DNA of 64,000 nucleotides, taken from Simiduia agarivorans SA1 = DSM 21679 (GTDB lineage: Bacteria > Pseudomonadota > Gammaproteobacteria > Pseudomonadales > Cellvibrionaceae). A program made the translations under genes and the position numbers. Numbering within the stretch: the first letter of the stretch is position 1; the number at the start of each line of letters is the position of its first letter. Positions 1 to 64,000 of this stretch are shown here, piece by piece. Location: NCBI RefSeq assembly GCF_000305785.2, contig NC_018868.3:3518270-3582269 (forward strand), given 5' to 3'. The notes below the pieces were generated by a model, which had not been told where the DNA came from, ran no database searches, and saw only the letters and a list, made by a program, of their open reading frames with translations.

Positions 1-861
1 GCGCTGATCTCGGGCTTGTTGTTCAGTCTGGTGTTGCAACACAAAGGCTGGCGGCGTTTTGCCAGCAGCAAAGTGAAGTTTGTATTGCTGCCTTATTGCG
101 TATTCACCCTGCTGTGTACCTGGCTCTATTGGGACTTTACCCGTCAGGCTTCGCCCGAGGCCGAGCCCTTGCCAACCGTTTTGGCCGGGCTCGTCCAGGG
201 CAGTGCGAGTGTGCAGCTTTGGTATATTCCGCTGTTGTTCGGGCTGTTTGTGCTGACGCCTTTATTGGTTTGGTTGCAGCAACGTGGCCCCTGGATGCTG
301 CTGGTCATCGGTGTCCTGCCATTGTGTATCAGCCGCTCTGCGTTTCCCGATCTGCTCAGTTGGCAGACGCTGGTTTATTTTGCGGGTGCCTACGCGTTGG
401 GGATGCTGTGGGGCGCACACTACCTGCGGGTGATCCGTTGGCTGCAGCGCTTTCAGTGGCAATTGCTCGGATTAGTGTTGCTGACGAGTGGCGCGGTGGG
501 GTGGAGTTACTTGCAGGGTCACACCCAGGAGGGATTCTGGTTCTACCGCCAGTCGTTGATTTATGTGCAGAAGCTGGCGGCGGCTGCCTTGTTGTTGGGC
601 TGGCTCGAGTCCCGCGCGCAATCGCTGGTCTGGGCCCGGCGTTTGGGCGATTATGCCTTCGCCATTTTTTTCCTGCATGTGTTGGTGCTGGACCGGTTTT
701 ATTTTGGCGTCTACGACTGGTTGATGACCAATCGTACCGGGCTCACACTGGCGTGGCTGGGCCTGTTTAATCTGGCCTGGACTTTGTTGGGATCGCTCGC
801 ACTGGCCTGGCTGATCCGCACTATCGGTGGGCGCTACTCCCGTATGTTGGTGGGTGTCTGA
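1..861 (+). CDS. Acyltransferase family 3 membrane protein, 3' part
   Basis: The reading frame is open from base 1, so the gene begins upstream of the window; 286 codons are visible. The protein is made almost entirely of hydrophobic helices (about eight) separated by short basic loops. It carries a QLWYIPLLFGLF-type stretch near residue 70, which resembles the conserved WF/Y-x-P helix of acyltransferase_3 (OafA/OpgC-like) enzymes. These integral inner-membrane proteins transfer acyl groups to envelope sugars. The catalytic N-terminal His region lies outside the window, so the family call rests on the helical pattern and that motif. Its 3' end overlaps the convergent DinB-fold gene by 28 bp. 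The substrate cannot be told. Confidence 0.7.
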   Translation, partial: ALISGLLFSLVLQHKGWRRFASSKVKFVLLPYCVFTLLCTWLYWDFTRQASPEAEPLPTVLAGLVQGSASVQLWYIPLLFGLFVLTPLLVWLQQRGPWMLLVIGVLPLCISRSAFPDLLSWQTLVYFAGAYALGMLWGAHYLRVIRWLQRFQWQLLGLVLLTSGAVGWSYLQGHTQEGFWFYRQSLIYVQKLAAAALLLGWLESRAQSLVWARRLGDYAFAIFFLHVLVLDRFYFGVYDWLMTNRTGLTLAWLGLFNLAWTLLGSLALAWLIRTIGGRYSRMLVGV

Positions 862-1367
862 GTGCGCAGCGCCCGGTGTAAAAAGCGGGTGAAGGTATCT
901 TTTGGGCGGCTGTGGCCCAAATCGGCAATCAGCATGCCCACATTGCCCCTGTGATAGGCCCCGTGCAGCAGCAAGTGGGTCAGGATTTGCTCTTTGCTCA
1001 TGCAGCCATCATCGCCGTCGGTGAAGCGAAAACACAGTGTGTGTGTGAGTTCCTCACTTGTGATTGCTTTGACCAGATCCAACAACTGCTGGTCTGATCG
1101 GTGAATGGACTGTGTCAGCGCATCGATGCTTGGCGTGTCCACAGTGTTGTCTGCGGTAAAGGCGTGAGCGCGATCCTGCAGATGCGCGTAAAAAATCTGG
1201 TCCACCACCCAGGTATGATTCATCAGGCGTATTGCCTGGGTATATTTCTCGGGTGCGCGGTCGGGGTTGCATTGCGCCAGCACGCTGAGGATTTCCGCAT
1301 TGGCCCAGGCTTTATAGGCGAAGCTTTGCTCAAGACATTGAACGGATTGAACAGCGGGGAAAGTCAT
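834..1367 (-). CDS. DinB-family putative metal-dependent hydrolase
   Basis: A 177-residue four-helix-bundle protein of the DinB/YfiT superfamily. The expected metal-binding histidines are present: His51 in the MNHTWVVDQ segment, and His135 and His139 in HLLLHGAYHRGN, the characteristic DinB C-terminal motif. Relatives include thiol-dependent transferases (bacillithiol, mycothiol and glutathione S-transferase-like) as well as many of unknown role. It lies 81 bp downstream of hmuV on the same strand, so it could be read through from the heme operon, but nothing ties it functionally to heme. The substrate is unknown. The family assignment is firm because motif spacing and length match. Confidence 0.8.
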   Translation of the reverse strand: MTFPAVQSVQCLEQSFAYKAWANAEILSVLAQCNPDRAPEKYTQAIRLMNHTWVVDQIFYAHLQDRAHAFTADNTVDTPSIDALTQSIHRSDQQLLDLVKAITSEELTHTLCFRFTDGDDGCMSKEQILTHLLLHGAYHRGNVGMLIADLGHSRPKDTFTRFLHRALRTQTPTNIRE

Positions 1368-1448
1368 GGCGCCTCCGGGGAAAACGCCATTCTGACCTGC
1401 CCGGGCGCGATGGCAATCAGCTTGTTGGCTGATATGGCCGGCTCAATC

Positions 1449-2219
1449 CTAAATCAATGCCCGGCCAAACGGGGTGATGGTTTCCTGCGGGAGATACTGC
1501 CAGTGCGCCTCTACCGTCTGTGGGGTCAGCAACTGTTGTGGATCGCCCTGGCCGATGAGTTTGCCCTGGTCTAGCAATACCGCGTGCTGGCAATAGCGCA
1601 GCACCTGATTCAGGTCGTGCAACACGGCCACCACCGCCCACTGCTGTTCTGCCGCCTGCGCGCGCAGCATGGCGAGCAGGTGATGTTGCTGACCCAAATC
1701 CTGGGCGGAGGTGGGCTCATCCAACAATAACAGTGCCGATGCCTGCCCGGCGGCTGACGTTGACTCGGAAAGCTGCAGCAGCACACGCGCCAATTGCACC
1801 CGCTGTTTTTCACCGCCCGACAAGCGCGGGTAAGGTTGATGCGCGAGCGGGAGGCAGTGGCATTGATCCATGATTGCCTCGATTCGCGCGTTGAGTTCGG
1901 TGCGTGCGCAAGCCAGGGGGGTTGCCCCCAGCGCCACCACTTCGCGCGCGGTAAACGGGAATGCCAGGCTGGAAGCTTGTGGCAATACGCCCACACGGCG
2001 GGCGCGGGCAACGCCTTTCAGCTCCGACAATGAGTGGTCGTTAAACCTGATCTCGCCGCGGTAGCGTTGATCGCCGGCGAGGCACTTCAACAAGGTGGAT
2101 TTACCCGCGCCGTTGGCACCTAATAAGGCAGTGATTTTGCCAGCGGGAAAATCCGCGCTCACCTGTTCGAGTAACGCGCCGGATGCGGATGGCACGGTGA
2201 TATTGTGGGCCTGCAACAT
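1449..2219 (-). CDS. hmuV: Hemin ABC transporter ATP-binding protein
   Basis: A 256-residue ABC ATPase that powers heme import through HmuU. Visible elements are Walker A GANGAGKST (34-42), the Q-loop LPQ (79-81), the signature LSGGEKQRVQLARVL (133-147), Walker B LLLLDEPT (163-170) and the H-loop VLHDLN near residue 200. Length and organisation match HmuV/BtuD-type ATPases of iron-complex importers. The start codon shares one base with the hmuU stop (TGATG), so translation is probably coupled. It is the last gene of the six-gene tonB-exbB-exbD-hmuTUV run. The assignment to heme rather than cobalamin or siderophore rests on the neighbours (heme receptor, HutX, HutZ). Confidence 0.93.
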   Translation of the reverse strand: MLQAHNITVPSASGALLEQVSADFPAGKITALLGANGAGKSTLLKCLAGDQRYRGEIRFNDHSLSELKGVARARRVGVLPQASSLAFPFTAREVVALGATPLACARTELNARIEAIMDQCHCLPLAHQPYPRLSGGEKQRVQLARVLLQLSESTSAAGQASALLLLDEPTSAQDLGQQHHLLAMLRAQAAEQQWAVVAVLHDLNQVLRYCQHAVLLDQGKLIGQGDPQQLLTPQTVEAHWQYLPQETITPFGRALI

Positions 2220-3241
2220 CAGCTGTAATCCCTCCGGCTTTGCAGCAATAAAAACAAAAAGAAGGGCGCTCCAATGAGTGCCGTCAACAGGCCCACCGGC
2301 AACTCGGCGGGTGCCACCAGCGTGCGTGCCATCAGGTCGGCAAGCGCTAACAACAGGGCACCGAGCAGGGCGGAGAGGGGCAGCAGTTGCTGGTGGTTGG
2401 GGCCGGCCAGCAGGCGCACCAGGTGCGGCACCACCAGCCCCACAAACCCGATGATGCCGGTATAGGCCACGCTAACACCCACACCGAGTGCGGTGGCGGC
2501 AATCAGGCGGCGCTTGAGCCGTTCCACATCAATGCCCAGATGACGGGCCTCGGCTTCGCCCAGCAGCAGGGCGTTAAGTGCGTTGGCCTGACGTTGGAAA
2601 TACACCAACAGCGACACCGTGAGACCGGCAATCAGCCACAGGTTCAGCTGACCCGCGCCGGACAGGTTGCCCATCTGCCAGAGGCTCAACGCCCGCAGCT
2701 GCTGGTCATCGGCGAAGTACGATAAAAACCCCATGGCGGCGCCGGCAAAGGCGGCGATGGCCACGCCGGCCAGCAGCAACACAAACACCGAGGTGCCGGT
2801 GCGGGTTTGCGAGAGCGTATAGATCAGCCAGGTGGTGCCCAGCCCGCCGACAAAGGCGCCAGTGGACACCCAGTGAAAATGCGCGAGACCCGCGCCCAAC
2901 ACAATGGCCACCGCCGCACCGAGGGCGGCGCCGGCGCTGACGCCAATAATGCCGGGGTCCGCCAATGGGTTGCGGAACAACCCCTGCATCACCGCGCCAC
3001 ATTGCGCCAGAAGAGCGCCGGTGAACAGCGCCAGCAACAGGCGCGGCAAGCGCAGTTCCAGCACCACCGTGCGCTCAACCTCGGATAGCTGCGACCAGCC
3101 GCTGCCCAACACGGCATCGGCCAGCGACAAAAACGCCTGCCCGGGCGCCAACGCCAGGGCGCCCATGGCCATGGACGCGCCGGCGCAGAGCAGGATCAGC
3201 AGCCACAGGCCGTGGTGCAAGTAAGCGAAGGGAATGCGCAT
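2219..3241 (-). CDS. hmuU: Hemin ABC transporter permease
   Basis: A 340-residue FecCD-family permease with about ten hydrophobic segments. It contains the family's characteristic LRLPRLLLALFTGALLA stretch near residue 70, the GISAGAALGAA-like loop, and a C-terminal GFVGLVVPHLVRLLAGPNH segment that corresponds to the coupling helix contacting the ATPase. It forms the inner-membrane channel that takes heme from the periplasmic HmuT and delivers it to the cytosol, driven by HmuV. It shares a single base with the upstream hmuT stop and with the downstream hmuV start, so the three importer genes are a compact translational unit. Confidence 0.93.
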   Translation of the reverse strand: MRIPFAYLHHGLWLLILLCAGASMAMGALALAPGQAFLSLADAVLGSGWSQLSEVERTVVLELRLPRLLLALFTGALLAQCGAVMQGLFRNPLADPGIIGVSAGAALGAAVAIVLGAGLAHFHWVSTGAFVGGLGTTWLIYTLSQTRTGTSVFVLLLAGVAIAAFAGAAMGFLSYFADDQQLRALSLWQMGNLSGAGQLNLWLIAGLTVSLLVYFQRQANALNALLLGEAEARHLGIDVERLKRRLIAATALGVGVSVAYTGIIGFVGLVVPHLVRLLAGPNHQQLLPLSALLGALLLALADLMARTLVAPAELPVGLLTALIGAPFFLFLLLQSRRDYS

Positions 3242-4086
3242 CAGTCGGCGAGCAGTTGCCGGTGAATCTGCTCGGCTTGTGCCACCGCGGCCAGGCTCAG
3301 GCCGGCCACCAGGGCACTGGCATCGACCCGCAGTAACCGCTGCTGTTTGCCTGCGGGCGTGTGTGCCAGCAGGGGATGCTGTGCCAGCAGCGCGTCAAAG
3401 CTGGCCTGGTCGCCACTGGCGATGAGCAGGGTGGTGGGCTCAAGGGCCAACAGGGACTCATCGCTCAGGGTCTGGTAGTTGGTGTGGCTGGCGGCGTTTT
3501 GCGCGCCCATGAGCTCAATGAAAGCCTGGCCGCCGCTGCCTTGGCCGGCCACCCGCAATTTACTGGCATCCATCGCCAACAGGAACACCATGCGTTCCTG
3601 ATCGAGCGGTGTCTGGGTAAGGCGTTGCAGTTGTTGTTGCAGTTTTGCCAATAAAGCCGCCGGGTCGGCGCTGACCGCCTGGCCCAGCCGTTGGATGTTG
3701 TCTGCCAGCTGGGCGGCGGTGGTGGGCGATGGCAATTGCAGGGTCGGAATCCTGGCCTGTTGCAGCGCCGTGACCACCACCGGTGGTCCCATGTGGTCAC
3801 TGCCCACCACCAGATCCGGCTGCAGGCTCAACAGCCCCTCAGCGGACAGGTTGCGATGATAGCCCACGCGCGCCACCCCGGGCCGGGGCGGCTGGCTGGT
3901 CACATCCACCGCAACGATGTGTGGACCCAGCCCCATGGCGACCAGCAGTTCGGTGGCTGCGGCATCGGTGGAGACAATGCGTTCCGCCGCGCCCACAAAC
4001 GGCGCGCTGGAAAGGAGGGCGAACAGGGTTACCACGGCGCAGGCAAAAGGTGCGCGCCGGCGAAACAGAATAGGTCGAAGGAACAT
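3241..4086 (-). CDS. hmuT: Periplasmic hemin-binding protein
   Basis: A 281-residue TroA/BtuF-like (cluster A) binding protein. It has an N-terminal signal peptide (basic start, hydrophobic core, cleavage probably after VGA near residue 33), then the ERIVSTDAAATELLVAMGLG segment typical of HmuT/ChuT/PhuT proteins and a LLSLQPDLVVGSDHMGPP lobe-1 motif. It would capture heme delivered by the outer-membrane receptor and hand it to HmuU. The start lies 4 bp after the exbD stop. The C-terminal half is rich in Gln, Leu and Ala, as in other members. Confidence is high from domain and context together. Confidence 0.92.
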   Translation of the reverse strand: MFLRPILFRRRAPFACAVVTLFALLSSAPFVGAAERIVSTDAAATELLVAMGLGPHIVAVDVTSQPPRPGVARVGYHRNLSAEGLLSLQPDLVVGSDHMGPPVVVTALQQARIPTLQLPSPTTAAQLADNIQRLGQAVSADPAALLAKLQQQLQRLTQTPLDQERMVFLLAMDASKLRVAGQGSGGQAFIELMGAQNAASHTNYQTLSDESLLALEPTTLLIASGDQASFDALLAQHPLLAHTPAGKQQRLLRVDASALVAGLSLAAVAQAEQIHRQLLAD

Positions 4087-4090
4087 GGCG

Positions 4091-4531
4091 TCAGGCCTCT
4101 GGGGTCATCAGTAGTTGGGTATTGGTGATCTGCTGGCTGTGCAGGTGAGCGAGCAAACGGATCAACGCTTCAGCGGGCGCGGTTTTTGCCGGTTGGATCT
4201 GTACTTGCGCGTCGGGCGTTGCGATCAAGGCTTGTTCAAGCGCACGCTGCAGGGCAGGCCAGTCCAGCGGGCGTTGATCCTCCAGTTGGTAGTGCGGGGC
4301 TTGTTCATGCACCGCAACCCGGATGACGTGGGGCTCGGCCACTGCCGTCTGGCCTTGTTCCACACTCGGCAGCGAAACCGGCAGCTGCAATACGCGGGCA
4401 TTGGCCGTCAGTAACAGGAAGGCCACCACCAGAAACACAATGTCGAGCAGGGGAGTCAGCTCCAGGCCATCGTCGCTGTCGGCGGTGTAGGCGTGGGCCC
4501 GCAAGGGTGCGGTTAAACGCAGGGGGCTCAC
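4091..4531 (-). CDS. exbD: Biopolymer transport protein ExbD/TolR family
   Basis: A 146-residue protein with the ExbD layout: a short cytoplasmic N-terminus, one transmembrane helix at about residues 26-45 (LTPLLDIVFLVVAFLLLTAN, which carries the conserved proton-conducting Asp), and a periplasmic domain ending in a beta-rich segment. It energises TonB together with ExbB using the proton gradient. Its start overlaps the exbB stop by 4 bp and its stop lies 4 bp before hmuT. A dedicated TonB system inside a heme locus is a known arrangement in gammaproteobacteria. Confidence 0.92.
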   Translation of the reverse strand: MSPLRLTAPLRAHAYTADSDDGLELTPLLDIVFLVVAFLLLTANARVLQLPVSLPSVEQGQTAVAEPHVIRVAVHEQAPHYQLEDQRPLDWPALQRALEQALIATPDAQVQIQPAKTAPAEALIRLLAHLHSQQITNTQLLMTPEA

Positions 4532-5106
4532 AGGCTGTCCGCTCCGGATTTGGCCAGGCCCTGGCCCGCCACTAACTCACTGGCGCGTTGCTCTCTGACC
4601 AGGTGCCAACCGGCGCTGTGCGCGGCGTGCTGAATCTGTTGCCCGGCCCAGTGTCTGAGCGCGTGATAGCCGCACAGGGCGGGCAGGGCAATGGCGAGCC
4701 CCGCCACCGTGGTGCCCATGGCAAAGCTCAGACCATCGGCCAGCTGGGCCGGGTGGATGGCGCCCTGCTGGCTGGCGAGTGCTGAAAAACTCTGCATCAG
4801 GCCCATGACCGTGCCCAGCAGGCCCACCAGCGGTGCCGCCAGCGCCACGATGTGCACAGTTTTCAGGCCGCGGGTCAAGCGCTGGTGTTGCTCGCTCAGC
4901 CAAAGCTGGAGTGCCGCTTCGCGTTCGCCTTCGCCGTAGTGGGCGAGCAGCTGGGTGGTGCCGTGCGCCAGCCGGTGCGAGCACTGGTTGACCGTTAAGG
5001 TGATCAGGCGCTCAAGCAATAGCAGGCCGGTTATCAGGGCCAGGGCCAATAGTGGCCAGGTAAAACTGCCGAGAGAATCGATCAGGGTGTGGGCGGTAGG
5101 GTGCAT
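4528..5106 (-). CDS. exbB: Biopolymer transport protein ExbB/TolQ family
   Basis: The start is placed at the ATG at 5106-5104, giving 192 residues beginning MHPTAHTLIDSLGSF. A longer frame up to 5196 would run back into tonB and adds an Arg/Pro-rich tail with no family resemblance. The product has the three-helix MotA/TolQ/ExbB fold: helix 1 near the N-terminus, and a PLVGLLGTVMGLMQSFSAL loop-helix followed by GLSFAMGTTVAGLAIALPAL, the conserved pore-lining pair. It works with ExbD to drive TonB. It starts 8 bp after the tonB stop and overlaps exbD by 4 bp. Confidence 0.92.
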   Translation of the reverse strand: MHPTAHTLIDSLGSFTWPLLALALITGLLLLERLITLTVNQCSHRLAHGTTQLLAHYGEGEREAALQLWLSEQHQRLTRGLKTVHIVALAAPLVGLLGTVMGLMQSFSALASQQGAIHPAQLADGLSFAMGTTVAGLAIALPALCGYHALRHWAGQQIQHAAHSAGWHLVREQRASELVAGQGLAKSGADSL

Positions 5107-5114
5107 GGGATGAC

Positions 5115-5813
5115 TCAGTTCAGTGAAAATTCCACCGGGATATGCACCCGGCTGGCCAGCGCCTGGCCGTCGACCCGGTAGGGCAGGAAGCGCCATTGAC
5201 TCACGGCCTCCAATGCCGCCTGGTCGAGTGCGGAAACGCCCGAGCTGGCTAACAGCGATAAATCATCGGGACTGCCGTTGGCATCGAGGGTTACCGCCAG
5301 CCAGACAGTGCCGGTCTGGCCGCGGCGGCGGGCCAGCATGGGGTAGCGGGGCGGTTGCGGCGGTTCGGCGAACAGCGGGGTGTCCATCAGCGGTAATTCG
5401 TTCGGGCCATTGTGCAATGGCTGCTGGACCGGTGCCGCGGGTGCTGCCTGTGCATCGGGCGCTGAGTCCTGGATGGTGTCTTCAGGCGCGGGTTCTGCCC
5501 GGGCCGGTTGCGCCAGCGCCGGCTGGGGGGCTGGCAAGGGCTCGGCGACGGGTTCGGGTTTTGCCGGCACAGGTGCCGGCGTAATAACTTCTTTTGCAGG
5601 CGCCGGCTTTGCAGGCGCCAGTGGCCGTGACTGCTGGACAAACGCCAGCGTCAGTGATGCCAGTGGCGCGGCGCTGGAGGAGGCCAGGGTGAGCGGCGAC
5701 GACGGATGCCATTGTGGCAGCAGCAACATTGCACCCACGCACAATGCCAATGCGGCGCGCTGGTGGCGGCTGCATTCCCAGGTATTGAGCGAGTGTGTGG
5801 TAGACAGTGGCAT
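5115..5813 (-). CDS. tonB: TonB energy-transducing protein of the heme locus
   Basis: A 232-residue protein with a single N-terminal membrane anchor (about residues 20-38), a long periplasmic Pro/Ala-rich spacer (about 70-130, with repeated PAP/PEP units) and a C-terminal TonB domain from about residue 150 (MLARRRGQTGTVWLAVTLDA and QAALEAVSQWRFLPYR). It would span the periplasm and transmit ExbB/ExbD energy to the heme receptor. It is the first gene of the leftward operon, with a predicted promoter at 5846-5874 that overlaps the Fur-like palindrome. Confidence 0.92.
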   Translation of the reverse strand: MPLSTTHSLNTWECSRHQRAALALCVGAMLLLPQWHPSSPLTLASSSAAPLASLTLAFVQQSRPLAPAKPAPAKEVITPAPVPAKPEPVAEPLPAPQPALAQPARAEPAPEDTIQDSAPDAQAAPAAPVQQPLHNGPNELPLMDTPLFAEPPQPPRYPMLARRRGQTGTVWLAVTLDANGSPDDLSLLASSGVSALDQAALEAVSQWRFLPYRVDGQALASRVHIPVEFSLN

Positions 5814-5845
5814 GGATGTCGGGGTGGTTGTTTTAGTGTTTTACC

Positions 5846-5874
5846 AGTATGCACAGACAAGATGTTAATGTAAA
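5846..5874 (-). promoter_or_regulatory. Predicted sigma-70 promoter for the tonB-exbBD-hmuTUV operon
   Basis: On the minus strand there is a -35 TTTACA (5874-5869) and a -10 CATACT (5851-5846) with exactly 17 bases between them. The -10 ends 33 bp before the tonB start codon. The -35 box lies inside the left arm of the palindrome at 5868-5896, as expected for an operator that blocks polymerase binding. This is a prediction by eye. Confidence 0.55.
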
Positions 5875-5896
5875 TGATAATGACTCGTATTTACAT
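5868..5896. promoter_or_regulatory. Fur-like palindromic operator between divergent heme operons
   Basis: The arms ATGTAAAT (5868-5875) and ATTTACAT (5889-5896) are perfect inverted repeats around a 13-bp centre that contains GATAATGAC. The AT-rich sequence and the GATAAT core resemble a Fur box. Position supports this: the site is midway between divergent heme uptake operons and overlaps the -35 elements of both predicted promoters. Fur binding is inferred. Confidence 0.65.
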
Positions 5897-5918
5897 ATTT
5901 AAAAGGCGTCGTTAGAAT
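5890..5918 (+). promoter_or_regulatory. Predicted sigma-70 promoter for the heme receptor-hutX-hutZ operon
   Basis: A -35 TTTACA (5890-5895) and a -10 TAGAAT (5913-5918) are separated by 17 bases. The -35 lies in the right arm of the Fur-like palindrome and mirrors the leftward promoter, so one bound repressor could close both. This leaves a 5' untranslated leader of roughly 125 nt before the ATG at 6049. The leader contains a possible AGCCCC/GGGGCT stem but no element I recognise. Confidence 0.55.
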
Positions 5919-6048
5919 GGCGCCCTCGCTCAGCCAGCCGTACCGGTCAGCCATGCGCATTTGAAAGCCCCAGCCGCACAAGCAGCAATGCGGGGCTGCA
6001 ACACTGACTGATCAATGACCCGGCGTGGTGCCGGGCGCGGAGCTGACC

Positions 6049-8070
6049 ATGTACCGACACCTTTCCCGGGGCCTCGTGCCCGCCTCCCTGTTTTCTACGC
6101 TGGCCTTGTCGGCGAGTCTTGCGCAGGCCGAACAACAGACGTTTGAACTGCAATCGGTGGTGGTCAGCGCAACGCGGGTCAATCAAAACCAGGTCGAGGC
6201 CAACCGCTCGCTCGCGGTGGTGACCCGCGAACAACTGGATATCAAGCAACCGCAAACCGTGGCGGAAGCGCTGCAGGCGGAGCCGAATATCGAAATCAAT
6301 GGCGGGCCGCGTGCTTTCAACCAGCAAGTCAACATCCGGGGCCTGAGCGGCAACAAAGTGCTGCAAACCGTCGACGGCGTGCAGCAGCGGTTTGAGTCCG
6401 GTCACCGACCCAGCTACTTCTTGGATCCGGTGCTGATTCAGCAAGTGGAAGTCATCAAGGGGCCGGCCTCCAGTTTGTGGGGCAGTGGCGCGGTGGGCGG
6501 TGTGGTCGCCATGCAGACTATCAGTGCGTCGGACCTGCTGGCGCCAAATGCAAACTTTGGCGGGCTGGTGAAGACCGGCTACACCGACAACAACGCCCAC
6601 AGCGCCTCCACGCTGGCGCTGGCTGGCCGCTCCGGCAGCGTGGACTGGCTTGCCAGCGGTTATTACCGCGACGGTGATGACCTGGAAATGGGCAACGGCG
6701 AAACGTTGCTTGGTTCCAAAACCCGGGACTTTGGCGGCATGCTGAAAATGGATTGGGCGCTGGCAGACAACCAGCTGTTAACCGCACAAATCCGCGAAGC
6801 CCAGGCCGTGGGGCAGGTGCCATCAAATGGCTCTGCCGACAGTAACGGCAGCAGCAATTTTGATATCAATCGCGAACAAACCGTGCGCAATGCGCAGTTG
6901 AACTATGCCTGGGATGCCGATGCGGATTGGCTCAATCTGCAGGCGTCTGTTTACCTGAATGATGTGACCATGGATGAAAGCCGCGTCAGCGACGGCCGGG
7001 CCGACAGCACCGAAAGCCGGACCGTGGGCTTTAACCTGTTGAATCAATCCAACACGGGCGCGGTGGAATGGTTGTATGGCGTGGACGGCTACCGCGAATC
7101 CTTTTCCGCCAGCCGCAGTGGCGATAACCGGCCAACACCGCCGGATGCGGAAAACGATGTGGTGGGTGCGTTTGTCAGTGCCGGCATTCCGCTGACTGAA
7201 TCCTGGCAACTGGAACTGGGTGCGCGTTACGACCGCTTTGCCACCCGCGCCGACAATCTGGCGCAGGATCGCTCCGACAGCGCCACGTCACCCACGGCGG
7301 CGATCACCTGGAAAGCCACCGATTGGTTGCGCATGAGTTTGCGTCACGACCAGGCGTTCCGCGCGCCGGGTTCGGAAGAGCTGTACACCACCGGCTTTCA
7401 CTTTTGCATGTTCCCCGGTTTCTGTAATGCCTTTGTGCCCAACCCCGGGTTGAAAGCGGAAACCGCGGCCAATACCGAATTGCTGGCGCAACTGGGCTTC
7501 GACAATGTCTGGGGAGAGGATTACCTGACGCTGGAAGCCTCGCTGTTTAACAATCGGGTGGATGATTTTATTGAGCAGATAGTGGTGGGCCCGAGCTTTG
7601 GTCCGGTGATGGACCCGGGTTACACCACCTGGGTGAACGTGGATAAAGCCACCATCAAGGGTTTTGAACTCACCGCAGAATACTTGCGCGCCAACTGGAA
7701 CCTGAAGCTCGGCTACGGCCAGACCCGCGGTACCGATGACAACACCGGCGAAGACCTCACCGGCATTCCCGCCGATAAATGGACGCTCGACGGCGCCTAC
7801 CAGTTTTCCGGCACCGGCGTTAAAACCGGTGTGCGGTTGATGGCGGTGAACGAACAATCGCGCACGGATTACGCGGCAAACAGCACCGGCCAGACCTACG
7901 ACGGCTACACCATCGTCGATGTTTATGCCCAGTGGCAACCGGCGTCGTTGAACGGTTTACAAGTGGATCTGGCACTGAACAACCTGACCGATGCCTACTA
8001 CCGCCGGGCCTGGTCTGAACTGTACGAACAAGGCCGCGCCATTACGTTGAGCGCCCACTATCGCTTCTGA
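6049..8070 (+). CDS. TonB-dependent heme/hemoglobin receptor
   Basis: A 673-residue outer-membrane receptor. I chose the ATG at 6049 (GGAG six bases upstream, followed by a good signal peptide ending ALSASLAQA) over a GTG at 6025. The N-terminal plug (about 35-150) starts with a TonB-box-like ELQSVVVSATR, and the rest is a beta-barrel ending in Phe (LSAHYRF). The heme-receptor signature is visible: a FRAP box at residue 437, a His at 451, then an NP(G)L box at 465. This is the arrangement in HemR/HmuR in which the His between the boxes helps take heme. It is the first gene of a rightward operon with hutX and hutZ. Confidence 0.9.
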   Translation: MYRHLSRGLVPASLFSTLALSASLAQAEQQTFELQSVVVSATRVNQNQVEANRSLAVVTREQLDIKQPQTVAEALQAEPNIEINGGPRAFNQQVNIRGLSGNKVLQTVDGVQQRFESGHRPSYFLDPVLIQQVEVIKGPASSLWGSGAVGGVVAMQTISASDLLAPNANFGGLVKTGYTDNNAHSASTLALAGRSGSVDWLASGYYRDGDDLEMGNGETLLGSKTRDFGGMLKMDWALADNQLLTAQIREAQAVGQVPSNGSADSNGSSNFDINREQTVRNAQLNYAWDADADWLNLQASVYLNDVTMDESRVSDGRADSTESRTVGFNLLNQSNTGAVEWLYGVDGYRESFSASRSGDNRPTPPDAENDVVGAFVSAGIPLTESWQLELGARYDRFATRADNLAQDRSDSATSPTAAITWKATDWLRMSLRHDQAFRAPGSEELYTTGFHFCMFPGFCNAFVPNPGLKAETAANTELLAQLGFDNVWGEDYLTLEASLFNNRVDDFIEQIVVGPSFGPVMDPGYTTWVNVDKATIKGFELTAEYLRANWNLKLGYGQTRGTDDNTGEDLTGIPADKWTLDGAYQFSGTGVKTGVRLMAVNEQSRTDYAANSTGQTYDGYTIVDVYAQWQPASLNGLQVDLALNNLTDAYYRRAWSELYEQGRAITLSAHYRF

Positions 8071-8077
8071 GGTATCT

Positions 8078-8467
8078 ATGCAAACAATCCATACGCTGAA
8101 CGCCCTGCCAGGCGTTCAGGCTGAAACGGTTCTGCGGGCCTTGCCCTCATGGGGACCGGTCACCACCATCGTGCTGCACGGTGGCTCGGTGTTTGAATTT
8201 AAAGGCCCGTTTCCGGACGGCTTTGTGGCGGAGGGATTTTATAACCTGAAGGGTGAAACCGGCTTTGAAGGTCATCTGAATTTATCAAAAATCGACCACA
8301 TCGCGTTTCAGGATAAATTGCACCGCGGGCGCCAGTCGCTTGCCTTGGTGTTTAACGATGCCAGTGGCGCGCCGGTCTTTAAAGTGTTTGTCGGGCGCGA
8401 CAGCGAGGGCGAACTGATCGGCTCGCAGGTGAACGAATTTCGTCAATTACAGGAAGGTGTGTTATGA
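8078..8467 (+). CDS. hutX: HutX/HuvX-family heme utilisation carrier protein
   Basis: A 129-residue protein of the HutX/HuvX/ShuX group, cytosolic proteins that carry heme to the HutZ/HugZ oxygenase. The fold signature is visible: GPVTTIVLHGGSVFEFKGPFP, then GFYNLKGETGFEGHLNLSKI and a C-terminal VFKVFVGRDSEGEL strand. From memory, typical HutX proteins are about 165 residues, so this one is short, mostly at the N-terminus. It starts 7 bp after the receptor stop, and its stop overlaps the hutZ start by 4 bp. Confidence 0.82.
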   Translation: MQTIHTLNALPGVQAETVLRALPSWGPVTTIVLHGGSVFEFKGPFPDGFVAEGFYNLKGETGFEGHLNLSKIDHIAFQDKLHRGRQSLALVFNDASGAPVFKVFVGRDSEGELIGSQVNEFRQLQEGVL

Positions 8468-8988
8468 AAAACCAGAAGCTTGAGCAAAAGCTGTCTGATG
8501 AAGTGATGGCTTTTATCGGCAACCGAAAAAGTCTGCATCTGGCCAGCATTGCGCCTGCGGGTGAGCCCTATGCCAGTTATGCGCCCTTTGCCATCGGCGA
8601 TGAATGCCTGTATGTGTTGCTATCAGAAATCGCATTGCACGCCGTTAATCTGCAGGCCAATCCACGCGCATCCGTATTGATCGTGGAAGATGAAGATTCC
8701 GCGCCGGAATTGTTCGCCCGTATCCGCGTGAATTACAGCGTGCAAGCGGAACTGATTGCCCACGGCGCACCGGATTGGGATGTCGGTGTGGCGGCATTGG
8801 TTGCCCGCCACGGCGAGCGATCCAAAAACCTGAGTGAATTGGCGGACTTCAGGCTGTTCCGGCTAAAACCTTTGGGTGGTCGTTACGTCAAAGGGTTCGG
8901 CCGTGCTTACCAGTTGGCGGGCAATACGCTGGCGGGCGAGTCTATCGATCATCTGCGCGATGGTCATAAAAAACGGGAAGTGGCTTAG
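8464..8988 (+). CDS. hutZ: HugZ/HutZ-family heme oxygenase-like protein
   Basis: A 174-residue split-barrel (pyridoxamine-phosphate-oxidase-like) protein. Members of this family bind heme and degrade it to release iron. Seen here are the N-terminal FIGNRKSLHLASIAPAGEPY strand pair, the central NPRASVLIVEDED segment, and the C-terminal LGGRYVKGFGRAYQL followed by a His-containing tail (IDHLRDGHKK) that could supply a heme ligand. It is translationally coupled to hutX through an ATGA overlap and ends in a 4-bp convergent overlap with the next gene. It completes the route from surface receptor to iron release. Confidence 0.87.
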   Translation: MKNQKLEQKLSDEVMAFIGNRKSLHLASIAPAGEPYASYAPFAIGDECLYVLLSEIALHAVNLQANPRASVLIVEDEDSAPELFARIRVNYSVQAELIAHGAPDWDVGVAALVARHGERSKNLSELADFRLFRLKPLGGRYVKGFGRAYQLAGNTLAGESIDHLRDGHKKREVA

Positions 8989-9833
8989 ATTTTTGGCGCG
9001 CCGGTGCTGTCGTTATCGCCAGAGGATTGGGCAACGGATTGTCCTGAGTTGTCCAGTCCTTGTAGCTTTTCAGAGGTGACTTCCCAGTCCTCCATGCCAT
9101 AACGCATTAATATGCGCTGTAGCTCACCGCCGGCACGCAACGCTTTGATTCCCTCGTCCATCATGCGTGCGTGTCGCTCACCCTCAGGGCCTGGCGTGAA
9201 GCCGATATAAACCGGGGTGTAAACGCCTGTGGATGAAAGACTGATCTGCTCGGCAATATCCAACGCCTTAACTTTATGTTGCGCTACATAACGATTTTCC
9301 AAAATCACATCAATGCGCCGTGATAACAGCATGAGCAGTAGCGATTCGAGCGCGGCCTCATGATAAAGCACTTCAACATTGTCTGAGTGCTCAGCGAGAA
9401 ACTGGTCAATCTCTCCGCCATTGTCATAGGTATAGTGGGTGATGACGCCGATGCGTTTACCTTTGAGACTGTCTGTGCCCTGGTAATCCAACGGCTCCAG
9501 TCTGCGGGTTATAATGACGGTTTCATCATAGCCAAGCATCTGCTCACCAATGACAGTACCGTGCGTCTGTTGGCGTGTGACTGCCAGAGCGCCGTCAACC
9601 ACACCTTGTAAACTGAATTCCAGCGCCCTGCGCCAGGGAAGGTTAATATACTTTACCTTGATATTCTGTTTTTCGTACAACGCGCGCGCAACGTCAACCA
9701 TGTAGCCTTCCCTCGATGAGTCAGGTACGCAGTTATAAGGGCACCAAGGGTCGGCAGCGAGCGTTAAGGTGGTATCGTCCTCGCTGCTGGCTGCGAATGC
9801 AATAAAGAGAAGAGCAAAACAGATCAGGCGCAT
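8985..9833 (-). CDS. Orphan periplasmic substrate-binding protein (SBP family 3)
   Basis: A 282-residue protein with a signal peptide (MRLICFALLFIAFAA) and a type 3 periplasmic solute-binding fold (PF00497-like). The opening LTLAADPWCPYNC, then GYMVDVARALYEKQNI and LPWRRALEFSLQGVVDGALAV, match the amino-acid/opine-binding family and the shorter transporter-substrate-binding-domain proteins seen alone in marine gammaproteobacteria. No permease or ATPase gene is adjacent, so it may serve a distant transporter or act as a periplasmic sensor. It has cysteines near the start of the mature protein. The ligand is unknown. Confidence 0.75.
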   Translation of the reverse strand: MRLICFALLFIAFAASSEDDTTLTLAADPWCPYNCVPDSSREGYMVDVARALYEKQNIKVKYINLPWRRALEFSLQGVVDGALAVTRQQTHGTVIGEQMLGYDETVIITRRLEPLDYQGTDSLKGKRIGVITHYTYDNGGEIDQFLAEHSDNVEVLYHEAALESLLLMLLSRRIDVILENRYVAQHKVKALDIAEQISLSSTGVYTPVYIGFTPGPEGERHARMMDEGIKALRAGGELQRILMRYGMEDWEVTSEKLQGLDNSGQSVAQSSGDNDSTGAPKI

Positions 9834-9924
9834 GGTATTTGGATGACGAAGAAACTCTCTTTACTATAGCCACTGTACCGGATTGATCAATACGACGACT
9901 TTCCGAAGATTTCACTGACGACTG

Positions 9925-10629
9925 CTACCAATCTACCGTTTGCCCGTTCCAGTCCACAAAACTTAACGTACCATCCAGTCTTTGTTGTTGCGCTACCTCG
10001 AGCAGCCTGCCGGCTACAAACGATGGGCTGAACAATTTGTGTTCAGGTACGTTTGCCTGAAAAGGCTCTGAAAGTCTGGTATCGGTTGTCCCCGGATGAA
10101 AGGCAATCAACTTGACCCCTTTTGCGCGCCGCGCCAATTCGATCGCGGCGGTTTGCAGCATCATGTTCAGTGCCGCTTTGCTGGCGCGGTAGCTGTACCA
10201 CCCGCCCAGACGATTATCGCCAATGGAACCCACGCGCGCGCTCAATACACTGACCCGGCAATCCGCTTGTTTCTGTAGCAACGGCAATAGCGCTTGCAAC
10301 CAGGCCAGGGGCAGCCAGGTGTTGGCAGCAAACACGGCCTGAGTGCTGGCACTGCACAAATCTTCGAGGCGTTTTTCGGGTTTGATTGTCTCTGTGTGTA
10401 ACACGCCAGTGGCGATGATCAGGTGGCGCACGGGTTTGTCATCGATACTGTTCACCAGGTTTTTTGCCACCCGGTGAATGGACACCTCATCATCGCGGAA
10501 CACGCGGTGATGGTCGCTCGCCTGATTTGATCGGGACAAGGTCCAGACCTGGTGCTGGGTGCTTTTTAGTTGCTGTACGCAGGCGGCGCCGATGCCACCA
10601 TTGCTGCCGATAACAATGGCCTGATGCAT
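9925..10629 (-). CDS. Short-chain dehydrogenase/reductase (SDR)
   Basis: A 234-residue classical SDR. It has the nucleotide-binding motif GSNGGIGAA at residues 8-16, an LIIATGVLH stretch in the NNAG position, and the active-site YRASKAALN (Tyr and Lys of YxxxK), preceded by the catalytic-region Ser in VLSARVGS. The C-terminal GTLSFVDWNGQTVDW ending resembles CsgA-like cell-signalling SDRs. It probably uses NAD(P)H. It is 12 bp downstream of the DCC-family gene in the leftward run 11489-9925. That run sits divergent from photolyases and could be part of a light or stress response, which is inference only. Confidence 0.82.
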   Translation of the reverse strand: MHQAIVIGSNGGIGAACVQQLKSTQHQVWTLSRSNQASDHHRVFRDDEVSIHRVAKNLVNSIDDKPVRHLIIATGVLHTETIKPEKRLEDLCSASTQAVFAANTWLPLAWLQALLPLLQKQADCRVSVLSARVGSIGDNRLGGWYSYRASKAALNMMLQTAAIELARRAKGVKLIAFHPGTTDTRLSEPFQANVPEHKLFSPSFVAGRLLEVAQQQRLDGTLSFVDWNGQTVDW

Positions 10630-10641
10630 AGTGTGAATTCT

Positions 10642-11061
10642 CTAATTTTTATCGCACACACGGGTGCTGAGATTGCAGTTTTCACAGCGTGCCTGACCGG
10701 TCAGCCAATAGGAGATGTGATAACGGTGGCGCGCAAACAGGCGATAGGCGATATCGGCCAGCGGCCGTATTAACGGCAGCCGCAGCAGACGGAATAGCCG
10801 GTTGCCTACCAGCGCCCAGGCGTGAGCGGTGACGTCCAGGCCATAAATCATCTGCCCGTTTTCCAGTTGCCCATGCAACACTGCGTTGGCCGAAGCCGGA
10901 TCGACGTGCGGATAACGCACGCCGAAATCCGGCTGGTGGATATCCTCAAAGGCTAACCGCTGTTGCTCGTCTTTGGCTTTCAACAGGTGCATTTCTTTGA
11001 CGCACAGGGGGCAGTAGCTGTCAAAGAACAGGGTCAGATGGGGACGTGGTTTTTCGATCAT
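10642..11061 (-). CDS. DCC-family (DUF393) thiol-disulfide oxidoreductase-like protein
   Basis: The start is set at the ATG at 11061-11059, giving 139 residues beginning MIEKPRPHLTLFFDS. The longer frame upstream runs through the DUF3429 gene. The thioredoxin-like DUF393 hallmark is present: an N-terminal strand followed by FFDSYCPLCVKEM with a CxxC pair, then a C-terminal NRLFRLLRLPLIRPLADIAYRLFARHRY helix. Two more cysteines lie in CENCN near the end. Such genes are often found beside photolyase and DUF3429 genes, as here. It overlaps the upstream DUF3429 gene by 4 bp. The biochemical role of the family is unclear. Confidence 0.82.
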   Translation of the reverse strand: MIEKPRPHLTLFFDSYCPLCVKEMHLLKAKDEQQRLAFEDIHQPDFGVRYPHVDPASANAVLHGQLENGQMIYGLDVTAHAWALVGNRLFRLLRLPLIRPLADIAYRLFARHRYHISYWLTGQARCENCNLSTRVCDKN

Positions 11062-11489
11062 GGTAATACCGTCAGTTGAACGCCGAGTAAGCAGGCGATG
11101 ACCGTCCCAGTCGCGCGACGGCGCAGCCGCAGGTAATTCTCGGTGCGCTTGAGTACTTGCCGTTCCGTCAGGTAAATCGCCCCGAAGATCAGTGCCATGC
11201 CCATAGGCCACAGTACGGGTTGCCATACCCCCAGAACCCAGGCGCAGAGCGTCAACAGGTTTGAACCGATGAGGACGCCGGGAGCCTGATCGGGCCGCCA
11301 CAGGGTGCCTGCCATAAAGCTGGCAATGGCCAGACTGTAGCCGGCAAGCCAGCTTAGGGGTGATATGCCCAACGGCTGCCAATCAGGCATTAATGTGTGC
11401 AGCAGGCCAAGTCCCAAGAACGGCAGAATGCCTGCCAACGTCAGCGCGGCCACCGTGCGGGAAGGGCTGAAAGGGGTTGATTGGTTCAT
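11058..11489 (-). CDS. DUF3429 family membrane protein
   Basis: A 143-residue protein with four hydrophobic helices (about 15-33, 43-60, 72-88 and 92-108) and a basic stretch LKRTENYLRLRRRAT before a final helix. The helix pattern, LLHTLMPDWQ segment and length fit the DUF3429 family, small inner-membrane proteins of unknown function. It is transcribed divergently from the photolyase pair with 86 bp between starts and is coupled to the DCC gene by a 4-bp overlap. No catalytic residues can be named. Confidence 0.72.
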   Translation of the reverse strand: MNQSTPFSPSRTVAALTLAGILPFLGLGLLHTLMPDWQPLGISPLSWLAGYSLAIASFMAGTLWRPDQAPGVLIGSNLLTLCAWVLGVWQPVLWPMGMALIFGAIYLTERQVLKRTENYLRLRRRATGTVIACLLGVQLTVLP

Positions 11490-11575
11490 GCCAGTGTTAC
11501 GTCCTCGGCCTATGTTCGGATCTGGAGCGGCCAGCCTTGCGTAGATAACGGGACTTAGTCAGCAGGATTTTTTCA

Positions 11576-12877
11576 ATGCCCTCGGTTTCGCTTCACTGGT
11601 TCATCAATGATCTGCGTCTGGCCGATAACCCCGCCTTGTGCCGGGCGGCCATGGCTGATCGATTGATATGCCTTTACGTAATAGATCCGCGCTGGTTCCG
11701 ACCCGGTCGCCAGCAATTGCCGTCGATGGGTGAAAAGCGGCGCACGTTTCTGTTGCAGTCACTGGCCGATCTGGATCGCCGGCTGCGCGCACTGGGGCAA
11801 CAGCTGTTGGTGTTAGAGGGGCACCCTGAATCGTTGATTCCGGAGTTGGTGCGGCGCTATCGCGTCAATCGCCTGACCGTGAATGAAGTGTGCACAGTGA
11901 ACGAGTACCGAACGCTGGCCAGCATCGACAATGCCTGTCACGCGTTGGTGGTGGATACCTTCGCCGGTAATCAGTTGCTGTCGTCGAGATACCGGGGCCA
12001 CCGGGAATTTCCACTGGGGTTCAGTCAGTTCCGCAAACAGGTTGAACCGCTGGAATGTCGCCCAATCATGGCAGCGCCGCCCAGTTTACCTGCTACGCCG
12101 CTGCCACGCACGCAACCGGTCAGTCTGGCGAGTCCTGGTTCTGGTGCATTTGCCGGTGGCGAGACGTTTGCACAAGTTCAGCTCGGTAAAGTCTTTGATG
12201 GCATGCTGCCGCGTCGTTACAAAAGCAATCGGGATGCGCTGGATCAATGGGATGGGTCGACCAAGCTATCGCCCTGGCTCGCGCTGGGTTGCATCAGCCC
12301 CGTGCAAGTGTGGTGGCGCCTGCTGCACTGGCAGGACACCCATGGGTTTTGTGAGTCGAGTTATTGGGTAGGTTTCGAGTTGTTGTGGCGGGAATTTTTC
12401 CACCATCTTGCGCGCGAGCAGGGCACGACACTGTTCCGTTTTGGCGGGATGCGTAATAAAAGGCCTCTCACCAGTTTTTATCCGTCCAGATTCAAAGCTT
12501 GGTGTGAAGGATCGACGCCCGAGCCGCTAGTCAATGCCATCATGAAACAATTGCGTTGCAGCGGATTTATCAGTAACCGGGCACGACAAATTGCCGCCAG
12601 CTATCTGGTTAACGAACTGGCGGTGGATTGGCGTTACGGCGCGGCCTGGTTCGAGTATCAGTTAATTGACTATGATGCCGCGGTGAACTGGGGCAACTGG
12701 CAATACATTGCCGGTGTGGGTGTGGATCCGCGTGGGGGTAGACGGTTCAATATGGATATTCAGCGTGCGCGCTTTGATCCGGACGGCGAGTATGTTGCCC
12801 GGTGGTCTGGACGGGTTGGCATAGCCGGTGAGCGCCCGGTAGAAGCCATCGCGCATGACTATGTGGGCTGGCCATGA
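11576..12877 (+). CDS. DASH-family cryptochrome/photolyase
   Basis: A 433-residue flavoprotein of the CRY-DASH group. DASH proteins bind FAD and a folate antenna, and repair cyclobutane dimers mainly in single-stranded DNA. The N-terminal alpha/beta domain begins SVSLHWFINDLRLADNPAL. The FAD-binding helical domain contains KLSPWLALGCISP, ELLWREFFHHLA, ARQIAASYLVNELAVDWRYG and NWGNWQYIAGVGVDPRGG, the last being close to the DASH consensus NWGNW-x-Y-x-AGVG-x-DPR. It is the first gene of a two-gene operon, and its stop overlaps the next start by 4 bp. Confidence 0.92.
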   Translation: MPSVSLHWFINDLRLADNPALCRAAMADRLICLYVIDPRWFRPGRQQLPSMGEKRRTFLLQSLADLDRRLRALGQQLLVLEGHPESLIPELVRRYRVNRLTVNEVCTVNEYRTLASIDNACHALVVDTFAGNQLLSSRYRGHREFPLGFSQFRKQVEPLECRPIMAAPPSLPATPLPRTQPVSLASPGSGAFAGGETFAQVQLGKVFDGMLPRRYKSNRDALDQWDGSTKLSPWLALGCISPVQVWWRLLHWQDTHGFCESSYWVGFELLWREFFHHLAREQGTTLFRFGGMRNKRPLTSFYPSRFKAWCEGSTPEPLVNAIMKQLRCSGFISNRARQIAASYLVNELAVDWRYGAAWFEYQLIDYDAAVNWGNWQYIAGVGVDPRGGRRFNMDIQRARFDPDGEYVARWSGRVGIAGERPVEAIAHDYVGWP

Positions 12878-14421
12878 ACGCGCGCGAATTGCGATTGGTG
12901 CTGGGCGATCAACTTAATGCCGAGCACAGTTGGTTTCGCACGCGCGATCCCGAGGTGGTATATCTGATTGCCGAACTGCACCAGGAAGCGGGTTACGTAC
13001 GCCACCATGTGCAAAAAGTCTGTGCGTTTTTTGCGGCGATGGAATGCTTTGCGCATGCGCTGGCACAAGCCGGTCACAGGGTCATCTACCTGACGCTTGA
13101 TGATACCGTGCACTACCAGGATCTGCCGTCCCTGATCCGGGCCAAGACCGAGGAGTTATCGGTCCGCGAGTTCCGATACCAGCAGCCGGACGAGTACCGG
13201 CTTGCCCGGCAGCTGGACACGCTCTCCTTGTGCGGGGTAACCATCCACTGTGTGGATTCAGAGCATTTTTACATTCCTCACAGCGAGCTGAAGCGTTATG
13301 CCCGGGCGGGTGAGCGCAAACAGATGGAGGCGTTTTACCGGCGCATGCGCACCGAGCATCAACTGTTGATGGAGGGTGACAAACCACTCGGTGGACGCTG
13401 GAATTATGATCAGGAAAATCGCCAGTCGTTGAGCGCTAAGGCGCTGCAATCGGTGCCGGCACCGAAACTGTTTTCCAACCCGGTTGCACCTATTTTGTCG
13501 CGGCTGGCGCGGCATGGCATAGACACAATGGGCGTCGCACAGGAAGATCTTGTGTGGCCCGTGACCCGCGCGCAGGCGCGCGAACTACTCGCGTTTTTCT
13601 GCCAATACCTATTGCCGGATTTTGGTCGCTATCAGGATGCCATGACCCATCAATCGGCGCACGGATGGAGCTTGTACCATTCGCGCCTGTCCTTTGCGCT
13701 CAATGCAAAAATGCTCAGCCCGCGGCGGGTCATTGAAGCCGCTATCGCAGCCTGGCGTGCGAACCCCGATGGCATCGACCTCGCCCAGATCGAGGGTTTT
13801 GTCCGGCAGATTCTGGGTTGGCGGGAATTTGTGCGGGTGATTTACTGGGCCAACATGCCAGACTATCGCGCGCTCAATGCCCTGGGCGCCACGCGCCCGC
13901 TGCCCAGTTGGTTCTGGACCGGCAACACCCACATGCTGTGTATGAAGGAGGCTATCGGCCAATCCTTAACCCATGCGTATGCCCACCACATTCAACGGCT
14001 GATGATCATTGGTAATTTTTCCCTGCTCGTGGGATTAGACCCAGCGCCTCTGGACGACTGGTACCTTGGCGTTTATGTGGATGCGATTGAGTGGGTTGAA
14101 CTGCCTAATACCCGTGGCATGAGCCAATTCGCCGATGGTGGCATCGTAGGATCAAAACCTTATGCAGCCGGCGGTGCCTACGTCAACAGAATGAGCGACT
14201 ATTGCCGTACTTGCCGCTATAAGGTGAAGGAAAAAACCGGCGAGGATGCCTGCCCATTGAACAGTCTGTATTGGCATTTTCTCGAACGTCACAAACAAAC
14301 TCTCGGCAATAACCGGCGCTTGGCGTTGACCTACGCCAATTGGCGGAAACAATCTGCCGAGGCGCAGCAAGCAATACTCCATCGTGCGGAAACCTTACTG
14401 GCAGACCTGGAAAAACTGTAG
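12874..14421 (+). CDS. Iron-sulfur bacterial cryptochrome/photolyase (FeS-BCP, PhrB-like)
   Basis: A 515-residue photolyase of the FeS-BCP class, which repairs (6-4) photoproducts using FAD, a ribolumazine antenna and a [4Fe-4S] cluster. The N-terminal LRLVLGDQLN is typical of the class. The cluster ligands appear as Cys356 (in NTHMLCMKE), Cys444 and Cys447 (YCRTCRY) and Cys460 (DACPLN). Their spacing (88, 3, 13) equals that recalled for the four cluster cysteines of Agrobacterium PhrB. Conserved LPNTRGMSQFADGG and SLYWHFLERH segments are also present. It is translationally coupled to the DASH gene. Confidence 0.93.
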   Translation: MNARELRLVLGDQLNAEHSWFRTRDPEVVYLIAELHQEAGYVRHHVQKVCAFFAAMECFAHALAQAGHRVIYLTLDDTVHYQDLPSLIRAKTEELSVREFRYQQPDEYRLARQLDTLSLCGVTIHCVDSEHFYIPHSELKRYARAGERKQMEAFYRRMRTEHQLLMEGDKPLGGRWNYDQENRQSLSAKALQSVPAPKLFSNPVAPILSRLARHGIDTMGVAQEDLVWPVTRAQARELLAFFCQYLLPDFGRYQDAMTHQSAHGWSLYHSRLSFALNAKMLSPRRVIEAAIAAWRANPDGIDLAQIEGFVRQILGWREFVRVIYWANMPDYRALNALGATRPLPSWFWTGNTHMLCMKEAIGQSLTHAYAHHIQRLMIIGNFSLLVGLDPAPLDDWYLGVYVDAIEWVELPNTRGMSQFADGGIVGSKPYAAGGAYVNRMSDYCRTCRYKVKEKTGEDACPLNSLYWHFLERHKQTLGNNRRLALTYANWRKQSAEAQQAILHRAETLLADLEKL

Positions 14422-14425
14422 GGCT

Positions 14426-15181
14426 TCATGGCGTTGATTTTCCGCTTTGTAGCCGGATGCGTTCGCGCGCCACGGCCGCCCACAGGCGCGCTGTAAGCTG
14501 GGGTTGCGATAACAATAAATCGCTGGAAAACACCAGATACCAGTCTTCGGTCATAAAGGGAATAGGAAGCACTTTCACCTGCTTTTCTATGCCCAGGGAT
14601 TGAAGATTCTTGAATCCGATTTCTTTTTGCACCACGTAGCCTGGCAGCCGGTTTTTGGAAACCAGTAACAAACCTTTGTCGGGCGGGCTGTCGAACGCGA
14701 ATGCGTTGAGGCTGCGCAGTTTTTCGCTGCTGGCGTAGCCAAGCGGTGAGGCCATGCCACCCTCGAGATGGCTGAACTGCTTACCGTCCCACTGGACCGG
14801 CGACCGGGCCGGTAGCATGATCAGGTATTCACCTTGCCAGATTCGCCGTTGACGATCCACCTTGCCGGCAGCGTTCAGTGGATAGGCAAACCGTGCTTGC
14901 CGGTCTTGGTTCCAGACCAATGCCAGCGCGCCGTCAATTCCTCCTTGTTCGACCATGGTCAGACAGCGCTTCCAGGGCAGGGGGTGGTAGTGCACCGCTA
15001 TGCCGGCTTGCTCGCTGGCGCGGTTGACTAATTCGATCAGCATTCCGGTACTGTCAGAAAGGATATAAGGCGAGTTATCCCGGTTCTCAAAACAGAGATT
15101 AACTGAAGCCTCTGCGTTTACTGCAATAGGCAAGACGGTCAGCATTACGCCGAGCAAGAGAGCAGTAGACGTTTTAGGCAT
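14426..15181 (-). CDS. Orphan periplasmic substrate-binding protein (SBP family 3)
   Basis: A 251-residue secreted protein: a signal peptide (residues 1-24, LLLGVMLTVLPIAVNAEA) followed by a type 3 solute-binding fold. Diagnostic segments are NLCFENRDNSPYILSD, GMLIELVNRASEQAGI, YHPLPWKRCLTMVEQGGIDG and EDWYLVFSSD near the end. Domain layout resembles the binding protein at 8985-9833, with the same LPW-R/K-R-x-L motif before the hinge, but overall identity looks low. No transport partners lie nearby. Its stop is 4 bp from the convergent photolyase gene. The ligand is unknown. Confidence 0.75.
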   Translation of the reverse strand: MPKTSTALLLGVMLTVLPIAVNAEASVNLCFENRDNSPYILSDSTGMLIELVNRASEQAGIAVHYHPLPWKRCLTMVEQGGIDGALALVWNQDRQARFAYPLNAAGKVDRQRRIWQGEYLIMLPARSPVQWDGKQFSHLEGGMASPLGYASSEKLRSLNAFAFDSPPDKGLLLVSKNRLPGYVVQKEIGFKNLQSLGIEKQVKVLPIPFMTEDWYLVFSSDLLLSQPQLTARLWAAVARERIRLQSGKSTP

Positions 15182-15351
15182 TAATCACTCATTCAAAGGT
15201 CAGAAACGGCAATGGTAATTGAGAGTTTAGTTCAAAACGACGCAACCGGGGATTAGATCGCTTTCTCTAACCAATGAGAGGTTAATGACCAACCGGTATT
15301 TCGATTGGGAAGGTGTTTGCACTATAGTAAAAAACCAAGGAGAGGTGTGCT

Positions 15352-15708
15352 ATGCAGGGTAAGCGTTCGTTGATTGGTCTTTGTCTGTTGCCGGCGATTG
15401 CACTCGGCGGGCAGATCGCAGATATGAGCGTTCAGACGCAACCGTTGGATGAGCATTGCAATCAATTTTTCAGCCCGGAAGTACGGCAAAGCGAAGCGCG
15501 TATGGCGGGTGGAGGAATCATTTGCGTTAAAGGTGAGCGGATCGTCCAGCCGGCGTCGGAACCACAGCCCGGGAACGACAATGCCATCGACAGTCAATTG
15601 CGTGAACTGCGCGAATTGCCCGCAACATCCTCAGGTAAGCGGCGTTGTCAGTCTGGTCGTAAGCAGCGTGTATCACCTGAAAATGAAACGGTTTCACCGC
15701 CGGCATAA
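15352..15708 (+). CDS. Small secreted hypothetical protein
   Basis: A 118-residue protein I do not recognise. An excellent ribosome site (AAGGAGAGG, 7 bases before ATG) and a TATAGT -10-like hexamer at 15323-15328 support expression. Residues 1-20 (basic KR, then LIGLCLLPAIALGG) look like a signal peptide. The mature part has three Cys and is otherwise polar, rich in Glu, Ser, Arg and Pro towards the end, without an obvious fold. It shares the terminator-like hairpin at 15752-15773 with the convergent TonB receptor gene. Confidence 0.5.
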   Translation: MQGKRSLIGLCLLPAIALGGQIADMSVQTQPLDEHCNQFFSPEVRQSEARMAGGGIICVKGERIVQPASEPQPGNDNAIDSQLRELRELPATSSGKRRCQSGRKQRVSPENETVSPPA

Positions 15709-15751
15709 CGTGCAGTGGCAGCAGTGAGCGCATTCATTGTTTTCAAGAAAA

Positions 15752-15773
15752 AGGCCGCCCGTTAAGGCGGCTT
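15752..15773 (-). terminator. Rho-independent terminator of the TonB receptor gene
   Basis: Perfect arms GCCGCC (15754-15759) and GGCGGC (15766-15771), extended by two pairs, enclose CGTTAA. Read on the minus strand the stem is followed by CTTTTTCTT. It lies about 85 nt past the receptor stop. It may also stop the convergent small gene weakly, since the plus-strand T-run is poor. Confidence 0.75.
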
Positions 15774-15858
15774 CACGCATATATCACCATATGCCAAGAG
15801 AGGGAACGCAGGTTCCCGCTAGAGAGCCGACCGCGTGCGCGGCCGGTGATCACTGAAG

Positions 15859-18093
15859 TCAGAAGTTGTAGGTAAGGTCCAACCCATAGGTGCGGCCCTT
15901 GTTGAGCGGTGCAAAACTGCCGCCCAGGGGAACCGGTCCCAGGGTTGCGGGCAGCTGGGTATCGCCGCCGTGATTCACACTGTTGAGCAGGTTGTTGCCG
16001 TACAGACCGATGGTCCAGTGGCCGTCGTTACTGTGAAAATCAATGCCAGCGCCGAGATTTTCCTGCTTGTTGATGCTGCCCAGATTGTTATCGGTGTAAG
16101 CGGATTTATCGCGGAACGCAAAGCTCACGCGCGATGCCATGTAGCCCCAGTCGCCAAGACTCAGGTCGTGGTTGAGACCGATGCTGTAGGTGAGTTTTGC
16201 GGCGCGTGGCAGGTCGAGCGCCAGATCGGCATCATCGATCATGCCGTCGCCATTCAGGTCATAAAACACTTTGTCGTATCCGGCATCGGTAATGCCCACC
16301 GACGCAGATAGTACCAGGCTGTCTGACAGGGCGTAGGTGCCATCCAGTTCAGCGCCTGCGATGGTCGCGTCGGCGGTATTGCGGATGACCTGCACCACAC
16401 CGGCGAACGGATCGCTCAGATTCACTTCCCGTTGCATATCGGTGATGCGGTTATAGAAAAAGGCACCGTTCAGCCGCAACTTGCTGGCCACATCGGTTTT
16501 GAAGCCGATTTCGAAACTGTCTACGGTCTCTTCGTCAAACGGACCGGGAGCTTCGGTGATGGACGTGTTGCGCAGGTTGTAGCCGCCAGAGCGGAAGCCG
16601 CGGGTCAGGCTGGTGTACAACATGGTTTGTTCAGACATGTCGTAGGTCAGGCCCAACTTGGGCGAGAAGCTGTTCCAGCTTTCGTCGTCAACGAAGTCGA
16701 GCGTGCAGGTGTTGTCCAATACCTGGCAGGGGCTGTTGACGTTCAGAATCAGCGAGGCGATTTCCGCTTCCTTGTTTTCCTGAGTAAAGCGGCCACCCAG
16801 TGTCAGCGTCCATTGGTCATTCAGCGCGTAATCTGCTGAGGCAAACACCGCGGCGGTATCCACCTTGTAGTTGCCACCGCCATCCAGCGTTTGTGCGCCG
16901 CCAAGATAGAAACGGCGTTCGTGGTAATTGAGGGTGTTGGTGAAATAATACAGTCCGGTGGTCAAGCCCAGATTGCCGGTAAGCTGTGCGTTGTAGCGTA
17001 ATTCATTGCTGAATTGTTCGGCGTCGAGCCATGCGTCGGAATGGAACAGAAACTGAGGCGATGCATCGATGTCTCCGCGCGATGGCGCTGACGACTGACG
17101 CCAGGCGGTGATGTTCGTCAAGCGACCGGATCCCACATCCCAATTCATTTCAAGGCTCGCGAGATTGGCGTCAATATTGTAAAAGCCTTGTTCGTTAACG
17201 GAAAAATCGTGTGAGTCGCGGTCAAAGTTGCCCCAGAAACCGTCCACACCGCTGCCATTGGTATGACTCTGCGCCGCGGGACCGTCGGTGTCCTGCTGAA
17301 CGTTTTCATAACGAAAGGTGGCATCGAAGTCGTTGCTGGGCTCCCAGCTCAGCACGGTGCGCACCAGTTTGGTTTCCGAGGCACCGAAAGCTTTGTCATT
17401 GAAACTGTTTTTAAACCAGCCCTGATCCTTGTTGTAGTAGAGCGCCACTTTGCCTGCCAGCGTATCGGACAGGCCGCCACTCACGGTTGCCATCAGGTAG
17501 CTGTTGGGTTTTTCGCCGCCGCCTTCAATGGCGGTGCGGATTTTGGCTTCGGTTTCCTGGCTGGGTTTTTTGGTGTTGATCAGAACTGCACCGCCGGTGA
17601 CGTTGCGGCCAAACAGGATGCCTTGCGGGCCGCGCAATACTTCAATGCTGGCGAGATCAAAGGTGTCGAGAATGATGCCGTTGTTCACACCCATATAAAC
17701 GCCATCGACAAAAATACCCACAGTGGGATCAATGGATGGAATCGAAGAATTGATGCCTAAACCGCGGATGGAAAAGTTGGCGGTACCGCGGGTGGTGCCG
17801 GCGTCGTCCATGGCCACGTTGGGCAGGCCTACCGACAGGCTGGTGAGGTTTCTGACTTTCAGGGCTTGCAACTGTTGCTCGCCGATTGCTGCTACAGACA
17901 GCGGTGCATCTTGTGCGCTCTCGGCTTTTTTACGGGCGGTCACCACAACTTCTTCCAGCAGTGCGCTGGCGCCGGCATTTTGTTGTGCCATGGCAGGTAG
18001 CGAGTGCGACGCAGTTATTGCAAGGGCCAGTGCCAGCTTACCTGGCAGCAGGTGATGACCGGCTTGGGATCTGGCGTGGTTTTTTTCTCTCAT
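15859..18093 (-). CDS. TonB-dependent receptor of the HMG-CoA reductase cluster
   Basis: A 744-residue outer-membrane receptor. A signal peptide (to about residue 36, ending LPAMA) precedes a TonB box-like EEVVVTARKK, the plug domain (DAPLSVAAIGEQQL to about 190, with VFVDGVYMGVN and LRGPQGILFGRNVTGGAV) and a 22-strand-type barrel ending LDLTYNF. The plug resembles the large group of receptors in sphingomonad- and gammaproteobacterial degradation gene clusters rather than siderophore receptors, and no heme FRAP/NPNL boxes are seen. It is divergent from the AraC regulator. A CACTTGTCCG motif at 18222-18231 lies upstream and recurs before the HMG-CoA reductase gene. The substrate is unknown but is likely the carbon source of this cluster. 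Confidence 0.88.
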   Translation of the reverse strand: MREKNHARSQAGHHLLPGKLALALAITASHSLPAMAQQNAGASALLEEVVVTARKKAESAQDAPLSVAAIGEQQLQALKVRNLTSLSVGLPNVAMDDAGTTRGTANFSIRGLGINSSIPSIDPTVGIFVDGVYMGVNNGIILDTFDLASIEVLRGPQGILFGRNVTGGAVLINTKKPSQETEAKIRTAIEGGGEKPNSYLMATVSGGLSDTLAGKVALYYNKDQGWFKNSFNDKAFGASETKLVRTVLSWEPSNDFDATFRYENVQQDTDGPAAQSHTNGSGVDGFWGNFDRDSHDFSVNEQGFYNIDANLASLEMNWDVGSGRLTNITAWRQSSAPSRGDIDASPQFLFHSDAWLDAEQFSNELRYNAQLTGNLGLTTGLYYFTNTLNYHERRFYLGGAQTLDGGGNYKVDTAAVFASADYALNDQWTLTLGGRFTQENKEAEIASLILNVNSPCQVLDNTCTLDFVDDESWNSFSPKLGLTYDMSEQTMLYTSLTRGFRSGGYNLRNTSITEAPGPFDEETVDSFEIGFKTDVASKLRLNGAFFYNRITDMQREVNLSDPFAGVVQVIRNTADATIAGAELDGTYALSDSLVLSASVGITDAGYDKVFYDLNGDGMIDDADLALDLPRAAKLTYSIGLNHDLSLGDWGYMASRVSFAFRDKSAYTDNNLGSINKQENLGAGIDFHSNDGHWTIGLYGNNLLNSVNHGGDTQLPATLGPVPLGGSFAPLNKGRTYGLDLTYNF

Positions 18094-18221
18094 TATTATG
18101 CTCTCCGTGGGCAGAATTTCTTAGCGTTGTAACGCCCCGCCTGTGACATACAGGCCACTTGATAGTAGGCGTGCCGGGCCTCTGCCGGTTATTCCCTGGC
18201 GGCCATTTCGTTTAGCATTTT

Positions 18222-18231
18222 CGGACAAGTG
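18222..18231 (-). promoter_or_regulatory. Shared upstream motif, copy 1 (candidate AraC-type operator)
   Basis: The minus strand reads CACTTGTCCG, 128 bp before the TonB receptor start, preceded by TCAAC two bases earlier. The same decamer, also preceded by TCAAC, recurs at 19389-19398 upstream of the HMG-CoA reductase gene in the same orientation relative to its gene. It lies in the 250-bp divergent region in front of the AraC gene. Confidence 0.45.
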
Positions 18232-18313
18232 GTGTTGAGAATGAGTAAAATGCCTGTGGTAGACTCGGATCAGAAGAGCAAATAAAAAACGCTATCAACT
18301 CCGTGAATTTGAC

Positions 18314-18332
18314 TTATCACTGAGATTGATAA
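18314..18332. promoter_or_regulatory. Small palindrome upstream of the AraC-family gene
   Basis: TTATCA (18314-18319) and TGATAA (18327-18332) form a perfect inverted repeat with a 7-base spacer, 11 bp upstream of the ATG at 18344. This could be an autoregulatory site or an RNA hairpin near the ribosome site. There is no independent support. Confidence 0.3.
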
Positions 18333-18343
18333 CCGGGATTATA

Positions 18344-19366
18344 ATGATGATGAAAGGTCCGGATGTTATTGGCTGCTGGCTGACGTTGTTTGTCAGCGCC
18401 TTGGAGCAATACGGTATCGATGGCCGTGAATTTTTGCAGCAGCAAGGCGTGGATTACGATCTTGCCTCAGACCCTAATTACCGTCTGCCGGTGGTGATTA
18501 TGGCGCAACTATGGCACGCGGCGGTGGCGCGCACGGGCGATAAGACCTTTGGCCTTAAGGCCGGTGTGTTAGTGACGCCCAATACCTTCAGTGCATTAGG
18601 CGTGGCACTGTGGAGCTGTTGTACCATTCGCGATCATTTCAATTGTCTGGTGCGCTACATGCATGTATTCACCAATGCGGTGGATATTTCCCTGGAAGAA
18701 ACCGACGAGCACATCATTACCACCAGCCGCTTACGCCTGGAGGGTGGCCGGAGCCCGGCCTCCGATTACGCGCAAGATGCGGTCTACGCGGCAATGATTA
18801 CGCTGTGCCGATCGCATTACCGGCAGGACTTTTCCATGGTCAAACTGGAACTGACCCGCGCGACTCCGGAAGACCCTGCGGCCTATGAAGCCTTGTTCGG
18901 TTGTCCGGTCAGTTTTGGTAACGCATTGAGTCGCGCCTGGTATAACCGCGCCGATGTGGAAGTGCCGATTCCGGGTTGCAATCGCGAGATTGCACGGGCA
19001 ACGGAGAAGCTGGTTCAGGATTACCTTGCGCGCATCGAGGCCCAGAGCGAGGATCTGCTACATCAGGTGCAAAGTGCCATTACCAAACTGATGCCGCAAG
19101 GTGAGGCCAGTCTCGAGCGGGTGGCGGATAAGATGCACATGAGTCCGCGCACCTTGCACCGCAAGCTGGAGTCATTGGGCACCAACTTCCGTACGGAAGT
19201 GGATGGTGTCCGGCACCGGGTGGCGCTGGATTATATGGCCAGTTCGGATTTATCACTGGGGGATATCGGCTTCTTGTTGGGCTTCTCCAGTTCCAGTAAT
19301 TTCACCCGGGCGTTCCGGCGTTGGACCGGCGTCACGCCACAGCAATACCGCAGCCGGACCGACTGA
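18344..19366 (+). CDS. AraC-family transcriptional regulator (arabinose-binding-like N-domain)
   Basis: A 340-residue regulator starting at the first of three consecutive ATG codons (18344, 18347, 18350). A TTG at 18326 would add six residues. The N-terminal two thirds match the PF12625-type ligand domain of OruR/ArgR-like AraC proteins (LEQYGIDGREFLQQQGVD). The C-terminal 100 residues form two helix-turn-helix units: SLERVADKMHMSPRTLHRKLESLG and LSLGDIGFLLGFSSSSNFTRAFRRWTGVTPQQYR. It is divergent from the TonB receptor and followed 100 bp later by the HMG-CoA reductase operon, so it is the obvious local regulator. The inducer is probably the pathway substrate or a CoA intermediate. Confidence 0.9.
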   Translation: MMMKGPDVIGCWLTLFVSALEQYGIDGREFLQQQGVDYDLASDPNYRLPVVIMAQLWHAAVARTGDKTFGLKAGVLVTPNTFSALGVALWSCCTIRDHFNCLVRYMHVFTNAVDISLEETDEHIITTSRLRLEGGRSPASDYAQDAVYAAMITLCRSHYRQDFSMVKLELTRATPEDPAAYEALFGCPVSFGNALSRAWYNRADVEVPIPGCNREIARATEKLVQDYLARIEAQSEDLLHQVQSAITKLMPQGEASLERVADKMHMSPRTLHRKLESLGTNFRTEVDGVRHRVALDYMASSDLSLGDIGFLLGFSSSSNFTRAFRRWTGVTPQQYRSRTD

Positions 19367-19388
19367 ATTCTGTCAGAAAAAGTCAACG

Positions 19389-19421
19389 CACTTGTCCGGT
19401 TAGGAATAACAACGCTATAGC
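19389..19421 (+). promoter_or_regulatory. Predicted promoter of the HMG-CoA reductase operon with motif copy 2
   Basis: CACTTGTCCG (19389-19398) overlaps a possible -35 TTGTCC (19392-19397). A TATAGC -10-like hexamer at 19416-19421 follows after an 18-base spacer. The decamer is identical to the one before the divergent TonB receptor. A regulator bound over the -35 is typical of AraC-type activation. The ATG is 45 bp downstream, with a GAGG ribosome site. Confidence 0.45.
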
Positions 19422-19466
19422 GCACAGGGATAGTCTTACCTTGAAAAATAACAACGAGGTAATTCT

Positions 19467-20639
19467 ATGTCCCGTGCACCAGCCATTCCCCGATCCAAAA
19501 CCGATGACTACACCAGCGACCAGGCGCGTGAGCGGCGTGAATTCCTGCGCGTTCAGACCGGGGCTGAGCTCAGTAGCGCGGGCAGTTTTTCGGTGGACCC
19601 CCAACAATTGCGCGGCAATATTGAAAATTTTATCGGCACCTTGCAGATGCCGTTGGGTGTGGCCGGGCCGCTGAAAATTAACGGCGAAGCCGCGCAAGGC
19701 GATTTTTACTTGCCCTTGGCGACCACCGAAGGCACGTTGGTGGCCAGCTATAGCCGGGGTATGCGGGTGATCTCCGAATCCGGTGGCTGTACCACGGCAG
19801 TGGCGCGCCACGCCATGCAAAGGGCGCCGGTGTTTATGCTTGATTCGGTGTTAACTGCAAAACGTTTCGGCCAGTGGCTCGAGCAGAATATGACGTCGAT
19901 CAAAGCCGCCGCGGAAGCGACTACGCGCAGTGGGCAGCTGATCGACGTCGAGCAGTATCTGGTCGCCAATATGGTGTACACCCGCTTTAACTACACCACA
20001 GGCGATGCAGCGGGTCAGAACATGACCGGCAAAGCCACGTTCGCCGCCTGCGAGTGGATCAAAGCCAACTGTCCTTTTGCGCCCAATTACATTCTCTCCG
20101 GTGGAATCGACACCGATAAAAAACATTCCGCCATGAATATGATCCGCACCCGCGGTAAACGGGTGATTGCGGAAGTGACCATCAAAAACGAGGTAGCCAA
20201 GCGCTTGTTGGGTGTGGACACGCAAACGCTGTTCCGCGCGCGCCAGATTGCCAATGCCGGCAGCATCCAGGCGGGCAGTGCCTATAACGGACCGCACAGT
20301 GCCAACGGCATTGCTGCGCTGTTTATCGCCACCGGCCAGGATGAAGCCAACGTGGCGGAATCCCATGCCGGCATTGCCTACACCCAGCTACTGGACAACG
20401 GCGACTACTACTGGTCGGTGACTTTGCCCGCCGTTATCTGCGGCACGTTTGGTGGCGGTACGGGCTTGCCGGGGCAGCGCCAGAGCCTGGAAATGCTGGG
20501 CTGCTATGGCGCAGGCAAGTCGGACAAGTTTGCCGAAATTGTCGCGGCAGTGGTGCTGGCGGGGGATATTTCGCTCGGCAGTGCTGTGCTCGCGGGCGAT
20601 TGGGTCAGCAGTCACGAGCAATACGGTCGCAACCGATAA
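19467..20639 (+). CDS. Hydroxymethylglutaryl-CoA reductase, class I-like
   Basis: A 390-residue HMG-CoA reductase catalytic domain without membrane anchor. It interconverts HMG-CoA and mevalonate. All four catalytic residues are visible: Glu88 (LATTEGTLVAS), Lys218 (GIDTDKKHSAMN), Asp292 (ATGQDEANVAES) and His383 (SSHEQYGRNR). The DAAGQNMTGKA segment (180-190) corresponds to the cofactor loop of class I enzymes (DAMGMNM in eukaryotes). This and the DKK motif favour class I over the class II enzymes known for mevalonate catabolism in Pseudomonas. It heads an operon with an MFS transporter (19 bp gap) and an acyl-CoA ligase. No mevalonate kinase is in the window, so the direction in vivo is uncertain. 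Confidence 0.9.
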   Translation: MSRAPAIPRSKTDDYTSDQARERREFLRVQTGAELSSAGSFSVDPQQLRGNIENFIGTLQMPLGVAGPLKINGEAAQGDFYLPLATTEGTLVASYSRGMRVISESGGCTTAVARHAMQRAPVFMLDSVLTAKRFGQWLEQNMTSIKAAAEATTRSGQLIDVEQYLVANMVYTRFNYTTGDAAGQNMTGKATFAACEWIKANCPFAPNYILSGGIDTDKKHSAMNMIRTRGKRVIAEVTIKNEVAKRLLGVDTQTLFRARQIANAGSIQAGSAYNGPHSANGIAALFIATGQDEANVAESHAGIAYTQLLDNGDYYWSVTLPAVICGTFGGGTGLPGQRQSLEMLGCYGAGKSDKFAEIVAAVVLAGDISLGSAVLAGDWVSSHEQYGRNR

Positions 20640-20658
20640 AAAATAATACTGACAAGAG

Positions 20659-21963
20659 ATGAACATGAACAGCGCACAACCCCCTGTCCAGATGGATGTT
20701 CCAACCGCGACTTCCAGCGGGCGGCGTTACTACATATTGGCACTGTTGACCTTTGCCTATGTATTTAATTTTGTTGATCGCCAGATCATCGCCATATTGC
20801 AGGACCCGATCAAAGCCGAGTTCAGCCTGAGTGATACCCAGCTGGGCTTGCTGAATGGCTTTGCGTTCGCGCTGTTTTATGTAGGCTTTGGTTTACCGCT
20901 GGCGCGTTGGGCCGATGCCGGTAACCGTCGCAACTTGCTGGCCTGGGCCGTTGCGCTCTGGAGCCTGATGACCGCGCTATGTGGTCTCGCGCAGAACTAT
21001 GTGCAGTTGCTGCTGGCGCGTATGGGTGTGGGTGTGGGTGAGGCGGGTTGCAGCCCCGCCGCGCACTCGATGATTTCCGATTTATTTCCTGTCGAACAAC
21101 GCGCCACTGCGCTGGGGGTTTATTCGGTGGGCGTGAACGTGGGTATCCTGGCGGGCTTTATTGCCGGTGGCTGGTTGAACGAAGTGTATGGTTGGCGGGT
21201 GGCGTTGATGGCGGTGGGCTTGCCAGGATTGTTGCTGGCGCTCTGGATTCGCATCAGCGTGCCGGAACCGGAACGTCTGGGCGCGGTGACCGAATCATTG
21301 GTGTCTTTCAAACAGGTACTGGTGCATTTGTGGTCGCTCAGAAGTGCGCGTTGGTTGGCGCTGGGCTGTGGCCTTACCAGCGTGGCTGGTTACGGCTTGG
21401 CGAATTGGATGCCGTCTTTTCTGATCCGTTCGCACGGTATGGGCACTGCCGAGCTGGGCGTCTGGTTGGCACTGATTGCCGGTGTAGGCGGTGGCCTGGG
21501 CACGTTCCTGGGTGGTTTGCTGGCCGACCGACTGGGGCAACGCGACGCCCGCTGGCCCTTGTGGTTGCCGGCCGGCGTCTTGTGTACTGCGTTGCCGTTT
21601 CTGGTGCTCACGTTTCTGCTGCCATCCAAACTGCCCGCCTTGTTAATTTATATCTTTCCCGCCTCGGTGATTTCCTGCTATCTGGCGCCCGCCATTGCTG
21701 TGCTGCATGGGCTCGCGCCCAACCGCATGCGGGCGATGGCCTCGGCCATGTTGTTTCTGGTGATTAACATTATTGGCTTGGGTGTTGGGCCGGTGGCCAT
21801 TGGGCTGTTCAGCGATCTGTTGTCCGCAAGCCTGGGCGCGGAAAGTTTGCGCTATTCCCTGCTGATCATTGTGTGTGCGGGCACTGCTGCAGGGGCCGTA
21901 TGTTTCCTGGTGGCGGCGCGCTACCTGCCTTCGCGTCCGGCAGCGCACGGGGGTGCAGTATGA
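20659..21963 (+). CDS. MFS transporter, spinster/hexuronate-type
   Basis: A 434-residue 12-helix major facilitator. Helix 1 begins YYILALLTFAYVFNFVDRQI and continues with AILQDPIKAEFSLSDTQLGLLNG, the signature of the bacterial spinster-like subfamily found in many degradation clusters. The intracellular loop 2-3 motif is GLPLARWADAGNRR, and GVGEAGCSPAAHSMISDLFP follows in helix 4-5. It probably moves an organic acid or lipid-like substrate or product across the inner membrane. Another in-frame ATG lies two codons in. The stop overlaps the start of the acyl-CoA ligase (ATGA). Confidence 0.87.
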   Translation: MNMNSAQPPVQMDVPTATSSGRRYYILALLTFAYVFNFVDRQIIAILQDPIKAEFSLSDTQLGLLNGFAFALFYVGFGLPLARWADAGNRRNLLAWAVALWSLMTALCGLAQNYVQLLLARMGVGVGEAGCSPAAHSMISDLFPVEQRATALGVYSVGVNVGILAGFIAGGWLNEVYGWRVALMAVGLPGLLLALWIRISVPEPERLGAVTESLVSFKQVLVHLWSLRSARWLALGCGLTSVAGYGLANWMPSFLIRSHGMGTAELGVWLALIAGVGGGLGTFLGGLLADRLGQRDARWPLWLPAGVLCTALPFLVLTFLLPSKLPALLIYIFPASVISCYLAPAIAVLHGLAPNRMRAMASAMLFLVINIIGLGVGPVAIGLFSDLLSASLGAESLRYSLLIIVCAGTAAGAVCFLVAARYLPSRPAAHGGAV

Positions 21964-23582
21964 AGCCGGTGACAGAGTTGGCACCCACTCCGCTGGAAAA
22001 ATTCTATCAGTGGGAACGCAGCGCGCCGGATACTATTTTTCTGCGACAGTCGGCGGCGAATCAATGGATCGAATACACCTGGAGCGACGTGGCGGAAATG
22101 GTCCGTCGTGTTGCCGGCTTTCTGCGCGCTCGCAATTTGCCCGCGGGCAGCCGGATCGGCTTGCTGGCCACCAATTGCGCCGAGTGGCTGGTGGTGGATC
22201 TCGCGATCATGTTGGCGGGCCATGTGAGTGTGCCATTGTATGCCGCACAGGACATCCGATCAGGGCGTTATATTTTTGACCATGCGGGTGTGTCACTGGT
22301 GTTTGTCGGCCACTTTGCGCATGAGCAGAATCCGGATACCCTGTTGGTGGAAGGTATCTATCGCGTGGCCCTGTCCGACTGTGTGGTGCCATGTGATATC
22401 TCTCTTCCGGAAATCTTTGAACACGCCGAGCGATTTGAGGCCTGTCCGCTATACCCGCGCGAGCAATTGTTTACGCTCATTTATACGTCGGGCACGACCG
22501 GTAATCCCAAGGGCGTTATGCACAGTCTGGGCGCCTGTGCCGAAGTGGTGCAACGACGCACGCAATTTCTGCCATCGGCGGACCCAGGCGCACGCGAACG
22601 TTTTATCTCTTACCTGCCGCTGGCGCATGTGGCCGAGCGCGTTGGCATCGCCATCCGCGCGGTCTACGGCAATGCGGAACTTTCCTTCAGCGCCGGACCC
22701 GAACGCTTCGCCGAAGAAATGCGCGAAGTCAGGCCCACTGGTTTCTTTGCCGTGCCTCGTCTGTGGGAAAAATTCCGACAGGGGTTGGAAGCTGCCATGC
22801 CGGGATTGGATCCCCATGCCTTGTCGGACGCACAAAAACTGGCGGTGCGGCAACGGCTGGGACTGGATCAGGCGCGCATCATTACCACCGGTGCCGCGGC
22901 GACAGCGCCGGACATCATGGCCTGGTATGCCGCGCTCGGTATCCGTTTACAGAATGCTTATGGCATGACCGAAAACCTGATCGATGGCTGTATCGATATG
23001 AGTGAGTCGCCAGCGGACCCGGGCTGCGTGGGTAAGCCGTTGCCCGGCGTACAGCTCCGGTTTACCGAGGATGGCGAAGTCTGCTTCAGAAGTGCCGGCC
23101 TGATGCAAGGCTATTACAAAGAGCCGGATAAAACCGCACTGGTGTTGCACGCCGGCTGGTATCACACCGGTGATCGCGGCTATCTGGATGCGGAGGGACG
23201 GTTGGTGTTGACCGGTCGCGTGGGCGACATTTTCAAAACCGCCAAGGGCAAGTTCGTCAATCCGTTGGAACTGGAACATAAACTCACTGCCACCGGTTTA
23301 TTTGAGCAGCTGTGCGTGGTGGGGCAGGGGCTGGCGCAGCCGGTACTGATTGCCCGCCCCTTTAGCGCCAATTGCGACATCCGGATCAGTACCGTCATCG
23401 AACAGATCAATACTGAGCTGGCGCCACACGAACGTATTGGCCAGATACTGTTGACGGATAGCCTCTGGAGTGCTGACAACGGCCTGCTGACACCTACATT
23501 AAAAGTCCGCCGTCAGGCTGTGGCGGATCGGTATCTGCCGGAACTTGAGCCAGATGTGCCATTGTGTTGGTGTAAAAACTAA
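21960..23582 (+). CDS. AMP-dependent acyl-CoA synthetase (long-chain type)
   Basis: Start at ATG 21960 (overlapping the MFS stop), giving 540 residues; upstream extension lies within the transporter gene. It is an ANL-superfamily enzyme that activates a carboxylic acid with ATP and CoA. Motifs are the P-loop-like YTSGTTGNPKGVMHS (about 175-189), LPLAHVAERVG, the A5 motif NAYGMTEN, and A7/A8 GWYHTGDRGYLDAEGRLVLTGRVGDIFKTAKGK. That last part, including the FK-x-AKGKF segment, resembles long-chain acyl-CoA ligases. The C-terminal domain is somewhat short. It probably primes the pathway substrate as a CoA thioester for the acyl-CoA dehydrogenase encoded opposite. Confidence 0.88.
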   Translation: MKPVTELAPTPLEKFYQWERSAPDTIFLRQSAANQWIEYTWSDVAEMVRRVAGFLRARNLPAGSRIGLLATNCAEWLVVDLAIMLAGHVSVPLYAAQDIRSGRYIFDHAGVSLVFVGHFAHEQNPDTLLVEGIYRVALSDCVVPCDISLPEIFEHAERFEACPLYPREQLFTLIYTSGTTGNPKGVMHSLGACAEVVQRRTQFLPSADPGARERFISYLPLAHVAERVGIAIRAVYGNAELSFSAGPERFAEEMREVRPTGFFAVPRLWEKFRQGLEAAMPGLDPHALSDAQKLAVRQRLGLDQARIITTGAAATAPDIMAWYAALGIRLQNAYGMTENLIDGCIDMSESPADPGCVGKPLPGVQLRFTEDGEVCFRSAGLMQGYYKEPDKTALVLHAGWYHTGDRGYLDAEGRLVLTGRVGDIFKTAKGKFVNPLELEHKLTATGLFEQLCVVGQGLAQPVLIARPFSANCDIRISTVIEQINTELAPHERIGQILLTDSLWSADNGLLTPTLKVRRQAVADRYLPELEPDVPLCWCKN

Positions 23583-23769
23583 GATCGCAGATAACGGGTT
23601 CAGGCTGGTTAAAGTGTCCCAGCTCAAAGCGACGTTGTTACCATCCCGGCCAACGTCGCGCACAATTCGTCGCAACCCTGATGCCACGCATCAACAAAAT
23701 AACGTAGGGTGGATTAAGCGCCAGCGCAATCCACCAATAAATCGAACGCAGAGCGCAAACTCAAATTTT
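23583..23769. other. Convergent intergenic region with a REP-like hairpin
   Basis: This is the 187-bp gap between the convergent acyl-CoA ligase and thioesterase genes. It holds a 33-bp hairpin repeat (separate entry) and no credible gene. The hairpin may help terminate both transcripts, although no T-run follows it. Confidence 0.5.
23703..23735. repeat. Dispersed hairpin repeat (REP-like), copy 1
   Basis: A 33-bp element beginning CGTAGGGTGG, with outer stem GGTGGATT/AATCCACC and an inner GCGC-CA-GCGC core. It is matched at 41201-41233 over the full 33 bp except for two positions that change together to keep the stem paired (ATT/AAT swapped). Similar GTAGGGTGGAT...ATCCACC elements are scattered in many gammaproteobacterial genomes. 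Confidence 0.8.
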
Positions 23770-24201
23770 CTACGATCCAGAGACCAACCCGCTCAACGCC
23801 ACCCTCAACCCGTCCGGAATAGCCCTCGGCCGCTGATCTTGCCTGTCGACAAACACATGCACAAATTCGCCCAGTGCGCATAGGCTGTCTTCCCCTTGCC
23901 TGAATACCCCCAATTGGTAGGTCACCGAACTGTTGCCGAGCTTGATCACCGACAGACCCAATTCCAATAGATCGGGAAAGCATACCGGCTGGTAATAGCT
24001 GCAATGGGAATCCACCACAAAGGCGATGGTGTCACCGGCGTGAATGTCGAGCCCGGCATCAATCAGAAAGCGGTTCACCGCGGTATCGAAATAGGCGTAG
24101 TAGGTCACGTTGTTGACGTGGCCATAAATGTCGTTATCGGCCCAACGGGTGTCGATCGCCTGAAATCGGGGAAAATGTTTGCGACTGAATGTCTGGTGCA
24201 T
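23770..24201 (-). CDS. Acyl-CoA thioesterase (4HBT hotdog family)
   Basis: Start at ATG 24201-24199 (MHQTFSRKHF), giving 143 residues; the frame continues upstream into the alcohol dehydrogenase gene without meaning. It is a YbgC/4-hydroxybenzoyl-CoA thioesterase-like hotdog protein. DTRWADNDIYGHVNNVTYYAYFDTA holds the catalytic-position Asp and the HVNN motif, followed by GDTIAFVVDSHCSYYQP. It would release a free acid from a CoA ester. It is the last gene of the leftward operon acyl-CoA dehydrogenase / alcohol dehydrogenase / thioesterase, 7 bp after the preceding stop. Confidence 0.87.
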   Translation of the reverse strand: MHQTFSRKHFPRFQAIDTRWADNDIYGHVNNVTYYAYFDTAVNRFLIDAGLDIHAGDTIAFVVDSHCSYYQPVCFPDLLELGLSVIKLGNSSVTYQLGVFRQGEDSLCALGEFVHVFVDRQDQRPRAIPDGLRVALSGLVSGS

Positions 24202-24208
24202 AAGCGTA

Positions 24209-25369
24209 TCAATAAATCTGTTGGTAAATCGCCAGCGCATCGGCTTCCGATACGGGGCGGGGGTTATTGACCAGCAAGCGGGTCTGTTGCATGGCGTCGC
24301 GGGCGAGCGCGGGCAGGGCATCCTGTGGAATGCCCACATCACGTAAACGCACAGGTACACTGCTGTCGGCAATGAGTGTTTCCAGCGCGGTACAAAATTG
24401 CTCGCAACGCGCTGCGTCATTGTCGGCTAACGGCTCGTTCACGATCAACGGCGCGAGTTCAGCATAGTGGGCGGCTGCGTGACTGGCATTGAAGCGCAAA
24501 ACAGCGGTGAGAAGTAAGGCATTGCTGACCCCATGGGCGATACTGAATTGGCCACCAAGAGGATAGGCCAGTGCGTGCACGGCAGCCACCGGTGCATTGG
24601 CAAATGCCTGGCCGGCCAGATTGGCGCCCAACAGCATCGCTTTGCGCGCAACCAGATTATTGCCATCGCGCACGGCGGTGAGCAGGTTGCCGCCCAGCAG
24701 GCGCAACGCTTCGCGCGCCAACATATCCGATAACGGGTTTTTTTTGTGGGCGCTGGTATAGGCCTCGATGGCATGCACCATGGCGTCGATGCCGGTGGCG
24801 GCGGTAATGGCCGGCGGCAGGCCGAGCGTCAATTGCGGATCGAGCAGGGCCAGGTCCGGCAGCAGCCGCTGGGATACCACGCCGGCCTTGGTGTGGGCGC
24901 CGGTAGTGATGATGGCAATGGGCGTGACTTCGGAGCCGGTGCCTGCGGTGGTGGGCACCTGGAACAGGGGCAGGCGGGGCGCGGTGATCTTGTCGACGCC
25001 ATAAATGGCATCGAGCGATTGAGTGCACTGCGGGTGCGCGAGCAAGGCGGCGAGTTTGGCTACATCCATGGCGCTACCACCGCCGAAGCCGATGATCAGT
25101 TCCGCACCCAGCGTTGTTGCCGCGCAGACGGCGGCGAGCACATTGGCTTCACTGGGGTCGGCCTGCACCTCACTGAAACAATCTACGGTGATGCCGGCTT
25201 TCTGCAAGGGTGCGAGGGCGGCATCAACCAGCCCGAGTCGCACCAGCCCCGGGTCAGTCACCAACAAAATTTTTTGTGCACCTTGTTGCCGGCAATGCTC
25301 CGCCAGTGTTGCCACGGCGCCGTCGGCCATGATCAGGTTGGCACAGGTATGAAAACTGAAATCCTGCAT
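24209..25369 (-). CDS. Iron-containing alcohol dehydrogenase
   Basis: A 386-residue group III (Fe-ADH) enzyme that oxidises an alcohol or reduces an aldehyde with NAD(P). The N-terminal dinucleotide domain contains GFGGGSAMDVAKLAALL (about residue 95) and PTTAGTGSEVTPIAII. The metal-binding His/Asp residues lie in GIDAMVHAIEAYTS and in AAVHALAYPLGGQFSIAHGVSNALLL (two His). It lies 3 bp downstream of the acyl-CoA dehydrogenase gene and 7 bp before the thioesterase gene, so a pathway intermediate with a hydroxyl or aldehyde group is implied. Confidence 0.9.
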   Translation of the reverse strand: MQDFSFHTCANLIMADGAVATLAEHCRQQGAQKILLVTDPGLVRLGLVDAALAPLQKAGITVDCFSEVQADPSEANVLAAVCAATTLGAELIIGFGGGSAMDVAKLAALLAHPQCTQSLDAIYGVDKITAPRLPLFQVPTTAGTGSEVTPIAIITTGAHTKAGVVSQRLLPDLALLDPQLTLGLPPAITAATGIDAMVHAIEAYTSAHKKNPLSDMLAREALRLLGGNLLTAVRDGNNLVARKAMLLGANLAGQAFANAPVAAVHALAYPLGGQFSIAHGVSNALLLTAVLRFNASHAAAHYAELAPLIVNEPLADNDAARCEQFCTALETLIADSSVPVRLRDVGIPQDALPALARDAMQQTRLLVNNPRPVSEADALAIYQQIY

Positions 25370-25372
25370 ACT

Positions 25373-27133
25373 TCACGCCTCCGCAAACTGGCTGTCGGGA
25401 AAGCGGAACACAGTGTGCCCGGGATTTTGTAACATCTGTAATAAACTCTGGTTGCGCGGCAGAATCCGCTCAAAATAAAACTGCGCGCAAATGATTTTTG
25501 CCTGCAGAAAATCCGTGTTTTCCGCCTTGTCGTCCAGCATCGCGCCCGCGGCCTCTGCTTGTAACAGCCAGCACCAAGCCAATAACAGGTATGCACAAAA
25601 ATGCAGGAAATCACAGGCGTTAAGACTGAGCGCATCCGGCTGGTCGTTGGCGCATTGGCGCAGCTTTTCGGCCTGGGTATGCCACAGGGGAAGCCAGTGA
25701 GCGAGTTGTGTGGCCAAGGGTCGCAACGTTTCATACGCGTGTAGCCGTTCGCAATCGCGTGCGATTTCATCGATCAGATCCGCCAGCGCCTGTCCGTTAT
25801 CGCCCAGCAATTTACGCCGCACCAGATCCAGTGCCTGGATGCCGTTGGTGCCTTCGTAAAGCTGGGTTATGCGGCCATCGCGCACCAACTGCTCCATGCC
25901 CCACTCGCGGATATAGCCGTGGCCACCGAAAATCTGTACGCCCAGGTTGCTTACTTCCATGCTCATGTCGGTAAGAAAGGCTTTCATGATCGGAATTAAC
26001 AGCGCCGCGCGTGCCGCCTGTTGGGCGTCCTGCTCACTCAGGTCCAGTGCTTGCGCGGTTTTCAGTGCCAGCAAGCGACCGCCTTCCACCAGGGATTTTT
26101 GGGTCAATAGCATGCGGCGCACATCGCCGTGCACCAGAATCGGGTCGGCTGGCTGCGCCGGCGATTTGGTGCCGGACAAGGCGCGGCACTGAAGACGTTC
26201 AACGGCGTAACGCTGTGCGCCGGTGGCGGCCGCCGATGCAATGCCCAGGCCCTGCAGCCCTACCTGAAAACGCGCATCGTTCATCATGGTGAACATGCAC
26301 GCCAGGCCCTGGTTCGCGTCACCCACCAGATAGCCTTCCGCAGCGTCGAAATTCATCACACAGGTGGCCGCGCCACGGATACCCATCTTGTGTTCGATGG
26401 AGCCGCAACTGACGGCGTTGGCATTGCCGTTTTCCAGTCGTTTGGGTACCAGAAACAAACTGATGCCTTTCACGCCTGCAGGCGCATCGGGCAGGCGCGC
26501 GAGCACCAGGTGCACGATATTGTCGGTGAGATCCTGCTCGCCGCCGCTGATAAAAATTTTCGTGCCCGTGATCCGGTAGCGGTCGGCGGCGGGCTCGGCT
26601 TTGGTGCGCAGCAGGGCCAGATCGGTGCCGGCCTGGGGCTCGGTCAGGCACATAGTGCCGGCCCACTCGCCGCTGACCAGTTTGGGCAGGTAGCGGTTCT
26701 TCAGCTGCTCATTGGCATGGTGGCGCAGCGCCAGCACCACGCCTTCGGTCAGGCCGGAATAAATGCGGAACGACAGGTTGGCACTCATGAGCATTTCGTG
26801 GAACGGGCTCGCCACCAGCGCAGGCAGCTGCTGGCCGCCAAAGGCTTCCGGCCCGGTCATCGCGGCCCACCCCTGTTCGCAATAGCTGTGGTAGGCTTCC
26901 ACAAAGCCCGGCGGCGTGGTGACCGCGCCATTGTCGAACTGCGCGCCCTGTTCATCGCCCTCGCGGTTTAACGGTGCAGCGATTTCGCCGGCAAAACGCG
27001 CGCCTTCGTCGAGAATGGCGCTCACCAGCTCGCCGTTGAGCTCGGTGTGCCCCAGCGCCTTGAGGTGGTCATCCACATTGATCACCTGGGTCAGCAGGAA
27101 TTGAAAGTCGTTCAGTTGCGCGCGGAAGTTCAT
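25373..27133 (-). CDS. Acyl-CoA dehydrogenase with extended C-terminal domain
   Basis: A 586-residue FAD-dependent acyl-CoA dehydrogenase of the longer class that carries an extra C-terminal domain. Seen are the N-terminal helical part, MCLTEPQAGTDLALLRTKA (FAD/substrate loop), KIFISGGEQDLTDNIVHLVLAR, and a QIFGGHGYIREWGMEQLVRDGRITQLYEGTNGIQALDL-type segment whose Glu in LYEG is the catalytic base. From memory, length and architecture resemble DmdC (methylmercaptopropionyl-CoA dehydrogenase) and other 580-600-residue ACADs, so the substrate is not fixed. It is the first gene of the leftward operon, divergent from the LysR gene with 93 bp between starts. Confidence 0.88.
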   Translation of the reverse strand: MNFRAQLNDFQFLLTQVINVDDHLKALGHTELNGELVSAILDEGARFAGEIAAPLNREGDEQGAQFDNGAVTTPPGFVEAYHSYCEQGWAAMTGPEAFGGQQLPALVASPFHEMLMSANLSFRIYSGLTEGVVLALRHHANEQLKNRYLPKLVSGEWAGTMCLTEPQAGTDLALLRTKAEPAADRYRITGTKIFISGGEQDLTDNIVHLVLARLPDAPAGVKGISLFLVPKRLENGNANAVSCGSIEHKMGIRGAATCVMNFDAAEGYLVGDANQGLACMFTMMNDARFQVGLQGLGIASAAATGAQRYAVERLQCRALSGTKSPAQPADPILVHGDVRRMLLTQKSLVEGGRLLALKTAQALDLSEQDAQQAARAALLIPIMKAFLTDMSMEVSNLGVQIFGGHGYIREWGMEQLVRDGRITQLYEGTNGIQALDLVRRKLLGDNGQALADLIDEIARDCERLHAYETLRPLATQLAHWLPLWHTQAEKLRQCANDQPDALSLNACDFLHFCAYLLLAWCWLLQAEAAGAMLDDKAENTDFLQAKIICAQFYFERILPRNQSLLQMLQNPGHTVFRFPDSQFAEA

Positions 27134-27226
27134 AATGTGTCAGTCTGTTGTGTGTCTGAATCCGCTACTGTAAGAAAAGCGGGCGCAAAAACTGAATTAA
27201 ACTTGGTGATGGAATTTATCAGCACT

Positions 27227-28132
27227 ATGAATATCCGGAACTTTGATCTGAATTTACTGGTGGTACTGGATGCGTTACTGCGTGAACGCAGCGTGTCGCG
27301 CGCCGCGGAACGGCTTTCATTAACCCAGCCGGCGATCAGCAATGCGCTTAATCGTCTGCGCAGCCAGCTGGATGATGAAGTGATGATCCGCACCGCCAAC
27401 GGTATGCAACCCACAGCGCTGGCAAAAAGTCTGGAAGAGCCGATCCGCCGGGCCTTGCGTCAGATTGAAAGCAGCCTGAATGCCAATCTCGCGTTTGAAC
27501 CCGCGCAGGCAGAAAACCGTTTTACCCTGGCACTGACCGATTATGTGGAGTTGATGCTGATGCCCGCGCTGGCCGCACATCTGGAAAAAGCCGCGCCGCA
27601 GATCTCGATCAAGGTAGTGGATCTTGGGCGCGAATTCCCGTTGCAGGCATTGGAGTCAGGCGAAGTGGATCTGGCGGTGGGCCGTTTTACCGAATTGCCG
27701 GCACGCGCCAGTCACCGGCGTTGGCTGGAGGAAGATCTGGTGATTCTCGCTGACCAGTCTACTGAATTGCCCGATCCCATCGATGTGGATGCCTTTACCC
27801 GCTTGCGGCACTTGTGGGTGAGTGGCGCCCAGACCAAGGGCATGGTGGACAGCTGGTTGGAGTCGGAAGGTCTTAGCCGGGTGCTCAGCTACGTGACACC
27901 CAATTACATGATGGCGCCGCACCTGGTGGCCGCCACCGGGATGGCCGTGGTGTTGCCGCGTCGCTTCGCGCTCAAATACCAGCAGCTGTTGAAATTGCAG
28001 GTGCGTGAATTACCGATGGCATTGGGCAGTTTTGCGCTCGACATTGCCTGGGCTGGACTGCGCGATAAAGACCCGGCACTGCAGTGGCTGATTCAATCGA
28101 TTCACACGCTGGAACTGCAGCCGCCGTCATAA
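27227..28132 (+). CDS. LysR-family transcriptional regulator
   Basis: 301 residues from the ATG at 27227 (MNIRNFDLNLLVVLDALL). An ATG at 27209 would add six residues. Frames further upstream lie inside the divergent dehydrogenase gene. The N-terminal winged helix-turn-helix is RSVSRAAERLSLTQPAISNALNRLRSQLDDEV, close to NodD/NahR-type LysR proteins, followed by a two-lobed effector domain. It is divergent from the acyl-CoA dehydrogenase operon and is its likely regulator. The 3' end overlaps the convergent mgtE gene by 6 bp. Confidence 0.9.
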   Translation: MNIRNFDLNLLVVLDALLRERSVSRAAERLSLTQPAISNALNRLRSQLDDEVMIRTANGMQPTALAKSLEEPIRRALRQIESSLNANLAFEPAQAENRFTLALTDYVELMLMPALAAHLEKAAPQISIKVVDLGREFPLQALESGEVDLAVGRFTELPARASHRRWLEEDLVILADQSTELPDPIDVDAFTRLRHLWVSGAQTKGMVDSWLESEGLSRVLSYVTPNYMMAPHLVAATGMAVVLPRRFALKYQQLLKLQVRELPMALGSFALDIAWAGLRDKDPALQWLIQSIHTLELQPPS

Positions 28133-29476
28133 TCCCAGCATGACACTGGCAAAGCCGAGATAAATCAGCACGCCGGTGGCATCCACAATGGTGGTCACGA
28201 GCGGGCCCGACGCCGCCGCCGGGTCCATGTTAAAGCGCGACAGAATAAACGGCAGACCAAAGCCGATCAGCGAACCTGCGAGCACCACGCACACCATGGC
28301 ACTGGCCACCACGATGGCCACATCGGGGCCGCCGCGCATCCAGCCCAGCCCCGACACGGCCAGCGCGAGGGTAAAGCCCAGCGCTGCCGCCACCATCACT
28401 TCCCGGCCCAACAAGGAGAACCAGTCTTTCATTTGCACTTCGCCGGTGGCCATGGCGCGCACCATCAATGCCGACGCCTGCGAGCCCGCATTACCCCCCG
28501 AGCCCACCAGCAGCGGCAGGAAAAACACCAGCGCCACATTGCGGGCAATGATGTCTTCAAAGTAGGCGATACCGGCGCCGGAAAACAGAGCGCCAAATAC
28601 CAGCAGCAACAACCAGCCGATACGTTTGCTGTACAGGCGGCCGAGTGAGATATCCTTGAAGGAGGAATTGAGTGTCGCCACCGAGCCGCTTTTCTGGGCG
28701 TCTTCTGTGGCTTCTTCCACTGCCGCATCCATGGCATCGTCGTAGGTGATGATACCCACCAGCTGTTGCTCATCGTCCAGCACCGGAATGGCCAGCAAGT
28801 CGTAATGGCGGATGGTTTCGATTACGTCTTCCTGATCGTCGGCAACGTTAACGCTCACCACATCGGTGAGCATCAGGTCGGCAATTTTTGTGTCCGGGCT
28901 CGCGAGAATGAGTTGCTTGAGCGACAGGGTGCCGAGCAGGGTGCGGAACTTGTCGATCACATACATCTGGTAAATGGTTTCTTTATCCGGCGCTTCCAGA
29001 CGCAAACGCAGTAATGCCTTGTGCACCGTCCAATGTGCTTTCAGGGTGGCATAGTCGGAGGTCATCAGGGCGCCGGCAGTCTGCTCCGGGTAACTGGCCA
29101 GGCGTCGCACATCGTCGCGCTCTGCTTGCGCCAGACCAGGTAATACGGCCTGCCGTTGCTCGTCGGTGAGTTTGTTGTACAGGTCGGCCCGCTCGTCCGA
29201 TTCCATCTGCGAAAACAGTGCGGCCAGATCATTGCGCGACATGGCCGTGGCAATCTCCGCTTGTCGTTCCTCGGTGAGAAAACTGAACGCTTCGGCGTGA
29301 TCGTGCAGTGTCAATAAATCGAGCAGGCGTGCGGCTTGCGGTGCAGAGAAGCCGTCCAACGCATCGGCGAAGTCCGCGATGTGCCGGTTTTCCATCACCG
29401 CCCGCAATTGATGTTTGTCGGGCGATTCCAGCATCTGCTCCAGCAGCTCGCGCAGTGCTTTGTTATCCATAAACAA
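28127..29476 (-). CDS. mgtE: Magnesium transporter MgtE
   Basis: A 449-residue MgtE channel. The N-terminal MgtE_N superhelix (residues 1-125, LLEQMLESPDKHQL to AERDDVRRLASYPEQTAG) is followed by two CBS domains (about 130-255, with LTDVVSVNVADDQEDVIETIRHYDLLAIPVLDDEQQLVGIITYDDAMD as the second). The membrane domain has five helices, including the pore-region FLPLLVGSGGNAGSQASALMVRA. It mediates Mg2+ entry gated by cytosolic Mg2+ through the CBS/N domains. It starts immediately after the stop of the universal stress protein gene. Confidence 0.93.
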   Translation of the reverse strand: MFMDNKALRELLEQMLESPDKHQLRAVMENRHIADFADALDGFSAPQAARLLDLLTLHDHAEAFSFLTEERQAEIATAMSRNDLAALFSQMESDERADLYNKLTDEQRQAVLPGLAQAERDDVRRLASYPEQTAGALMTSDYATLKAHWTVHKALLRLRLEAPDKETIYQMYVIDKFRTLLGTLSLKQLILASPDTKIADLMLTDVVSVNVADDQEDVIETIRHYDLLAIPVLDDEQQLVGIITYDDAMDAAVEEATEDAQKSGSVATLNSSFKDISLGRLYSKRIGWLLLLVFGALFSGAGIAYFEDIIARNVALVFFLPLLVGSGGNAGSQASALMVRAMATGEVQMKDWFSLLGREVMVAAALGFTLALAVSGLGWMRGGPDVAIVVASAMVCVVLAGSLIGFGLPFILSRFNMDPAAASGPLVTTIVDATGVLIYLGFASVMLGL

Positions 29477-30385
29477 TCAGCCCTTAACCATCAACAGATG
29501 ACAGGGAGGTGTGCGCAATAGTTCTTCTGCGGTACTGCCAATCAGCAGGCTCGACAAGGCACTTTTGGCGACGGCGCCAATCACCAATAAATCGATGGGT
29601 TTATGGCTGACAAAATCCAGAATGCTTTCATCCGGCGCTCCGCGGATCTGGGCGATTTCCGGATTGCTGATGCCCGCCAGCGTGGCCACCCGATTGAGGG
29701 TGGCTGCCTGATCATTCACCGCCTGGTCGTTCCAGCGGTCCTGATCATCCTGTTTGATATTGCCCTGGGAAAACGCGTTCAGCATGTTGATCACCGCGTC
29801 GCTGTAACAACTGAGAATTGTCAATCGGCTGTTGAACCGGTGCGCCAGCTCGTGCCCCGTTTGCGCCAGGCGGGTGGCCATGGAGTCGCGTATGTCATCC
29901 GCACTCAATAGGCCATCCACCGCCAAGGCCATGGCGATGCGTTTGGGGGTTGCGCGCAAGGGACGGTCGGGCCGCAGAAACAACAGGGAGCAGGGTGTTT
30001 TCTTGGCCAGCGCCATATCGGTGGACAAAAAATCAAACAGCGGGTTATGCAGATTTTTTTCTTTGACCACCAGATCGATGCCGTTTTTTTCCACCGCATC
30101 GGCAACCCACTGGGTGACCTTGGGGGTGTCCACTACCTGAATGGTCACCTCCGGCTGGTCGCCCGTGTTGGCCGCCACGCGCGCAGCAGCGAGTGTGTCG
30201 GCCGCGCGGCTGTTCAACGCCTGCAGGAAATCCTGTTCGTAGCCTTTGAGCGAATCCGGCATTTTAGGTGCAAATGCAACCAGTGTAAGCCTGGCAGACA
30301 GCGCCTTCGCCAGCGACAGCACGCCGGTGAGCGACTGCAGATCGGTGTCTGTGTTGTTCAGGATATAGAGCAGATGCTGAAACAT
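29477..30385 (-). CDS. Tandem universal stress protein (UspA family)
   Basis: A 302-residue protein with two UspA domains. The N-terminal one (about 1-150) begins FQHLLYILNNTDTD. The C-terminal one (about 155-302) ends in the nucleotide-binding type motif LLVIGAVAKSALSSLLIGSTAEELLRTPPCHLLMVK, with G-x2-G-x9-G(S/T)-like spacing. UspE-like tandem proteins act in stress and envelope or redox resistance. Its stop abuts the mgtE start with no gap, so the two are one transcript, preceded by a 169-bp gap from the Na/Pi gene. Confidence 0.88.
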   Translation of the reverse strand: MFQHLLYILNNTDTDLQSLTGVLSLAKALSARLTLVAFAPKMPDSLKGYEQDFLQALNSRAADTLAAARVAANTGDQPEVTIQVVDTPKVTQWVADAVEKNGIDLVVKEKNLHNPLFDFLSTDMALAKKTPCSLLFLRPDRPLRATPKRIAMALAVDGLLSADDIRDSMATRLAQTGHELAHRFNSRLTILSCYSDAVINMLNAFSQGNIKQDDQDRWNDQAVNDQAATLNRVATLAGISNPEIAQIRGAPDESILDFVSHKPIDLLVIGAVAKSALSSLLIGSTAEELLRTPPCHLLMVKG

Positions 30386-30485
30386 TCAGGGCTCCTTGGC
30401 GGTTGCGCCCGTCAGGCGCCCGCGGGAAAGGTAAGGATCAAAGGTTTTTACTTACGCACGGTTGCACACTATACCAATTGCGCGC

Positions 30486-30501
30486 GGGGTGATGACACCC
30501 C
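30486..30501 (-). terminator. Weak hairpin after the Na/Pi cotransporter gene
   Basis: GGGGTG and CACCCC (six pairs, ATGA loop) lie about 55 bp downstream of the Na/Pi gene stop. There is no clear T-run on the minus strand, so termination is uncertain. A TATAGT-like -10 for the following universal stress gene lies nearby. Confidence 0.35.
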
Positions 30502-30554
30502 GGCCACCAGCGTCATCCGGTATGCGCCAGATAAACGATGGCGCGTCGGTGATG

Positions 30555-32156
30555 TCAGGCAGCGGGCTTGTCTGCGGCCGCCACGTCGGCGTTTTCCTTG
30601 CCATTATTGTCGCTCAGGCTCTGTAATTGTTGCAGTGCCTGATGCGCCTGTATGACCTGTTCGGTAGCTCGTCTGCGCTGACTGGCGAGTGTAAGCGCCG
30701 CGTCGGTAAGGTCTATCGCCAATGCGCCCACCGAGGCCTTGGCGATCAAGCCGGCTTTGAGCTCATCATAGTGTTGCTTCAGGGTTTCGAAGTCCTGGCG
30801 CGCCTGAGTGTCTCCCGGTGTGGAATGGGAATTCAGCCAGTGGTCGGATTGAGCGAGCCAGTCTGTCAGCGCGCTTGGCAGGGCGCGTTGCCGGTGCTGA
30901 AACAACGCCATCTGTTCGCGCACATCATCCATTGCTCTCAGTGCGTAGCCGAGATGATGGCTGGCCTTGAGGGCGGCGGCAAACGCATCTGAATGGGACT
31001 GGGCCAGTTCGGAGCGCAAGGCTTTGGCGATGAATTCGTTTACCTTGTTCAGGGTGTTGTGCAGCGCTGCCGCTTGAGTTGCGTTGCCTGAGCCAATGTC
31101 CTTGCGCACTCGCAGGAACACGTCATCCAGTTCCAGGGCAACCGCGCGGGTTGCGAGGTCTGGCACTGACGCCACGTTTTCGTCCAGGTGTTTTGGCGCA
31201 TGGGCTTCGGTCTGCGTGTACAGCGTCAGCAGCCAACGCGACAGGTGTTTTTCTAACGGCAATATCAATAGCAAGCCCAGCAGATTGAAGCCGGTGTGAA
31301 AAATCGACAGGAGTACAACGGGGGCCTGCCCCAGGCCGGTATCCTGGGCAATTTCCTGCACCAGTGCCAGGAACAACGGCAGAAAAATCAAGGCAACAGC
31401 GCCCGTCAGTAAATTGAATATGACGTGCGCCCAGGCCAGGCGTTTGGCATTGGGCGTCGCCCCCAGTGCGGCCAGCAAGGCGGTAGAGGTGGTGCCGATA
31501 TTGGCGCCAATCACGCTGGCGGCGGCCTCTTCCATGCCGACGATGCCACTGGCCACGGCGGTGAGGATGATGGCAATGGCGGCGCTGGAGGACTGGGTGA
31601 GTGTGGTGAGTACAGCGCCCAATAACACCGCGACAATAACCGGTGATCCGGTATCGGCGAAGATACCGGCCACGTCTAATCCGTCGGCTACCGATTGAAA
31701 ATTATTTTTCAGCGCATCGATGCCGAGAAATAACAGGCCGAATCCCGCCAGTGCCATGCCCAGGGCGCGCCCGCGTTCCCGGTTGGAAAAAATGCGCAGA
31801 AATGCACCAATGCCCACCAATGGAAAAGCAAAGGCATTGATTTTCACAGTAAAGCCGAACAGGGCTACGATCCAGGCGGTAAAGGTGGTGCCCACATTAC
31901 TGCCAAACACCACCCACAGGGCCTGATAAAAACTGATCAGACCGGCGTTGACGAAGCCGAGAGTGGCTACTGTTACAGCACTGGAGGACTGCAGCAGCGC
32001 GGTGATGCCAATACCGGTGAGAAGACCGCGGATTTTGTTGCGGGTCCAGCGGCCCAGCAAATGTTCCAATGCCCGACCGCCGGCCAGTTTCAGGCCTTCG
32101 GTCATGAGCCACATGCCCAATAAAAACAGGCCCAGGGAGCCAAGTAATTCCGACAT
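30555..32156 (-). CDS. Na/Pi cotransporter family protein (NptA/YjbB-like)
   Basis: A 533-residue membrane protein. Two inverted Na/Pi-II repeats carry the hallmark QSSSA motifs (ITALLQSSSAVTVATLG near residue 55 and LTTLTQSSSAAIAIILT near 190). After about nine helices comes a soluble C-terminal PhoU-like helical domain (about 340-520), with repeated coiled stretches and an Ala/Lys tail. It probably couples sodium to phosphate movement, and in bacteria often exports phosphate. It begins directly at the end of the upstream beta-CASP gene with no intergenic base, indicating co-expression. Confidence 0.9.
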   Translation of the reverse strand: MSELLGSLGLFLLGMWLMTEGLKLAGGRALEHLLGRWTRNKIRGLLTGIGITALLQSSSAVTVATLGFVNAGLISFYQALWVVFGSNVGTTFTAWIVALFGFTVKINAFAFPLVGIGAFLRIFSNRERGRALGMALAGFGLLFLGIDALKNNFQSVADGLDVAGIFADTGSPVIVAVLLGAVLTTLTQSSSAAIAIILTAVASGIVGMEEAAASVIGANIGTTSTALLAALGATPNAKRLAWAHVIFNLLTGAVALIFLPLFLALVQEIAQDTGLGQAPVVLLSIFHTGFNLLGLLLILPLEKHLSRWLLTLYTQTEAHAPKHLDENVASVPDLATRAVALELDDVFLRVRKDIGSGNATQAAALHNTLNKVNEFIAKALRSELAQSHSDAFAAALKASHHLGYALRAMDDVREQMALFQHRQRALPSALTDWLAQSDHWLNSHSTPGDTQARQDFETLKQHYDELKAGLIAKASVGALAIDLTDAALTLASQRRRATEQVIQAHQALQQLQSLSDNNGKENADVAAADKPAA

Positions 32157-33560
32157 TCAGAATGCGATCGTCTGGTTAAGTTGCGGAATCTTAGCCTCTA
32201 TGCCTTTTTCCTGCCACAGGCGGGTGGCGAGTGCATCCTGCGCCTCCGGTTCACCGTGCACCAGGCAAAGCTGCGGCTGGCTGGTGAAATGGCTGGCCCA
32301 TTGCACCAGTTCGGATTGGCCCGCGTGGGCAGAGAAGCCGTTGATGGTTTCAATGCGCGCCCGCACCATGTATTCATCGCCGAACAGTTTGATCCGTTTG
32401 GCACCATCCACCAATATCCGGCCGAGCGTGCCGCGGGCCTGGAAGCCTGCGAATATCAGCGTGTTGCGCTTATCCCAGATCCGGTGCTTGATGTGGTGGC
32501 GGATGCGTCCGCCAGTGCACATGCCGCTACCGGCAATGATGATGGCGCCTTTTTTGATTTTGTTGATCGACATGCTTTCGTCGGTGGTAGTGGTGGTTTG
32601 CAAGCGCGGCAGGAAATCTTTCAGGAATGACTTGTCCGTTTCGCACAAGGCGCGCACGTCTTTGCAATCCATGGTGTGTAACCAACGGTCGTAGACTTCG
32701 GTGACTTTGATGGCCATGGGGCTGTCGAGAAAAATCTGCCAGGGCGCTAGCCGGTCCTGTTGATGCAGTTGCCCGAGGTAGTACAGAAGCTCCTGTGTGC
32801 GGCCCACCGCAAATGCCGGGATCATCACATTGCCACCGGCGTCCCAGGTTTCGCTCAGCACCTGGGCAATTTGTTCCAGCGAATTATCGAGCGTGCGGTG
32901 GTCGCGATCGCCATAGGTGGATTCCATCAACAGCAGGTTCGCGTCGGTCACGATGTCCGGGTCATTCATCAGCGCCGAATTTTGCTTACCGAGATCACCT
33001 GAGAACACCAGTTTTTTGGGGTGGCCGCGTTCATCAAAACTGACTTCCACAATAGCCGAGCCCAGAATATGGCCGGCATCGCGTAAGCAGATGCTTACGC
33101 CATGCTGTTCGGTATGGGGTTCGTTGTACGCCAGGCCGTGACACAAGGCCAGTACCTGTTTCACATCGGCTTCCGTGTATTCGGGGGTTACCGGATCCTG
33201 GCCCCGTCGCTCGCGCTTTTCGTTTTCCCGTTCGATATCGCGGAAATACAAACCGGCGGCATCGTCCAGCATGATCGGCAGCAAGTCGGTGGTGGCAGTG
33301 CTGCAATAGACAGGACCGTCAAAACCGTTGGCCACCAGTTTGGGCAGGAGCCCCGAGTGATCCAGGTGGGCGTGTGACAGGATGACGAAATTAATGTGGC
33401 TCGGGTCAAAGCTGAATTGTTCTGCCCCGATGCGCTCGATAGCATCGCCGCCCTGATGCATGCCGCAATCCAGCAGGAATTTGGCTTGCCCGGGTATGTT
33501 GATCAGATGGCAGGAGCCGGTAACTTCCTGCGCTGCACCATGAAACGTTACTGTTGCCAT
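32157..33560 (-). CDS. MBL-fold beta-CASP RNase-like hydrolase
   Basis: A 467-residue metallo-beta-lactamase of the beta-CASP/RNA-specificity group (YsgA/CPSF73-like). Metal motif HAHLDHSG (HxHxDH) lies near residue 64. Further metal residues sit in DAGHILGSAIVEV and FSGDLGK. The beta-CASP insert and the C-terminal KH-like part contain FAGFQARGTLGRILVDGAK and the terminal motif FSAHAGQSEL. Such proteins are zinc-dependent nucleases, probably acting on RNA. It has a clean ribosome site (GGGAGGG region before ATG) and leads the run beta-CASP, Na/Pi, Usp, MgtE. Confidence 0.88.
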   Translation of the reverse strand: MATVTFHGAAQEVTGSCHLINIPGQAKFLLDCGMHQGGDAIERIGAEQFSFDPSHINFVILSHAHLDHSGLLPKLVANGFDGPVYCSTATTDLLPIMLDDAAGLYFRDIERENEKRERRGQDPVTPEYTEADVKQVLALCHGLAYNEPHTEQHGVSICLRDAGHILGSAIVEVSFDERGHPKKLVFSGDLGKQNSALMNDPDIVTDANLLLMESTYGDRDHRTLDNSLEQIAQVLSETWDAGGNVMIPAFAVGRTQELLYYLGQLHQQDRLAPWQIFLDSPMAIKVTEVYDRWLHTMDCKDVRALCETDKSFLKDFLPRLQTTTTTDESMSINKIKKGAIIIAGSGMCTGGRIRHHIKHRIWDKRNTLIFAGFQARGTLGRILVDGAKRIKLFGDEYMVRARIETINGFSAHAGQSELVQWASHFTSQPQLCLVHGEPEAQDALATRLWQEKGIEAKIPQLNQTIAF

Positions 33561-33626
33561 ATAGCCCTCCCGATTTTCTTCTTTTTAACATAGCCTGAAA
33601 CGGGAAGGCTTGACGGGGATCAAGGG

Positions 33627-35591
33627 TCAGCGGGTTGTTATCTGTTTGGGCTGCAGGTGTTCATTCAGAAAGTCGATAATGGATCTGAGTGCCAGCTGGC
33701 GATTGTCCTGGTTCATCAGATGATGATTTTCATCTTTGAGCTTGATCAGCTGAACCGACTTTTTATGATCCTTCAGCTCCTCGTACATGAGTTCGGACTG
33801 GTCAAACGGTACTGTCTCGTCATTTTCACCGTGTATTAACAGCACGGGGGCCTTGAACTGGGCGGCAAACTCACTGGGCGAAACGGCATTCAACTTTTCT
33901 TTTGTGGCTTCGCCCGGCACCATAAACTGTTCAAAATAAGTGATCACCCAATGGTGTTTGCCGTAGCGCTTGCGCTCAAACTTCAGCATGTCCGGCAGGT
34001 TGCTGACGCCATTAAAAGACACGACACAGCGGTAGACGTCAGGAGTAAATGCGCCGCCCGCAAGGGCCGAATAGCCGCCGTAGCTGCCACCGACGATGCA
34101 TACACGGTCGCCATCCACAATGCCTTTCGCTACGAGCTTTTGCAGGGATTCTGTCACATCGTCCTGCATTTTCCGACCCCACTCGCCAAAGCCGGCGACC
34201 AAGTGATCCCTGCCATACCCGGCAGACCCGCGGAATTGTGGTTTGATGACCAGATAGCCCTGCGAAGCAATGGCCTGGGCGAGCCAGTCAAATTCGGTGC
34301 GGTCGTAGGATTCGGGGCCGCCGTGGGGCAGGACAACGGCAGGCAGATTTTTCAGCGCCTGCGCTTTATCTTGCGGAATGGTCAGGATGGTAGGCACTTT
34401 CATACCGTCGGTCATGGCCAGGGTGATGCGCCCCGTAGGGTGCAGATCGTCGGGTGTGATTTCGCTGCGTGCTGAGGCGATATAACGCGGTTTTTCGCCT
34501 TGGCTGAACAGGTAATAGTCACCACTGGTGGTGTCGCCTTCTACGTAAACCAGCAGTTTTTTCCAGTCGTCGGACCAGCTGGTAAGCCAGACCGAATCCT
34601 GCGGAAAGGCGTTAACAATGGTGTTTAGTTGTTGGTCAATTGCCGGATCGAAAAATTTATAGCTGGGCTTCAGTCCGCTGTATTGAACGCCAAATGCGGT
34701 TCTGTTGACATTGGTAAACACCCGTTCCACGTCGGCACTGTCATTGGTGAGCACTTTGGGGGTAATGTTACCCGTGGCCAGCTCCAGGGTGGAGTAGGTG
34801 TCGCGTCCGGATTCAGGGTCGATATGTAGCATGACCAATGAAGCAAAATCTGGTGTGCTGGCGACAAAACTGACCTGCATCATTTCGGCTTCTTGCTGAA
34901 ACACAGCTTTCCAGCTGGCGCCATCCTTTACCTCAATCTGGTGCCGGTTCTGAGCGTTGTTGTAGGTTTCGCGGGCGATGATTTTTCCTTTGTCATTCAG
35001 AAAAAAGTCGTTGGTGCCATTCTTGCCCTTGGCTGCGCGGCGGGGTCTTCTCGGTTTATCAATATTAACCTTCATGAGGCTCAGGTCGGGTGCGAGATCG
35101 TCCTCGGTTCGTCCTACAAGTGCTGGCATATAGAGGGTTTTCTTATCCGCAGAAATACCTACCACGCGACCCAATCCCGTTTGTGCGTAAGCGATATTGT
35201 CTCCCGGCGTAAGAAGTTGTTGTGCGCTGGCGTCACTTACGTTAACCACAAATGCGGTGCTGACGTTGTATTCGCCCCGATAGCCAAAGAATCGTTTGAG
35301 TTGCGACATCACCAGGATCACATGTTCATCGTCTGCAAAGTAAATCTGGTGGGGCATCAGTTTGGATATGTCGGTCGCCAATAAGGCCTTATTTTGTTCC
35401 AGTGAATATACGATCAGACGATCTTTGTCGTTGGCCAGACTGCGGAATGCAAGGAATTTACCGGAAGGCGAGAGAGCCATTTTTTGCGTATTTGCTAATG
35501 CACCATACTGTTCAATAGTGGGGGCGGCTTGTGCAGATGCCAGAAACAGGAGTGCCAGTAACCACAGTCCGACAATTGGGAGGCTTTGCAT
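33627..35591 (-). CDS. Secreted S9-family prolyl oligopeptidase-like peptidase
   Basis: A 654-residue protein with a signal peptide (MQSLPIVGLWLLALLFLASAQA), an N-terminal beta-propeller-like region (about 30-390) and a C-terminal alpha/beta-hydrolase peptidase domain. Catalytic triad elements are Ser in CIVGGSYGGYSAL (nucleophile elbow), Asp in HGENDETVPF and His in DENHHLM. This matches the S9C acylaminoacyl-peptidase-like dipeptidyl peptidases common in aquatic gammaproteobacteria. It would degrade oligopeptides in the periplasm. It stands alone, with 66 bp to the gene before and 130 bp to the LysR gene. Confidence 0.9.
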   Translation of the reverse strand: MQSLPIVGLWLLALLFLASAQAAPTIEQYGALANTQKMALSPSGKFLAFRSLANDKDRLIVYSLEQNKALLATDISKLMPHQIYFADDEHVILVMSQLKRFFGYRGEYNVSTAFVVNVSDASAQQLLTPGDNIAYAQTGLGRVVGISADKKTLYMPALVGRTEDDLAPDLSLMKVNIDKPRRPRRAAKGKNGTNDFFLNDKGKIIARETYNNAQNRHQIEVKDGASWKAVFQQEAEMMQVSFVASTPDFASLVMLHIDPESGRDTYSTLELATGNITPKVLTNDSADVERVFTNVNRTAFGVQYSGLKPSYKFFDPAIDQQLNTIVNAFPQDSVWLTSWSDDWKKLLVYVEGDTTSGDYYLFSQGEKPRYIASARSEITPDDLHPTGRITLAMTDGMKVPTILTIPQDKAQALKNLPAVVLPHGGPESYDRTEFDWLAQAIASQGYLVIKPQFRGSAGYGRDHLVAGFGEWGRKMQDDVTESLQKLVAKGIVDGDRVCIVGGSYGGYSALAGGAFTPDVYRCVVSFNGVSNLPDMLKFERKRYGKHHWVITYFEQFMVPGEATKEKLNAVSPSEFAAQFKAPVLLIHGENDETVPFDQSELMYEELKDHKKSVQLIKLKDENHHLMNQDNRQLALRSIIDFLNEHLQPKQITTR

Positions 35592-35721
35592 TGCGCATTG
35601 TCCTTATGCATTTTTCGGGAATCGGGCAGTGTACTGCCTGGCAGTCTGTCGCGATACTACTTCGGTGTTTTTGTCTGGGTGGAAACCGCTGGCAAATACC
35701 GCCTGCCGGTGTGCTTGGCCA

Positions 35722-36615
35722 TTATGCCCACAGTGGTGTGTCTGCCAGCGCGGCCGACAAATGATCAATCAACAATCGCACTTTTTGCGGTGTAAACCGC
35801 CCGGCGGCATAGGTGGCCTGGAGCTCGCGGCTGGGTAGCCGGTAACCGGGCAGGACTTCTGTCAGGCGCCCGTCTGACAGTGCCCGATAACTGATAAACC
35901 GGGGGGCCAGTGCAATGCCTTTGCCGGCCATGGCCAGCTGGTTCAGCAGATGGCCATCATTGGCGCTGATCCGGGGTTGGCTTTCAATGTCGAAGTGCTG
36001 CCCCTCTTGATCTGCCAGCGTGAAGTGGGTGGCCCGGCCGGTAAATCCGAGCAGCTGGTGATGCTGCAGATCGTCGGGGTGGTTGGGGTGGCCCGCGTTA
36101 GCCAGGTAGTCGGGAGAAGCTACAAGGCACAGGTTAATGGTGCACAGGCGCCGGGCGCGAAGGGTGGGGTCCGGATTGCCGATACGCAGAGCCACGTCGA
36201 TGCCTTGTTCCATCACATTGACGAAATCATCGCTCAGGGTCAGCACCAGATTGAGCATCGGATAGCGCGCGTTGAAGCTGAGCAGGAGAGCGGGCAGCTG
36301 TTCCTGACCAAACGCCTGGGGGGCGGCAATACGCAGTGTGCCGGTGAGTGCCTCGGGTGCCGGTTGAATGGTTTGCGCCAGCTCCTGATGGGCATCAATG
36401 ATTTTCAGGGCTTGTTGGTAGCATTGTTGGCCCGCTTCGGTCAGGTGCCAACGTCGGGTGGTGCGGGCAATGAGCTGGGTGCCCAGGCGGGTTTCCAGGT
36501 CAGTCAGGCGCCGGCTGACCGCGGATTTCTGGAGCTGGTGCAATTCGGCGGCCTTACCGATGCCGCCGGCCTCCGCGATGCGCACAAAGTTTTCCAATTC
36601 TTCCAGCTGCCCCAT
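35722..36615 (-). CDS. LysR-family transcriptional regulator (CrgA-like)
   Basis: 297 residues starting at ATG 36615-36613 (MGQLEELENFVRIAEAGG); a longer in-frame start adds a hydrophobic tail with no family match. The helix-turn-helix is GIGKAAELHQLQKSAVSRRLTDLETRLGTQL, and the effector domain includes GTLRIAAPQAFGQEQLPALL and the DVALRIG motif typical of the CrgA/AaeR group. It is divergent from the DoxX and extradiol-dioxygenase genes. A GTTGC-N7-GCAAC palindrome in the shared 139-bp region is the likely operator. Confidence 0.9.
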   Translation of the reverse strand: MGQLEELENFVRIAEAGGIGKAAELHQLQKSAVSRRLTDLETRLGTQLIARTTRRWHLTEAGQQCYQQALKIIDAHQELAQTIQPAPEALTGTLRIAAPQAFGQEQLPALLLSFNARYPMLNLVLTLSDDFVNVMEQGIDVALRIGNPDPTLRARRLCTINLCLVASPDYLANAGHPNHPDDLQHHQLLGFTGRATHFTLADQEGQHFDIESQPRISANDGHLLNQLAMAGKGIALAPRFISYRALSDGRLTEVLPGYRLPSRELQATYAAGRFTPQKVRLLIDHLSAALADTPLWA

Positions 36616-36637
36616 GGGAACTCCACGCAGGATTATT

Positions 36638-36654
36638 GTTGCTGATAATGCAAC
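36638..36654. promoter_or_regulatory. Candidate LysR operator
   Basis: GTTGCTGATAATGCAAC is a perfect GTTGC/GCAAC inverted repeat. A half-site version, GTTGCTAATAAT, recurs at 36691-36702. Both lie between the divergent LysR and DoxX genes, the usual two-site pattern for LysR control. Confidence 0.5.
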
Positions 36655-36754
36655 TATCATAATCAAATATCCATGTTTATCTTGTTTCTAGTTGCTAATA
36701 ATCTGGATTCACCCGATGGCGCTGTGCCACGGGCATGACTCAGGAGATAAACCG

Positions 36755-37147
36755 ATGAACACCTTGACCCAATTTGCTTCACCCCTTGGCCGCAGTTTGC
36801 TGGCGCTGATTTTCATTTTGTCCGGCGTCACCAAAATCGGTGCCTATGCCGGTACCCAGGCTTACATGGAGGCCTTTGGCCTGCCCGGCGCCTTGCTACC
36901 CTTGGTTATCGCGTTTGAAATCGGTGCCGGGCTGGCGATTGTGCTGGGTTGGCAGACGCGCCTGGCAGCGTTCGCACTGGCCGGCTTTTCTGTGGTGAGT
37001 GCAGTGGTTTTCCACGCCAATTTCGGCGACCAGATACAGATGATCATGTTCCTCAAGAACCTTGCCCTGGCGGGTGCCTTTCTGACACTGGTGGCTGCCG
37101 GCCCCGGCCACTTTGCGCTGGATAACCGCGCGGTTGCGAAGGCATGA
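36755..37147 (+). CDS. DoxX family membrane protein
   Basis: 130 residues from the ATG at 36755, preceded by a strong AGGAGA ribosome site. Four hydrophobic helices fit the DoxX/YphA family: SLLALIFILSGVTKI (with the family's G-x2-K pattern), ALLPLVIAFEIGAGLAIVLG, AAFALAGFSVVSAVVFH and KNLALAGAFLTLVAAGPG. DoxX-like proteins are small inner-membrane proteins linked to thiol, quinone or oxidative-stress metabolism. Its stop overlaps the start of the dioxygenase gene by 4 bp, so the two act together. Confidence 0.87.
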   Translation: MNTLTQFASPLGRSLLALIFILSGVTKIGAYAGTQAYMEAFGLPGALLPLVIAFEIGAGLAIVLGWQTRLAAFALAGFSVVSAVVFHANFGDQIQMIMFLKNLALAGAFLTLVAAGPGHFALDNRAVAKA

Positions 37148-37917
37148 GCCAGGTGGTGTTTGTGTCCCACGGCGGCGGCCCGCTGCCGCTGCTGGGGGAC
37201 CCGGGACATGCAGAACTGGTGGATAGTTTCAGCGAAATGAGGCGCGCTCTGCCCAAAGCACCTTCGTTGATTGTGGTCATCAGCGCGCACTGGGAGGCCT
37301 CTGCGTTCAGTTTGTTAGCTACCCCGGAACCCGGGTTGCTATACGATTACTCGGGGTTTGACCGGGCGGCCTATGAGTTGAACTACCCCGCAAGCGGTGT
37401 GCCCGAAATGGCAGGGGACTGGGCGCAGCGCCTGAATGCCCGTGGCTGGCAGATTGGGCTGGAGTCAAACCGGGGCTGGGATCACGGGGTGTTTGTGCCG
37501 CTCTTGTTACTGTTCCCGGATGCGCAGGTACCGGTACTGCAAGTATCCCTGCAACGCGGGCTCGATGTGGCCCGGCATTGGCTGTTCGCTGAAGCTCTGG
37601 CCACCCTGTTACCCGACGATGCCCTGGTACTGGGGTCGGGCTTCAGTTTTCACAATATGCCGGGATTCTTTGCGGAAAAAACGCCGGCGTTCCATGCGCA
37701 GGTCGCTGACTTTACCCAGTGGTTGGACCGCAGTGTGCAAGTGCCCGATAGCCGGCAACGTTGGTTGCAATGGAGTGATGCGCCCGGTGCGCGGTTCAGT
37801 CATCCGCGGGAGGAACATCTCATGCCTCTGATCATGTGCGCTGCCATCGCTAAGCGGCCAGGTAATGCATATGCGACTCATGTGATGGATGTTGAGGCCC
37901 GGCATTATGTGTGGTGA
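37144..37917 (+). CDS. Class III extradiol ring-cleavage dioxygenase (DODA/LigB type)
   Basis: A 257-residue LigB-superfamily protein related to DOPA 4,5-dioxygenase and YgiD. Putative metal-binding and catalytic residues are His9 (FVSHGGGP), His in VVISAHWEA (about 48), His in WDHGVFVPLLLLFP (about 118) and the C-terminal HPREEHLMPL. It likely cleaves a catechol-type ring or acts on a related phenolic with a divalent metal. It is coupled to the DoxX gene and controlled by the divergent LysR gene, suggesting a quinone or catechol detoxification pair. That role is inference. Confidence 0.88.
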   Translation: MSQVVFVSHGGGPLPLLGDPGHAELVDSFSEMRRALPKAPSLIVVISAHWEASAFSLLATPEPGLLYDYSGFDRAAYELNYPASGVPEMAGDWAQRLNARGWQIGLESNRGWDHGVFVPLLLLFPDAQVPVLQVSLQRGLDVARHWLFAEALATLLPDDALVLGSGFSFHNMPGFFAEKTPAFHAQVADFTQWLDRSVQVPDSRQRWLQWSDAPGARFSHPREEHLMPLIMCAAIAKRPGNAYATHVMDVEARHYVW

Positions 37918-37934
37918 ATCTTGAGCGGGTGGGA

Positions 37935-38648
37935 CTATTGAAAGGGGGCGACGGGATTATCTGGCGCTGTAAGTCGTTGGTTGAGAGATTTTGCCAGAGC
38001 CGGCGCCAGTGACTGGTGCCGGGTATGCAGGTATGGATACAACGGATAGCGTTGCCACGCGCCCCAGATTCGTGGTGTTGTTGTTTGCGCTTTCATCAGT
38101 GCTGATTCCATGAGTACCTGTGGGAAGATGAGCAGGTCTATTCTTCCGCTACTTAACATTTTTAAACCCTGAGCGGGGCTGTTGAGTCCAACGGCGATTA
38201 TACCGGTGATTTGGGTGATTTCCTGTTCAACCGACAGGTTGCCCTTGATGTAACCAAAACGCAGGCCTTCAGCGATCAGCTGCTCCCGGGGCATTGCCAG
38301 CAGGCGTTGCTCGTGGGTCATGGCCACAGCCTCAACCATCGCCAATTGGACGTCAACGCGCACCACGGGCATTTTTAAAGCGGGGGCGGCAAATGCCTGC
38401 ACCCGACCGCAGTCGCCATCGTAACGCCCGGCCCTCAGATCCACCTGGGCGCGACGCGTGGGGCGGAATTCCATTTCAAAGCCATACCCTAACGAATGCA
38501 TTGCCTCCCGGTACAATTGCTCACCCGCGCTGAAAACCGGGCTGTCTGCCGGAATGGTACACACGAAGCGTAATACGGGCGGTTCGGCGTCGGCCGTCGC
38601 TGTGCCAGCCCATGACAACGCTATCAGACAGATCAGTATTCGAATCAT
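37935..38648 (-). CDS. Orphan periplasmic substrate-binding protein (SBP family 3)
   Basis: A 237-residue protein with a signal peptide (IRILICLIALSWAGTATADA) and a bacterial type 3 solute-binding fold. Seen are LRFVCTIPADSPVFSAGEQLYREAM, EMEFRPTRRAQVDLRAGRYDGDCGRV and LLIFPQVLMES towards the end. The xRR-x-xVDLRAGRYDGD segment matches the PTxRxLxxLxxGxxDG motif of marine orphan binding proteins. No transporter is adjacent. It is convergent with the dioxygenase gene (17 bp apart). It is the third such orphan in this window. Confidence 0.72.
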   Translation of the reverse strand: MIRILICLIALSWAGTATADAEPPVLRFVCTIPADSPVFSAGEQLYREAMHSLGYGFEMEFRPTRRAQVDLRAGRYDGDCGRVQAFAAPALKMPVVRVDVQLAMVEAVAMTHEQRLLAMPREQLIAEGLRFGYIKGNLSVEQEITQITGIIAVGLNSPAQGLKMLSSGRIDLLIFPQVLMESALMKAQTTTPRIWGAWQRYPLYPYLHTRHQSLAPALAKSLNQRLTAPDNPVAPFQ

Positions 38649-38971
38649 CGTTAGAGTCTAGCAGGCAGTTGTTAAACTCTTTGTATATTCCGCCTGTCCT
38701 GACGCTAACGCCGACGGACAGGAGGGGCCGGAGGCAAGGCGCAGAATGTGAGCGCTTCAGACTCTGCACATCAGGATTTTCGGGTCGGCACCTGCTCGTT
38801 GTTGCCGTCTCTTGGTGGCTGGACACACACCGGCCAAACGATGTCTGGATTACGGTCCCGTCCGCAAGCCTGAGTCCGCAAAAAGTTTAGCAACCGCGCT
38901 GCAGGTCTTGGCGCTGCCAGGCTTCCGCGGGTATTCTGGACTTAAATCTGGAAACCTATGGGAGAGTAACG
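38649..38971. other. Intergenic region upstream of elbB
   Basis: This 323-bp gap contains short overlapping frames without ribosome sites or family resemblance, so I call no gene. A possible stem CCTGTCC (38693-38699) / GGACAGG (38716-38722) occurs. A good GGGAGAG ribosome site at the right end belongs to elbB. The sequence looks like decayed or regulatory DNA. Confidence 0.4.
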
Positions 38972-39622
38972 ATGGCTGGCGTCGCTGTAATTTTGTCGGG
39001 ATGTGGTGTTTATGATGGTGCTGAAATTAACGAAGCGGTGCTGACACTGTTAGCCATTGAAGAGGCGGGGGCGAGCTACCAGTGTTTTGCGCCGGATATA
39101 GAACAGCACCATGTGATCAACCATTTAACCGGCGAAGAGATGGGCCCTGCGCGCAACGTGCTGGTGGAAGCGGCGCGTATTGCCCGCGGCAATATCAAGC
39201 CGGTGGATCAGTTATTCGCCTCTGACTTTGATGCAGTCATTGTGCCGGGCGGCTTTGGTGCGGCCAAAAATTTATCGGACTTTGCTTTCAAAGGCGCTGA
39301 CTGCCGGTTGGAGGCGCACACCGAAAAAGCCCTGCGTGCATTCGCCGATGCCGGCAAGCCCATGGGCTTTGTGTGTATCGCCCCGGCCATGATCCCGCGC
39401 CTGTTCAGCCAGCCGGTCTCGCTCACCATCGGCACCGATGCCGAAACCGCAGGTGCCATCAATGCCATGGGCGGCGAGCATGTGAACTGCCCGGTGGAAT
39501 CGTTTGTGGTAGATGAAAAGCACAAGGTGGTGTCGACGCCGGCCTATATGTTGGCCGGATCTGTGTTGGAAGCCGCCACTGGTATCCGGGCGGCGGTGAA
39601 GGCGGTGCTAGGGCTCTGCTGA
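38972..39622 (+). CDS. elbB: Isoprenoid biosynthesis glyoxalase ElbB
   Basis: A 216-residue DJ-1/PfpI-superfamily protein. The ElbB-specific opening VAVILSGCGVYDGAEINEAVL, the NVLVEAARIARGNI segment and a nucleophile-elbow Cys in MGFVCIAPAMIPRL are all present, as is ESFVVDEKHKVVSTPAYM near the end. ElbB has glyoxalase activity and was linked to isoprenoid (lycopene) yield in E. coli. Length and start match the family. The stop overlaps the next small gene (TGATG). Confidence 0.93.
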   Translation: MAGVAVILSGCGVYDGAEINEAVLTLLAIEEAGASYQCFAPDIEQHHVINHLTGEEMGPARNVLVEAARIARGNIKPVDQLFASDFDAVIVPGGFGAAKNLSDFAFKGADCRLEAHTEKALRAFADAGKPMGFVCIAPAMIPRLFSQPVSLTIGTDAETAGAINAMGGEHVNCPVESFVVDEKHKVVSTPAYMLAGSVLEAATGIRAAVKAVLGLC

Positions 39623-40020
39623 TGGCGTTCCGGCGCTATGGGGGAGATATTCATCCGGCAGGGGCGGGTGGTGATCCTCGTTTCTTTTGGGCCGCGCTAG
39701 GTGCTTTGGCGTCGGGGCTGGGGATTGGGTTCTGGAGTGACGGTCCCAGTCTTTTGGCGGCGTTGTTGGTTTTCAGCAGTTTCGTTATCGCCGCATTGGG
39801 TTATTATCGGCCAGTAGCTCGTTACTCGCGTATCCGACAAGGACGTAGAAAGTTACACATAGAGAATGCTAACAATGCAATTCTGGCCGGTGATACTGTG
39901 GCGTTTCAGGAAGCTATCCGGCGAGCAAAAATATATGGCCCGCTGCCAGAGGCGTTGGCAGCCGCAGAGCAAAACCACCATCTGAAGCGCAGAAGTCTGT
40001 CGCCTGAACGGCCTGACTAA
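39622..40020 (+). CDS. Small hypothetical membrane protein
   Basis: A 132-residue protein I do not recognise. It starts in a TGATG overlap with elbB, which supports its reality. Two adjacent hydrophobic helices (about 23-40 and 43-62, FFWAALGALASGLGIGFW and LLAALLVFSSFVIAALGYY) are followed by a basic, soluble helical tail (IRQGRRKLHIENANNAILAGD and REAIRRAKIYG-like). It ends in a 4-bp convergent overlap with arsJ. It could be a membrane-anchored helper. No motif suggests a reaction. Confidence 0.5.
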   Translation: MAFRRYGGDIHPAGAGGDPRFFWAALGALASGLGIGFWSDGPSLLAALLVFSSFVIAALGYYRPVARYSRIRQGRRKLHIENANNAILAGDTVAFQEAIRRAKIYGPLPEALAAAEQNHHLKRRSLSPERPD

Positions 40021-41183
40021 ATCTGTTTGTTCGATGGCGCCAACACGGTTGCCAATAGCAGCATTCCCGCCGATGCCCACAGGCAGGCCACCAAGCCCCA
40101 TTGCTGATACACCCATCCTGAAAGCAGTGTGCCTGCCAGGCGGCCGCCGGCGTTGGCCATGTAGTAAAACCCCACATCCAACGAGACGCCATCGGCGCGC
40201 GCAAGCTGCGCAATAGCAAAGGAATGCAGGCTGGAATTGATGGCGAACAGCGCGCCGAATACCCATAACCCCGCCACCAAAACCCAGGCTGAAGGCAGCC
40301 AAAGCATCAGGCCGGCCAAGGTGGCAGTGATACAGACCAGCGGCCAACCCCAGAATGTGATGCTCGCATTATTTCCGGTAATGCGCGGCGCCAGCGCTTG
40401 TACCGCGCCGTAGCCAATGACCCACAGAGCCAGCAGCCCGCCCACCTCCAGGTGGCTCCAGTGGAACTGGCTGGCAAGAAAAACCGGCAGGGCTATGACA
40501 AACCAGACATCGCGGGCACCAAACAGGAAAAAGCGTGCGGCAGACAACTGATTGATGGCGCGGCTTTTGGAAAACAGTTCGGTGAACTTGGGTTTGAAGG
40601 CTTTGCGACCGATGTCCCCTTGCAACAGCCAGAAACTCAGCAACCACACCAGTATCAACAGTGACGCCATGGCACAGGCTGCGCCCTGAAAGCCCAGTGT
40701 CCACAAGAGTGCACCGCCAAGAAAAAAGCCCACGCCCTTGAGCGCATTTTTGGAGCCCGTGAGCGCTGCCACCCAACGGTACAGTCGGCCGGATTCGTTG
40801 GCGGGGATGAGTAACTTGATGGCACTTTTTGCGCTCATTTTGTTCAGGTCTTTGGCGATGCCCGATAACGCCTGTGCTGCCATGACCCAAATGACGGAGA
40901 GGTATTGGTCCGGTAAAGTCAGCATGGCCAGCGCCACAATCTGCAAGCCCAGACCCATTTGCATGGTGCGGTTCAGACCCGCGCGCGCGCCTAACCAGCC
41001 ACCGAACAAGTTGGTGACAATGCCAAAAAACTCGTAAAACAAAAACAAGCTGGCAATGGCCAGTGGCGAATAACCCAGGCCATGAAAATGCAGCACCACC
41101 AGCATGCGCAAGGCGCCATCGGTGAGCGTAAAGGCCCAATAGTTGCCGGTTATGACCAGGTATTGTTTCAAACTGCTATTCAT
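40017..41183 (-). CDS. arsJ: Organoarsenical efflux MFS transporter ArsJ
   Basis: 388 residues from ATG 41183-41181 (MNSSLKQYLVITGNYWAFTL); the longer upstream frame lies in the REP-containing gap. It is a 12-helix MFS protein with TDGALRMLVVLHFHGLGYSPLAIASLFLFYEFFGI near the N-terminus, characteristic of ArsJ. Known for the family: the partner GAPDH makes unstable 1-arseno-3-phosphoglycerate and ArsJ pumps it out, giving arsenate resistance. The neighbouring GAPDH and ArsR genes make this assignment strong. It is separated from the GAPDH gene by 114 bp holding two hairpins. Confidence 0.9.
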   Translation of the reverse strand: MNSSLKQYLVITGNYWAFTLTDGALRMLVVLHFHGLGYSPLAIASLFLFYEFFGIVTNLFGGWLGARAGLNRTMQMGLGLQIVALAMLTLPDQYLSVIWVMAAQALSGIAKDLNKMSAKSAIKLLIPANESGRLYRWVAALTGSKNALKGVGFFLGGALLWTLGFQGAACAMASLLILVWLLSFWLLQGDIGRKAFKPKFTELFSKSRAINQLSAARFFLFGARDVWFVIALPVFLASQFHWSHLEVGGLLALWVIGYGAVQALAPRITGNNASITFWGWPLVCITATLAGLMLWLPSAWVLVAGLWVFGALFAINSSLHSFAIAQLARADGVSLDVGFYYMANAGGRLAGTLLSGWVYQQWGLVACLWASAGMLLLATVLAPSNKQI

Positions 41184-41200
41184 AATTTGCAATGCATACC

Positions 41201-41233
41201 CGTAGGGTGGAATAAGCGCCAGCGCATTCCACC
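41201..41233. repeat. Dispersed hairpin repeat (REP-like), copy 2
   Basis: The partner of 23703-23735, with outer stem GGTGGAAT/ATTCCACC and the same GCGC-CA-GCGC core. Relative to copy 1 the only differences are two complementary positions that preserve pairing. It sits within the ars operon, between the GAPDH and arsJ genes. Confidence 0.8.
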
Positions 41234-41269
41234 TTAGCAATAGGTTTATGTCGCACCCAAAGCTGAGCA

Positions 41270-41294
41270 TTCGCGCAAAGGATTGCGCTCCTAC
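41270..41294. repeat. Second REP-like palindrome
   Basis: On the minus strand it reads GTAGGAGCGCAATCC followed by TTTGCGCGAA; its core is GCGCAA/TTGCGC around AGGA. This matches the pattern of Pseudomonas-type REP elements (GTAGGAGCG...CGCGAA). It lies 36 bp from the other hairpin repeat and 3 bp past the GAPDH stop. Confidence 0.6.
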
Positions 41295-41297
41295 CGC

Positions 41298-42308
41298 TTA
41301 TTGATCAGACAACCCAACCATCCGCGCCAATTCCGCTGTGCGATTAGCATAGCCCCACTCGTTGTCGTACCAGCTGTAGATTTTAACCTGGGTGTTATTG
41401 ATCACCATGGTGGACAGCGCATCGATAATCGAAGAACGTGGATCGGTTTTGTAATCCACGCTCACCAACGGGCGTGTTTCATAACCGAGAATATCTTTCA
41501 GTTCATTTTCTGCGGCTTGCTTTAATAATCCATTCACTTCATCCACCGTGGTACTGCGGCTTACCTCAAACACGCAATCCGTCAGTGACGCATTGGCCAG
41601 CGGCACCCGCACGGCGTGGCCATTCAGTTTGCCTTTCAGCTCCGGAAAAATATGGGTAATCGCTGTGGCCGAACCCGTAGTGGTGGGAATCAGGCTCTGG
41701 CCGCAGGCGCGTGCGCGGCGCAGGTCTTTGTGCGGTGCATCCAGAATGGTCTGGGTATTGGTGATGTCGTGAATCGTGGTCATGGAACCGTGCACAATCC
41801 CGAGGGATTCGTGAATCACTTTTACAATCGGCGCCAGACAATTGGTGGTGCAACTGGCAGCGGTGACGATGTGGTGCCGGGCTGCATCGTACAGGTGATG
41901 GTTTACGCCCATCACCACATTCAGTACGCCGTCTTCTTTGACGGGGGCCGTGACCACCACGCGTTTTACGCCCTGATCGAGGTAGGCCTGCAATAGTGCA
42001 GTGGTTTTCATTTTACCCGACGCCTCAATCACCAGATCGCAGCCGGACCAGTCGGTATCGCCAATAGCTTTATTCTGACTGCAGGCGATGCGCTGGCCAT
42101 TGATGACTATCGCCTTGCCATCAGCATCGGCCTGATGCTGCCAGCGGCCATGCACCGAATCAAAATTCACCAGGTGAGCCAGAGTGGCGGCATCGCCTGC
42201 CGGGTCATTGATCTGCACAAATTCCATTTCCGGCCAATCAAAGGCGGCGCGAAAACTGAGCCGGCCCATGCGCCCAAAACCGTTGATGCCTACGCGGATC
42301 TTTTTCAT
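41298..42308 (-). CDS. ArsJ-associated glyceraldehyde-3-phosphate dehydrogenase
   Basis: 336 residues from ATG 42308-42306 ([21 protein letters not shown]); the frame extends upstream into arsR without meaning. It is a complete GAPDH: Rossmann motif [10 protein letters not shown], active-site Cys in [12 protein letters not shown] (about residue 153), catalytic-region His, and the C-terminal [12 protein letters not shown]. In ars operons this enzyme uses arsenate in place of phosphate to form 1-arseno-3-phosphoglycerate for ArsJ. It begins 17 bp after the arsR stop. The genomic context separates it from glycolytic GAPDH. Confidence 0.93.
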
Positions 42309-42325
42309 GGTGAAACCTCGGGTGT

Positions 42326-42667
42326 TCAGCAGCAGCTGGCCTGACGATTGGGTCTGTCGCCCATGTTGGCCAGATGCCTTGTGGCGTGGGTGAGAAAGTC
42401 GGGGTTGCGTTGCGCGGTGGATTGCAACAATTCGGCTAACCAGGCGGCGTCGGGATTCAGCCGGTAGTAAACCCATTGGCCTTGTTTGCGATCGAGCAGC
42501 AGACCTGCATTGCGCAATAAAGCCAGGTGGCGGGACACCTTTGGCTGGCTTTCCAGCAGTGCGCAGGTGAGCTCGCACACGCACAGCTCGCCCTCGGCAT
42601 GAATCAGCAGCAGCGTCGTCAGGCGGGTGTCGTCCGCGAGCAGTTTGAACAGGTCTGTGGGTGTCAT
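42326..42667 (-). CDS. arsR: ArsR-family arsenic-responsive repressor
   Basis: A 113-residue ArsR/SmtB winged-helix repressor. The metalloid site [11 protein letters not shown] (CxCxxxC) lies at residues 27-37, at the start of the recognition region, followed by [32 protein letters not shown]. The C-terminal tail ends CC, which may add thiol ligands. It heads the leftward ars operon arsR, GAPDH, arsJ, and would be released by As(III) from the 16-bp-phased operator immediately upstream at 42697-42736. Confidence 0.93.
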
Positions 42668-42696
42668 AGTGCCTACCAGTTAACACAGGCAGGCAC

Positions 42697-42736
42697 TATA
42701 TATGGAATTTCGTATATATGCTATTTCAGATATATG
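42697..42736 (-). promoter_or_regulatory. Triple-repeat ArsR operator/promoter
   Basis: Three copies of (T/G)ATATATG begin at 42697, 42713 and 42729, exactly 16 bp apart, upstream of arsR. On the minus strand these read CATATATA-type blocks separated by 8 bases, and they also supply AT-rich -10-like sequence. The regular phasing is unusual for the single dyad normally expected of an ArsR box. Confidence 0.6.
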
Positions 42737-42748
42737 AAACAGGTATTG

Positions 42749-43306
42749 TCAGGCGCTCCACAACACCCACACGCCCACACCCACAAACAGCGCCGCCGCC
42801 ACGCGGTGGGCCCAGACCATGGGCAGTTTGCGCATGAGTGCTTCGCCGTAAAACACCACCGGCACATTGGCCAGCAGCATGCCCAGAGTGGTGCCGAGTG
42901 TGACCCAGAAAACACTCTGGTATTGGGCCGCGAGGGCGACGGTGGCCACCTGGGTTTTATCGCCGATCTCGGCCAGAAAAAACAGGATAAAGGTCACCAC
43001 TAAGGCGCCGTATTGGGCCAGACGTGGATCTTCGTCGTCGGCCTTGTCGGGTATCAACAGCCACAGGCCCAGTGCGATAAAGCTCGCGCCCAGCAGCCCT
43101 TGTCCGATACCGGACTGCAGGAACTGGCCCAGCCAAACCCCCAGCCAGGCGCTGGCAGCGTGATTGAGCAGGGTGGCGGCGAGGATGCCGGCGCAGATGG
43201 CCAGCTTGTTCCGGAAGCGCAGCGTCAGCAGTAACGCCAGTAGCTGGGTTTTGTCGCCGATTTCGGCGAGGGCAACGGCAAACGTAGAGGTCAGAAAAGC
43301 GTCCAT
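42749..43306 (-). CDS. TMEM165/GDT1 family Mn2+/Ca2+ transporter
   Basis: A 185-residue membrane protein with six helices arranged as two repeats. Each repeat carries the E-x-G-D-K-T signature: AEIGDKTQLLALLL (residues 14-27) and AEIGDKTQVATVAL (about 112-125). Known members exchange Mn2+ or Ca2+ for protons and export manganese. The start codon lies at the base of a 14-bp stem (43306-43340), which would sequester its poor ribosome site. The stop is 81 bp before arsR. Confidence 0.9.
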   Translation of the reverse strand: MDAFLTSTFAVALAEIGDKTQLLALLLTLRFRNKLAICAGILAATLLNHAASAWLGVWLGQFLQSGIGQGLLGASFIALGLWLLIPDKADDEDPRLAQYGALVVTFILFFLAEIGDKTQVATVALAAQYQSVFWVTLGTTLGMLLANVPVVFYGEALMRKLPMVWAHRVAAALFVGVGVWVLWSA

Positions 43307-43340
43307 ACACTGCGGCCTGGTTTCAACAGGCCGCAGTGTA
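43306..43340 (-). terminator. Long hairpin between degQ and the GDT1-family gene
   Basis: A perfect 14-bp stem (43306-43319 with 43327-43340, for example ACTGCGGCCTG/CAGGCCGCAGT) with a 7-nt loop. It lies 26 bp past the degQ stop and ends on the first base of the GDT1 start codon. No T-run follows, so it may be a factor-dependent terminator, a translational brake, or both. Confidence 0.55.
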
Positions 43341-43366
43341 CCCCGGTTCGGCGCCGGGTGCGCGGG

Positions 43367-44716
43367 TCAGCGGATCACCAGATAGAGCCCATAGCCACTG
43401 CGATTGATGTGCAGCAGCACCGCATCCCGGTCTTTGGCGAGCGCAGCATTGAAGCTTGCCATATCGGTGACCCGCCGCCGGTTGGCGCCGATGATCAGAT
43501 CGCCCGGGCGCAGGCCGGCGTAGGCGGCCTTGCTGGTGGGTTTCAATTGCGTGACCCGCACACCCTCGCCTTGCACTGGTTCAAACTCGGCGCCTTCCAG
43601 CAGCGGGTGCAGATTGCCGGGCAAGCCACCGCCGGACTGGCCATCACCCACGGTGACTTTAACGTCGCGCTTTTTGCCATTGCGCAGCAGCGTCAGTTTC
43701 ACTTTTTCGCCGCGTTCGACCACGCCAATGGCGCTGCGCACCTGACCCACATTGGTGGTATTGCGACCGTCTACCGCAATAATAATGTCACCATTCTCCA
43801 GACCGGCTTTATCGGCCGGCGAGTCCGGATACACTTGAGTAATCAATACACCCTGCTGGCCGTTTTCCAGGCCGAAAGCGCGTTGCAGGTCGGGCGTAAT
43901 ATCCTGAATACCCACGCCAATAGTGCCGCGCCGGACTTCGCCATGGTCGCGGATTTGTTTGATACTGGCGTTGGCCATGTTGGTGGGAATGGCAAAGCCG
44001 ATACCCACATTGCCGCCGGCCGGCGCGATAATGGCGGTGTTAATCCCCACCAGCTCCCCTTTGAGGTTCACCAGCGCGCCGCCCGAGTTGCCGGGATTGA
44101 TGGAGGCATCGGTCTGGATGAAATTTTCGTAGCCTTCAATGCCGAGGCCCGAGCGACCGAGCGCGCTGACGATGCCGGTGGTCACTGTCTGGCCCAGTCC
44201 GAACGGGTTGCCAATCGCCACCACAAAATCGCCCACCCGCAGCGCGTCGGAATCGGCCAGGGGAATTTCGGTGAGCCGGTCGGCGTCAATTTCGAGCAGC
44301 GCGATATCCAGATCCGGATCTGAGCCCATGAGTTTAGCTTTGAACTGGCGCCCATCCACCAGTGCCACCTGAATGTCATCGGCGTTTTTGATCACGTGGT
44401 GGTTGGTCACCACCAGGCCTTTGTCCGCGTCAATAATCACGCCTGAACCGGCACTTTGCTGGCGGCGTTGAGGCCCGCGCGGTTGCTGTTGCGGGGCGTT
44501 GAAAAAATAGCGGAAAAACGGGTCGTTCATCAGCGGGTTGTAGGCCTGCTGCTGGGTGGAGTAAGTGGCGATGTTGACCACCGCCGGGTTGACCCGTTCC
44601 AGCATGGGCGCGAGCGTGGGCAGAGGTTGTGCCTGACTGTCGGACCACGGCAGCGCGGCCTGAGTGGGGGTGGTAAGGGTCAATGCAAGCAACAACCCGA
44701 GCAGCGGACGATACAT
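43367..44716 (-). CDS. degQ: Periplasmic serine protease DegQ/DegP family
   Basis: 449 residues from ATG 44716-44714, with a perfect AAGGAGG ribosome site. A signal peptide (LLLALTLTTPTQA) precedes a trypsin-like domain with catalytic His (VTNHHVIKN), Asp (DPDLDIALLEID) and Ser (NPGNSGGALVNLKG). Two PDZ domains follow (about 250-340 and 360-449, GVLITQVYPDSPADKAGLENGD and LRPGDLIIGANRRRV). It is an envelope protein quality-control protease/chaperone. The short linker before the protease domain fits DegQ rather than DegP. It lies next to two small heat-shock genes but behind their terminator. Confidence 0.93.
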   Translation of the reverse strand: MYRPLLGLLLALTLTTPTQAALPWSDSQAQPLPTLAPMLERVNPAVVNIATYSTQQQAYNPLMNDPFFRYFFNAPQQQPRGPQRRQQSAGSGVIIDADKGLVVTNHHVIKNADDIQVALVDGRQFKAKLMGSDPDLDIALLEIDADRLTEIPLADSDALRVGDFVVAIGNPFGLGQTVTTGIVSALGRSGLGIEGYENFIQTDASINPGNSGGALVNLKGELVGINTAIIAPAGGNVGIGFAIPTNMANASIKQIRDHGEVRRGTIGVGIQDITPDLQRAFGLENGQQGVLITQVYPDSPADKAGLENGDIIIAVDGRNTTNVGQVRSAIGVVERGEKVKLTLLRNGKKRDVKVTVGDGQSGGGLPGNLHPLLEGAEFEPVQGEGVRVTQLKPTSKAAYAGLRPGDLIIGANRRRVTDMASFNAALAKDRDAVLLHINRSGYGLYLVIR

Positions 44717-44730
44717 CCTGGCCTCCTTGT

Positions 44731-44758
44731 AAAAAACGCCCCGGCACAAATCCGGGGC
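44731..44758 (-). terminator. Rho-independent terminator of the small heat-shock gene pair
   Basis: Stem GCCCCGG (44738-44744) / CCGGGGC (44752-44758). On the minus strand it is followed by a run of six T (44736-44731). It lies 17 bp after the stop of the Hsp20 gene, between it and degQ. Confidence 0.85.
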
Positions 44759-44775
44759 AAAAGTCTTTAGGGGTG

Positions 44776-45210
44776 TTAGTGAATCGTGATGGTGCGGCGT
44801 TCAGGTCGCGCGCCGCCAGTGCGCGCGACCTTTAACGTCAATACGCCGTATTTCAGTTGTGCTTCCAGCGTGCTGGCATCGGCATCGGCTGGCAGGGTGA
44901 AGCGTCGCTGGAAAAATCCTGCGCGTGCTATCGACCATTGTTGGCCATCCACGTCAATAGAGCGCTGACGGGATTGGGCGCCACTGATGATCAGTTGGTT
45001 ACCTTCCAGCTCAATATTCAGGTCTTCCTGCGTTAACCCGGGCACCGCGAGTTCTATGTGATAGCTGTTGTCCGATTCCAGCAAGTTCACGCCCGGGCCG
45101 TAGCCCGACAGTAGCGGGCTCCAGTTGGATTGGACCCTGGGCGCTGCCGGTTCATGGCTTTGTGCCGGCTTTTTAAACCAGTTCAACGGGTTCAGGTTTG
45201 CAAAATTCAT
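44776..45210 (-). CDS. Hsp20/alpha-crystallin small heat-shock protein
   Basis: A 144-residue small heat-shock protein. A short N-terminal arm (MNFANLNPLNWFKKPAQSH) precedes an alpha-crystallin domain (about 45-140) with SYHIELAVPGLTQEDLNIELEGNQL, the FQRRFTLPADAD strand and the family signature YGVLTLKVAR (A-x-x-x-n-GVL pattern). It ends RRTITIH. It prevents aggregation of unfolded proteins in the cytosol. It is the second gene after the other Hsp20 gene, 72 bp apart with a 12-bp-stem hairpin between them, and is followed by a strong terminator. Confidence 0.92.
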   Translation of the reverse strand: MNFANLNPLNWFKKPAQSHEPAAPRVQSNWSPLLSGYGPGVNLLESDNSYHIELAVPGLTQEDLNIELEGNQLIISGAQSRQRSIDVDGQQWSIARAGFFQRRFTLPADADASTLEAQLKYGVLTLKVARTGGARPERRTITIH

Positions 45211-45248
45211 GACGGTTTACCTCGCACTCATTTGCTCGTGGCTCACGG

Positions 45249-45276
45249 GGCTGACAACCCCGCAGGGTTGTCAGCC
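45249..45276 (-). other. Intercistronic hairpin between the two small heat-shock genes
   Basis: A perfect 12-bp stem (GGCTGACAACCC with GGGTTGTCAGCC, CGCA loop) lies 6 bp after the first Hsp20 stop. No T-run follows on the minus strand. It could be an attenuator or an mRNA-stabilising element that sets the ratio of the two chaperones. Confidence 0.6.
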
Positions 45277-45282
45277 AACCGG

Positions 45283-45756
45283 TCAGGCTGCCTTGGACGG
45301 CGCAGCTTCGGCCTTGTGCTCCAGCGCCGCTTTGCCTGTGTGATTGATGGCAATGGTGCGTGGTTTCATGGCCTCGGGCAGTTCTTTGACCAGCGCGATA
45401 GTGAGCAGACCATTGACCAACTGGGCATCCACCACTTCCACGTGATCGGCCAGACTGAAGCTGCGCTCGAACGAGCGGTTGGCAATGCCTTGGTACAGGA
45501 ACTTGTGTTCCTTCTCGTCTGCTTTTTTACCGCGTACGGTCAACGTGCCGCGCTCTACTTTGATATCGAGTTCCTGTTCGGTAAAACCGGCGACTGCCAA
45601 GGAAATGGCATAGCGGTTTTCGCCCAGCGATTCGATATTGTAGGGCGGGTAATTACTGGCGCTGCTGTCTGCGCGCAGGGCGCTGTCGAGCAGCTGTGCG
45701 AGACGGTCAAAACCCACACTGTTGCGATAGAGTGGGGTGAGATCAATGGCATTCAT
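45283..45756 (-). CDS. Small heat-shock protein, IbpA-like
   Basis: A 157-residue Hsp20 of the IbpA/IbpB group. The opening MNAIDLTPLYRNSVGFDRLAQLLD matches IbpA, then NYPPYNIESLGENRYAISLAVAGFTEQELDI, YLYQGIA-like FLYQGIANRSFERSFSLADHV and NGLLTIALVKELPEAMKPRTIAI. It protects proteins during heat stress with the second Hsp20. A sigma-32-type promoter lies 103 bp upstream, giving a leader of about 95 nt. IbpA leaders often act as RNA thermometers, but I cannot confirm a ROSE-type structure by eye. The tail is Ala/Lys/Glu rich. Confidence 0.93.
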   Translation of the reverse strand: MNAIDLTPLYRNSVGFDRLAQLLDSALRADSSASNYPPYNIESLGENRYAISLAVAGFTEQELDIKVERGTLTVRGKKADEKEHKFLYQGIANRSFERSFSLADHVEVVDAQLVNGLLTIALVKELPEAMKPRTIAINHTGKAALEHKAEAAPSKAA

Positions 45757-45858
45757 AACATATCCTCATACAGATTAAGCTATACACTACAAATACAATT
45801 GTTGGCGGCCGCACCTGACACAGATTGTGCGCACTTGAGGCCTTGGCCGCAGGGATTC

Positions 45859-45886
45859 AGATAGGGTGATGCTCAGATTTTTCAAG
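45859..45886 (-). promoter_or_regulatory. Sigma-32 (heat-shock) promoter of the small heat-shock genes
   Basis: On the minus strand: CTTGAAA (45886-45880), 13 bases, then CCCTATCT (45866-45859). This is close to the sigma-32 consensus CTTGAAA-N11-16-CCCCATNT. Distance and orientation fit the IbpA-like gene. Confidence 0.8.
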
Positions 45887-45979
45887 CCGGGTCTTTATAA
45901 AATGTTGCAATAATGTTGTGGCGTTATATAGATCCGATCAATAACCGATAACCCTGGTGCTTGTGCACTATCGCGTGAT

Positions 45980-46007
45980 TTGCCAGACTGCCGATACATA
46001 ATATAAG
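45980..46007 (+). promoter_or_regulatory. Predicted sigma-70 promoter of the sterol-desaturase-like gene
   Basis: TTGCCA (45980-45985), a 16-base spacer and TATAAG (46002-46007), 51 bp before the ATG at 46058. It is divergent from the heat-shock promoter. This is a prediction by eye. Confidence 0.45.
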
Positions 46008-46057
46008 CGGCTTTGGGTGGCCCTTGTGGCGTCTGCACCGGGCCGGGGAGACAGTGG

Positions 46058-46870
46058 ATGGATTGGTTGCAAAGGGAAGTCGAACTCTGGCTGAATATTT
46101 TTGCCATCGACACGGCCCGTTATTTTGTCGGCGTGGGTGCCGTGTTGTTTGTGCTGTTTGTACTGGCGCGAGTCTGGTCCGAGCGTTACCGCATTCAATC
46201 CCGGCGGGCGACACGCGCCGATGTCAGGCGTGAGATCAGCTGGTCGCTGCTGACCACAGCCGTCTATGCCTGTGTGGGGCTGTTTACGGTGCGGGTTGAG
46301 CAAGGCGGTGCTTCGCTGATTTATTTCAAGGTGGAAGAATGGGGGTGGCTGTACACCTGCCTGAGTCTGCCGCTGGTATTGATTGCTCACGATGCCTATT
46401 TCTATTGGGTACATCGGGCCTTGCATCACCCGCGCCTATTCAAAGCGTTCCATCGACTGCACCATCTCTCGCGCACACCCACTTCTTGGGCGGCCTACAG
46501 TTTCGCGCCCGGTGAAGCCATACTGATGGCCTTGTTCATGCCGTTGATCGTGGTGCTCATGCCCTTACACGTGTCGGTGATTTTCGTGTTTCTTGCGGTG
46601 ATGATTGTGCGCAACGCCGTGGGCCATTGCGGGGTGGAGTTCCATCCTCGCTGGTGGCTGGATTCGCCTCTGGGTTTCCTGAATACGCCAACCCATCACG
46701 ACCTGCACCACCAGAAATTCAATGGCAATTACGGGCTCTATTTCACCTGGTGGGATAAGTGGATGGGGACAGAGTTTGAAAACTACAAAGCCGCCTTCGT
46801 GAAAGCGGCCAGCGGCGGCGAACCGGTTGCAGGTGCCATCGAGCCGTCAGAGCCGGCGGCCGAGCGTTAA
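46058..46870 (+). CDS. Sterol desaturase/fatty acid hydroxylase family protein
   Basis: 270 residues from ATG 46058 (GGGGAGA ribosome site); a GTG 45 bp upstream is less likely. It is an integral membrane di-iron enzyme with the eight-histidine pattern: HDAYFYWVHRALHH, FHRLHHLS and a C-terminal HHDLHHQKFNGNYG, plus His in VGHCGVEFHP. Five or so helices surround these. It would hydroxylate or desaturate a lipid (fatty acid, sterol or hopanoid) using O2 and an electron donor. It is convergent with the PagL-like gene, overlapping by 24 bp. Confidence 0.9.
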   Translation: MDWLQREVELWLNIFAIDTARYFVGVGAVLFVLFVLARVWSERYRIQSRRATRADVRREISWSLLTTAVYACVGLFTVRVEQGGASLIYFKVEEWGWLYTCLSLPLVLIAHDAYFYWVHRALHHPRLFKAFHRLHHLSRTPTSWAAYSFAPGEAILMALFMPLIVVLMPLHVSVIFVFLAVMIVRNAVGHCGVEFHPRWWLDSPLGFLNTPTHHDLHHQKFNGNYGLYFTWWDKWMGTEFENYKAAFVKAASGGEPVAGAIEPSEPAAER

Positions 46871-47437
46871 CAACAAAGTTGCATCCATGCCTTCATTGGG
46901 CTCGTCCAGCCCGGCATTGGAATAGTGACGATAGCCCAGATTCGCAGACCAGCGGTTTTGTTCACCAAATCGGAAGCCCACGCCGACCTGAGACTGAAAC
47001 ACAAAGTGGTTGCCCTGTTTACGTTCGCCGAGGCGGGTTTCACTGATCCAGGTGGGTGCTAAAGTGCGCACATAAAAAAATGCGTCATGGCTTTTTGCCC
47101 AGGGCAGCGGCAGATTCAATTGAGGATAAATGCTGAGCGCCCACAGTGCGTTGTTCTCGGCATCCGGTGTGTGGGCACTGAGGTGGGCGGCGCTGAACCC
47201 CAGATGCCAGGTTTGCACCGCTGAATACCGGTGGCTGAGCAGGTGTGCGTCCAGTGCGATGGCCCGGTTGGTCTGCTTGTCGGTATGCAACTGCGGGCCG
47301 CCGCCCAGCGCCAGCATCCATTCTGAGGCACTGACCGCGGGGACCAGCCCAAACCACAATACGACAGCGATTAACGTGCAAGCGTGAGTGACCAGCCGCA
47401 ACCCGTTAAGGTGAGTGTCCAACCTGCCAGAATCCAT
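46847..47437 (-). CDS. PagL-like lipid A 3-O-deacylase (acyloxyacyl hydrolase family)
   Basis: A 196-residue outer-membrane beta-barrel candidate. A signal peptide (about residues 13-38, ending PAVSA) precedes amphipathic strands and the PagL motif at 170-185 (RHYSNAGLDEPNEGMD). His171 and Ser173 match the PagL catalytic pair. From memory of the P. aeruginosa enzyme the catalytic Glu position is Asp185 here. PagL removes the 3-O-acyl chain of lipid A. The ATG used overlaps the preceding gene by 67 bp; a TTG at codon 13 would reduce the overlap. It is the last gene of the ECF sigma operon. Confidence 0.75.
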   Translation of the reverse strand: MDSGRLDTHLNGLRLVTHACTLIAVVLWFGLVPAVSASEWMLALGGGPQLHTDKQTNRAIALDAHLLSHRYSAVQTWHLGFSAAHLSAHTPDAENNALWALSIYPQLNLPLPWAKSHDAFFYVRTLAPTWISETRLGERKQGNHFVFQSQVGVGFRFGEQNRWSANLGYRHYSNAGLDEPNEGMDATLLLTLGRRL

Positions 47438-47736
47438 AAGCCCATGCCCGAAACGGTAAACCCGGCGAAGGATATCACCTCTTCACGGCTGGCTGACAGT
47501 AACCCTGCAAGATCAACAGCGGAAATGCCCAGCAGGGAAACCAGCAGCCCCGCCAGCGCGGCCAGTAGCAGAATCAACCAATGGCGTTTATCCATGTGAT
47601 CTGCGGCGGGTGATGCCGTAGGTTTGTTGGCGGTCTCGATACCGGCCATGACGCGGTGCGTAAAACCCTCGTCGGCCAGCGGCGTTTCCTGTTCGCTCAG
47701 CCATTCGGCCAGTGGATCTTTGTGTTCATCAACCAT
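47371..47736 (-). CDS. Putative anti-sigma factor, small membrane protein
   Basis: A 121-residue protein with a cytosolic acidic N-terminus (1-50, DPLAEWLSEQETPLADEGFTHRVMAGIE) and two hydrophobic helices (about 53-75 and 90-115). Start and stop overlap its neighbours: 8 bp into the ECF sigma gene and 67 bp with the PagL-like gene. The order sigma factor then membrane protein, the coupling, and the FTHRVM-type segment are typical of anti-sigma factors. There is no zinc HxxxCxxC motif, so the call rests on context. Confidence 0.6.
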   Translation of the reverse strand: MVDEHKDPLAEWLSEQETPLADEGFTHRVMAGIETANKPTASPAADHMDKRHWLILLLAALAGLLVSLLGISAVDLAGLLSASREEVISFAGFTVSGMGLWILAGWTLTLTGCGWSLTLAR

Positions 47737-48274
47737 GACCCATTGCCTCCGTAGTGGATGAATAATCTGCCATTAATACCTGCAGCGCTGATCTGCCGCG
47801 GTTGATGTGGGTTTTTACTGTGCCCACAGGCAAGTTGAGAATGTCCGCGGCTTCTGCGTGAGTAAAATCCCGTTGGAGACACAGGTGAATACACAAGCGT
47901 TGAGGCTCGCTTAAGCGGGCAAGTGCCCGCGCGATATCCCGACCGGTGCCGGGGTGCGACGCTGTTTGTGGTTCCGCTGTTTCGTCGTTGCAGGCAGTGG
48001 CCGGCTGGTACCTTGCTTTCACATTCAGCCAGTGATTAAACGCGATACGGTACAGCCAGCTGGAAAAGCGCGCCCGGCCGTCAAACTGCCCGAGCTTTTG
48101 CCAGGCCCGGATAAACGCTTCCTGAGCCATATCATCGGCGAGCGCCGCGTCACCGGTCCATTGCCGGGCACTCAGTCGCAGGTTGGATTGATAGGCTGCA
48201 ACCAGCTGGCCAAAGGCGGTGGTGTCACCGGCTTTGGCGCGCGCAATGCACTGTGCTTCCTGGTGGTTATCCAT
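47729..48274 (-). CDS. ECF-type RNA polymerase sigma factor
   Basis: A 181-residue sigma-70-family ECF protein. Region 2 is LVAAYQSNLRLSARQWTGDAALADDMAQEAFIRAWQKLGQF and FSSWLYRIAFNHWLNVKAR. Region 4 is LARLSEPQRLCIHLCLQRDFTHAEAADILNLPVGTVKTHINRGRSAL. Together they redirect RNA polymerase to a small regulon. It overlaps both the DUF6249-like gene before it and the putative anti-sigma gene after it by 8 bp, so all four genes (48632-46847) form one unit. The presence of a lipid A-modifying enzyme in the operon suggests an envelope signal. Confidence 0.92.
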   Translation of the reverse strand: MDNHQEAQCIARAKAGDTTAFGQLVAAYQSNLRLSARQWTGDAALADDMAQEAFIRAWQKLGQFDGRARFSSWLYRIAFNHWLNVKARYQPATACNDETAEPQTASHPGTGRDIARALARLSEPQRLCIHLCLQRDFTHAEAADILNLPVGTVKTHINRGRSALQVLMADYSSTTEAMGHG

Positions 48275-48632
48275 TCACGCGAGCGCTGGGTTTGTCGAGC
48301 TTGTGCAGTATCAGAAATGCCACACCCAGAAAGAGGGGCAGGGCTGCAACGCTGGCGATTTTGGGGCCGGTGAGTACAGTAAGAAAAAACGCCAGGCCAA
48401 GTCCCGTTGCCAGCAATATGGCGCCTACCTTCAGGTGGTTGTCTGGTTTGTTGGCTTCAAAGGCGGCAATCATATCGGCCGGCACAGGCTGGCCCGAGTC
48501 GATCATTTTATTGATGGTTTCGTGCATCAATGCGCGTTTGCGCTTGTACGCCGCGAGCGCCAGAGCAACGATAACTACGGGCGAACCGAATACGAAAATA
48601 ATGCCGAAAATAGGGATAAGCAGGTCTTCCAT
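48267..48632 (-). CDS. DUF6249-like small membrane protein
   Basis: A 121-residue protein with an N-terminal helix (LIPIFGIIFVFGSPVVIVALALAAY), a basic cytosolic loop (KRKRALMHETINKMIDSGQPVPADMI) and a C-terminal pair of helices (about 68-88 and 92-108). This layout fits DUF6249, whose members often lie with ECF sigma factors. It is the first gene of the sigma operon and may be a regulatory or signal-input partner. The biochemical function is unknown. Confidence 0.7.
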   Translation of the reverse strand: MEDLLIPIFGIIFVFGSPVVIVALALAAYKRKRALMHETINKMIDSGQPVPADMIAAFEANKPDNHLKVGAILLATGLGLAFFLTVLTGPKIASVAALPLFLGVAFLILHKLDKPSARVNG

Positions 48633-48705
48633 TGTTTCTCTCCTGAGTAGGTTTACTGGTTAGACAGTCCTGCCTATGGATTTGGATTCAAAAAAAAGAA
48701 ATTTT

Positions 48706-49332
48706 TTACAGATCCCTGGATTCGACGATAGAGATCCCCGGCCTTGGCGCCAGTGCTGAGTTCAGCATTGCCTGTGCAATCTGCCCGGGTCGGACCGATC
48801 GGTATTGCCGGGGTATCAGGGGGTTGAGTAGCCGGCATAACCAGATGGCCAGTTGCTCCGCGGGCCTGGGCTGCGCCCGCGCTGTATCAATCAGGGATGG
48901 CCGGACCCAGGTGACACACGGGTAGCCCAAGGCCGCGACGCCACGTTCCGCCTCATGTTTGGTGCGCAGATAGAAGCTGCCCCTGGCACTGGCACCCACG
49001 GAAGAATTCAGGATGAAATGACTGGCCCCTCTGGCCCGCGCAAGCTTGCCGATTGAAATGGGCAGATCACGGTCAATGCGCGCGAAGGCTGCTTGCGAGC
49101 CCGCCTGCTTGATGGTGCTGCCCAATGCACAGATCACTGCATCCGCGCGCCAATAATCAGCGCCAGGATCAAGCGCGGTAAAATCCACGACCGGATTGTC
49201 GAGTTTTACATGGGTGTTGCCAAGCGGGCGGCGTGTGGGTGCAATGAGCCGGGAAATGCGTGCCTCGCTCAGCGCCAGATCCAGCACAGCCGAACCCACC
49301 GCGCCGGTGGCGCCCAGCAATAGCAGGCGCAC
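48706..49332 (-). CDS. NAD(P)H-binding atypical SDR-like protein
   Basis: A 208-residue Rossmann protein of the NAD(P)H-binding (NmrA/HTATIP2-like) group. Motif LLLGATGAVGSAVLD starts at residue 3; ADAVICALGSTIKQAGS, FILNSSVGA and FYLRTKHEAERGVAALGYP follow, the last carrying a Y/K pair in SDR-like position. It is the last gene of the leftward eight-gene operon, directly abutting the cobalamin adenosyltransferase gene (adjacent bases 49332/49333). It may supply a reductase step or be a redox sensor. Confidence 0.82.
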   Translation of the reverse strand: MRLLLLGATGAVGSAVLDLALSEARISRLIAPTRRPLGNTHVKLDNPVVDFTALDPGADYWRADAVICALGSTIKQAGSQAAFARIDRDLPISIGKLARARGASHFILNSSVGASARGSFYLRTKHEAERGVAALGYPCVTWVRPSLIDTARAQPRPAEQLAIWLCRLLNPLIPRQYRSVRPGQIAQAMLNSALAPRPGISIVESRDL

Positions 49333-49899
49333 TTAAACGCCCTGCTGCCACAGCACTTCCTGGCCACCATCGCGGCGCGCCACTGTGCGCGCGGCAACAA
49401 ACAGGAAATCCGACAGCCGGTTAATGTACGCCTGCAGCGTGGGCCGGGTGCCGGGCAGGGCTGATTGGGCATCGGCCGCCGACAGTGCCGCAATGGTGCG
49501 CTCGGCGCGCCGGCACACCGCCCGCGCCTGATGGGCGGCGGCGGCAGCTTTGGAGCCGCCGGGCAGAATAAAGTTCTTCAACATGGGCAGGTCGTCGTTC
49601 AGCTGATCCAGCCATTGTTCCAGTTCGGTGGCGTGCTCTTCTTTAATCAGGTGGTAATCCGGCAGGCACAACTCGCCGCCCAGATCAAACAGCCGGTGCT
49701 GGATGCGCGCGAGCCAGGGTTGCAGGGCGTCGTCGTTGGCAAGCTCCGCCACCAGTAAGCCCACCGCGCAATTGGTTTCATCCACATCGCCGATGGCCTG
49801 CATGCGCAAATCGTATTTGGCAATGCGCACGCCATCGCCCAGGCCGGTGGTGCCATCGTCGCCGGTGCGGGTGTAAATTTTTGATAATCGGTGGCCCAT
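49333..49899 (-). CDS. PduO-type cob(I)alamin adenosyltransferase
   Basis: A 188-residue ATP:cob(I)alamin adenosyltransferase. Signature pieces are YTRTGDDGTTGLGDG (ATP-binding, residues 8-22), the MQAIGDVDETNCAVGLL helix, and RAVCRRAERTIAAL, which carries the conserved R-R-A-E-R. It makes adenosylcobalamin, the cofactor of radical enzymes. No B12-dependent enzyme is visible in the window. Its place 17 bp after the Rieske gene in a biosynthetic operon is noteworthy and may be incidental. Confidence 0.93.
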   Translation of the reverse strand: MGHRLSKIYTRTGDDGTTGLGDGVRIAKYDLRMQAIGDVDETNCAVGLLVAELANDDALQPWLARIQHRLFDLGGELCLPDYHLIKEEHATELEQWLDQLNDDLPMLKNFILPGGSKAAAAAHQARAVCRRAERTIAALSAADAQSALPGTRPTLQAYINRLSDFLFVAARTVARRDGGQEVLWQQGV

Positions 49900-49916
49900 T
49901 TGGCGTCCTCTTTTTT

Positions 49917-50942
49917 CTACAGATAAAGTGTTGCCTGACGATTTACGATACCGCCATTGGATTGTTGTTCGAACAATGTGCGCAATGCGGGGCCCATCAG
50001 GTCGTGCCGCGCATCCAATGGTTTGCCGTGCATCAACGCGTCGGGGTGTTGCTCAAATGTGCGCCGGTTGTGCGTCACCGCTTCGGTGATCGCGATGTCC
50101 TGCTGCAACACCCGCCGGAACAGGGGCGTCAGCAACATTTGTTTTACGCGCGCGGGCAACAGGCCGCGGCGGGTACTGATACGCGCAAACAGCTGATGCC
50201 GTTCATTTTCAACGGGCGTGATCCACAGGTCGACCCGCAGGGTCAGGCGCTGTTGGGCATCATGATACTCAATCTGCGCAAGATTGGGCCACAAAAAGCG
50301 GCCCCAGCTGGCGCCCCGGCTGGGCTCAAATAAGCGCGACAGCCAGCCGTTCTGGGTTTGTTCATTCTGATACGCCACTTCAATCCCGCCGTCGATCGGG
50401 CGCAACAGCGCATCCACTTGCTGGCGTTGGGTATCGCGCCGCACCAGCCCGCGGTGGACAAAGTGGGTGTGAAACGCCTCCAGAAAATTTTCCGCGATAT
50501 CGAGCAGCGTGGCGTCGACCGTAGACTGCATAAAAAATTGGTCGACCCCGTTGGATTCATCTGGCAAGTTGAGTGGGGCACCGGCCTCGGTCTGCACCCA
50601 AATCAGCCCGGCGGATTCAACGCACCCCAAGGCCCGCACCAGCGGCCTGCGGCTCAATGCGTGTGCATCCTGCATGCCCGGTATCCGGACACAGCGACCT
50701 TGCCCATCGAAGGTCCAGCCGTGATAGGGGCATTGAATCTGCCCTTGCGTGCATTGCCCCTGACTCAGGGGCGCCATCCGGTGTGGGCAGGCGTCGACCA
50801 GTGCTGCCGGTTTTAGTTCATTGGTGCGGAATATCACCAGGGGCAGCCCGTTCAGCTGACGGCGCATCGGGCGATCGGCGCTGAGCTCGCGCGCGACGGC
50901 CACCGGCCACCAGCATTGGGATCCATCGGGAAAAGCTGTCAT
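49917..50942 (-). CDS. Rieske-type aromatic-ring-hydroxylating oxygenase alpha subunit
   Basis: A 341-residue Rieske non-heme iron oxygenase. The Rieske ligands are Cys52-x-His54 (ACPHRMAPLSQG) and Cys71-x2-His74 (CPYHGWTFDG). The mononuclear iron site is suggested by AENFLEAFHTHFVHRG (about 158-172). Size and sequence resemble the single-chain monooxygenases of the VanA / chlorophyllide a oxygenase type, which take electrons from a separate reductase not seen here. It overlaps the ATP-grasp gene by 4 bp, so it belongs to the same pathway and likely adds a hydroxyl or removes a methyl late in assembly. Confidence 0.9.
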   Translation of the reverse strand: MTAFPDGSQCWWPVAVARELSADRPMRRQLNGLPLVIFRTNELKPAALVDACPHRMAPLSQGQCTQGQIQCPYHGWTFDGQGRCVRIPGMQDAHALSRRPLVRALGCVESAGLIWVQTEAGAPLNLPDESNGVDQFFMQSTVDATLLDIAENFLEAFHTHFVHRGLVRRDTQRQQVDALLRPIDGGIEVAYQNEQTQNGWLSRLFEPSRGASWGRFLWPNLAQIEYHDAQQRLTLRVDLWITPVENERHQLFARISTRRGLLPARVKQMLLTPLFRRVLQQDIAITEAVTHNRRTFEQHPDALMHGKPLDARHDLMGPALRTLFEQQSNGGIVNRQATLYL

Positions 50943-53209
50943 AGTTTCAATAGCTTCATGAGAGGAACGCCCAGGGTTTTCAGCAACAGGGAAAGTATTG
51001 TCCAGGCCAGTCGGCGATGCAGCGGCAAATGCCGGATATACACCAGCGAGTATTCAATGGCGGGCTCGCCGCCCCGCAAGCGTTTAAAGCCCGCGGCACC
51101 GGAACTGAAATTCAACAGCAGGCGTTGTTGCAATGCCCGGGCGATACACAGGTGAGTGAGTTGACGGTATAAACCCAGACTTTGGGGAAGCGAAGTATCG
51201 TAGCCGACAATCGGCGCGGTCAGCGTATCGCCCAGGGCAAAAAAGCCCACCACACCCATCAGCTGCGTATCGGGCGCGCGTAACCCTATCAATTCGAGCC
51301 AGCCATCGCGGTGGCCGGCGGCGAGCCATTGCGCCGTATATTGTGGATTCAGCGGCGAGTATTTTTCCAGATACAGTTGGTTGTAGAGCGATTCCGCACG
51401 CACAAAATCCGCGTCGGTAAAGTCGGCGCCGGGCACTTGGGTCAACCCGGATGTTTCGAACAGTTTGCGATCAATTTTATTGTTGTGTCGCTGTGCAATG
51501 CGCTGAGCACCGTCAGGGTTGCGCGCATCAAACAGATACACCTGCCGGCTCGGCACTGTGATAAAACCGAGCCTTCGCAGATTGCTGATCAGGCTGGCAT
51601 TGCTTGTGTGATTCAACGAACGGAACCCGACGGCATTGTCCGGGTTGGCGTGCAGGCATTCAGCCAGCGCCGTCTGGATTTCCTGCTGGGAAAAATGCTG
51701 CGGGTAGAGGTTGGTGGATAACAGCCAGTTGTTGATGTGGGTCACATCATCCAGACGCGCTTTGCCGAGCAATGTGCCGATTATCGCTATCAGTTTTTGC
51801 AGGCCATGGCCCAGCCAGGCGGGCCGTATCAGGTAACACTCGTAGCGGGCGTAATCAATGTAAGTGGCCATGGGTGATACCACATAGCAATTGTCTGGCT
51901 CGCCATGATTGATTGAGCAGGGCACCGGGTAGCCCCCCAGCGTCACCTGCGTGAGCTGGGTCCTGAGGTTTCTGATGGTCTGATTCTGCCGGCTTGCCAG
52001 CAGGCGAACATAGGCGTGCGTTTTTGCGGTAAGTCGTTGTCGCTCCGGACCGAGACTGCACGCAGGCAAGTCATTGCCATCCCATTCGATATCCCGGGTA
52101 GCGGCCGCCAATAATCCGGTGCGGTGTCGTAGGGCCCGCCATAAAATTTCTGTAAAAGGTAGCAGCTGCAGCCAACCGGGCCGACGATCATGGGCCAGCC
52201 ACAGCACGTCGTCGGCGCGCACGATGTCGCGCCAGAAAGTCCGCGAAAAATAATGCGGCAAGCCGAAACTCAACATGGCCAGAATAACCATGAGAGGCTG
52301 GCTGGGCGGTTCGGCTTTTTCCTGCGTCCGGGTCAGCACGTGTGTTAACGAGGGGCAGTTGGCCAGCAGGTGAATGCCGCTGGTGGCCCGGGGGTTACAT
52401 TCGAGCAACCAGAATTTGCCGTCGGCTGCGCGAATGAAATCAAAACCCACCTGGCCGGTATAACTGGTGGTTTGCCCGAACTCGGCGAGAAAGGCGGTGA
52501 TGTCCGGGAAATCATGCGGTTCAAAATACATGCCCGAGCCTTGCCCGGCACGATAGCGGGGTTGGTACACGCAGTGCGCCAGTAATTTGCCGTCGCGCAG
52601 CAGGCTGTAGGAGCAGTATTCGGTACCGGCCACGAACCGTTGGGCGATCCACGGATTGTGCGCATCATGGGCAAGATGGTTTAAGGCGTCGGCCTTGGGT
52701 TTGATTAAGGTGCGATTGGCGAAGCGTGAATAGGCGGGTTTGAACACCCATTGCTCAGGCGTCTGACGCAGGGCGTCCGGTATTGGGCGCCCGTGCAGAA
52801 CCCGGGTTTCCGGTGTGCGGATGGACCAGCGTTGACTCAATTCCGCAAACCGGCCCTTGTGGTGCAGTTGCTGCATCAGCTCAAAATCGGCGCACAAAAA
52901 TTCGGTTTCCGTACGCAGCCACGGTTTGCAGTGGCTCAGATAAAACGCTTCTTCGCAGGTGGGTATGACCCACTGGATCTGATGCTGGGTTAAGAACTCA
53001 TTCAGCGTGTTTGCCCAAGCCGCGAGCTGGGTGCGCGGTGGCGGTAAGTGAAGAAACCCCTGGCTGTAACGGCTGAAGCGCGCAAGCGGAAATGCCAGCG
53101 AGTCTGCCAGCCACACCTGATAGCCTTCGCGGCCAAGACGTCGCACCCACTCCAGCGCTGCGGGCGCGCGTGCACCCAGCACCAGGATTTTGTCAGGCGC
53201 CGTTTGCAT
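50939..53209 (-). CDS. ATP-grasp ligase fused to a FemAB/GNAT-like acyltransferase
   Basis: A 756-residue two-domain protein. Residues 1-320 form an ATP-grasp ligase: an N-terminal Rossmann-like part (ILVLGARAPAALEWVRRLGREGYQVWLAD), ATP-binding loops and the metal-binding FWLLECNPRATSGIHLLA. After a linker with a WxxDI-type segment, residues about 470-725 resemble FemX/GNAT transferases, with DSGAAGFK-type FSSGAAGFKRLRGGEPAIEYSLVY at the end. ATP-grasp enzymes activate acids as acyl phosphates for amide formation, and FemX-like domains transfer aminoacyl groups from tRNA. The combination implies peptide-like tailoring. It overlaps the adenylating gene by 17 bp. Confidence 0.78.
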   Translation of the reverse strand: MQTAPDKILVLGARAPAALEWVRRLGREGYQVWLADSLAFPLARFSRYSQGFLHLPPPRTQLAAWANTLNEFLTQHQIQWVIPTCEEAFYLSHCKPWLRTETEFLCADFELMQQLHHKGRFAELSQRWSIRTPETRVLHGRPIPDALRQTPEQWVFKPAYSRFANRTLIKPKADALNHLAHDAHNPWIAQRFVAGTEYCSYSLLRDGKLLAHCVYQPRYRAGQGSGMYFEPHDFPDITAFLAEFGQTTSYTGQVGFDFIRAADGKFWLLECNPRATSGIHLLANCPSLTHVLTRTQEKAEPPSQPLMVILAMLSFGLPHYFSRTFWRDIVRADDVLWLAHDRRPGWLQLLPFTEILWRALRHRTGLLAAATRDIEWDGNDLPACSLGPERQRLTAKTHAYVRLLASRQNQTIRNLRTQLTQVTLGGYPVPCSINHGEPDNCYVVSPMATYIDYARYECYLIRPAWLGHGLQKLIAIIGTLLGKARLDDVTHINNWLLSTNLYPQHFSQQEIQTALAECLHANPDNAVGFRSLNHTSNASLISNLRRLGFITVPSRQVYLFDARNPDGAQRIAQRHNNKIDRKLFETSGLTQVPGADFTDADFVRAESLYNQLYLEKYSPLNPQYTAQWLAAGHRDGWLELIGLRAPDTQLMGVVGFFALGDTLTAPIVGYDTSLPQSLGLYRQLTHLCIARALQQRLLLNFSSGAAGFKRLRGGEPAIEYSLVYIRHLPLHRRLAWTILSLLLKTLGVPLMKLLKL

Positions 53210-54551
53210 GATGGCCTCGGAACAGAAGGCGACGGACTTTGTCCCCGGGTTTGCCAGCGGTCCAGATTTGGAGAGTGAGCGATGGCGCTTCGAGCGCGTG
53301 AGTCCGGAACAGGATCTGCAGGTGTGCCGCCAGCGCTGGAAAGTGTTGCTGATCGGATTCGGTTAATTGTATCAGCCAGCGATCCAGTTCTTGAATAATC
53401 CGGTAATCCTGTAACGGCGGGTTGAACGCCAGCAGATGTTGTCGCACGGTATCCGGGAACAGCGGCTTAATGGTTCCGTGCTCTCGGCATGTGGCGTAAA
53501 GCACTTCGTCCGCGCGCCCCTCAATGCCGGCGATGGTGGATTCGGCGCGCCCACAGCTGCAGGGTGTGGCGCGGGCGAGTAAAATATCATCTAACCGATA
53601 GCGCACAATGGCCTGACTTTCCCGTGAAAAATCGGTGATGACTGGGTGGAATCGGGTTTTTTCTTCATCAATCCATTGGCGTTCTATTATCAGGTGGGTT
53701 TCGTTTAGATGCAGGCCGCCGGCTTCGCAGCTGTAACCCAAAAATCCTTCCGTTGCCTGGTAGATCTGTCTCAGGCTGGCTGCCGGAAAAACCTTGCTGA
53801 TCAGCGCGCGGACGTTTTCATCCAGCACTTCGGCCACACTGACAATGTCGGTGGGTGCAATGCTCAGTTTGCCCTGTTGTTGCCATTCACACAGTTGGTG
53901 CAGAACGGAGGCTGGTGCGACCACCACCTGCGGGCTGAACTCATCGAGGTTGGCGCATTGATCCCACAAGGGTTTGGTTAAATCGAAGAAGCGGAAATCA
54001 ATGCGGCGGGTGTTGAGCGTTTGGTAAAGGTTGCTGTCGGCCCGGAGAAAAAAGGCAATGCGCAGCGGTGCGCGCCAGAAAAAAAGTATCTGTAGTAAAA
54101 GCTGCGCGGGCAATAACTTCGCTAATAAAATCCCGGCCCAGCGCGCCTGTTCATGTTCACTGACAAGAAATACCCCGGGCCTGCCGCTGGTGCCACTGGA
54201 AAGGCCCACGCTGAGCTCGCCGATTCCCGGCGTGAAATCCCGTGTGGCTTCGGCTTGTTGTGCAACGCTGAGCGCGTGTTGGATATTAATGGCGGCAATA
54301 TTGTATTGATCGAACTGCGCCAGCAGGGTGTTCTTATCGGATGTGGGCAGGCTCGCCAGCATGGTGGCTATCGACACGTTTCGCTCAGGTTCGGGGGTGT
54401 CGCGAAAGGCGCCGTATCGGCCAATTTTTCTGATGAACCGTGTTAACTGCCGTTGCTGTCGACGCGCCAGGGCTTGCGGGTTTAAATGCCGGAGCCACCA
54501 GCGCGTGTAGACAAAATGCCACAGCAGCCGCAACTTGTTGCCGATGGTCAT
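53193..54551 (-). CDS. Adenylate-forming enzyme, coenzyme F390 synthetase-related
   Basis: A 452-residue member of the phenylacetate-CoA-ligase/F390 synthetase-related clade. The P-loop GLSSGTSGRPGVFLVSEHE (116-134) replaces the usual TSGTTG-PKG, and IYQATEGFLGYSCEAGGLHLNETHL, VRYRLDDILLARA and GRAESTIAGIEGRADEVLY follow. It would activate an acid as the adenylate or CoA/ACP thioester. Its stop-start junction with the MBL gene is TAAATG with no gap. In bacteria of this type the gene is often found next to a FabH-like gene (recalled, not checked). The substrate is unknown. Confidence 0.82.
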   Translation of the reverse strand: MTIGNKLRLLWHFVYTRWWLRHLNPQALARRQQRQLTRFIRKIGRYGAFRDTPEPERNVSIATMLASLPTSDKNTLLAQFDQYNIAAINIQHALSVAQQAEATRDFTPGIGELSVGLSSGTSGRPGVFLVSEHEQARWAGILLAKLLPAQLLLQILFFWRAPLRIAFFLRADSNLYQTLNTRRIDFRFFDLTKPLWDQCANLDEFSPQVVVAPASVLHQLCEWQQQGKLSIAPTDIVSVAEVLDENVRALISKVFPAASLRQIYQATEGFLGYSCEAGGLHLNETHLIIERQWIDEEKTRFHPVITDFSRESQAIVRYRLDDILLARATPCSCGRAESTIAGIEGRADEVLYATCREHGTIKPLFPDTVRQHLLAFNPPLQDYRIIQELDRWLIQLTESDQQHFPALAAHLQILFRTHALEAPSLTLQIWTAGKPGDKVRRLLFRGHHANGA

Positions 54552-55394
54552 TTAATGCTTTCCATGGAATTTCCGGAACGCATCCGGGCAGTGGGACGGC
54601 AGAATCGACAGCTCGGGTTCGCGCCGGCTGAGTGTCGATAGATTTGTGAATGTGTGTTTGTAGCGCCGCCAGTTCGCGGTAAAAAATCCCACCAGGGGTG
54701 AAGGCAGTGCGCCCCGTTGACAGGCGGGCAGTGACCAGCAGGCATCGGCACAAAGGAGCACCGGGCCTTGTTGGCTGTGCGGAAGTAACAAGCCCAGCTG
54801 ACCGGCACTGTGGCCGGACAGATCAATCAGCAGCAAGCTGCCATCGCCCGCCATGTCCCAGCCGCGATCAAACGGCGCCATCCAGCCGGGCAGGTCCAAG
54901 GGTGCGAAGGTGTCTGCGTATTGCACGCGAGGCCAGAAATCCGTAGGTAGCAGGCCGGGTAAAATGCCTTGCGTCGTCGCACGCCAACGGCCCAGGGATT
55001 GCAAATGCATGCAGTCGGCACGGCTCGCAATAAAACGGGCCTTCGGAAAGTCTTTCAGACCTGCCACGTGGTCGCCGTGAAAATGCGAAATAATCACGCC
55101 CGCAATCTGCGCCGGTAAAATGTGTCGTTGCTGCAATTGGACACACAGTTGTTCATCGTGCGGCAAGTGGATCGGCAGCAATTGTTTGTACAGCTTTTCC
55201 GGATAGCGCGCGCAGGCAGAATCAAAATGGTTGGCGTAGCCGGTATCGAACAGCAGGTGGCCCAGCGTCGGGTGACTGATCAGCGCGCAATAGGATGGAA
55301 ACTCGGTCGATTGACAGGCCGCATCCCGGACCGCCATGCAGGCGAGGTGGTTGCAATGGCCGACTTTGAGAAAATCCACGGATACTGTGTTCAT
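54552..55394 (-). CDS. MBL-fold hydrolase, AHL-lactonase-like
   Basis: 280 residues from ATG 55394-55392, which overlaps the SDR stop by 4 bp; a longer start would overlap far into that gene. The metal-binding motif SHFHGDHVAGL gives His104, His106, Asp108, His109, with later ligands in DLSGHSAGQLGL and LLCADACW. This resembles AiiA/AttM lactonases and related thioester or lactone hydrolases. In the operon it follows a reductase and precedes an acid-activating enzyme, so it could cleave a lactone or release an acid. It is one of the core genes shared by this type of cluster. Confidence 0.85.
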   Translation of the reverse strand: MNTVSVDFLKVGHCNHLACMAVRDAACQSTEFPSYCALISHPTLGHLLFDTGYANHFDSACARYPEKLYKQLLPIHLPHDEQLCVQLQQRHILPAQIAGVIISHFHGDHVAGLKDFPKARFIASRADCMHLQSLGRWRATTQGILPGLLPTDFWPRVQYADTFAPLDLPGWMAPFDRGWDMAGDGSLLLIDLSGHSAGQLGLLLPHSQQGPVLLCADACWSLPACQRGALPSPLVGFFTANWRRYKHTFTNLSTLSRREPELSILPSHCPDAFRKFHGKH

Positions 55395-56389
55395 CGCAAT
55401 TGATCCCGATACCAGGTGGCGTAGCGGGCAATGCCCTCGTGTAAACTCACCCGCGGCTGATAATTCAGGTCGGCGCGGATGCGGTCCAGGCACAGGGTCT
55501 GGCTGAAGGCCATCACGCCCGCACTGTAACGGGTGAGCAGTGGCTCCTTATCGGGCGTCAGCTTGCCCAATCCCTCCAGACAACAGGCGATACCATACAG
55601 CACGGGCCAGGGCAGATTGCGCTTGCGCACGGTCAGATCAAACTGTGTGCTGATTTCGTTCAACAAATCGCTGATACAGATTGGTTGGCCATTGGACAGG
55701 TTGTAGGTGACCGAGCGGGCGGGCAATGGTTGGTGCAAGGCGAGCAGTACGGCATCCACCAGGTTGTCGATGTAAGTCAGGTCCACCAGCGCACGGCCCT
55801 GTCGGGGCGTGGGTACCGCGCTTTTTTCGATGACCCGCAGCAGTCGGGGCATCAGCGTGTTATCCCAGGGGCCGAAGATCGCCCGCGGCCTGAATAACAC
55901 GGTATTGGGTATCCGGCTTTCGCGTATCCGGGCTTCTGCCAGCGCCTTGGTGGCGGCGTAATGATTGACCGGGGGCGGTAGCACGGAATCTTCATCAATG
56001 TTCAGGCAATCGGCAAAGCGGAAATACAGGCTCGGGGTAGAAATGTGAATCAGGCGCTGTACGCCCTGCGATTCACAAGCGCTCACCACCTGTTCGGTAC
56101 TTTCGACATTGGCGCTGTAGAAATCGTGGTAGCGTCCCCACGGCGAAGATAATCCTGCGGTGTGAACCACCGCCTGATGGCCTTGGCTGGCCTGGTGAAT
56201 CTGTTTGCCCGCTTCGGGCGAGGCGTGATCAATGGCCAGCCATGTGACGTTGCCGGGCGAGTGTGCCAGTACCTGCTGTGCCGCACGTTCGTTGCGGCCG
56301 GTAAAGGTCACCTGGTGCCCCTCTGCGCTCAGTCGCCAGACAATGTGGCGGCCCACAAAGCCGGTTCCGCCCGTCACCAGTATGTTCAT
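55391..56389 (-). CDS. NAD(P)-dependent 3-beta-HSD-like reductase, OleD-like
   Basis: A 332-residue extended SDR. The cofactor motif is VTGGTGFVGRHI (residues 5-16) and the catalytic pair is Tyr144/Lys148 in HYAATKALAEARI. LLFRPRAIFGPWDNTLMPRLL and the downstream GRALVDLTYIDNLVDAVLLAL match OleD and related 3-beta-hydroxysteroid-dehydrogenase proteins. OleD reduces the 2-alkyl-3-keto acid made by OleA. Its start shares one base with the FabH-like stop, consistent with immediate use of that enzyme's product. This fits a beta-keto reduction step, although the exact substrate is unknown. Confidence 0.85.
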   Translation of the reverse strand: MNILVTGGTGFVGRHIVWRLSAEGHQVTFTGRNERAAQQVLAHSPGNVTWLAIDHASPEAGKQIHQASQGHQAVVHTAGLSSPWGRYHDFYSANVESTEQVVSACESQGVQRLIHISTPSLYFRFADCLNIDEDSVLPPPVNHYAATKALAEARIRESRIPNTVLFRPRAIFGPWDNTLMPRLLRVIEKSAVPTPRQGRALVDLTYIDNLVDAVLLALHQPLPARSVTYNLSNGQPICISDLLNEISTQFDLTVRKRNLPWPVLYGIACCLEGLGKLTPDKEPLLTRYSAGVMAFSQTLCLDRIRADLNYQPRVSLHEGIARYATWYRDQLR

Positions 56390-57393
56390 CAGTACTCCAG
56401 AATCGCGCCGCCAATGGACAGCCCGGCACCGGTACCAATGAGCAGCAGTTTATGCCCCCGTTGTATCCGGCCGTCGTGGATGGCGATGGCCAGTGCGGTT
56501 GGCAGCGACGCGGCCACCTGGTTGCCATGCCCGGCAAAAATGTTAATCACTTTATCGGAGGGGATGCCGAGCCGTCGCTCCAAATGGGACAGTGCCAGAT
56601 GGCTCGCCTGATGGGGTACCACCCAATCGATTTCGGCCAGCGATAATTGCGCGAGGTCGAGCAGCTCGTCGATAAAACCGGGAATTTTTTCGGCGGCAAG
56701 GCGGAATACCTTTTTTCCGTCCATTTTGAATCGGGTCAGCGGTGCGAACGGCTGATGGATTCTGCTCGGATGAAAACGGGAACCGCCCGCGGGTATTTCG
56801 CAAAAGTGCGCGCCTTCTGCATAGGTGGTTAACTGCGAAGCCAGTATCCGGCTTTGCTCGGTTTTCTGGCTGTCGCCGCCGATCACCACGGCCGCCGCAC
56901 CATCGCCAAAGATGGCGCTTTCTTCCAGCTGGTCCCAATTGAGGCCACAAGACGCCACGTCCGCTGCCACCAGCACAATGCGTCGGTAGCGACCGGCGGC
57001 CAACGGCCAGCGTAAATTATCGAGCGCGGCCAAAAAACTCAGGCAGCTGGCATTGATGTCAAAGGCCGGCATGGGCGGGCCCTTGAGTTCGTGCAGAATC
57101 AGCGCGGCATTGCTGGGTAAACCCTGATCCATGGTGCCGGAGGTGGCCACCAGGGCGTCGATCTGATCCAGCCGGAGCCCGGCATTGGCGAGTGCCCCTT
57201 CAACGGCTTGCGCCGCCATTGTCGCCGCCGTAAGTTCGGCTGGACAAAAATAGCGCTGAGTCACACCGCTGACCTGTGCAATCCGGCCCGCAGGCAGATT
57301 CAGTTTTGCATCGAGAGCGAGGCTGCTGACCGGATCGCCGGGCAGTGCCCAGCTTGAGCCCAGAATTCTAAGAGGGTGAACGTGTTGTGGCAT
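56389..57393 (-). CDS. FabH-like beta-ketoacyl synthase III
   Basis: 334 residues from ATG 57393-57391 (MPQHVHPLRILGSSWALPG). It is a thiolase-fold condensing enzyme with the full FabH triad: Cys117 (DINASCLSF), His261 (VVPHQASHLALSH) and Asn291 (FAGHGNQVAAS). The activation region FKMDGKKVFRLA and GGILEY-type ending are also typical. It joins two acyl units, or an acyl-CoA and malonyl-ACP, to a beta-keto product. It is the first gene of the eight-gene leftward operon 57393-48706. Relatives include OleA and polyketide starter synthases, and house-keeping FabH is unlikely given this neighbourhood. Confidence 0.88.
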   Translation of the reverse strand: MPQHVHPLRILGSSWALPGDPVSSLALDAKLNLPAGRIAQVSGVTQRYFCPAELTAATMAAQAVEGALANAGLRLDQIDALVATSGTMDQGLPSNAALILHELKGPPMPAFDINASCLSFLAALDNLRWPLAAGRYRRIVLVAADVASCGLNWDQLEESAIFGDGAAAVVIGGDSQKTEQSRILASQLTTYAEGAHFCEIPAGGSRFHPSRIHQPFAPLTRFKMDGKKVFRLAAEKIPGFIDELLDLAQLSLAEIDWVVPHQASHLALSHLERRLGIPSDKVINIFAGHGNQVAASLPTALAIAIHDGRIQRGHKLLLIGTGAGLSIGGAILEY

Positions 57394-57582
57394 TACCAGG
57401 GCAAAACTCCAATAGTGAAAGAGAAGCTTGTCCAAACTGCCGACGAACTGCAAGGCTTATGTGGGACGCGGCGGGAAGTTGATAGGAAAGGCCCAAGCCG
57501 TCATTTCGTGTCGGCCAATTGCATAGCTGTGAAACGGTTTGTTGTCGGACGCGGATCAGCGAGAGGTGCCTATCAGGGGATG

Positions 57583-57617
57583 AAGAATGCCGCCAAGCTT
57601 CTGTTGGCGGCATTCTT
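57583..57617 (-). terminator. Long hairpin downstream of the M1 aminopeptidase gene
   Basis: A 13-bp perfect stem (AAGAATGCCGCCA with TGGCGGCATTCTT) and a 9-nt loop, 44 bp past the aminopeptidase stop. The minus-strand tail lacks a strong T-run. It probably separates this gene from the FabH-led operon. Confidence 0.6.
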
Positions 57618-57641
57618 GCTGTGTTGGACTTGAGTAAAGTC

Positions 57642-57659
57642 TTTCGTTGTCGAACGAAA
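57642..57659 (-). terminator. Short hairpin directly after the M1 aminopeptidase stop
   Basis: TTTCGTT/AACGAAA arms around GTCG, one base beyond the aminopeptidase stop on the minus strand. It may protect or help end the transcript together with the larger hairpin. Confidence 0.4.
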
Positions 57660-57660
57660 A

Positions 57661-60300
57661 CTAATCCAGCTTGGCCTGCGCGGCCACACAGCGGGTTTCC
57701 GCTTGCGCGGTCTTTTTCAGCACTTTGGTCACTGTACCGGCCAGGCCTTGCGTCTCGGCCAGCGCCAGGTAGTGGCTTTCGCCTTCCGCTTTACAATGGC
57801 GCGGCAGCAGGGCGCCGGCGAGTGTCGCCTGTAACGCCGGTTGCTGGGCATTGGTCAGCGCGTGGAAGGCAACCAGGATGTCTTGCTCCAGTTCGAGATT
57901 CAGCGCGTGCTGCTCCAACGGCATCATGCTGAACAGAATGGTGCGCAGATCTGTGTAGGCGTAGGTGGTGTCGGGATTACTCACTTCGGTCAGCCAGCGT
58001 TGCTTCACGGCTTTATCGGGCGCTTGTGATTCGGCGGCCAGGCGATTGAGTTTGCCCTTGTCCGAGCTGTCCTGCTGGCTCAGTTTTTCCAACCAGAGTT
58101 CGGCATCTTTGTGCCCGGTGCGCACCAGCATGCCGGCCAGGGTCCAACGGTCATCGGTGCCAAGTGTTTGGCCGGCCAGCAATTGGGTGGCGCGCTTCTG
58201 GTCGGCAATTCCTTTGGCATAGTCAGTCCACTGACCAAACCAGATGCGCTTGAGCGCGGGGTCGTCGGTCTGGAAGCCGGCCCAGGCCATGGCCGCCAAT
58301 TTCGCGCGATAGGCTTCCGCCTGTTCCGGGCCGAATTCGCGCACAAACGGGCGCAGGAATACGTAGCTGTATGCGCCCTGTACATTGCGCGCTACGGTAC
58401 CCAGCAGGGCCGGGTCGTTTTCTTTGGGCAGGTATTTCAGGCCCAGGTCGATGAAGCGGGTGGCGGCCAATTCGCCGTCAATCACGCTTTCCCACAGTGC
58501 GCGCCAGATCAACCCTTTTTGTACTGGATCGGTGAAGTCCGCCAGGTGGTTAGCCAGGTAGTTCACTGAGGTATCGTCGAACAGAATGCGGGCAAAGGTA
58601 TAGTCGGACGCGTTCAGTAACACGAACGCCGGGCAGTCGTAGCCGCGCACCTGTTCCTGGGCGGAGTTTTCGCCGGTGACCTGAATATCCACTAATGAGC
58701 GCGCGCCTTCGGTGCTGATCAGCAGTGCGTCCAGTTTGTGTTCGCGCAGTGCACCACTGACATTGGCGGGCGATTGATTGACCACAAAGCTGGTCACCAC
58801 GCCGTTGTCGCATTGCACGTCCGCTTTGAGCGCATTGGTGCCGGATTGTTGCAGCCACTGTTCGCTCCAGCCCGACAGATCGCGGCCGGCGGCTTCACCC
58901 AGCGTGCCCAGGAAATCATTCAGGTTGGCGTTTTTCCAGGCGTAGCGATCAAAGTGCAGCGCCAGGGCTTTCTGGAAAGTATCGGCGCCAATCAGGTGCT
59001 TCAACTGGATCAGGGTGGCGGCACCTTTGGCGTAAGTAATGCCGTCGATGGAGGCCATAACCACTTCGGTGTTGGGAATGTCCTGCACAATGGGATGCGT
59101 GGTATTCCACTGGTCTTCGGCGTAGCCCCAGCTCTTGCGGCTGGTGGAAAAGCTCTGCATTGCCTCAGTGTATTCAGTGGCTTCAGCGGTGGCGAAGTTG
59201 CCCATCAGGTCGGCAAAGCTTTCGTTCAGCCAGATGTCATCCCACCACTTCATGGTGACCAGATTGCCGAACCAATGGTGTGCCAGTTCGTGCATCACCA
59301 CCACCGCCATGCGCTGGCGGTCGGCGCGGGTTTTCTCGCGGCGGGGTTGCAGGCGTTCGGTAAAGGTGACGGCACCCACATTTTCCATGGCGCCAAACAC
59401 AAAGTCGGGCACCAGCAGCTGGTCGTACTTGCCAAAGGGGTAGGCGTATTCGAAATAGTTGTCGAAGAAATCGAAGCCCTGGCGGGTGACTTTAAACCAG
59501 TCGTCCACGTCAACGTATTGAGCATAACTCTGACGTGCGAACAGGCGCAGCGGCACGCGGAAGTCATTGTCTTCCCACACCTTGTAGGGGCCGGCGTGAA
59601 TGGAAAAAATGTAAGTGGAGAACAATTGCGTTTGCGGGAAGGTCCACAGCTTGCGGCCTTCACCGGCGTCTTCCACCGCGGATTCGCGCTTGGCGGTAAT
59701 CACTTGCCAATGGGCCGGTGCGGTAACGGTCATGCGGTAGGTGGCTTTCAGGTCGGGTTGATCGAAACCGGGGAACACCTTATTGAAGTGGTAGTCCTCA
59801 AATTGGGTGAACAGGTAGGTCTCGCCATCCTCCGCATCTTTGCTCCAGTGCAGGCCCTGACCGTCGCGACGGTAGGGGTGGGTGTAGGTGATTTCCACCT
59901 GCTGTGCCCCTTTGCGCAGGCTGGATGCCGGCAGGGTGATGAAAAAGCCGTTGTGGGGTGCGTCCACCACTGTGCCGTTGACCTTTACTTCGCTCACGGT
60001 GCCATCTACCAGGTCCAGCGTGAGTGGTGCGCTCGCATCGCTAAGGTCAAAATCAATCACTGTCCGGCCGCTGAAGGGGACATTGTCAGCGGGCAGATCC
60101 AGGTGCATCTGGTAGTGCACATTGCTCACCCGGGCCGCGCGCGAGGCGGCTTCAACGCGAGTGAGGTAGGGCGCGGCTTCGCGCGGTTCAACGCCGGGGT
60201 TGACGGTGTTCTGGCTACAGGCGCCGAGCAACAGGGCGGTGGTCAGGCCCGCCAGTAAGGGCAGGCGGCGCAATAGAGTCGATGTCATTCTGCGGTCCAT
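57661..60300 (-). CDS. M1-family aminopeptidase lipoprotein
   Basis: An 879-residue zinc metallopeptidase. The N-terminus has a lipobox LLLGACSQ with Cys28 as the lipidation site, so it should be anchored in the periplasmic face of a membrane. Gluzincin motifs are FGAMENVG (exopeptidase), MHELAHHWFGN (HExxH, about residue 336) and NESFADLMG (third zinc ligand). A C-terminal ERAP1-like helical domain occupies the last 350 residues. It trims N-terminal residues from peptides. An internal ATG at 60288 is an alternative start. It is divergent from the AraC gene with 109 bp between starts. Confidence 0.92.
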   Translation of the reverse strand: MDRRMTSTLLRRLPLLAGLTTALLLGACSQNTVNPGVEPREAAPYLTRVEAASRAARVSNVHYQMHLDLPADNVPFSGRTVIDFDLSDASAPLTLDLVDGTVSEVKVNGTVVDAPHNGFFITLPASSLRKGAQQVEITYTHPYRRDGQGLHWSKDAEDGETYLFTQFEDYHFNKVFPGFDQPDLKATYRMTVTAPAHWQVITAKRESAVEDAGEGRKLWTFPQTQLFSTYIFSIHAGPYKVWEDNDFRVPLRLFARQSYAQYVDVDDWFKVTRQGFDFFDNYFEYAYPFGKYDQLLVPDFVFGAMENVGAVTFTERLQPRREKTRADRQRMAVVVMHELAHHWFGNLVTMKWWDDIWLNESFADLMGNFATAEATEYTEAMQSFSTSRKSWGYAEDQWNTTHPIVQDIPNTEVVMASIDGITYAKGAATLIQLKHLIGADTFQKALALHFDRYAWKNANLNDFLGTLGEAAGRDLSGWSEQWLQQSGTNALKADVQCDNGVVTSFVVNQSPANVSGALREHKLDALLISTEGARSLVDIQVTGENSAQEQVRGYDCPAFVLLNASDYTFARILFDDTSVNYLANHLADFTDPVQKGLIWRALWESVIDGELAATRFIDLGLKYLPKENDPALLGTVARNVQGAYSYVFLRPFVREFGPEQAEAYRAKLAAMAWAGFQTDDPALKRIWFGQWTDYAKGIADQKRATQLLAGQTLGTDDRWTLAGMLVRTGHKDAELWLEKLSQQDSSDKGKLNRLAAESQAPDKAVKQRWLTEVSNPDTTYAYTDLRTILFSMMPLEQHALNLELEQDILVAFHALTNAQQPALQATLAGALLPRHCKAEGESHYLALAETQGLAGTVTKVLKKTAQAETRCVAAQAKLD

Positions 60301-60409
60301 GGATGGTTAATAGATTTGTTGGGTCCAATAGATAGAAACGAATAAAGTCCCCGAGCTTTCATCCCTTTTACCGCCTGAGGTATGCTTTTCGTCTCAGCAC
60401 GAGGGCATT

Positions 60410-61447
60410 ATGGCCACAATCGGAACCCACTACATCAAAAGTGCCCTGGGCGGCGCTAAGGCCCGGGGCCTGAATCCCAAAGCGTTGCTGCGCATGGCGC
60501 GCATTCCCGAACGGCCGTTGCGCGACCCGAAGGCGCGCATTCACGTGGATCTGGTGGCGAAACTGTATTTTGGTATTGCCAAGGCGCTCAATGACGAGTT
60601 CATGGGTTTTACCGAGCGCCCGATTAAGCTCGGCACTTTTGCGCTCATGGCGGACTATGTGTCCACCGCGGCCAATCTGGAAGAGCTGTTCCAGCGCGGC
60701 ATACGCTTTTATAACCAGATTACCGACGAGCTCACCATGTCGCTGGAAGTGGAAGGCGACCACGTCTACCTCACCACTGTATTCAAACGGCCGGAACTGG
60801 ATTTCGAGCACTTTTACATCGAGTACTGGCACGTGATCTGGCACCGGTTTGCCAGCTGGTTTATCGGCAAACCGATTAAGTTGGTGGGCGCTTACATTAA
60901 CTACACGCCCATCGATGCCGAAGAGTTCCGGCTGTTGTTCCGCTGCCCCACCCACCTGAAGAGCAAATACAACCGACTGGTGTTTCACCGCAGCTACCTC
61001 ACATCACCCCTGGTGAAAACCAAGCGCGAGTTGCAGGTATTCCTGCGCCGCGCGCCCATCGACATGCTCACCATCCCCGGTGAAGACACCAGCCTGACAG
61101 CGCGGATTAACCAGATGTTGCAGCCGGCACCGGGGCAGGTGCTGCTATTGCCCACGGCCAATGAGATGGCTGCACGGCTGGACATTTCCGAGCAGACATT
61201 GCGCCGGCGGTTGAGCGAAGAGGGCAAAAGTTATCAGCAAATCAAGGACAACCTGCGCGCCGACCTGGCCTGTGATCTGTTGGCCAATAAAAGCCTGGCC
61301 ATCGGCGATGTGGCGCGGCAGCTGGATTTCTCCGAGCCCCGCGCCTTTACCCGCGCCTTCCGCCAATGGCAGGGCATGACCCCGCGCGAATACCGCAACG
61401 GTTTACGCGATAAGCCCCAGTTCCACGAGGAGTTGGCGGCCCGTTAG
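60410..61447 (+). CDS. AraC-family transcriptional regulator (arabinose-binding-like N-domain)
   Basis: A 345-residue regulator of the OruR-like AraC group. The ligand domain (about 15-210) has SALGGAKARGLNPKALLRMARIPE and IEYWHVIWHRFASWFIGKPI. The two helix-turn-helix units lie in MAARLDISEQTLRRRLSEEGKSYQQIKDNLRADLACDLL and LAIGDVARQLDFSEPRAFTRAFRQWQGMTPREYRNG. It lies directly upstream of the acyl-CoA carboxylase genes, with a 363-bp AT-rich region between, and likely controls them in response to an acyl or lipid signal. It shares domain type with the AraC gene at 18344 but the sequences differ clearly. Confidence 0.9.
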   Translation: MATIGTHYIKSALGGAKARGLNPKALLRMARIPERPLRDPKARIHVDLVAKLYFGIAKALNDEFMGFTERPIKLGTFALMADYVSTAANLEELFQRGIRFYNQITDELTMSLEVEGDHVYLTTVFKRPELDFEHFYIEYWHVIWHRFASWFIGKPIKLVGAYINYTPIDAEEFRLLFRCPTHLKSKYNRLVFHRSYLTSPLVKTKRELQVFLRRAPIDMLTIPGEDTSLTARINQMLQPAPGQVLLLPTANEMAARLDISEQTLRRRLSEEGKSYQQIKDNLRADLACDLLANKSLAIGDVARQLDFSEPRAFTRAFRQWQGMTPREYRNGLRDKPQFHEELAAR

Positions 61448-61498
61448 GGCGTCAGCGTCTATGCTTAGACCCCACTACCGCGTTTTTACAGCTAAATA

Positions 61499-61553
61499 GA
61501 CAAAAACCTACATATAAAATCACCGTGGCGACTTTTTTATGTATGATTTTGTC
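61499..61553. repeat. Imperfect inverted repeat, candidate operator or small mobile remnant
   Basis: The left arm 61499-61519 (begins GACAAAAACC) and right arm 61533-61553 (ends GATTTTGTC) match at 18 of 21 positions when one is reverse-complemented, with a 13-bp spacer. It may be an AraC operator or a small palindromic element, and it lies in AT-rich DNA. Confidence 0.5.
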
Positions 61554-61722
61554 CATTATTAATATGGATATTAGTGCTTAATTATTGGCTTAAATTTGTA
61601 AATATCTATATTTATCAATGTATTACTGTCTGATTGCGTGGTTTGGTGTGTCGGATTTCAGGGTTTAAAAATAGACATCAATCGGTAATATCGCGCCATT
61701 ATTTTGTGGTGGGCTGTGTACT

Positions 61723-61761
61723 CATCGGGTCTCTCCCCGGGCATTTGCCCGGGAACCGATG
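61723..61761 (+). promoter_or_regulatory. Nested hairpin in the carboxylase leader
   Basis: The inner stem CCCGGGC (61736-61742) / GCCCGGG (61747-61753) lies within an outer CATCGG (61723-61728) / CCGATG (61756-61761). It ends 49 bp before the carboxyltransferase ATG. It could be an attenuator or a structured leader. It is not a riboswitch class I recognise. Confidence 0.4.
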
Positions 61762-61810
61762 GTCCTAAATTGCATGGTGCCATCCCGGCCAACCGGATAA
61801 AGAGGCAGAT

Positions 61811-63502
61811 ATGTCCCAAATACCTAAATCAGCGACTGAGTCAGCCCCGGTGCTGAACAACCCTTTTAATGACGCCGCCGAGGTGGAGTTTTCCGTGCCC
61901 GGGCAGGCCAGCTATGAGCCCGGTTTGTACGAGGCCAACCTGAAAAGCGGCCTGGAGCTGATCGAGCGGCCAAAGAAAGCGGCGGGCACGCGCAATATTC
62001 AGCGTCAGCATGCCAAGAAGCGCATGACCATCTGGGAGCGCTTGAGTGTGCTGACCGACGAAGAGCCAACGGTACTGTTCCAGAACTGGGGCAAAAATCT
62101 GGACGGCGCCTCGCTCGTGACCGCGATCGTGAAAATCAACGGCCGCGATGTGGCGGTGTACGGTCACGACTTTACGGTGCGGGCCGGTTCCATGGATGCC
62201 ACCAACGGCCGCAAGCTGGCGCGCCTGTTTGAGCTGGCGGGCAAGCGCCGGATTCCGCTGGTGGGTCTGAACGATTCCGCTGGCGCCTATGTGCCGGCCG
62301 GTGTGGGCGGCTTGGATGGTTACGCCGAAGCGTTTACCGCACTGCGGAAAATTTCCGGTGTGGTGCCATCGATCATGTGCATGTTCGGCTTCAATGCCGG
62401 CGGCGGCTCCTATCTGCCCCGGCAAGGCAGCTTTCTGATTCAGCCGAATGATACCTTCTTCGGACTTACCGGCCCGGGTGTGGTGAAGTCGGTGCTGGGT
62501 GAAGATGTCACGCCCGATGAGCTGGGTGGCCCGGGTGTGCATTCTCAATCGGGTGTGACCGATTTTGTGGTGCCGGACGAAGTGGCGGCATTGCGCAAGG
62601 TAAAAGAGCTGCTCAATTACCTGCCCGACAATAACAGTATGTTGGCGCCGTTCCAGCCCACGTCCGACCCGCTCGATCGCAAAACCTGGGATATCGATAT
62701 CCTGTTGAAGAAAGCTTTCAATTCGCCCTCCGGTTTCAATACACCGTTGGATGTGTCCATTATCATTCAGCAGTTGTGTGATCACGGAGACTTCCTGGAA
62801 ATCCAGCCGGATCGCGCGCGCAATACGGTGACGGCATTGGGGCGCATGGGCGGCAATGTTATTGGCTTTGTGGCCAACAATTCGGCGGTATCGTCCGGCC
62901 AGATTGATATTGCGGCGGCCTATAAGAACGCACGCTTTATCCGTTTTTGTAACCTCTACAATATTCCCGTGATTTTCATGGAAGACACCACCGGTTTCTT
63001 GCCTGGTCGCGAGCAGGAAGCGGGCGGCATTGTGCAGGCGGGACGCGCCATGCTGGATGCGATCATTGATCTGCGTACGCCGCGTTTTCTGGTGATCTTG
63101 CGCAACGCCTTTGGTGGCGCCTATGCGTCGTATAACAATTACCCTACCGGTGCCGACTTTGTGATTGCGCTGCCCTCCACCCGCGCCGCCGTGATGGGCC
63201 CTGCCGGTGTGGAGTTTGTGTACAAGCCGGAATTACAGGCCATTCGCGCGGAAGTGAAGCAGCGTCTGGCGGCAGGCGAGGATGCGGCTGCTGTCGCAGC
63301 TTGGCAGGCAGCGCAGGAACAGGCACTGAAAACCCGTTACGAACAGGAGCTCATGAGCCCCAATGAAGCCCTGAGCCTGGGGTCTATTTCCCAGATTGTC
63401 ATGCCCTCGGATTTGCGCCAGGTGTTGTGCAAAAACATGGCATTCCATTTGAGCCATTACACGCCCGAACCCTTTAACGGTGTTCAGCGCGAATTCTTCT
63501 AA
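61811..63502 (+). CDS. Acyl-CoA carboxylase carboxyltransferase subunit
   Basis: A 563-residue crotonase-fold carboxyltransferase (PccB/AccD5-like). The N-half contains [28 protein letters not shown] and [26 protein letters not shown]. The C-half contains [27 protein letters not shown] and [36 protein letters not shown], the acyl-CoA and biotin-binding oxyanion loops. It transfers CO2 from carboxybiotin to an acyl-CoA. A GAGG ribosome site supports the start. Its stop overlaps the biotin carboxylase start (TAATG), and an AraC regulator precedes it. The substrate acyl-CoA cannot be told from the motifs. Confidence 0.9.
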
Positions 63503-64000
63503 TGGCCCCTGATTCTGAGAGCAAGACAGTGAACAAAGAAAACTACCTGAATAATCCTCTGATTCATCAAGATCGCATCCGCACGGGCTCCGCCTGGGTG
63601 CAGAGCTTCGATTGCAGCCACATGCGCCCGTTGATTATTTGCCGTGGCCCCATTCGCAAAGAAGCGATGGATGTGTTTGAAGAAATGGGCATTCATCATT
63701 ATGGCATTTTATTGTCGGAAAAAGACTCCATCGTGTATCAGAATGCGTTGGCGCCGGAGCTCAGAAAGCTGACCGACCCCACCCGCGTACACCGGGTACC
63801 CGATTACACCGGCGCAAATAAAGAAGAGCGCGCGGTGCGCATCCGCCAGATCATCAATATTGCCAAGACCAACGGCTACAACAGCATTTTTGCCGGCTAT
63901 GGGTTTATGTCGGAAGACGCCGAAATGGTTGAGGCCATGGAAGAGGCTGGGCTCAATTTCATTGGCCCTTGCTCTTACACGCAGAAATCTGCCGGTATGA
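63502..64000 (+). CDS. Biotin carboxylase-type protein, 5' part
   Basis: The open frame runs from ATG 63502 (TAATG overlap with the carboxyltransferase stop) to the window edge, 166 codons visible. The reading LIICRGPIRKEAMDVFEEMG and YHYGIL-like strand, followed by KTNGYNSIFAGYGFMSEDAEMVEAMEEAGLNFIGP, is the pre-ATP-grasp (BC_N) domain of biotin carboxylases. The last stretch (SEDAEMVEAMEEAGLNFIGP) corresponds to the conserved SEN-x-x-F-x-x-A-x-x-x-G-x-x-FIGP. It is somewhat divergent from the AccC consensus, so it may be one of the large fused carboxylase chains. It should carry ATP-grasp and biotin domains beyond the window. Confidence 0.82.
   Translation, partial: MAPDSESKTVNKENYLNNPLIHQDRIRTGSAWVQSFDCSHMRPLIICRGPIRKEAMDVFEEMGIHHYGILLSEKDSIVYQNALAPELRKLTDPTRVHRVPDYTGANKEERAVRIRQIINIAKTNGYNSIFAGYGFMSEDAEMVEAMEEAGLNFIGPCSYTQKSAGM

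Follow-up and report, generated by a model that had tools for sequence, protein, structure and literature searches.

The analysis of the window, the 64,000-nucleotide stretch of Simiduia agarivorans SA1 = DSM 21679 DNA studied here, revealed a six-gene cassette on the minus strand (49,917-57,393) which we read, with moderate confidence, as a biosynthetic unit that moves by horizontal transfer and makes a long-chain lipid with added decorations. Four of its genes, encoding a ketosynthase III (KAS III; KS), an OleD-like SDR, a lactonase-fold metallo-beta-lactamase (MBL) hydrolase and an F390-synthetase-related adenylate-forming enzyme, form a core that recurs in distant bacteria. The other two, encoding an ATP-grasp/GNAT fusion and a Rieske oxygenase, belong to a finishing set that is exchanged between loci.

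An earlier note on this DNA had described eight leftward, tightly packed genes as a single operon. All eight open reading frames were confirmed, each on the minus strand, with adjacent genes overlapping by up to 17 bp or separated by up to 17 bp, and the families assigned to them were borne out by Pfam and NCBIfam profile matches. The operon is composite, and the unit comprises six genes instead of eight. The last two genes, coding for a PduO-type cobalamin adenosyltransferase (49,333-49,899) and a small NAD-binding protein with weak Pfam matches only (48,706-49,332), are residents, because the aminopeptidase gene adjoins the adenosyltransferase gene in three of three congeners. In these genomes orthologues of the M1 aminopeptidase (57,661-60,300, minus strand; 61-68% identity) and of the adenosyltransferase (80-85% identity) are encoded directly one after the other, with no cassette between them and with the small NAD-binding gene following. 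The aminopeptidase and adenosyltransferase genes form the upstream and downstream boundaries of the cassette in the window. The empty site in congeners speaks for our reading, though it may reflect an insertion here or a loss in all three of them. In the best 80 of 562 loci neither resident gene turned up in the vicinity of the F390-like gene (at least 50 bits). Foreign composition of the cassette was not found, as GC and GC3 do not set it apart, which counts against our reading.

The earlier note had made its pathway idea depend on joint conservation of the core elsewhere, and such conservation was found. We analyzed the best 80 of 562 loci matching the F390-like protein, so conservation was measured on its nearest relatives. 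All four core genes were present in 72 of the 80, the KS, SDR and MBL genes lying no more than 6 kb from the F390-like gene and in its orientation; as the F390-like protein alone had served to retrieve the loci, this is more than chance. The proposal that the biosynthetic core is conserved and follows a condensation-reduction-activation logic was thus supported, and no description of the cassette was found in the portions of the open-licence literature that were searched. Among these best 80 of 562 loci the core spans six phyla, and Fusobacteriota is a seventh. In a plasmid collection 55 records matched, and the four core genes were seen in each of the six opened, which were picked by eye among the 15 matches listed; the cassette DNA itself had no match in that collection. 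In two loci with weak F390 matches that served as negative controls (L056 and L057, the latter a short contig), none of the remaining core genes scored above 30 bits. Linkage is not universal: a KS gene was nearby in none of the four amply flanked cyanobacterial loci (five in all), indicating that the KS is not always linked, which counts against our reading. The MBL is absent from the actinobacterial locus L107, a further point against it.

The KS (56,389-57,393) matched PF08541 and PF08545 and, as claimed earlier, has an intact FabH-type triad (C117-H261-N291); its active-site motif is NASCLSF, as in CorB/MxnB. Its best PDB matches were CorB and MxnB (187 bits each), compared with 144 for the best FabH and 94 for PqsD. 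In NCBIfam it fell below the cut-off of the FabH model TIGR00747 (196 vs 292.1 bits), and its best match, NF005541 (PRK07204 beta-ketoacyl-ACP synthase III), was likewise below cut-off (365.7 vs 402 bits). For phylogenetic analysis a diverse set was picked by hand, consisting of the window KS, 24 from the 80 loci and four from further loci, to which six from the plasmid collection were later added. As to the reference KS, two of 14 loci were without a match and were dropped, one of these two being the cassette KS of G010, which stayed in the tree under the name L051; the long-branch rows KAS_G010b and KAS_G038 were removed before the careful tree. In this tree 34 cassette KS and CorB/MxnB formed one clade (support 100/98), so that the KS groups with CorB/MxnB and not with housekeeping FabH, the other point on which the pathway idea had been made to depend. 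A point against our reading is that CorB/MxnB are long-branched and could be the sister group of the cassette clade instead of belonging to it; the cassette KS alone as a clade were not rejected (p-AU 0.39).

A clade of the 34 cassette KS with OleA was rejected (p-AU 0.0055; OleA was represented by a single, long-branched reference). According to the part of PMC7064751 available, Glu117 of OleA, followed by Pro, is the essential general base. The corresponding residue is E in the OleA reference and, among the 29 cassette KS, in L107 alone, the other 28 having L, I or M; the glutamate is also absent from the E. coli and Fusobacterium cassette KS. We therefore rejected OleA identity for this enzyme, and OleA-type condensation in the strict sense is not supported. 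The L107 KS, outside the group of 34, is a replacement with the OleA Glu-Pro signature that falls on the OleA side of the tree (100/99). This replacement speaks for our reading; its PDB matches to FabH (103 bits) and OleA (99 bits) are about equal, which weighs against it. Membership of the CorB/MxnB clade does not fix the substrate. Excerpts of PMC5724707 report that MxnB binds and condenses two long chains and that CorB/MxnB serve alpha-pyrone formation.

The adjacent SDR (55,391-56,389) carries TGGTGFVG and YxxxK motifs and is probably, judging by its sequence, a 3-oxoacyl and perhaps a 2-alkyl-3-oxoacyl reductase. Its best NCBIfam match is the OleD model NF042422, named 2-alkyl-3-oxoalkanoate reductase. 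Two observations count against our reading: the score of 188 bits is far below the cut-off of 580, and the best PDB match is sterol-4-alpha-carboxylate 3-dehydrogenase (74 bits). The MBL hydrolase (54,552-55,394) has the fold and metal-ligand motifs of AHL lactonases (AiiA/AttM/GcL), confirming that its metal ligands are intact, and scores below the cut-offs of the lactonase-family NCBIfam models (best 72.6 bits vs 390 for AttM). The fourth core protein (53,193-54,551) is a member of TIGR02304 (379.3 bits vs a cut-off of 251.9), a family with the NCBIfam short name aden_form_hyp. All adenylate-forming motifs sought were present (SSGTSG, YQATEG, YRLDD, GRAD and K438), and the profile matched PaaK-type ligases in PDB over part of its length. 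The available parts of PMC9823363, PMC5467263 and PMC5501837 mention coenzyme F390 synthetase by annotation, the first of them among transposon-hit genes.

In the window the core is followed by an ATP-grasp ligase (residues ~1-385) fused to a FemAB/GNAT-like acyltransferase (~386-756; 50,939-53,209; NF005315, PF13480). The ATP-grasp half is nearest to NF005315/PRK06849 (361 bits, below the cut-off of 406) and shares its fold with GAR synthetase, PylC and amino-acid ligases over residues 2-367; the profile of the GNAT half retrieved nothing noteworthy from the PDB (best E 0.49). Next comes the Rieske non-haem iron oxygenase (49,917-50,942; PF00355), in which both the CxH-CxxH cluster site and the D/E-x2-H-x4-H iron site (ExxHxxxxH) are present, and whose nearest solved relatives are dicamba demethylase DdmC (87 bits) and SxtDIOX (76 bits). 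In most other loci with both, ATP-grasp and GNAT are separate neighbouring open reading frames. Natural fusions, of ATP-grasp with GNAT in the window and of GNAT with Rieske in P0157, speak for our reading.

Elsewhere this set is exchanged for glycosyltransferases or for PAP2 with a fatty-acid hydroxylase and a desaturase, and in single loci for carrier-protein modules or a P450; in L107 the P450 occupies the position where most others carry the Rieske enzyme. In favour of our reading, the majority of these replacements come from lipid-acting or sugar-transferring families (GT21, GT1, PAP2, fatty-acid hydroxylase, desaturase). Two results are less favourable: L108 and L122 have a complete core with no known finishing module seen, and no carrier protein was detected among the window cassette proteins with Pfam and NCBIfam profiles. 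A fatty-acid hydroxylase gene also lies in the window (46,013-46,870). It was rejected as a member of the system, being 75-78% conserved in the three cassette-free congeners, and its product is only 28-33% identical to the hydroxylases of the exchangeable module C.

By analogy with its nearest characterised kin, the KS would couple two acyl groups, both of them most probably long chains. The SDR would then reduce the new ketone, the MBL would hydrolyse a thioester or lactone to release an acid, and the TIGR02304 enzyme would adenylate it, leaving the activated acid to be finished by the exchangeable module. In the window, the ATP-grasp/GNAT fusion would supply an amine or amino acid as well as another acyl or aminoacyl group, and oxygenation would fall to the Rieske enzyme. 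The Ole-like pathway suggested earlier is thus partly supported, namely as to its condensation-reduction-activation core, and unsupported as to OleA chemistry (E117 absent) and the beta-lactone (no OleC match). Possibly, and we put this forward tentatively, the products constitute an unrecognised class of two-chain lipids, neither glycerolipids nor sphingolipids, whose chains are fused by a CorB-like KS, reduced and activated, and whose head groups are swappable (amino acid, sugar, glyceryl, perhaps sulfate); transfer would have carried the system into seven or more phyla, and about one eighth of the complete E. coli genomes analysed would have it.

The alternative that survives best, itself rather doubtful, involves a single chain: the KS would extend an acyl-CoA with malonyl-ACP, the SDR would yield a 3-hydroxyacyl product, the MBL would be a thioesterase, and the F390-like enzyme with the ATP-grasp/GNAT protein would produce an N-(3-hydroxyacyl) amino lipid. 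The FabH-type Cys-His-Asn triad without the OleA glutamate would suit such a route, as would the likeness of the ATP-grasp half to amine-coupling ligases, including amino-acid ligases. However, the KS clusters with CorB/MxnB and not with FabH, the L107 replacement KS is OleA-like by the Glu-Pro test, and the reductase is nearest to OleD in NCBIfam. It is improbable that a beta-lactone or a pyrone-type lactone is made, with the F390-like enzyme activating a hydroxy acid like OleC and the MBL opening the lactone or protecting against it. None of the eight proteins matches the OleC or OleB family, the F390-like enzyme most resembles PaaK-type ligases, the KS lacks the OleA glutamate, and a lactonase of the same operon would open the ring; the lactonase fold of the MBL, the role of CorB/MxnB in alpha-pyrone formation and the OleD-like reductase are what such a product has in its favour. 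Beta-lactone closure is accordingly not supported, the hydrolase being folded like enzymes that open lactones. An operon for catabolism or quorum quenching, whose lactonase, acyl ligase, dehydrogenase and Rieske oxygenase would break down a lipid or signal, would agree with an MBL nearest to AHL lactonases and a Rieske enzyme nearest to dicamba demethylase but is very improbable, as the core holds a condensing KS with intact triad and the glycosyltransferase, adenylation-carrier and FkbH-carrier modules are anabolic.

If a lipid is made as proposed, the cassette would add a way of condensing chains to those known for Ole hydrocarbons and sphingolipids, give TIGR02304 a role, and make a lipid from bacteria common in the gut and in clinical settings accessible to direct testing. 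The four-gene core with its exchangeable modules occurs in distant phyla, and its hydroxylase/desaturase form had a match in 672 of 5426 complete E. coli genomes (neighbouring genes seen in two records); its genes carry only generic annotations in the records opened.

With the OleABCD/OleADC pathway to olefins and beta-lactones the cassette shares condensation, OleD-like reduction and ATP-dependent activation; it differs in that its KS is without E117-P and lies apart in the tree, and in that a TIGR02304 enzyme and a lactonase-fold hydrolase are present instead of OleC and OleB. The Pbo cluster of Pseudomonas syringae pv. phaseolicola likewise combines a KAS III-like protein and an ATP-grasp ligase, together with an NRPS; it was rejected as a match, as the available part of its description (PMC8473136) lists no F390-like enzyme, MBL or OleD. 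CorB and MxnB, the alpha-pyrone KS of corallopyronin and myxopyronin, share the KS clade and the NASCLSF motif but are fed by polyketide assembly lines, which are absent from the cassette with its four-gene core of KS, reductase, hydrolase and ligase. The quinolone pathway brings together an adenylating enzyme, a KAS III and an MBL (PqsA-PqsD-PqsE), the same combination as here, but PqsD is a weaker match to the cassette KS and the cassette MBL is nearest to AHL lactonases. Finally, GT21, fatty-acid hydroxylase, desaturase and PAP2 are finishing enzymes of sphingolipids, and these families also supply the swapped modules B and C, whereas the cassette core is built on a KS.

All eight leftward open reading frames that the earlier note had read as one operon are present, and their junctions are as tight as claimed: neighbouring genes overlap by up to 17 bp or lie at most 17 bp apart. 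Pfam and NCBIfam assigned the first gene (56389..57393) to the type III ketosynthases (KS) and the third (54552..55394) to the MBL family; the FabH triad (C117, H261, N291) and the metal ligands (SHFHGDH and further ligands), both said to be intact, are indeed kept. The second gene (55391..56389) encodes an SDR whose top NCBIfam match is OleD, at 188 bits against a cut-off of 580. The fourth (53193..54551) encodes an F390-synthetase-related protein (TIGR02304, 379.3 bits, cut-off 251.9) with the adenylate-forming motifs SSGTSG, YQATEG, YRLDD and GRAD all intact. These four genes form the core. They are followed by an ATP-grasp protein fused to GNAT (50939..53209; GNAT part PF13480) and, by the same two libraries, a Rieske oxygenase with intact CxH-CxxH and ExxHxxxxH (49917..50942), a PduO-type adenosyltransferase (49333..49899) and a small NAD-binding protein (48706..49332).

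The M1 aminopeptidase gene (57661..60300) and the PduO gene of the window are 7.8 kb apart, with six genes between them. In all three congeners the aminopeptidase orthologue is 61-68% identical to the window's; PduO (80-85%) comes next, about 0.15-0.33 kb further on, and then the small NAD-binding gene (50-54%), and the other flank carries the same AraC and carboxylase genes as the window. Because the flanking genes adjoin in 3/3 congeners, the cassette was delimited as six genes at 49917-57393; the last two genes of the proposed operon are residents, now downstream of it. A fatty-acid hydroxylase/sterol desaturase family gene (46013-46870) was excluded on synteny as another resident, conserved in the three congeners. 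In congener G003 (L153:5856-7146), pieces of the PduO, small NAD-binding, hydroxylase and outer-membrane-like genes lie beside intact copies; the PduO pieces carry stop codons and the arrangement resembles a decayed duplication. Insertion of the cassette is favoured over loss in three congeners, the two being strictly indistinguishable, because F390-like matches are sparse: only four of 58 genomes searched (own included) gave E below 1e-60, and the other three, from the same family as the window organism, are 38-41% identical. Cassette base composition gave no sign of foreign origin.

A single genome scan with an F390-like protein alignment returned 562 loci, and the best 80 of them were taken further. 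The four-gene core was found together in 72 of these best 80 of 562, with KS, OleD-like SDR and MBL (each at least 50 bits) no more than 6 kb away and on the same strand. Neither PduO nor the small NAD-binding gene turned up in any of the 80. Among the eight incomplete loci, L086, L110 and L114 reach a contig end, the cyanobacterial L115, L116, L120 and L127 lack KS, and MBL was not found at the actinobacterial L107. The best 80 represent eight phyla (58 loci from Pseudomonadota), six of them with the full core. A plasmid collection gave 55 records matching the F390-like protein, and all six examined (E. coli, Paraburkholderia, Paracoccus, Pontibacillus, Ketogulonicigenium and Fusobacterium) hold the full core, Fusobacterium adding another phylum. 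Across 369 genomes of the class, TIGR02304 scored above cut-off only in the window genome and G238; the core is present in G238 and in the weaker-scoring G421, and none of the other core genes was found at two weaker F390 matches (L056 and the short contig L057).

Finishing genes were counted in the same best 80 of 562 loci. ATP-grasp occurs in 47 and GNAT in 42, and 34 combine both with the core and Rieske. Natural fusions (ATP-grasp-GNAT in the window; GNAT-Rieske in P0157, a protein of 572 residues) support functional linkage. Thirteen loci have a GT21-type glycosyltransferase, accompanied in 12 by a GT1-like second transferase and in 11 by a roughly 200-residue protein that matches nothing in Pfam (e.g. 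L052:6577-7173); L058 and L130 have other glycosyltransferases. PAP2, fatty-acid hydroxylase and desaturase occur together in 11, one of which (L061) also holds the whole ATP-grasp set. L100 combines an N-terminal domain without Pfam match with FkbH and carrier domains, and L105 a related domain with adenylation and carrier domains; from its sequence we read the common domain as condensation-like. No finishing module was detected in five of the 80 (L108, L110, L114, L122, L127). On the Paracoccus and Ketogulonicigenium plasmids, sulfotransferase and TetR genes lie beside the core and diverge from it (L205:2390-3463; L207:2380-3393), and may be a further finishing module. Directly upstream of the core, several Pseudomonas loci (L082, L085, L078 and others; about 5500-7060) carry conserved ORFs that encode about 220 and about 260 residues.

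The E. coli relative has seven genes, the core with PAP2, sterol desaturase family and acyl-CoA desaturase genes (L203:5029-11910; L209:5001-11882), under generic RefSeq names only. In both records examined it is flanked by narGHJI on one side and purU on the other, and in the ST131 chromosome it adjoins a tRNA-Tyr gene. Among 5426 complete E. coli genomes, a set that may lean to clinical isolates, 672 have a match to its DNA, and 671 of these matches span at least 80% of its length.

Against PDB, the window KS scored highest with CorB and MxnB (187 bits), followed by FabH (144), PqsD (94) and OleA (3row/3s23; 60). A careful tree of 50 rows included 34 cassette KS and a single OleA reference, its identity confirmed against PDB. 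The phylogeny called for in the earlier note grouped all 34 with CorB/MxnB in one clade (support 100/98); grouping with OleA was rejected (p-AU 0.0055, single OleA reference). Cassette KS alone as a clade was not rejected (p-AU 0.39), so CorB/MxnB may be sister to that clade or inside it. L107 (9917-16724) has a different type of KS, with the OleA Glu-Pro signature, placed with OleA and related rows (100/99) and followed by a cytochrome P450 in place of the others' Rieske enzyme. Glu117 is described as essential in OleA in PMC7064751, and its equivalent is missing in 28 of 29 cassette KS. MxnB, according to PMC5724707, joins two long chains by condensation. Because of the CorB/MxnB affinity and the MxnB reaction, chain fusion is the leading but unproved reading.

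What the analysis establishes is the gene content, conservation, folds, motifs and KS clade; the reactions and their order we infer. Most likely, condensation would be followed by ketone reduction, release of an acid, its adenylation and, depending on the module, amidation, glycosylation or oxidation. A lipid is the likeliest product, because lipid and glycosyl families recur among the finishing genes. The rivals to a fused-chain lipid are a single-chain 3-hydroxyacyl amino lipid and a lactone; a further rival is that the genes serve catabolism. That the lipid belongs to a new class has a fair chance. No description of the cluster was recognised in the searchable open-licence literature; the families are known, and their combination and modular spread are undescribed within that literature. 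We rate the system as a variation on known condensation-reduction-activation lipid pathways.
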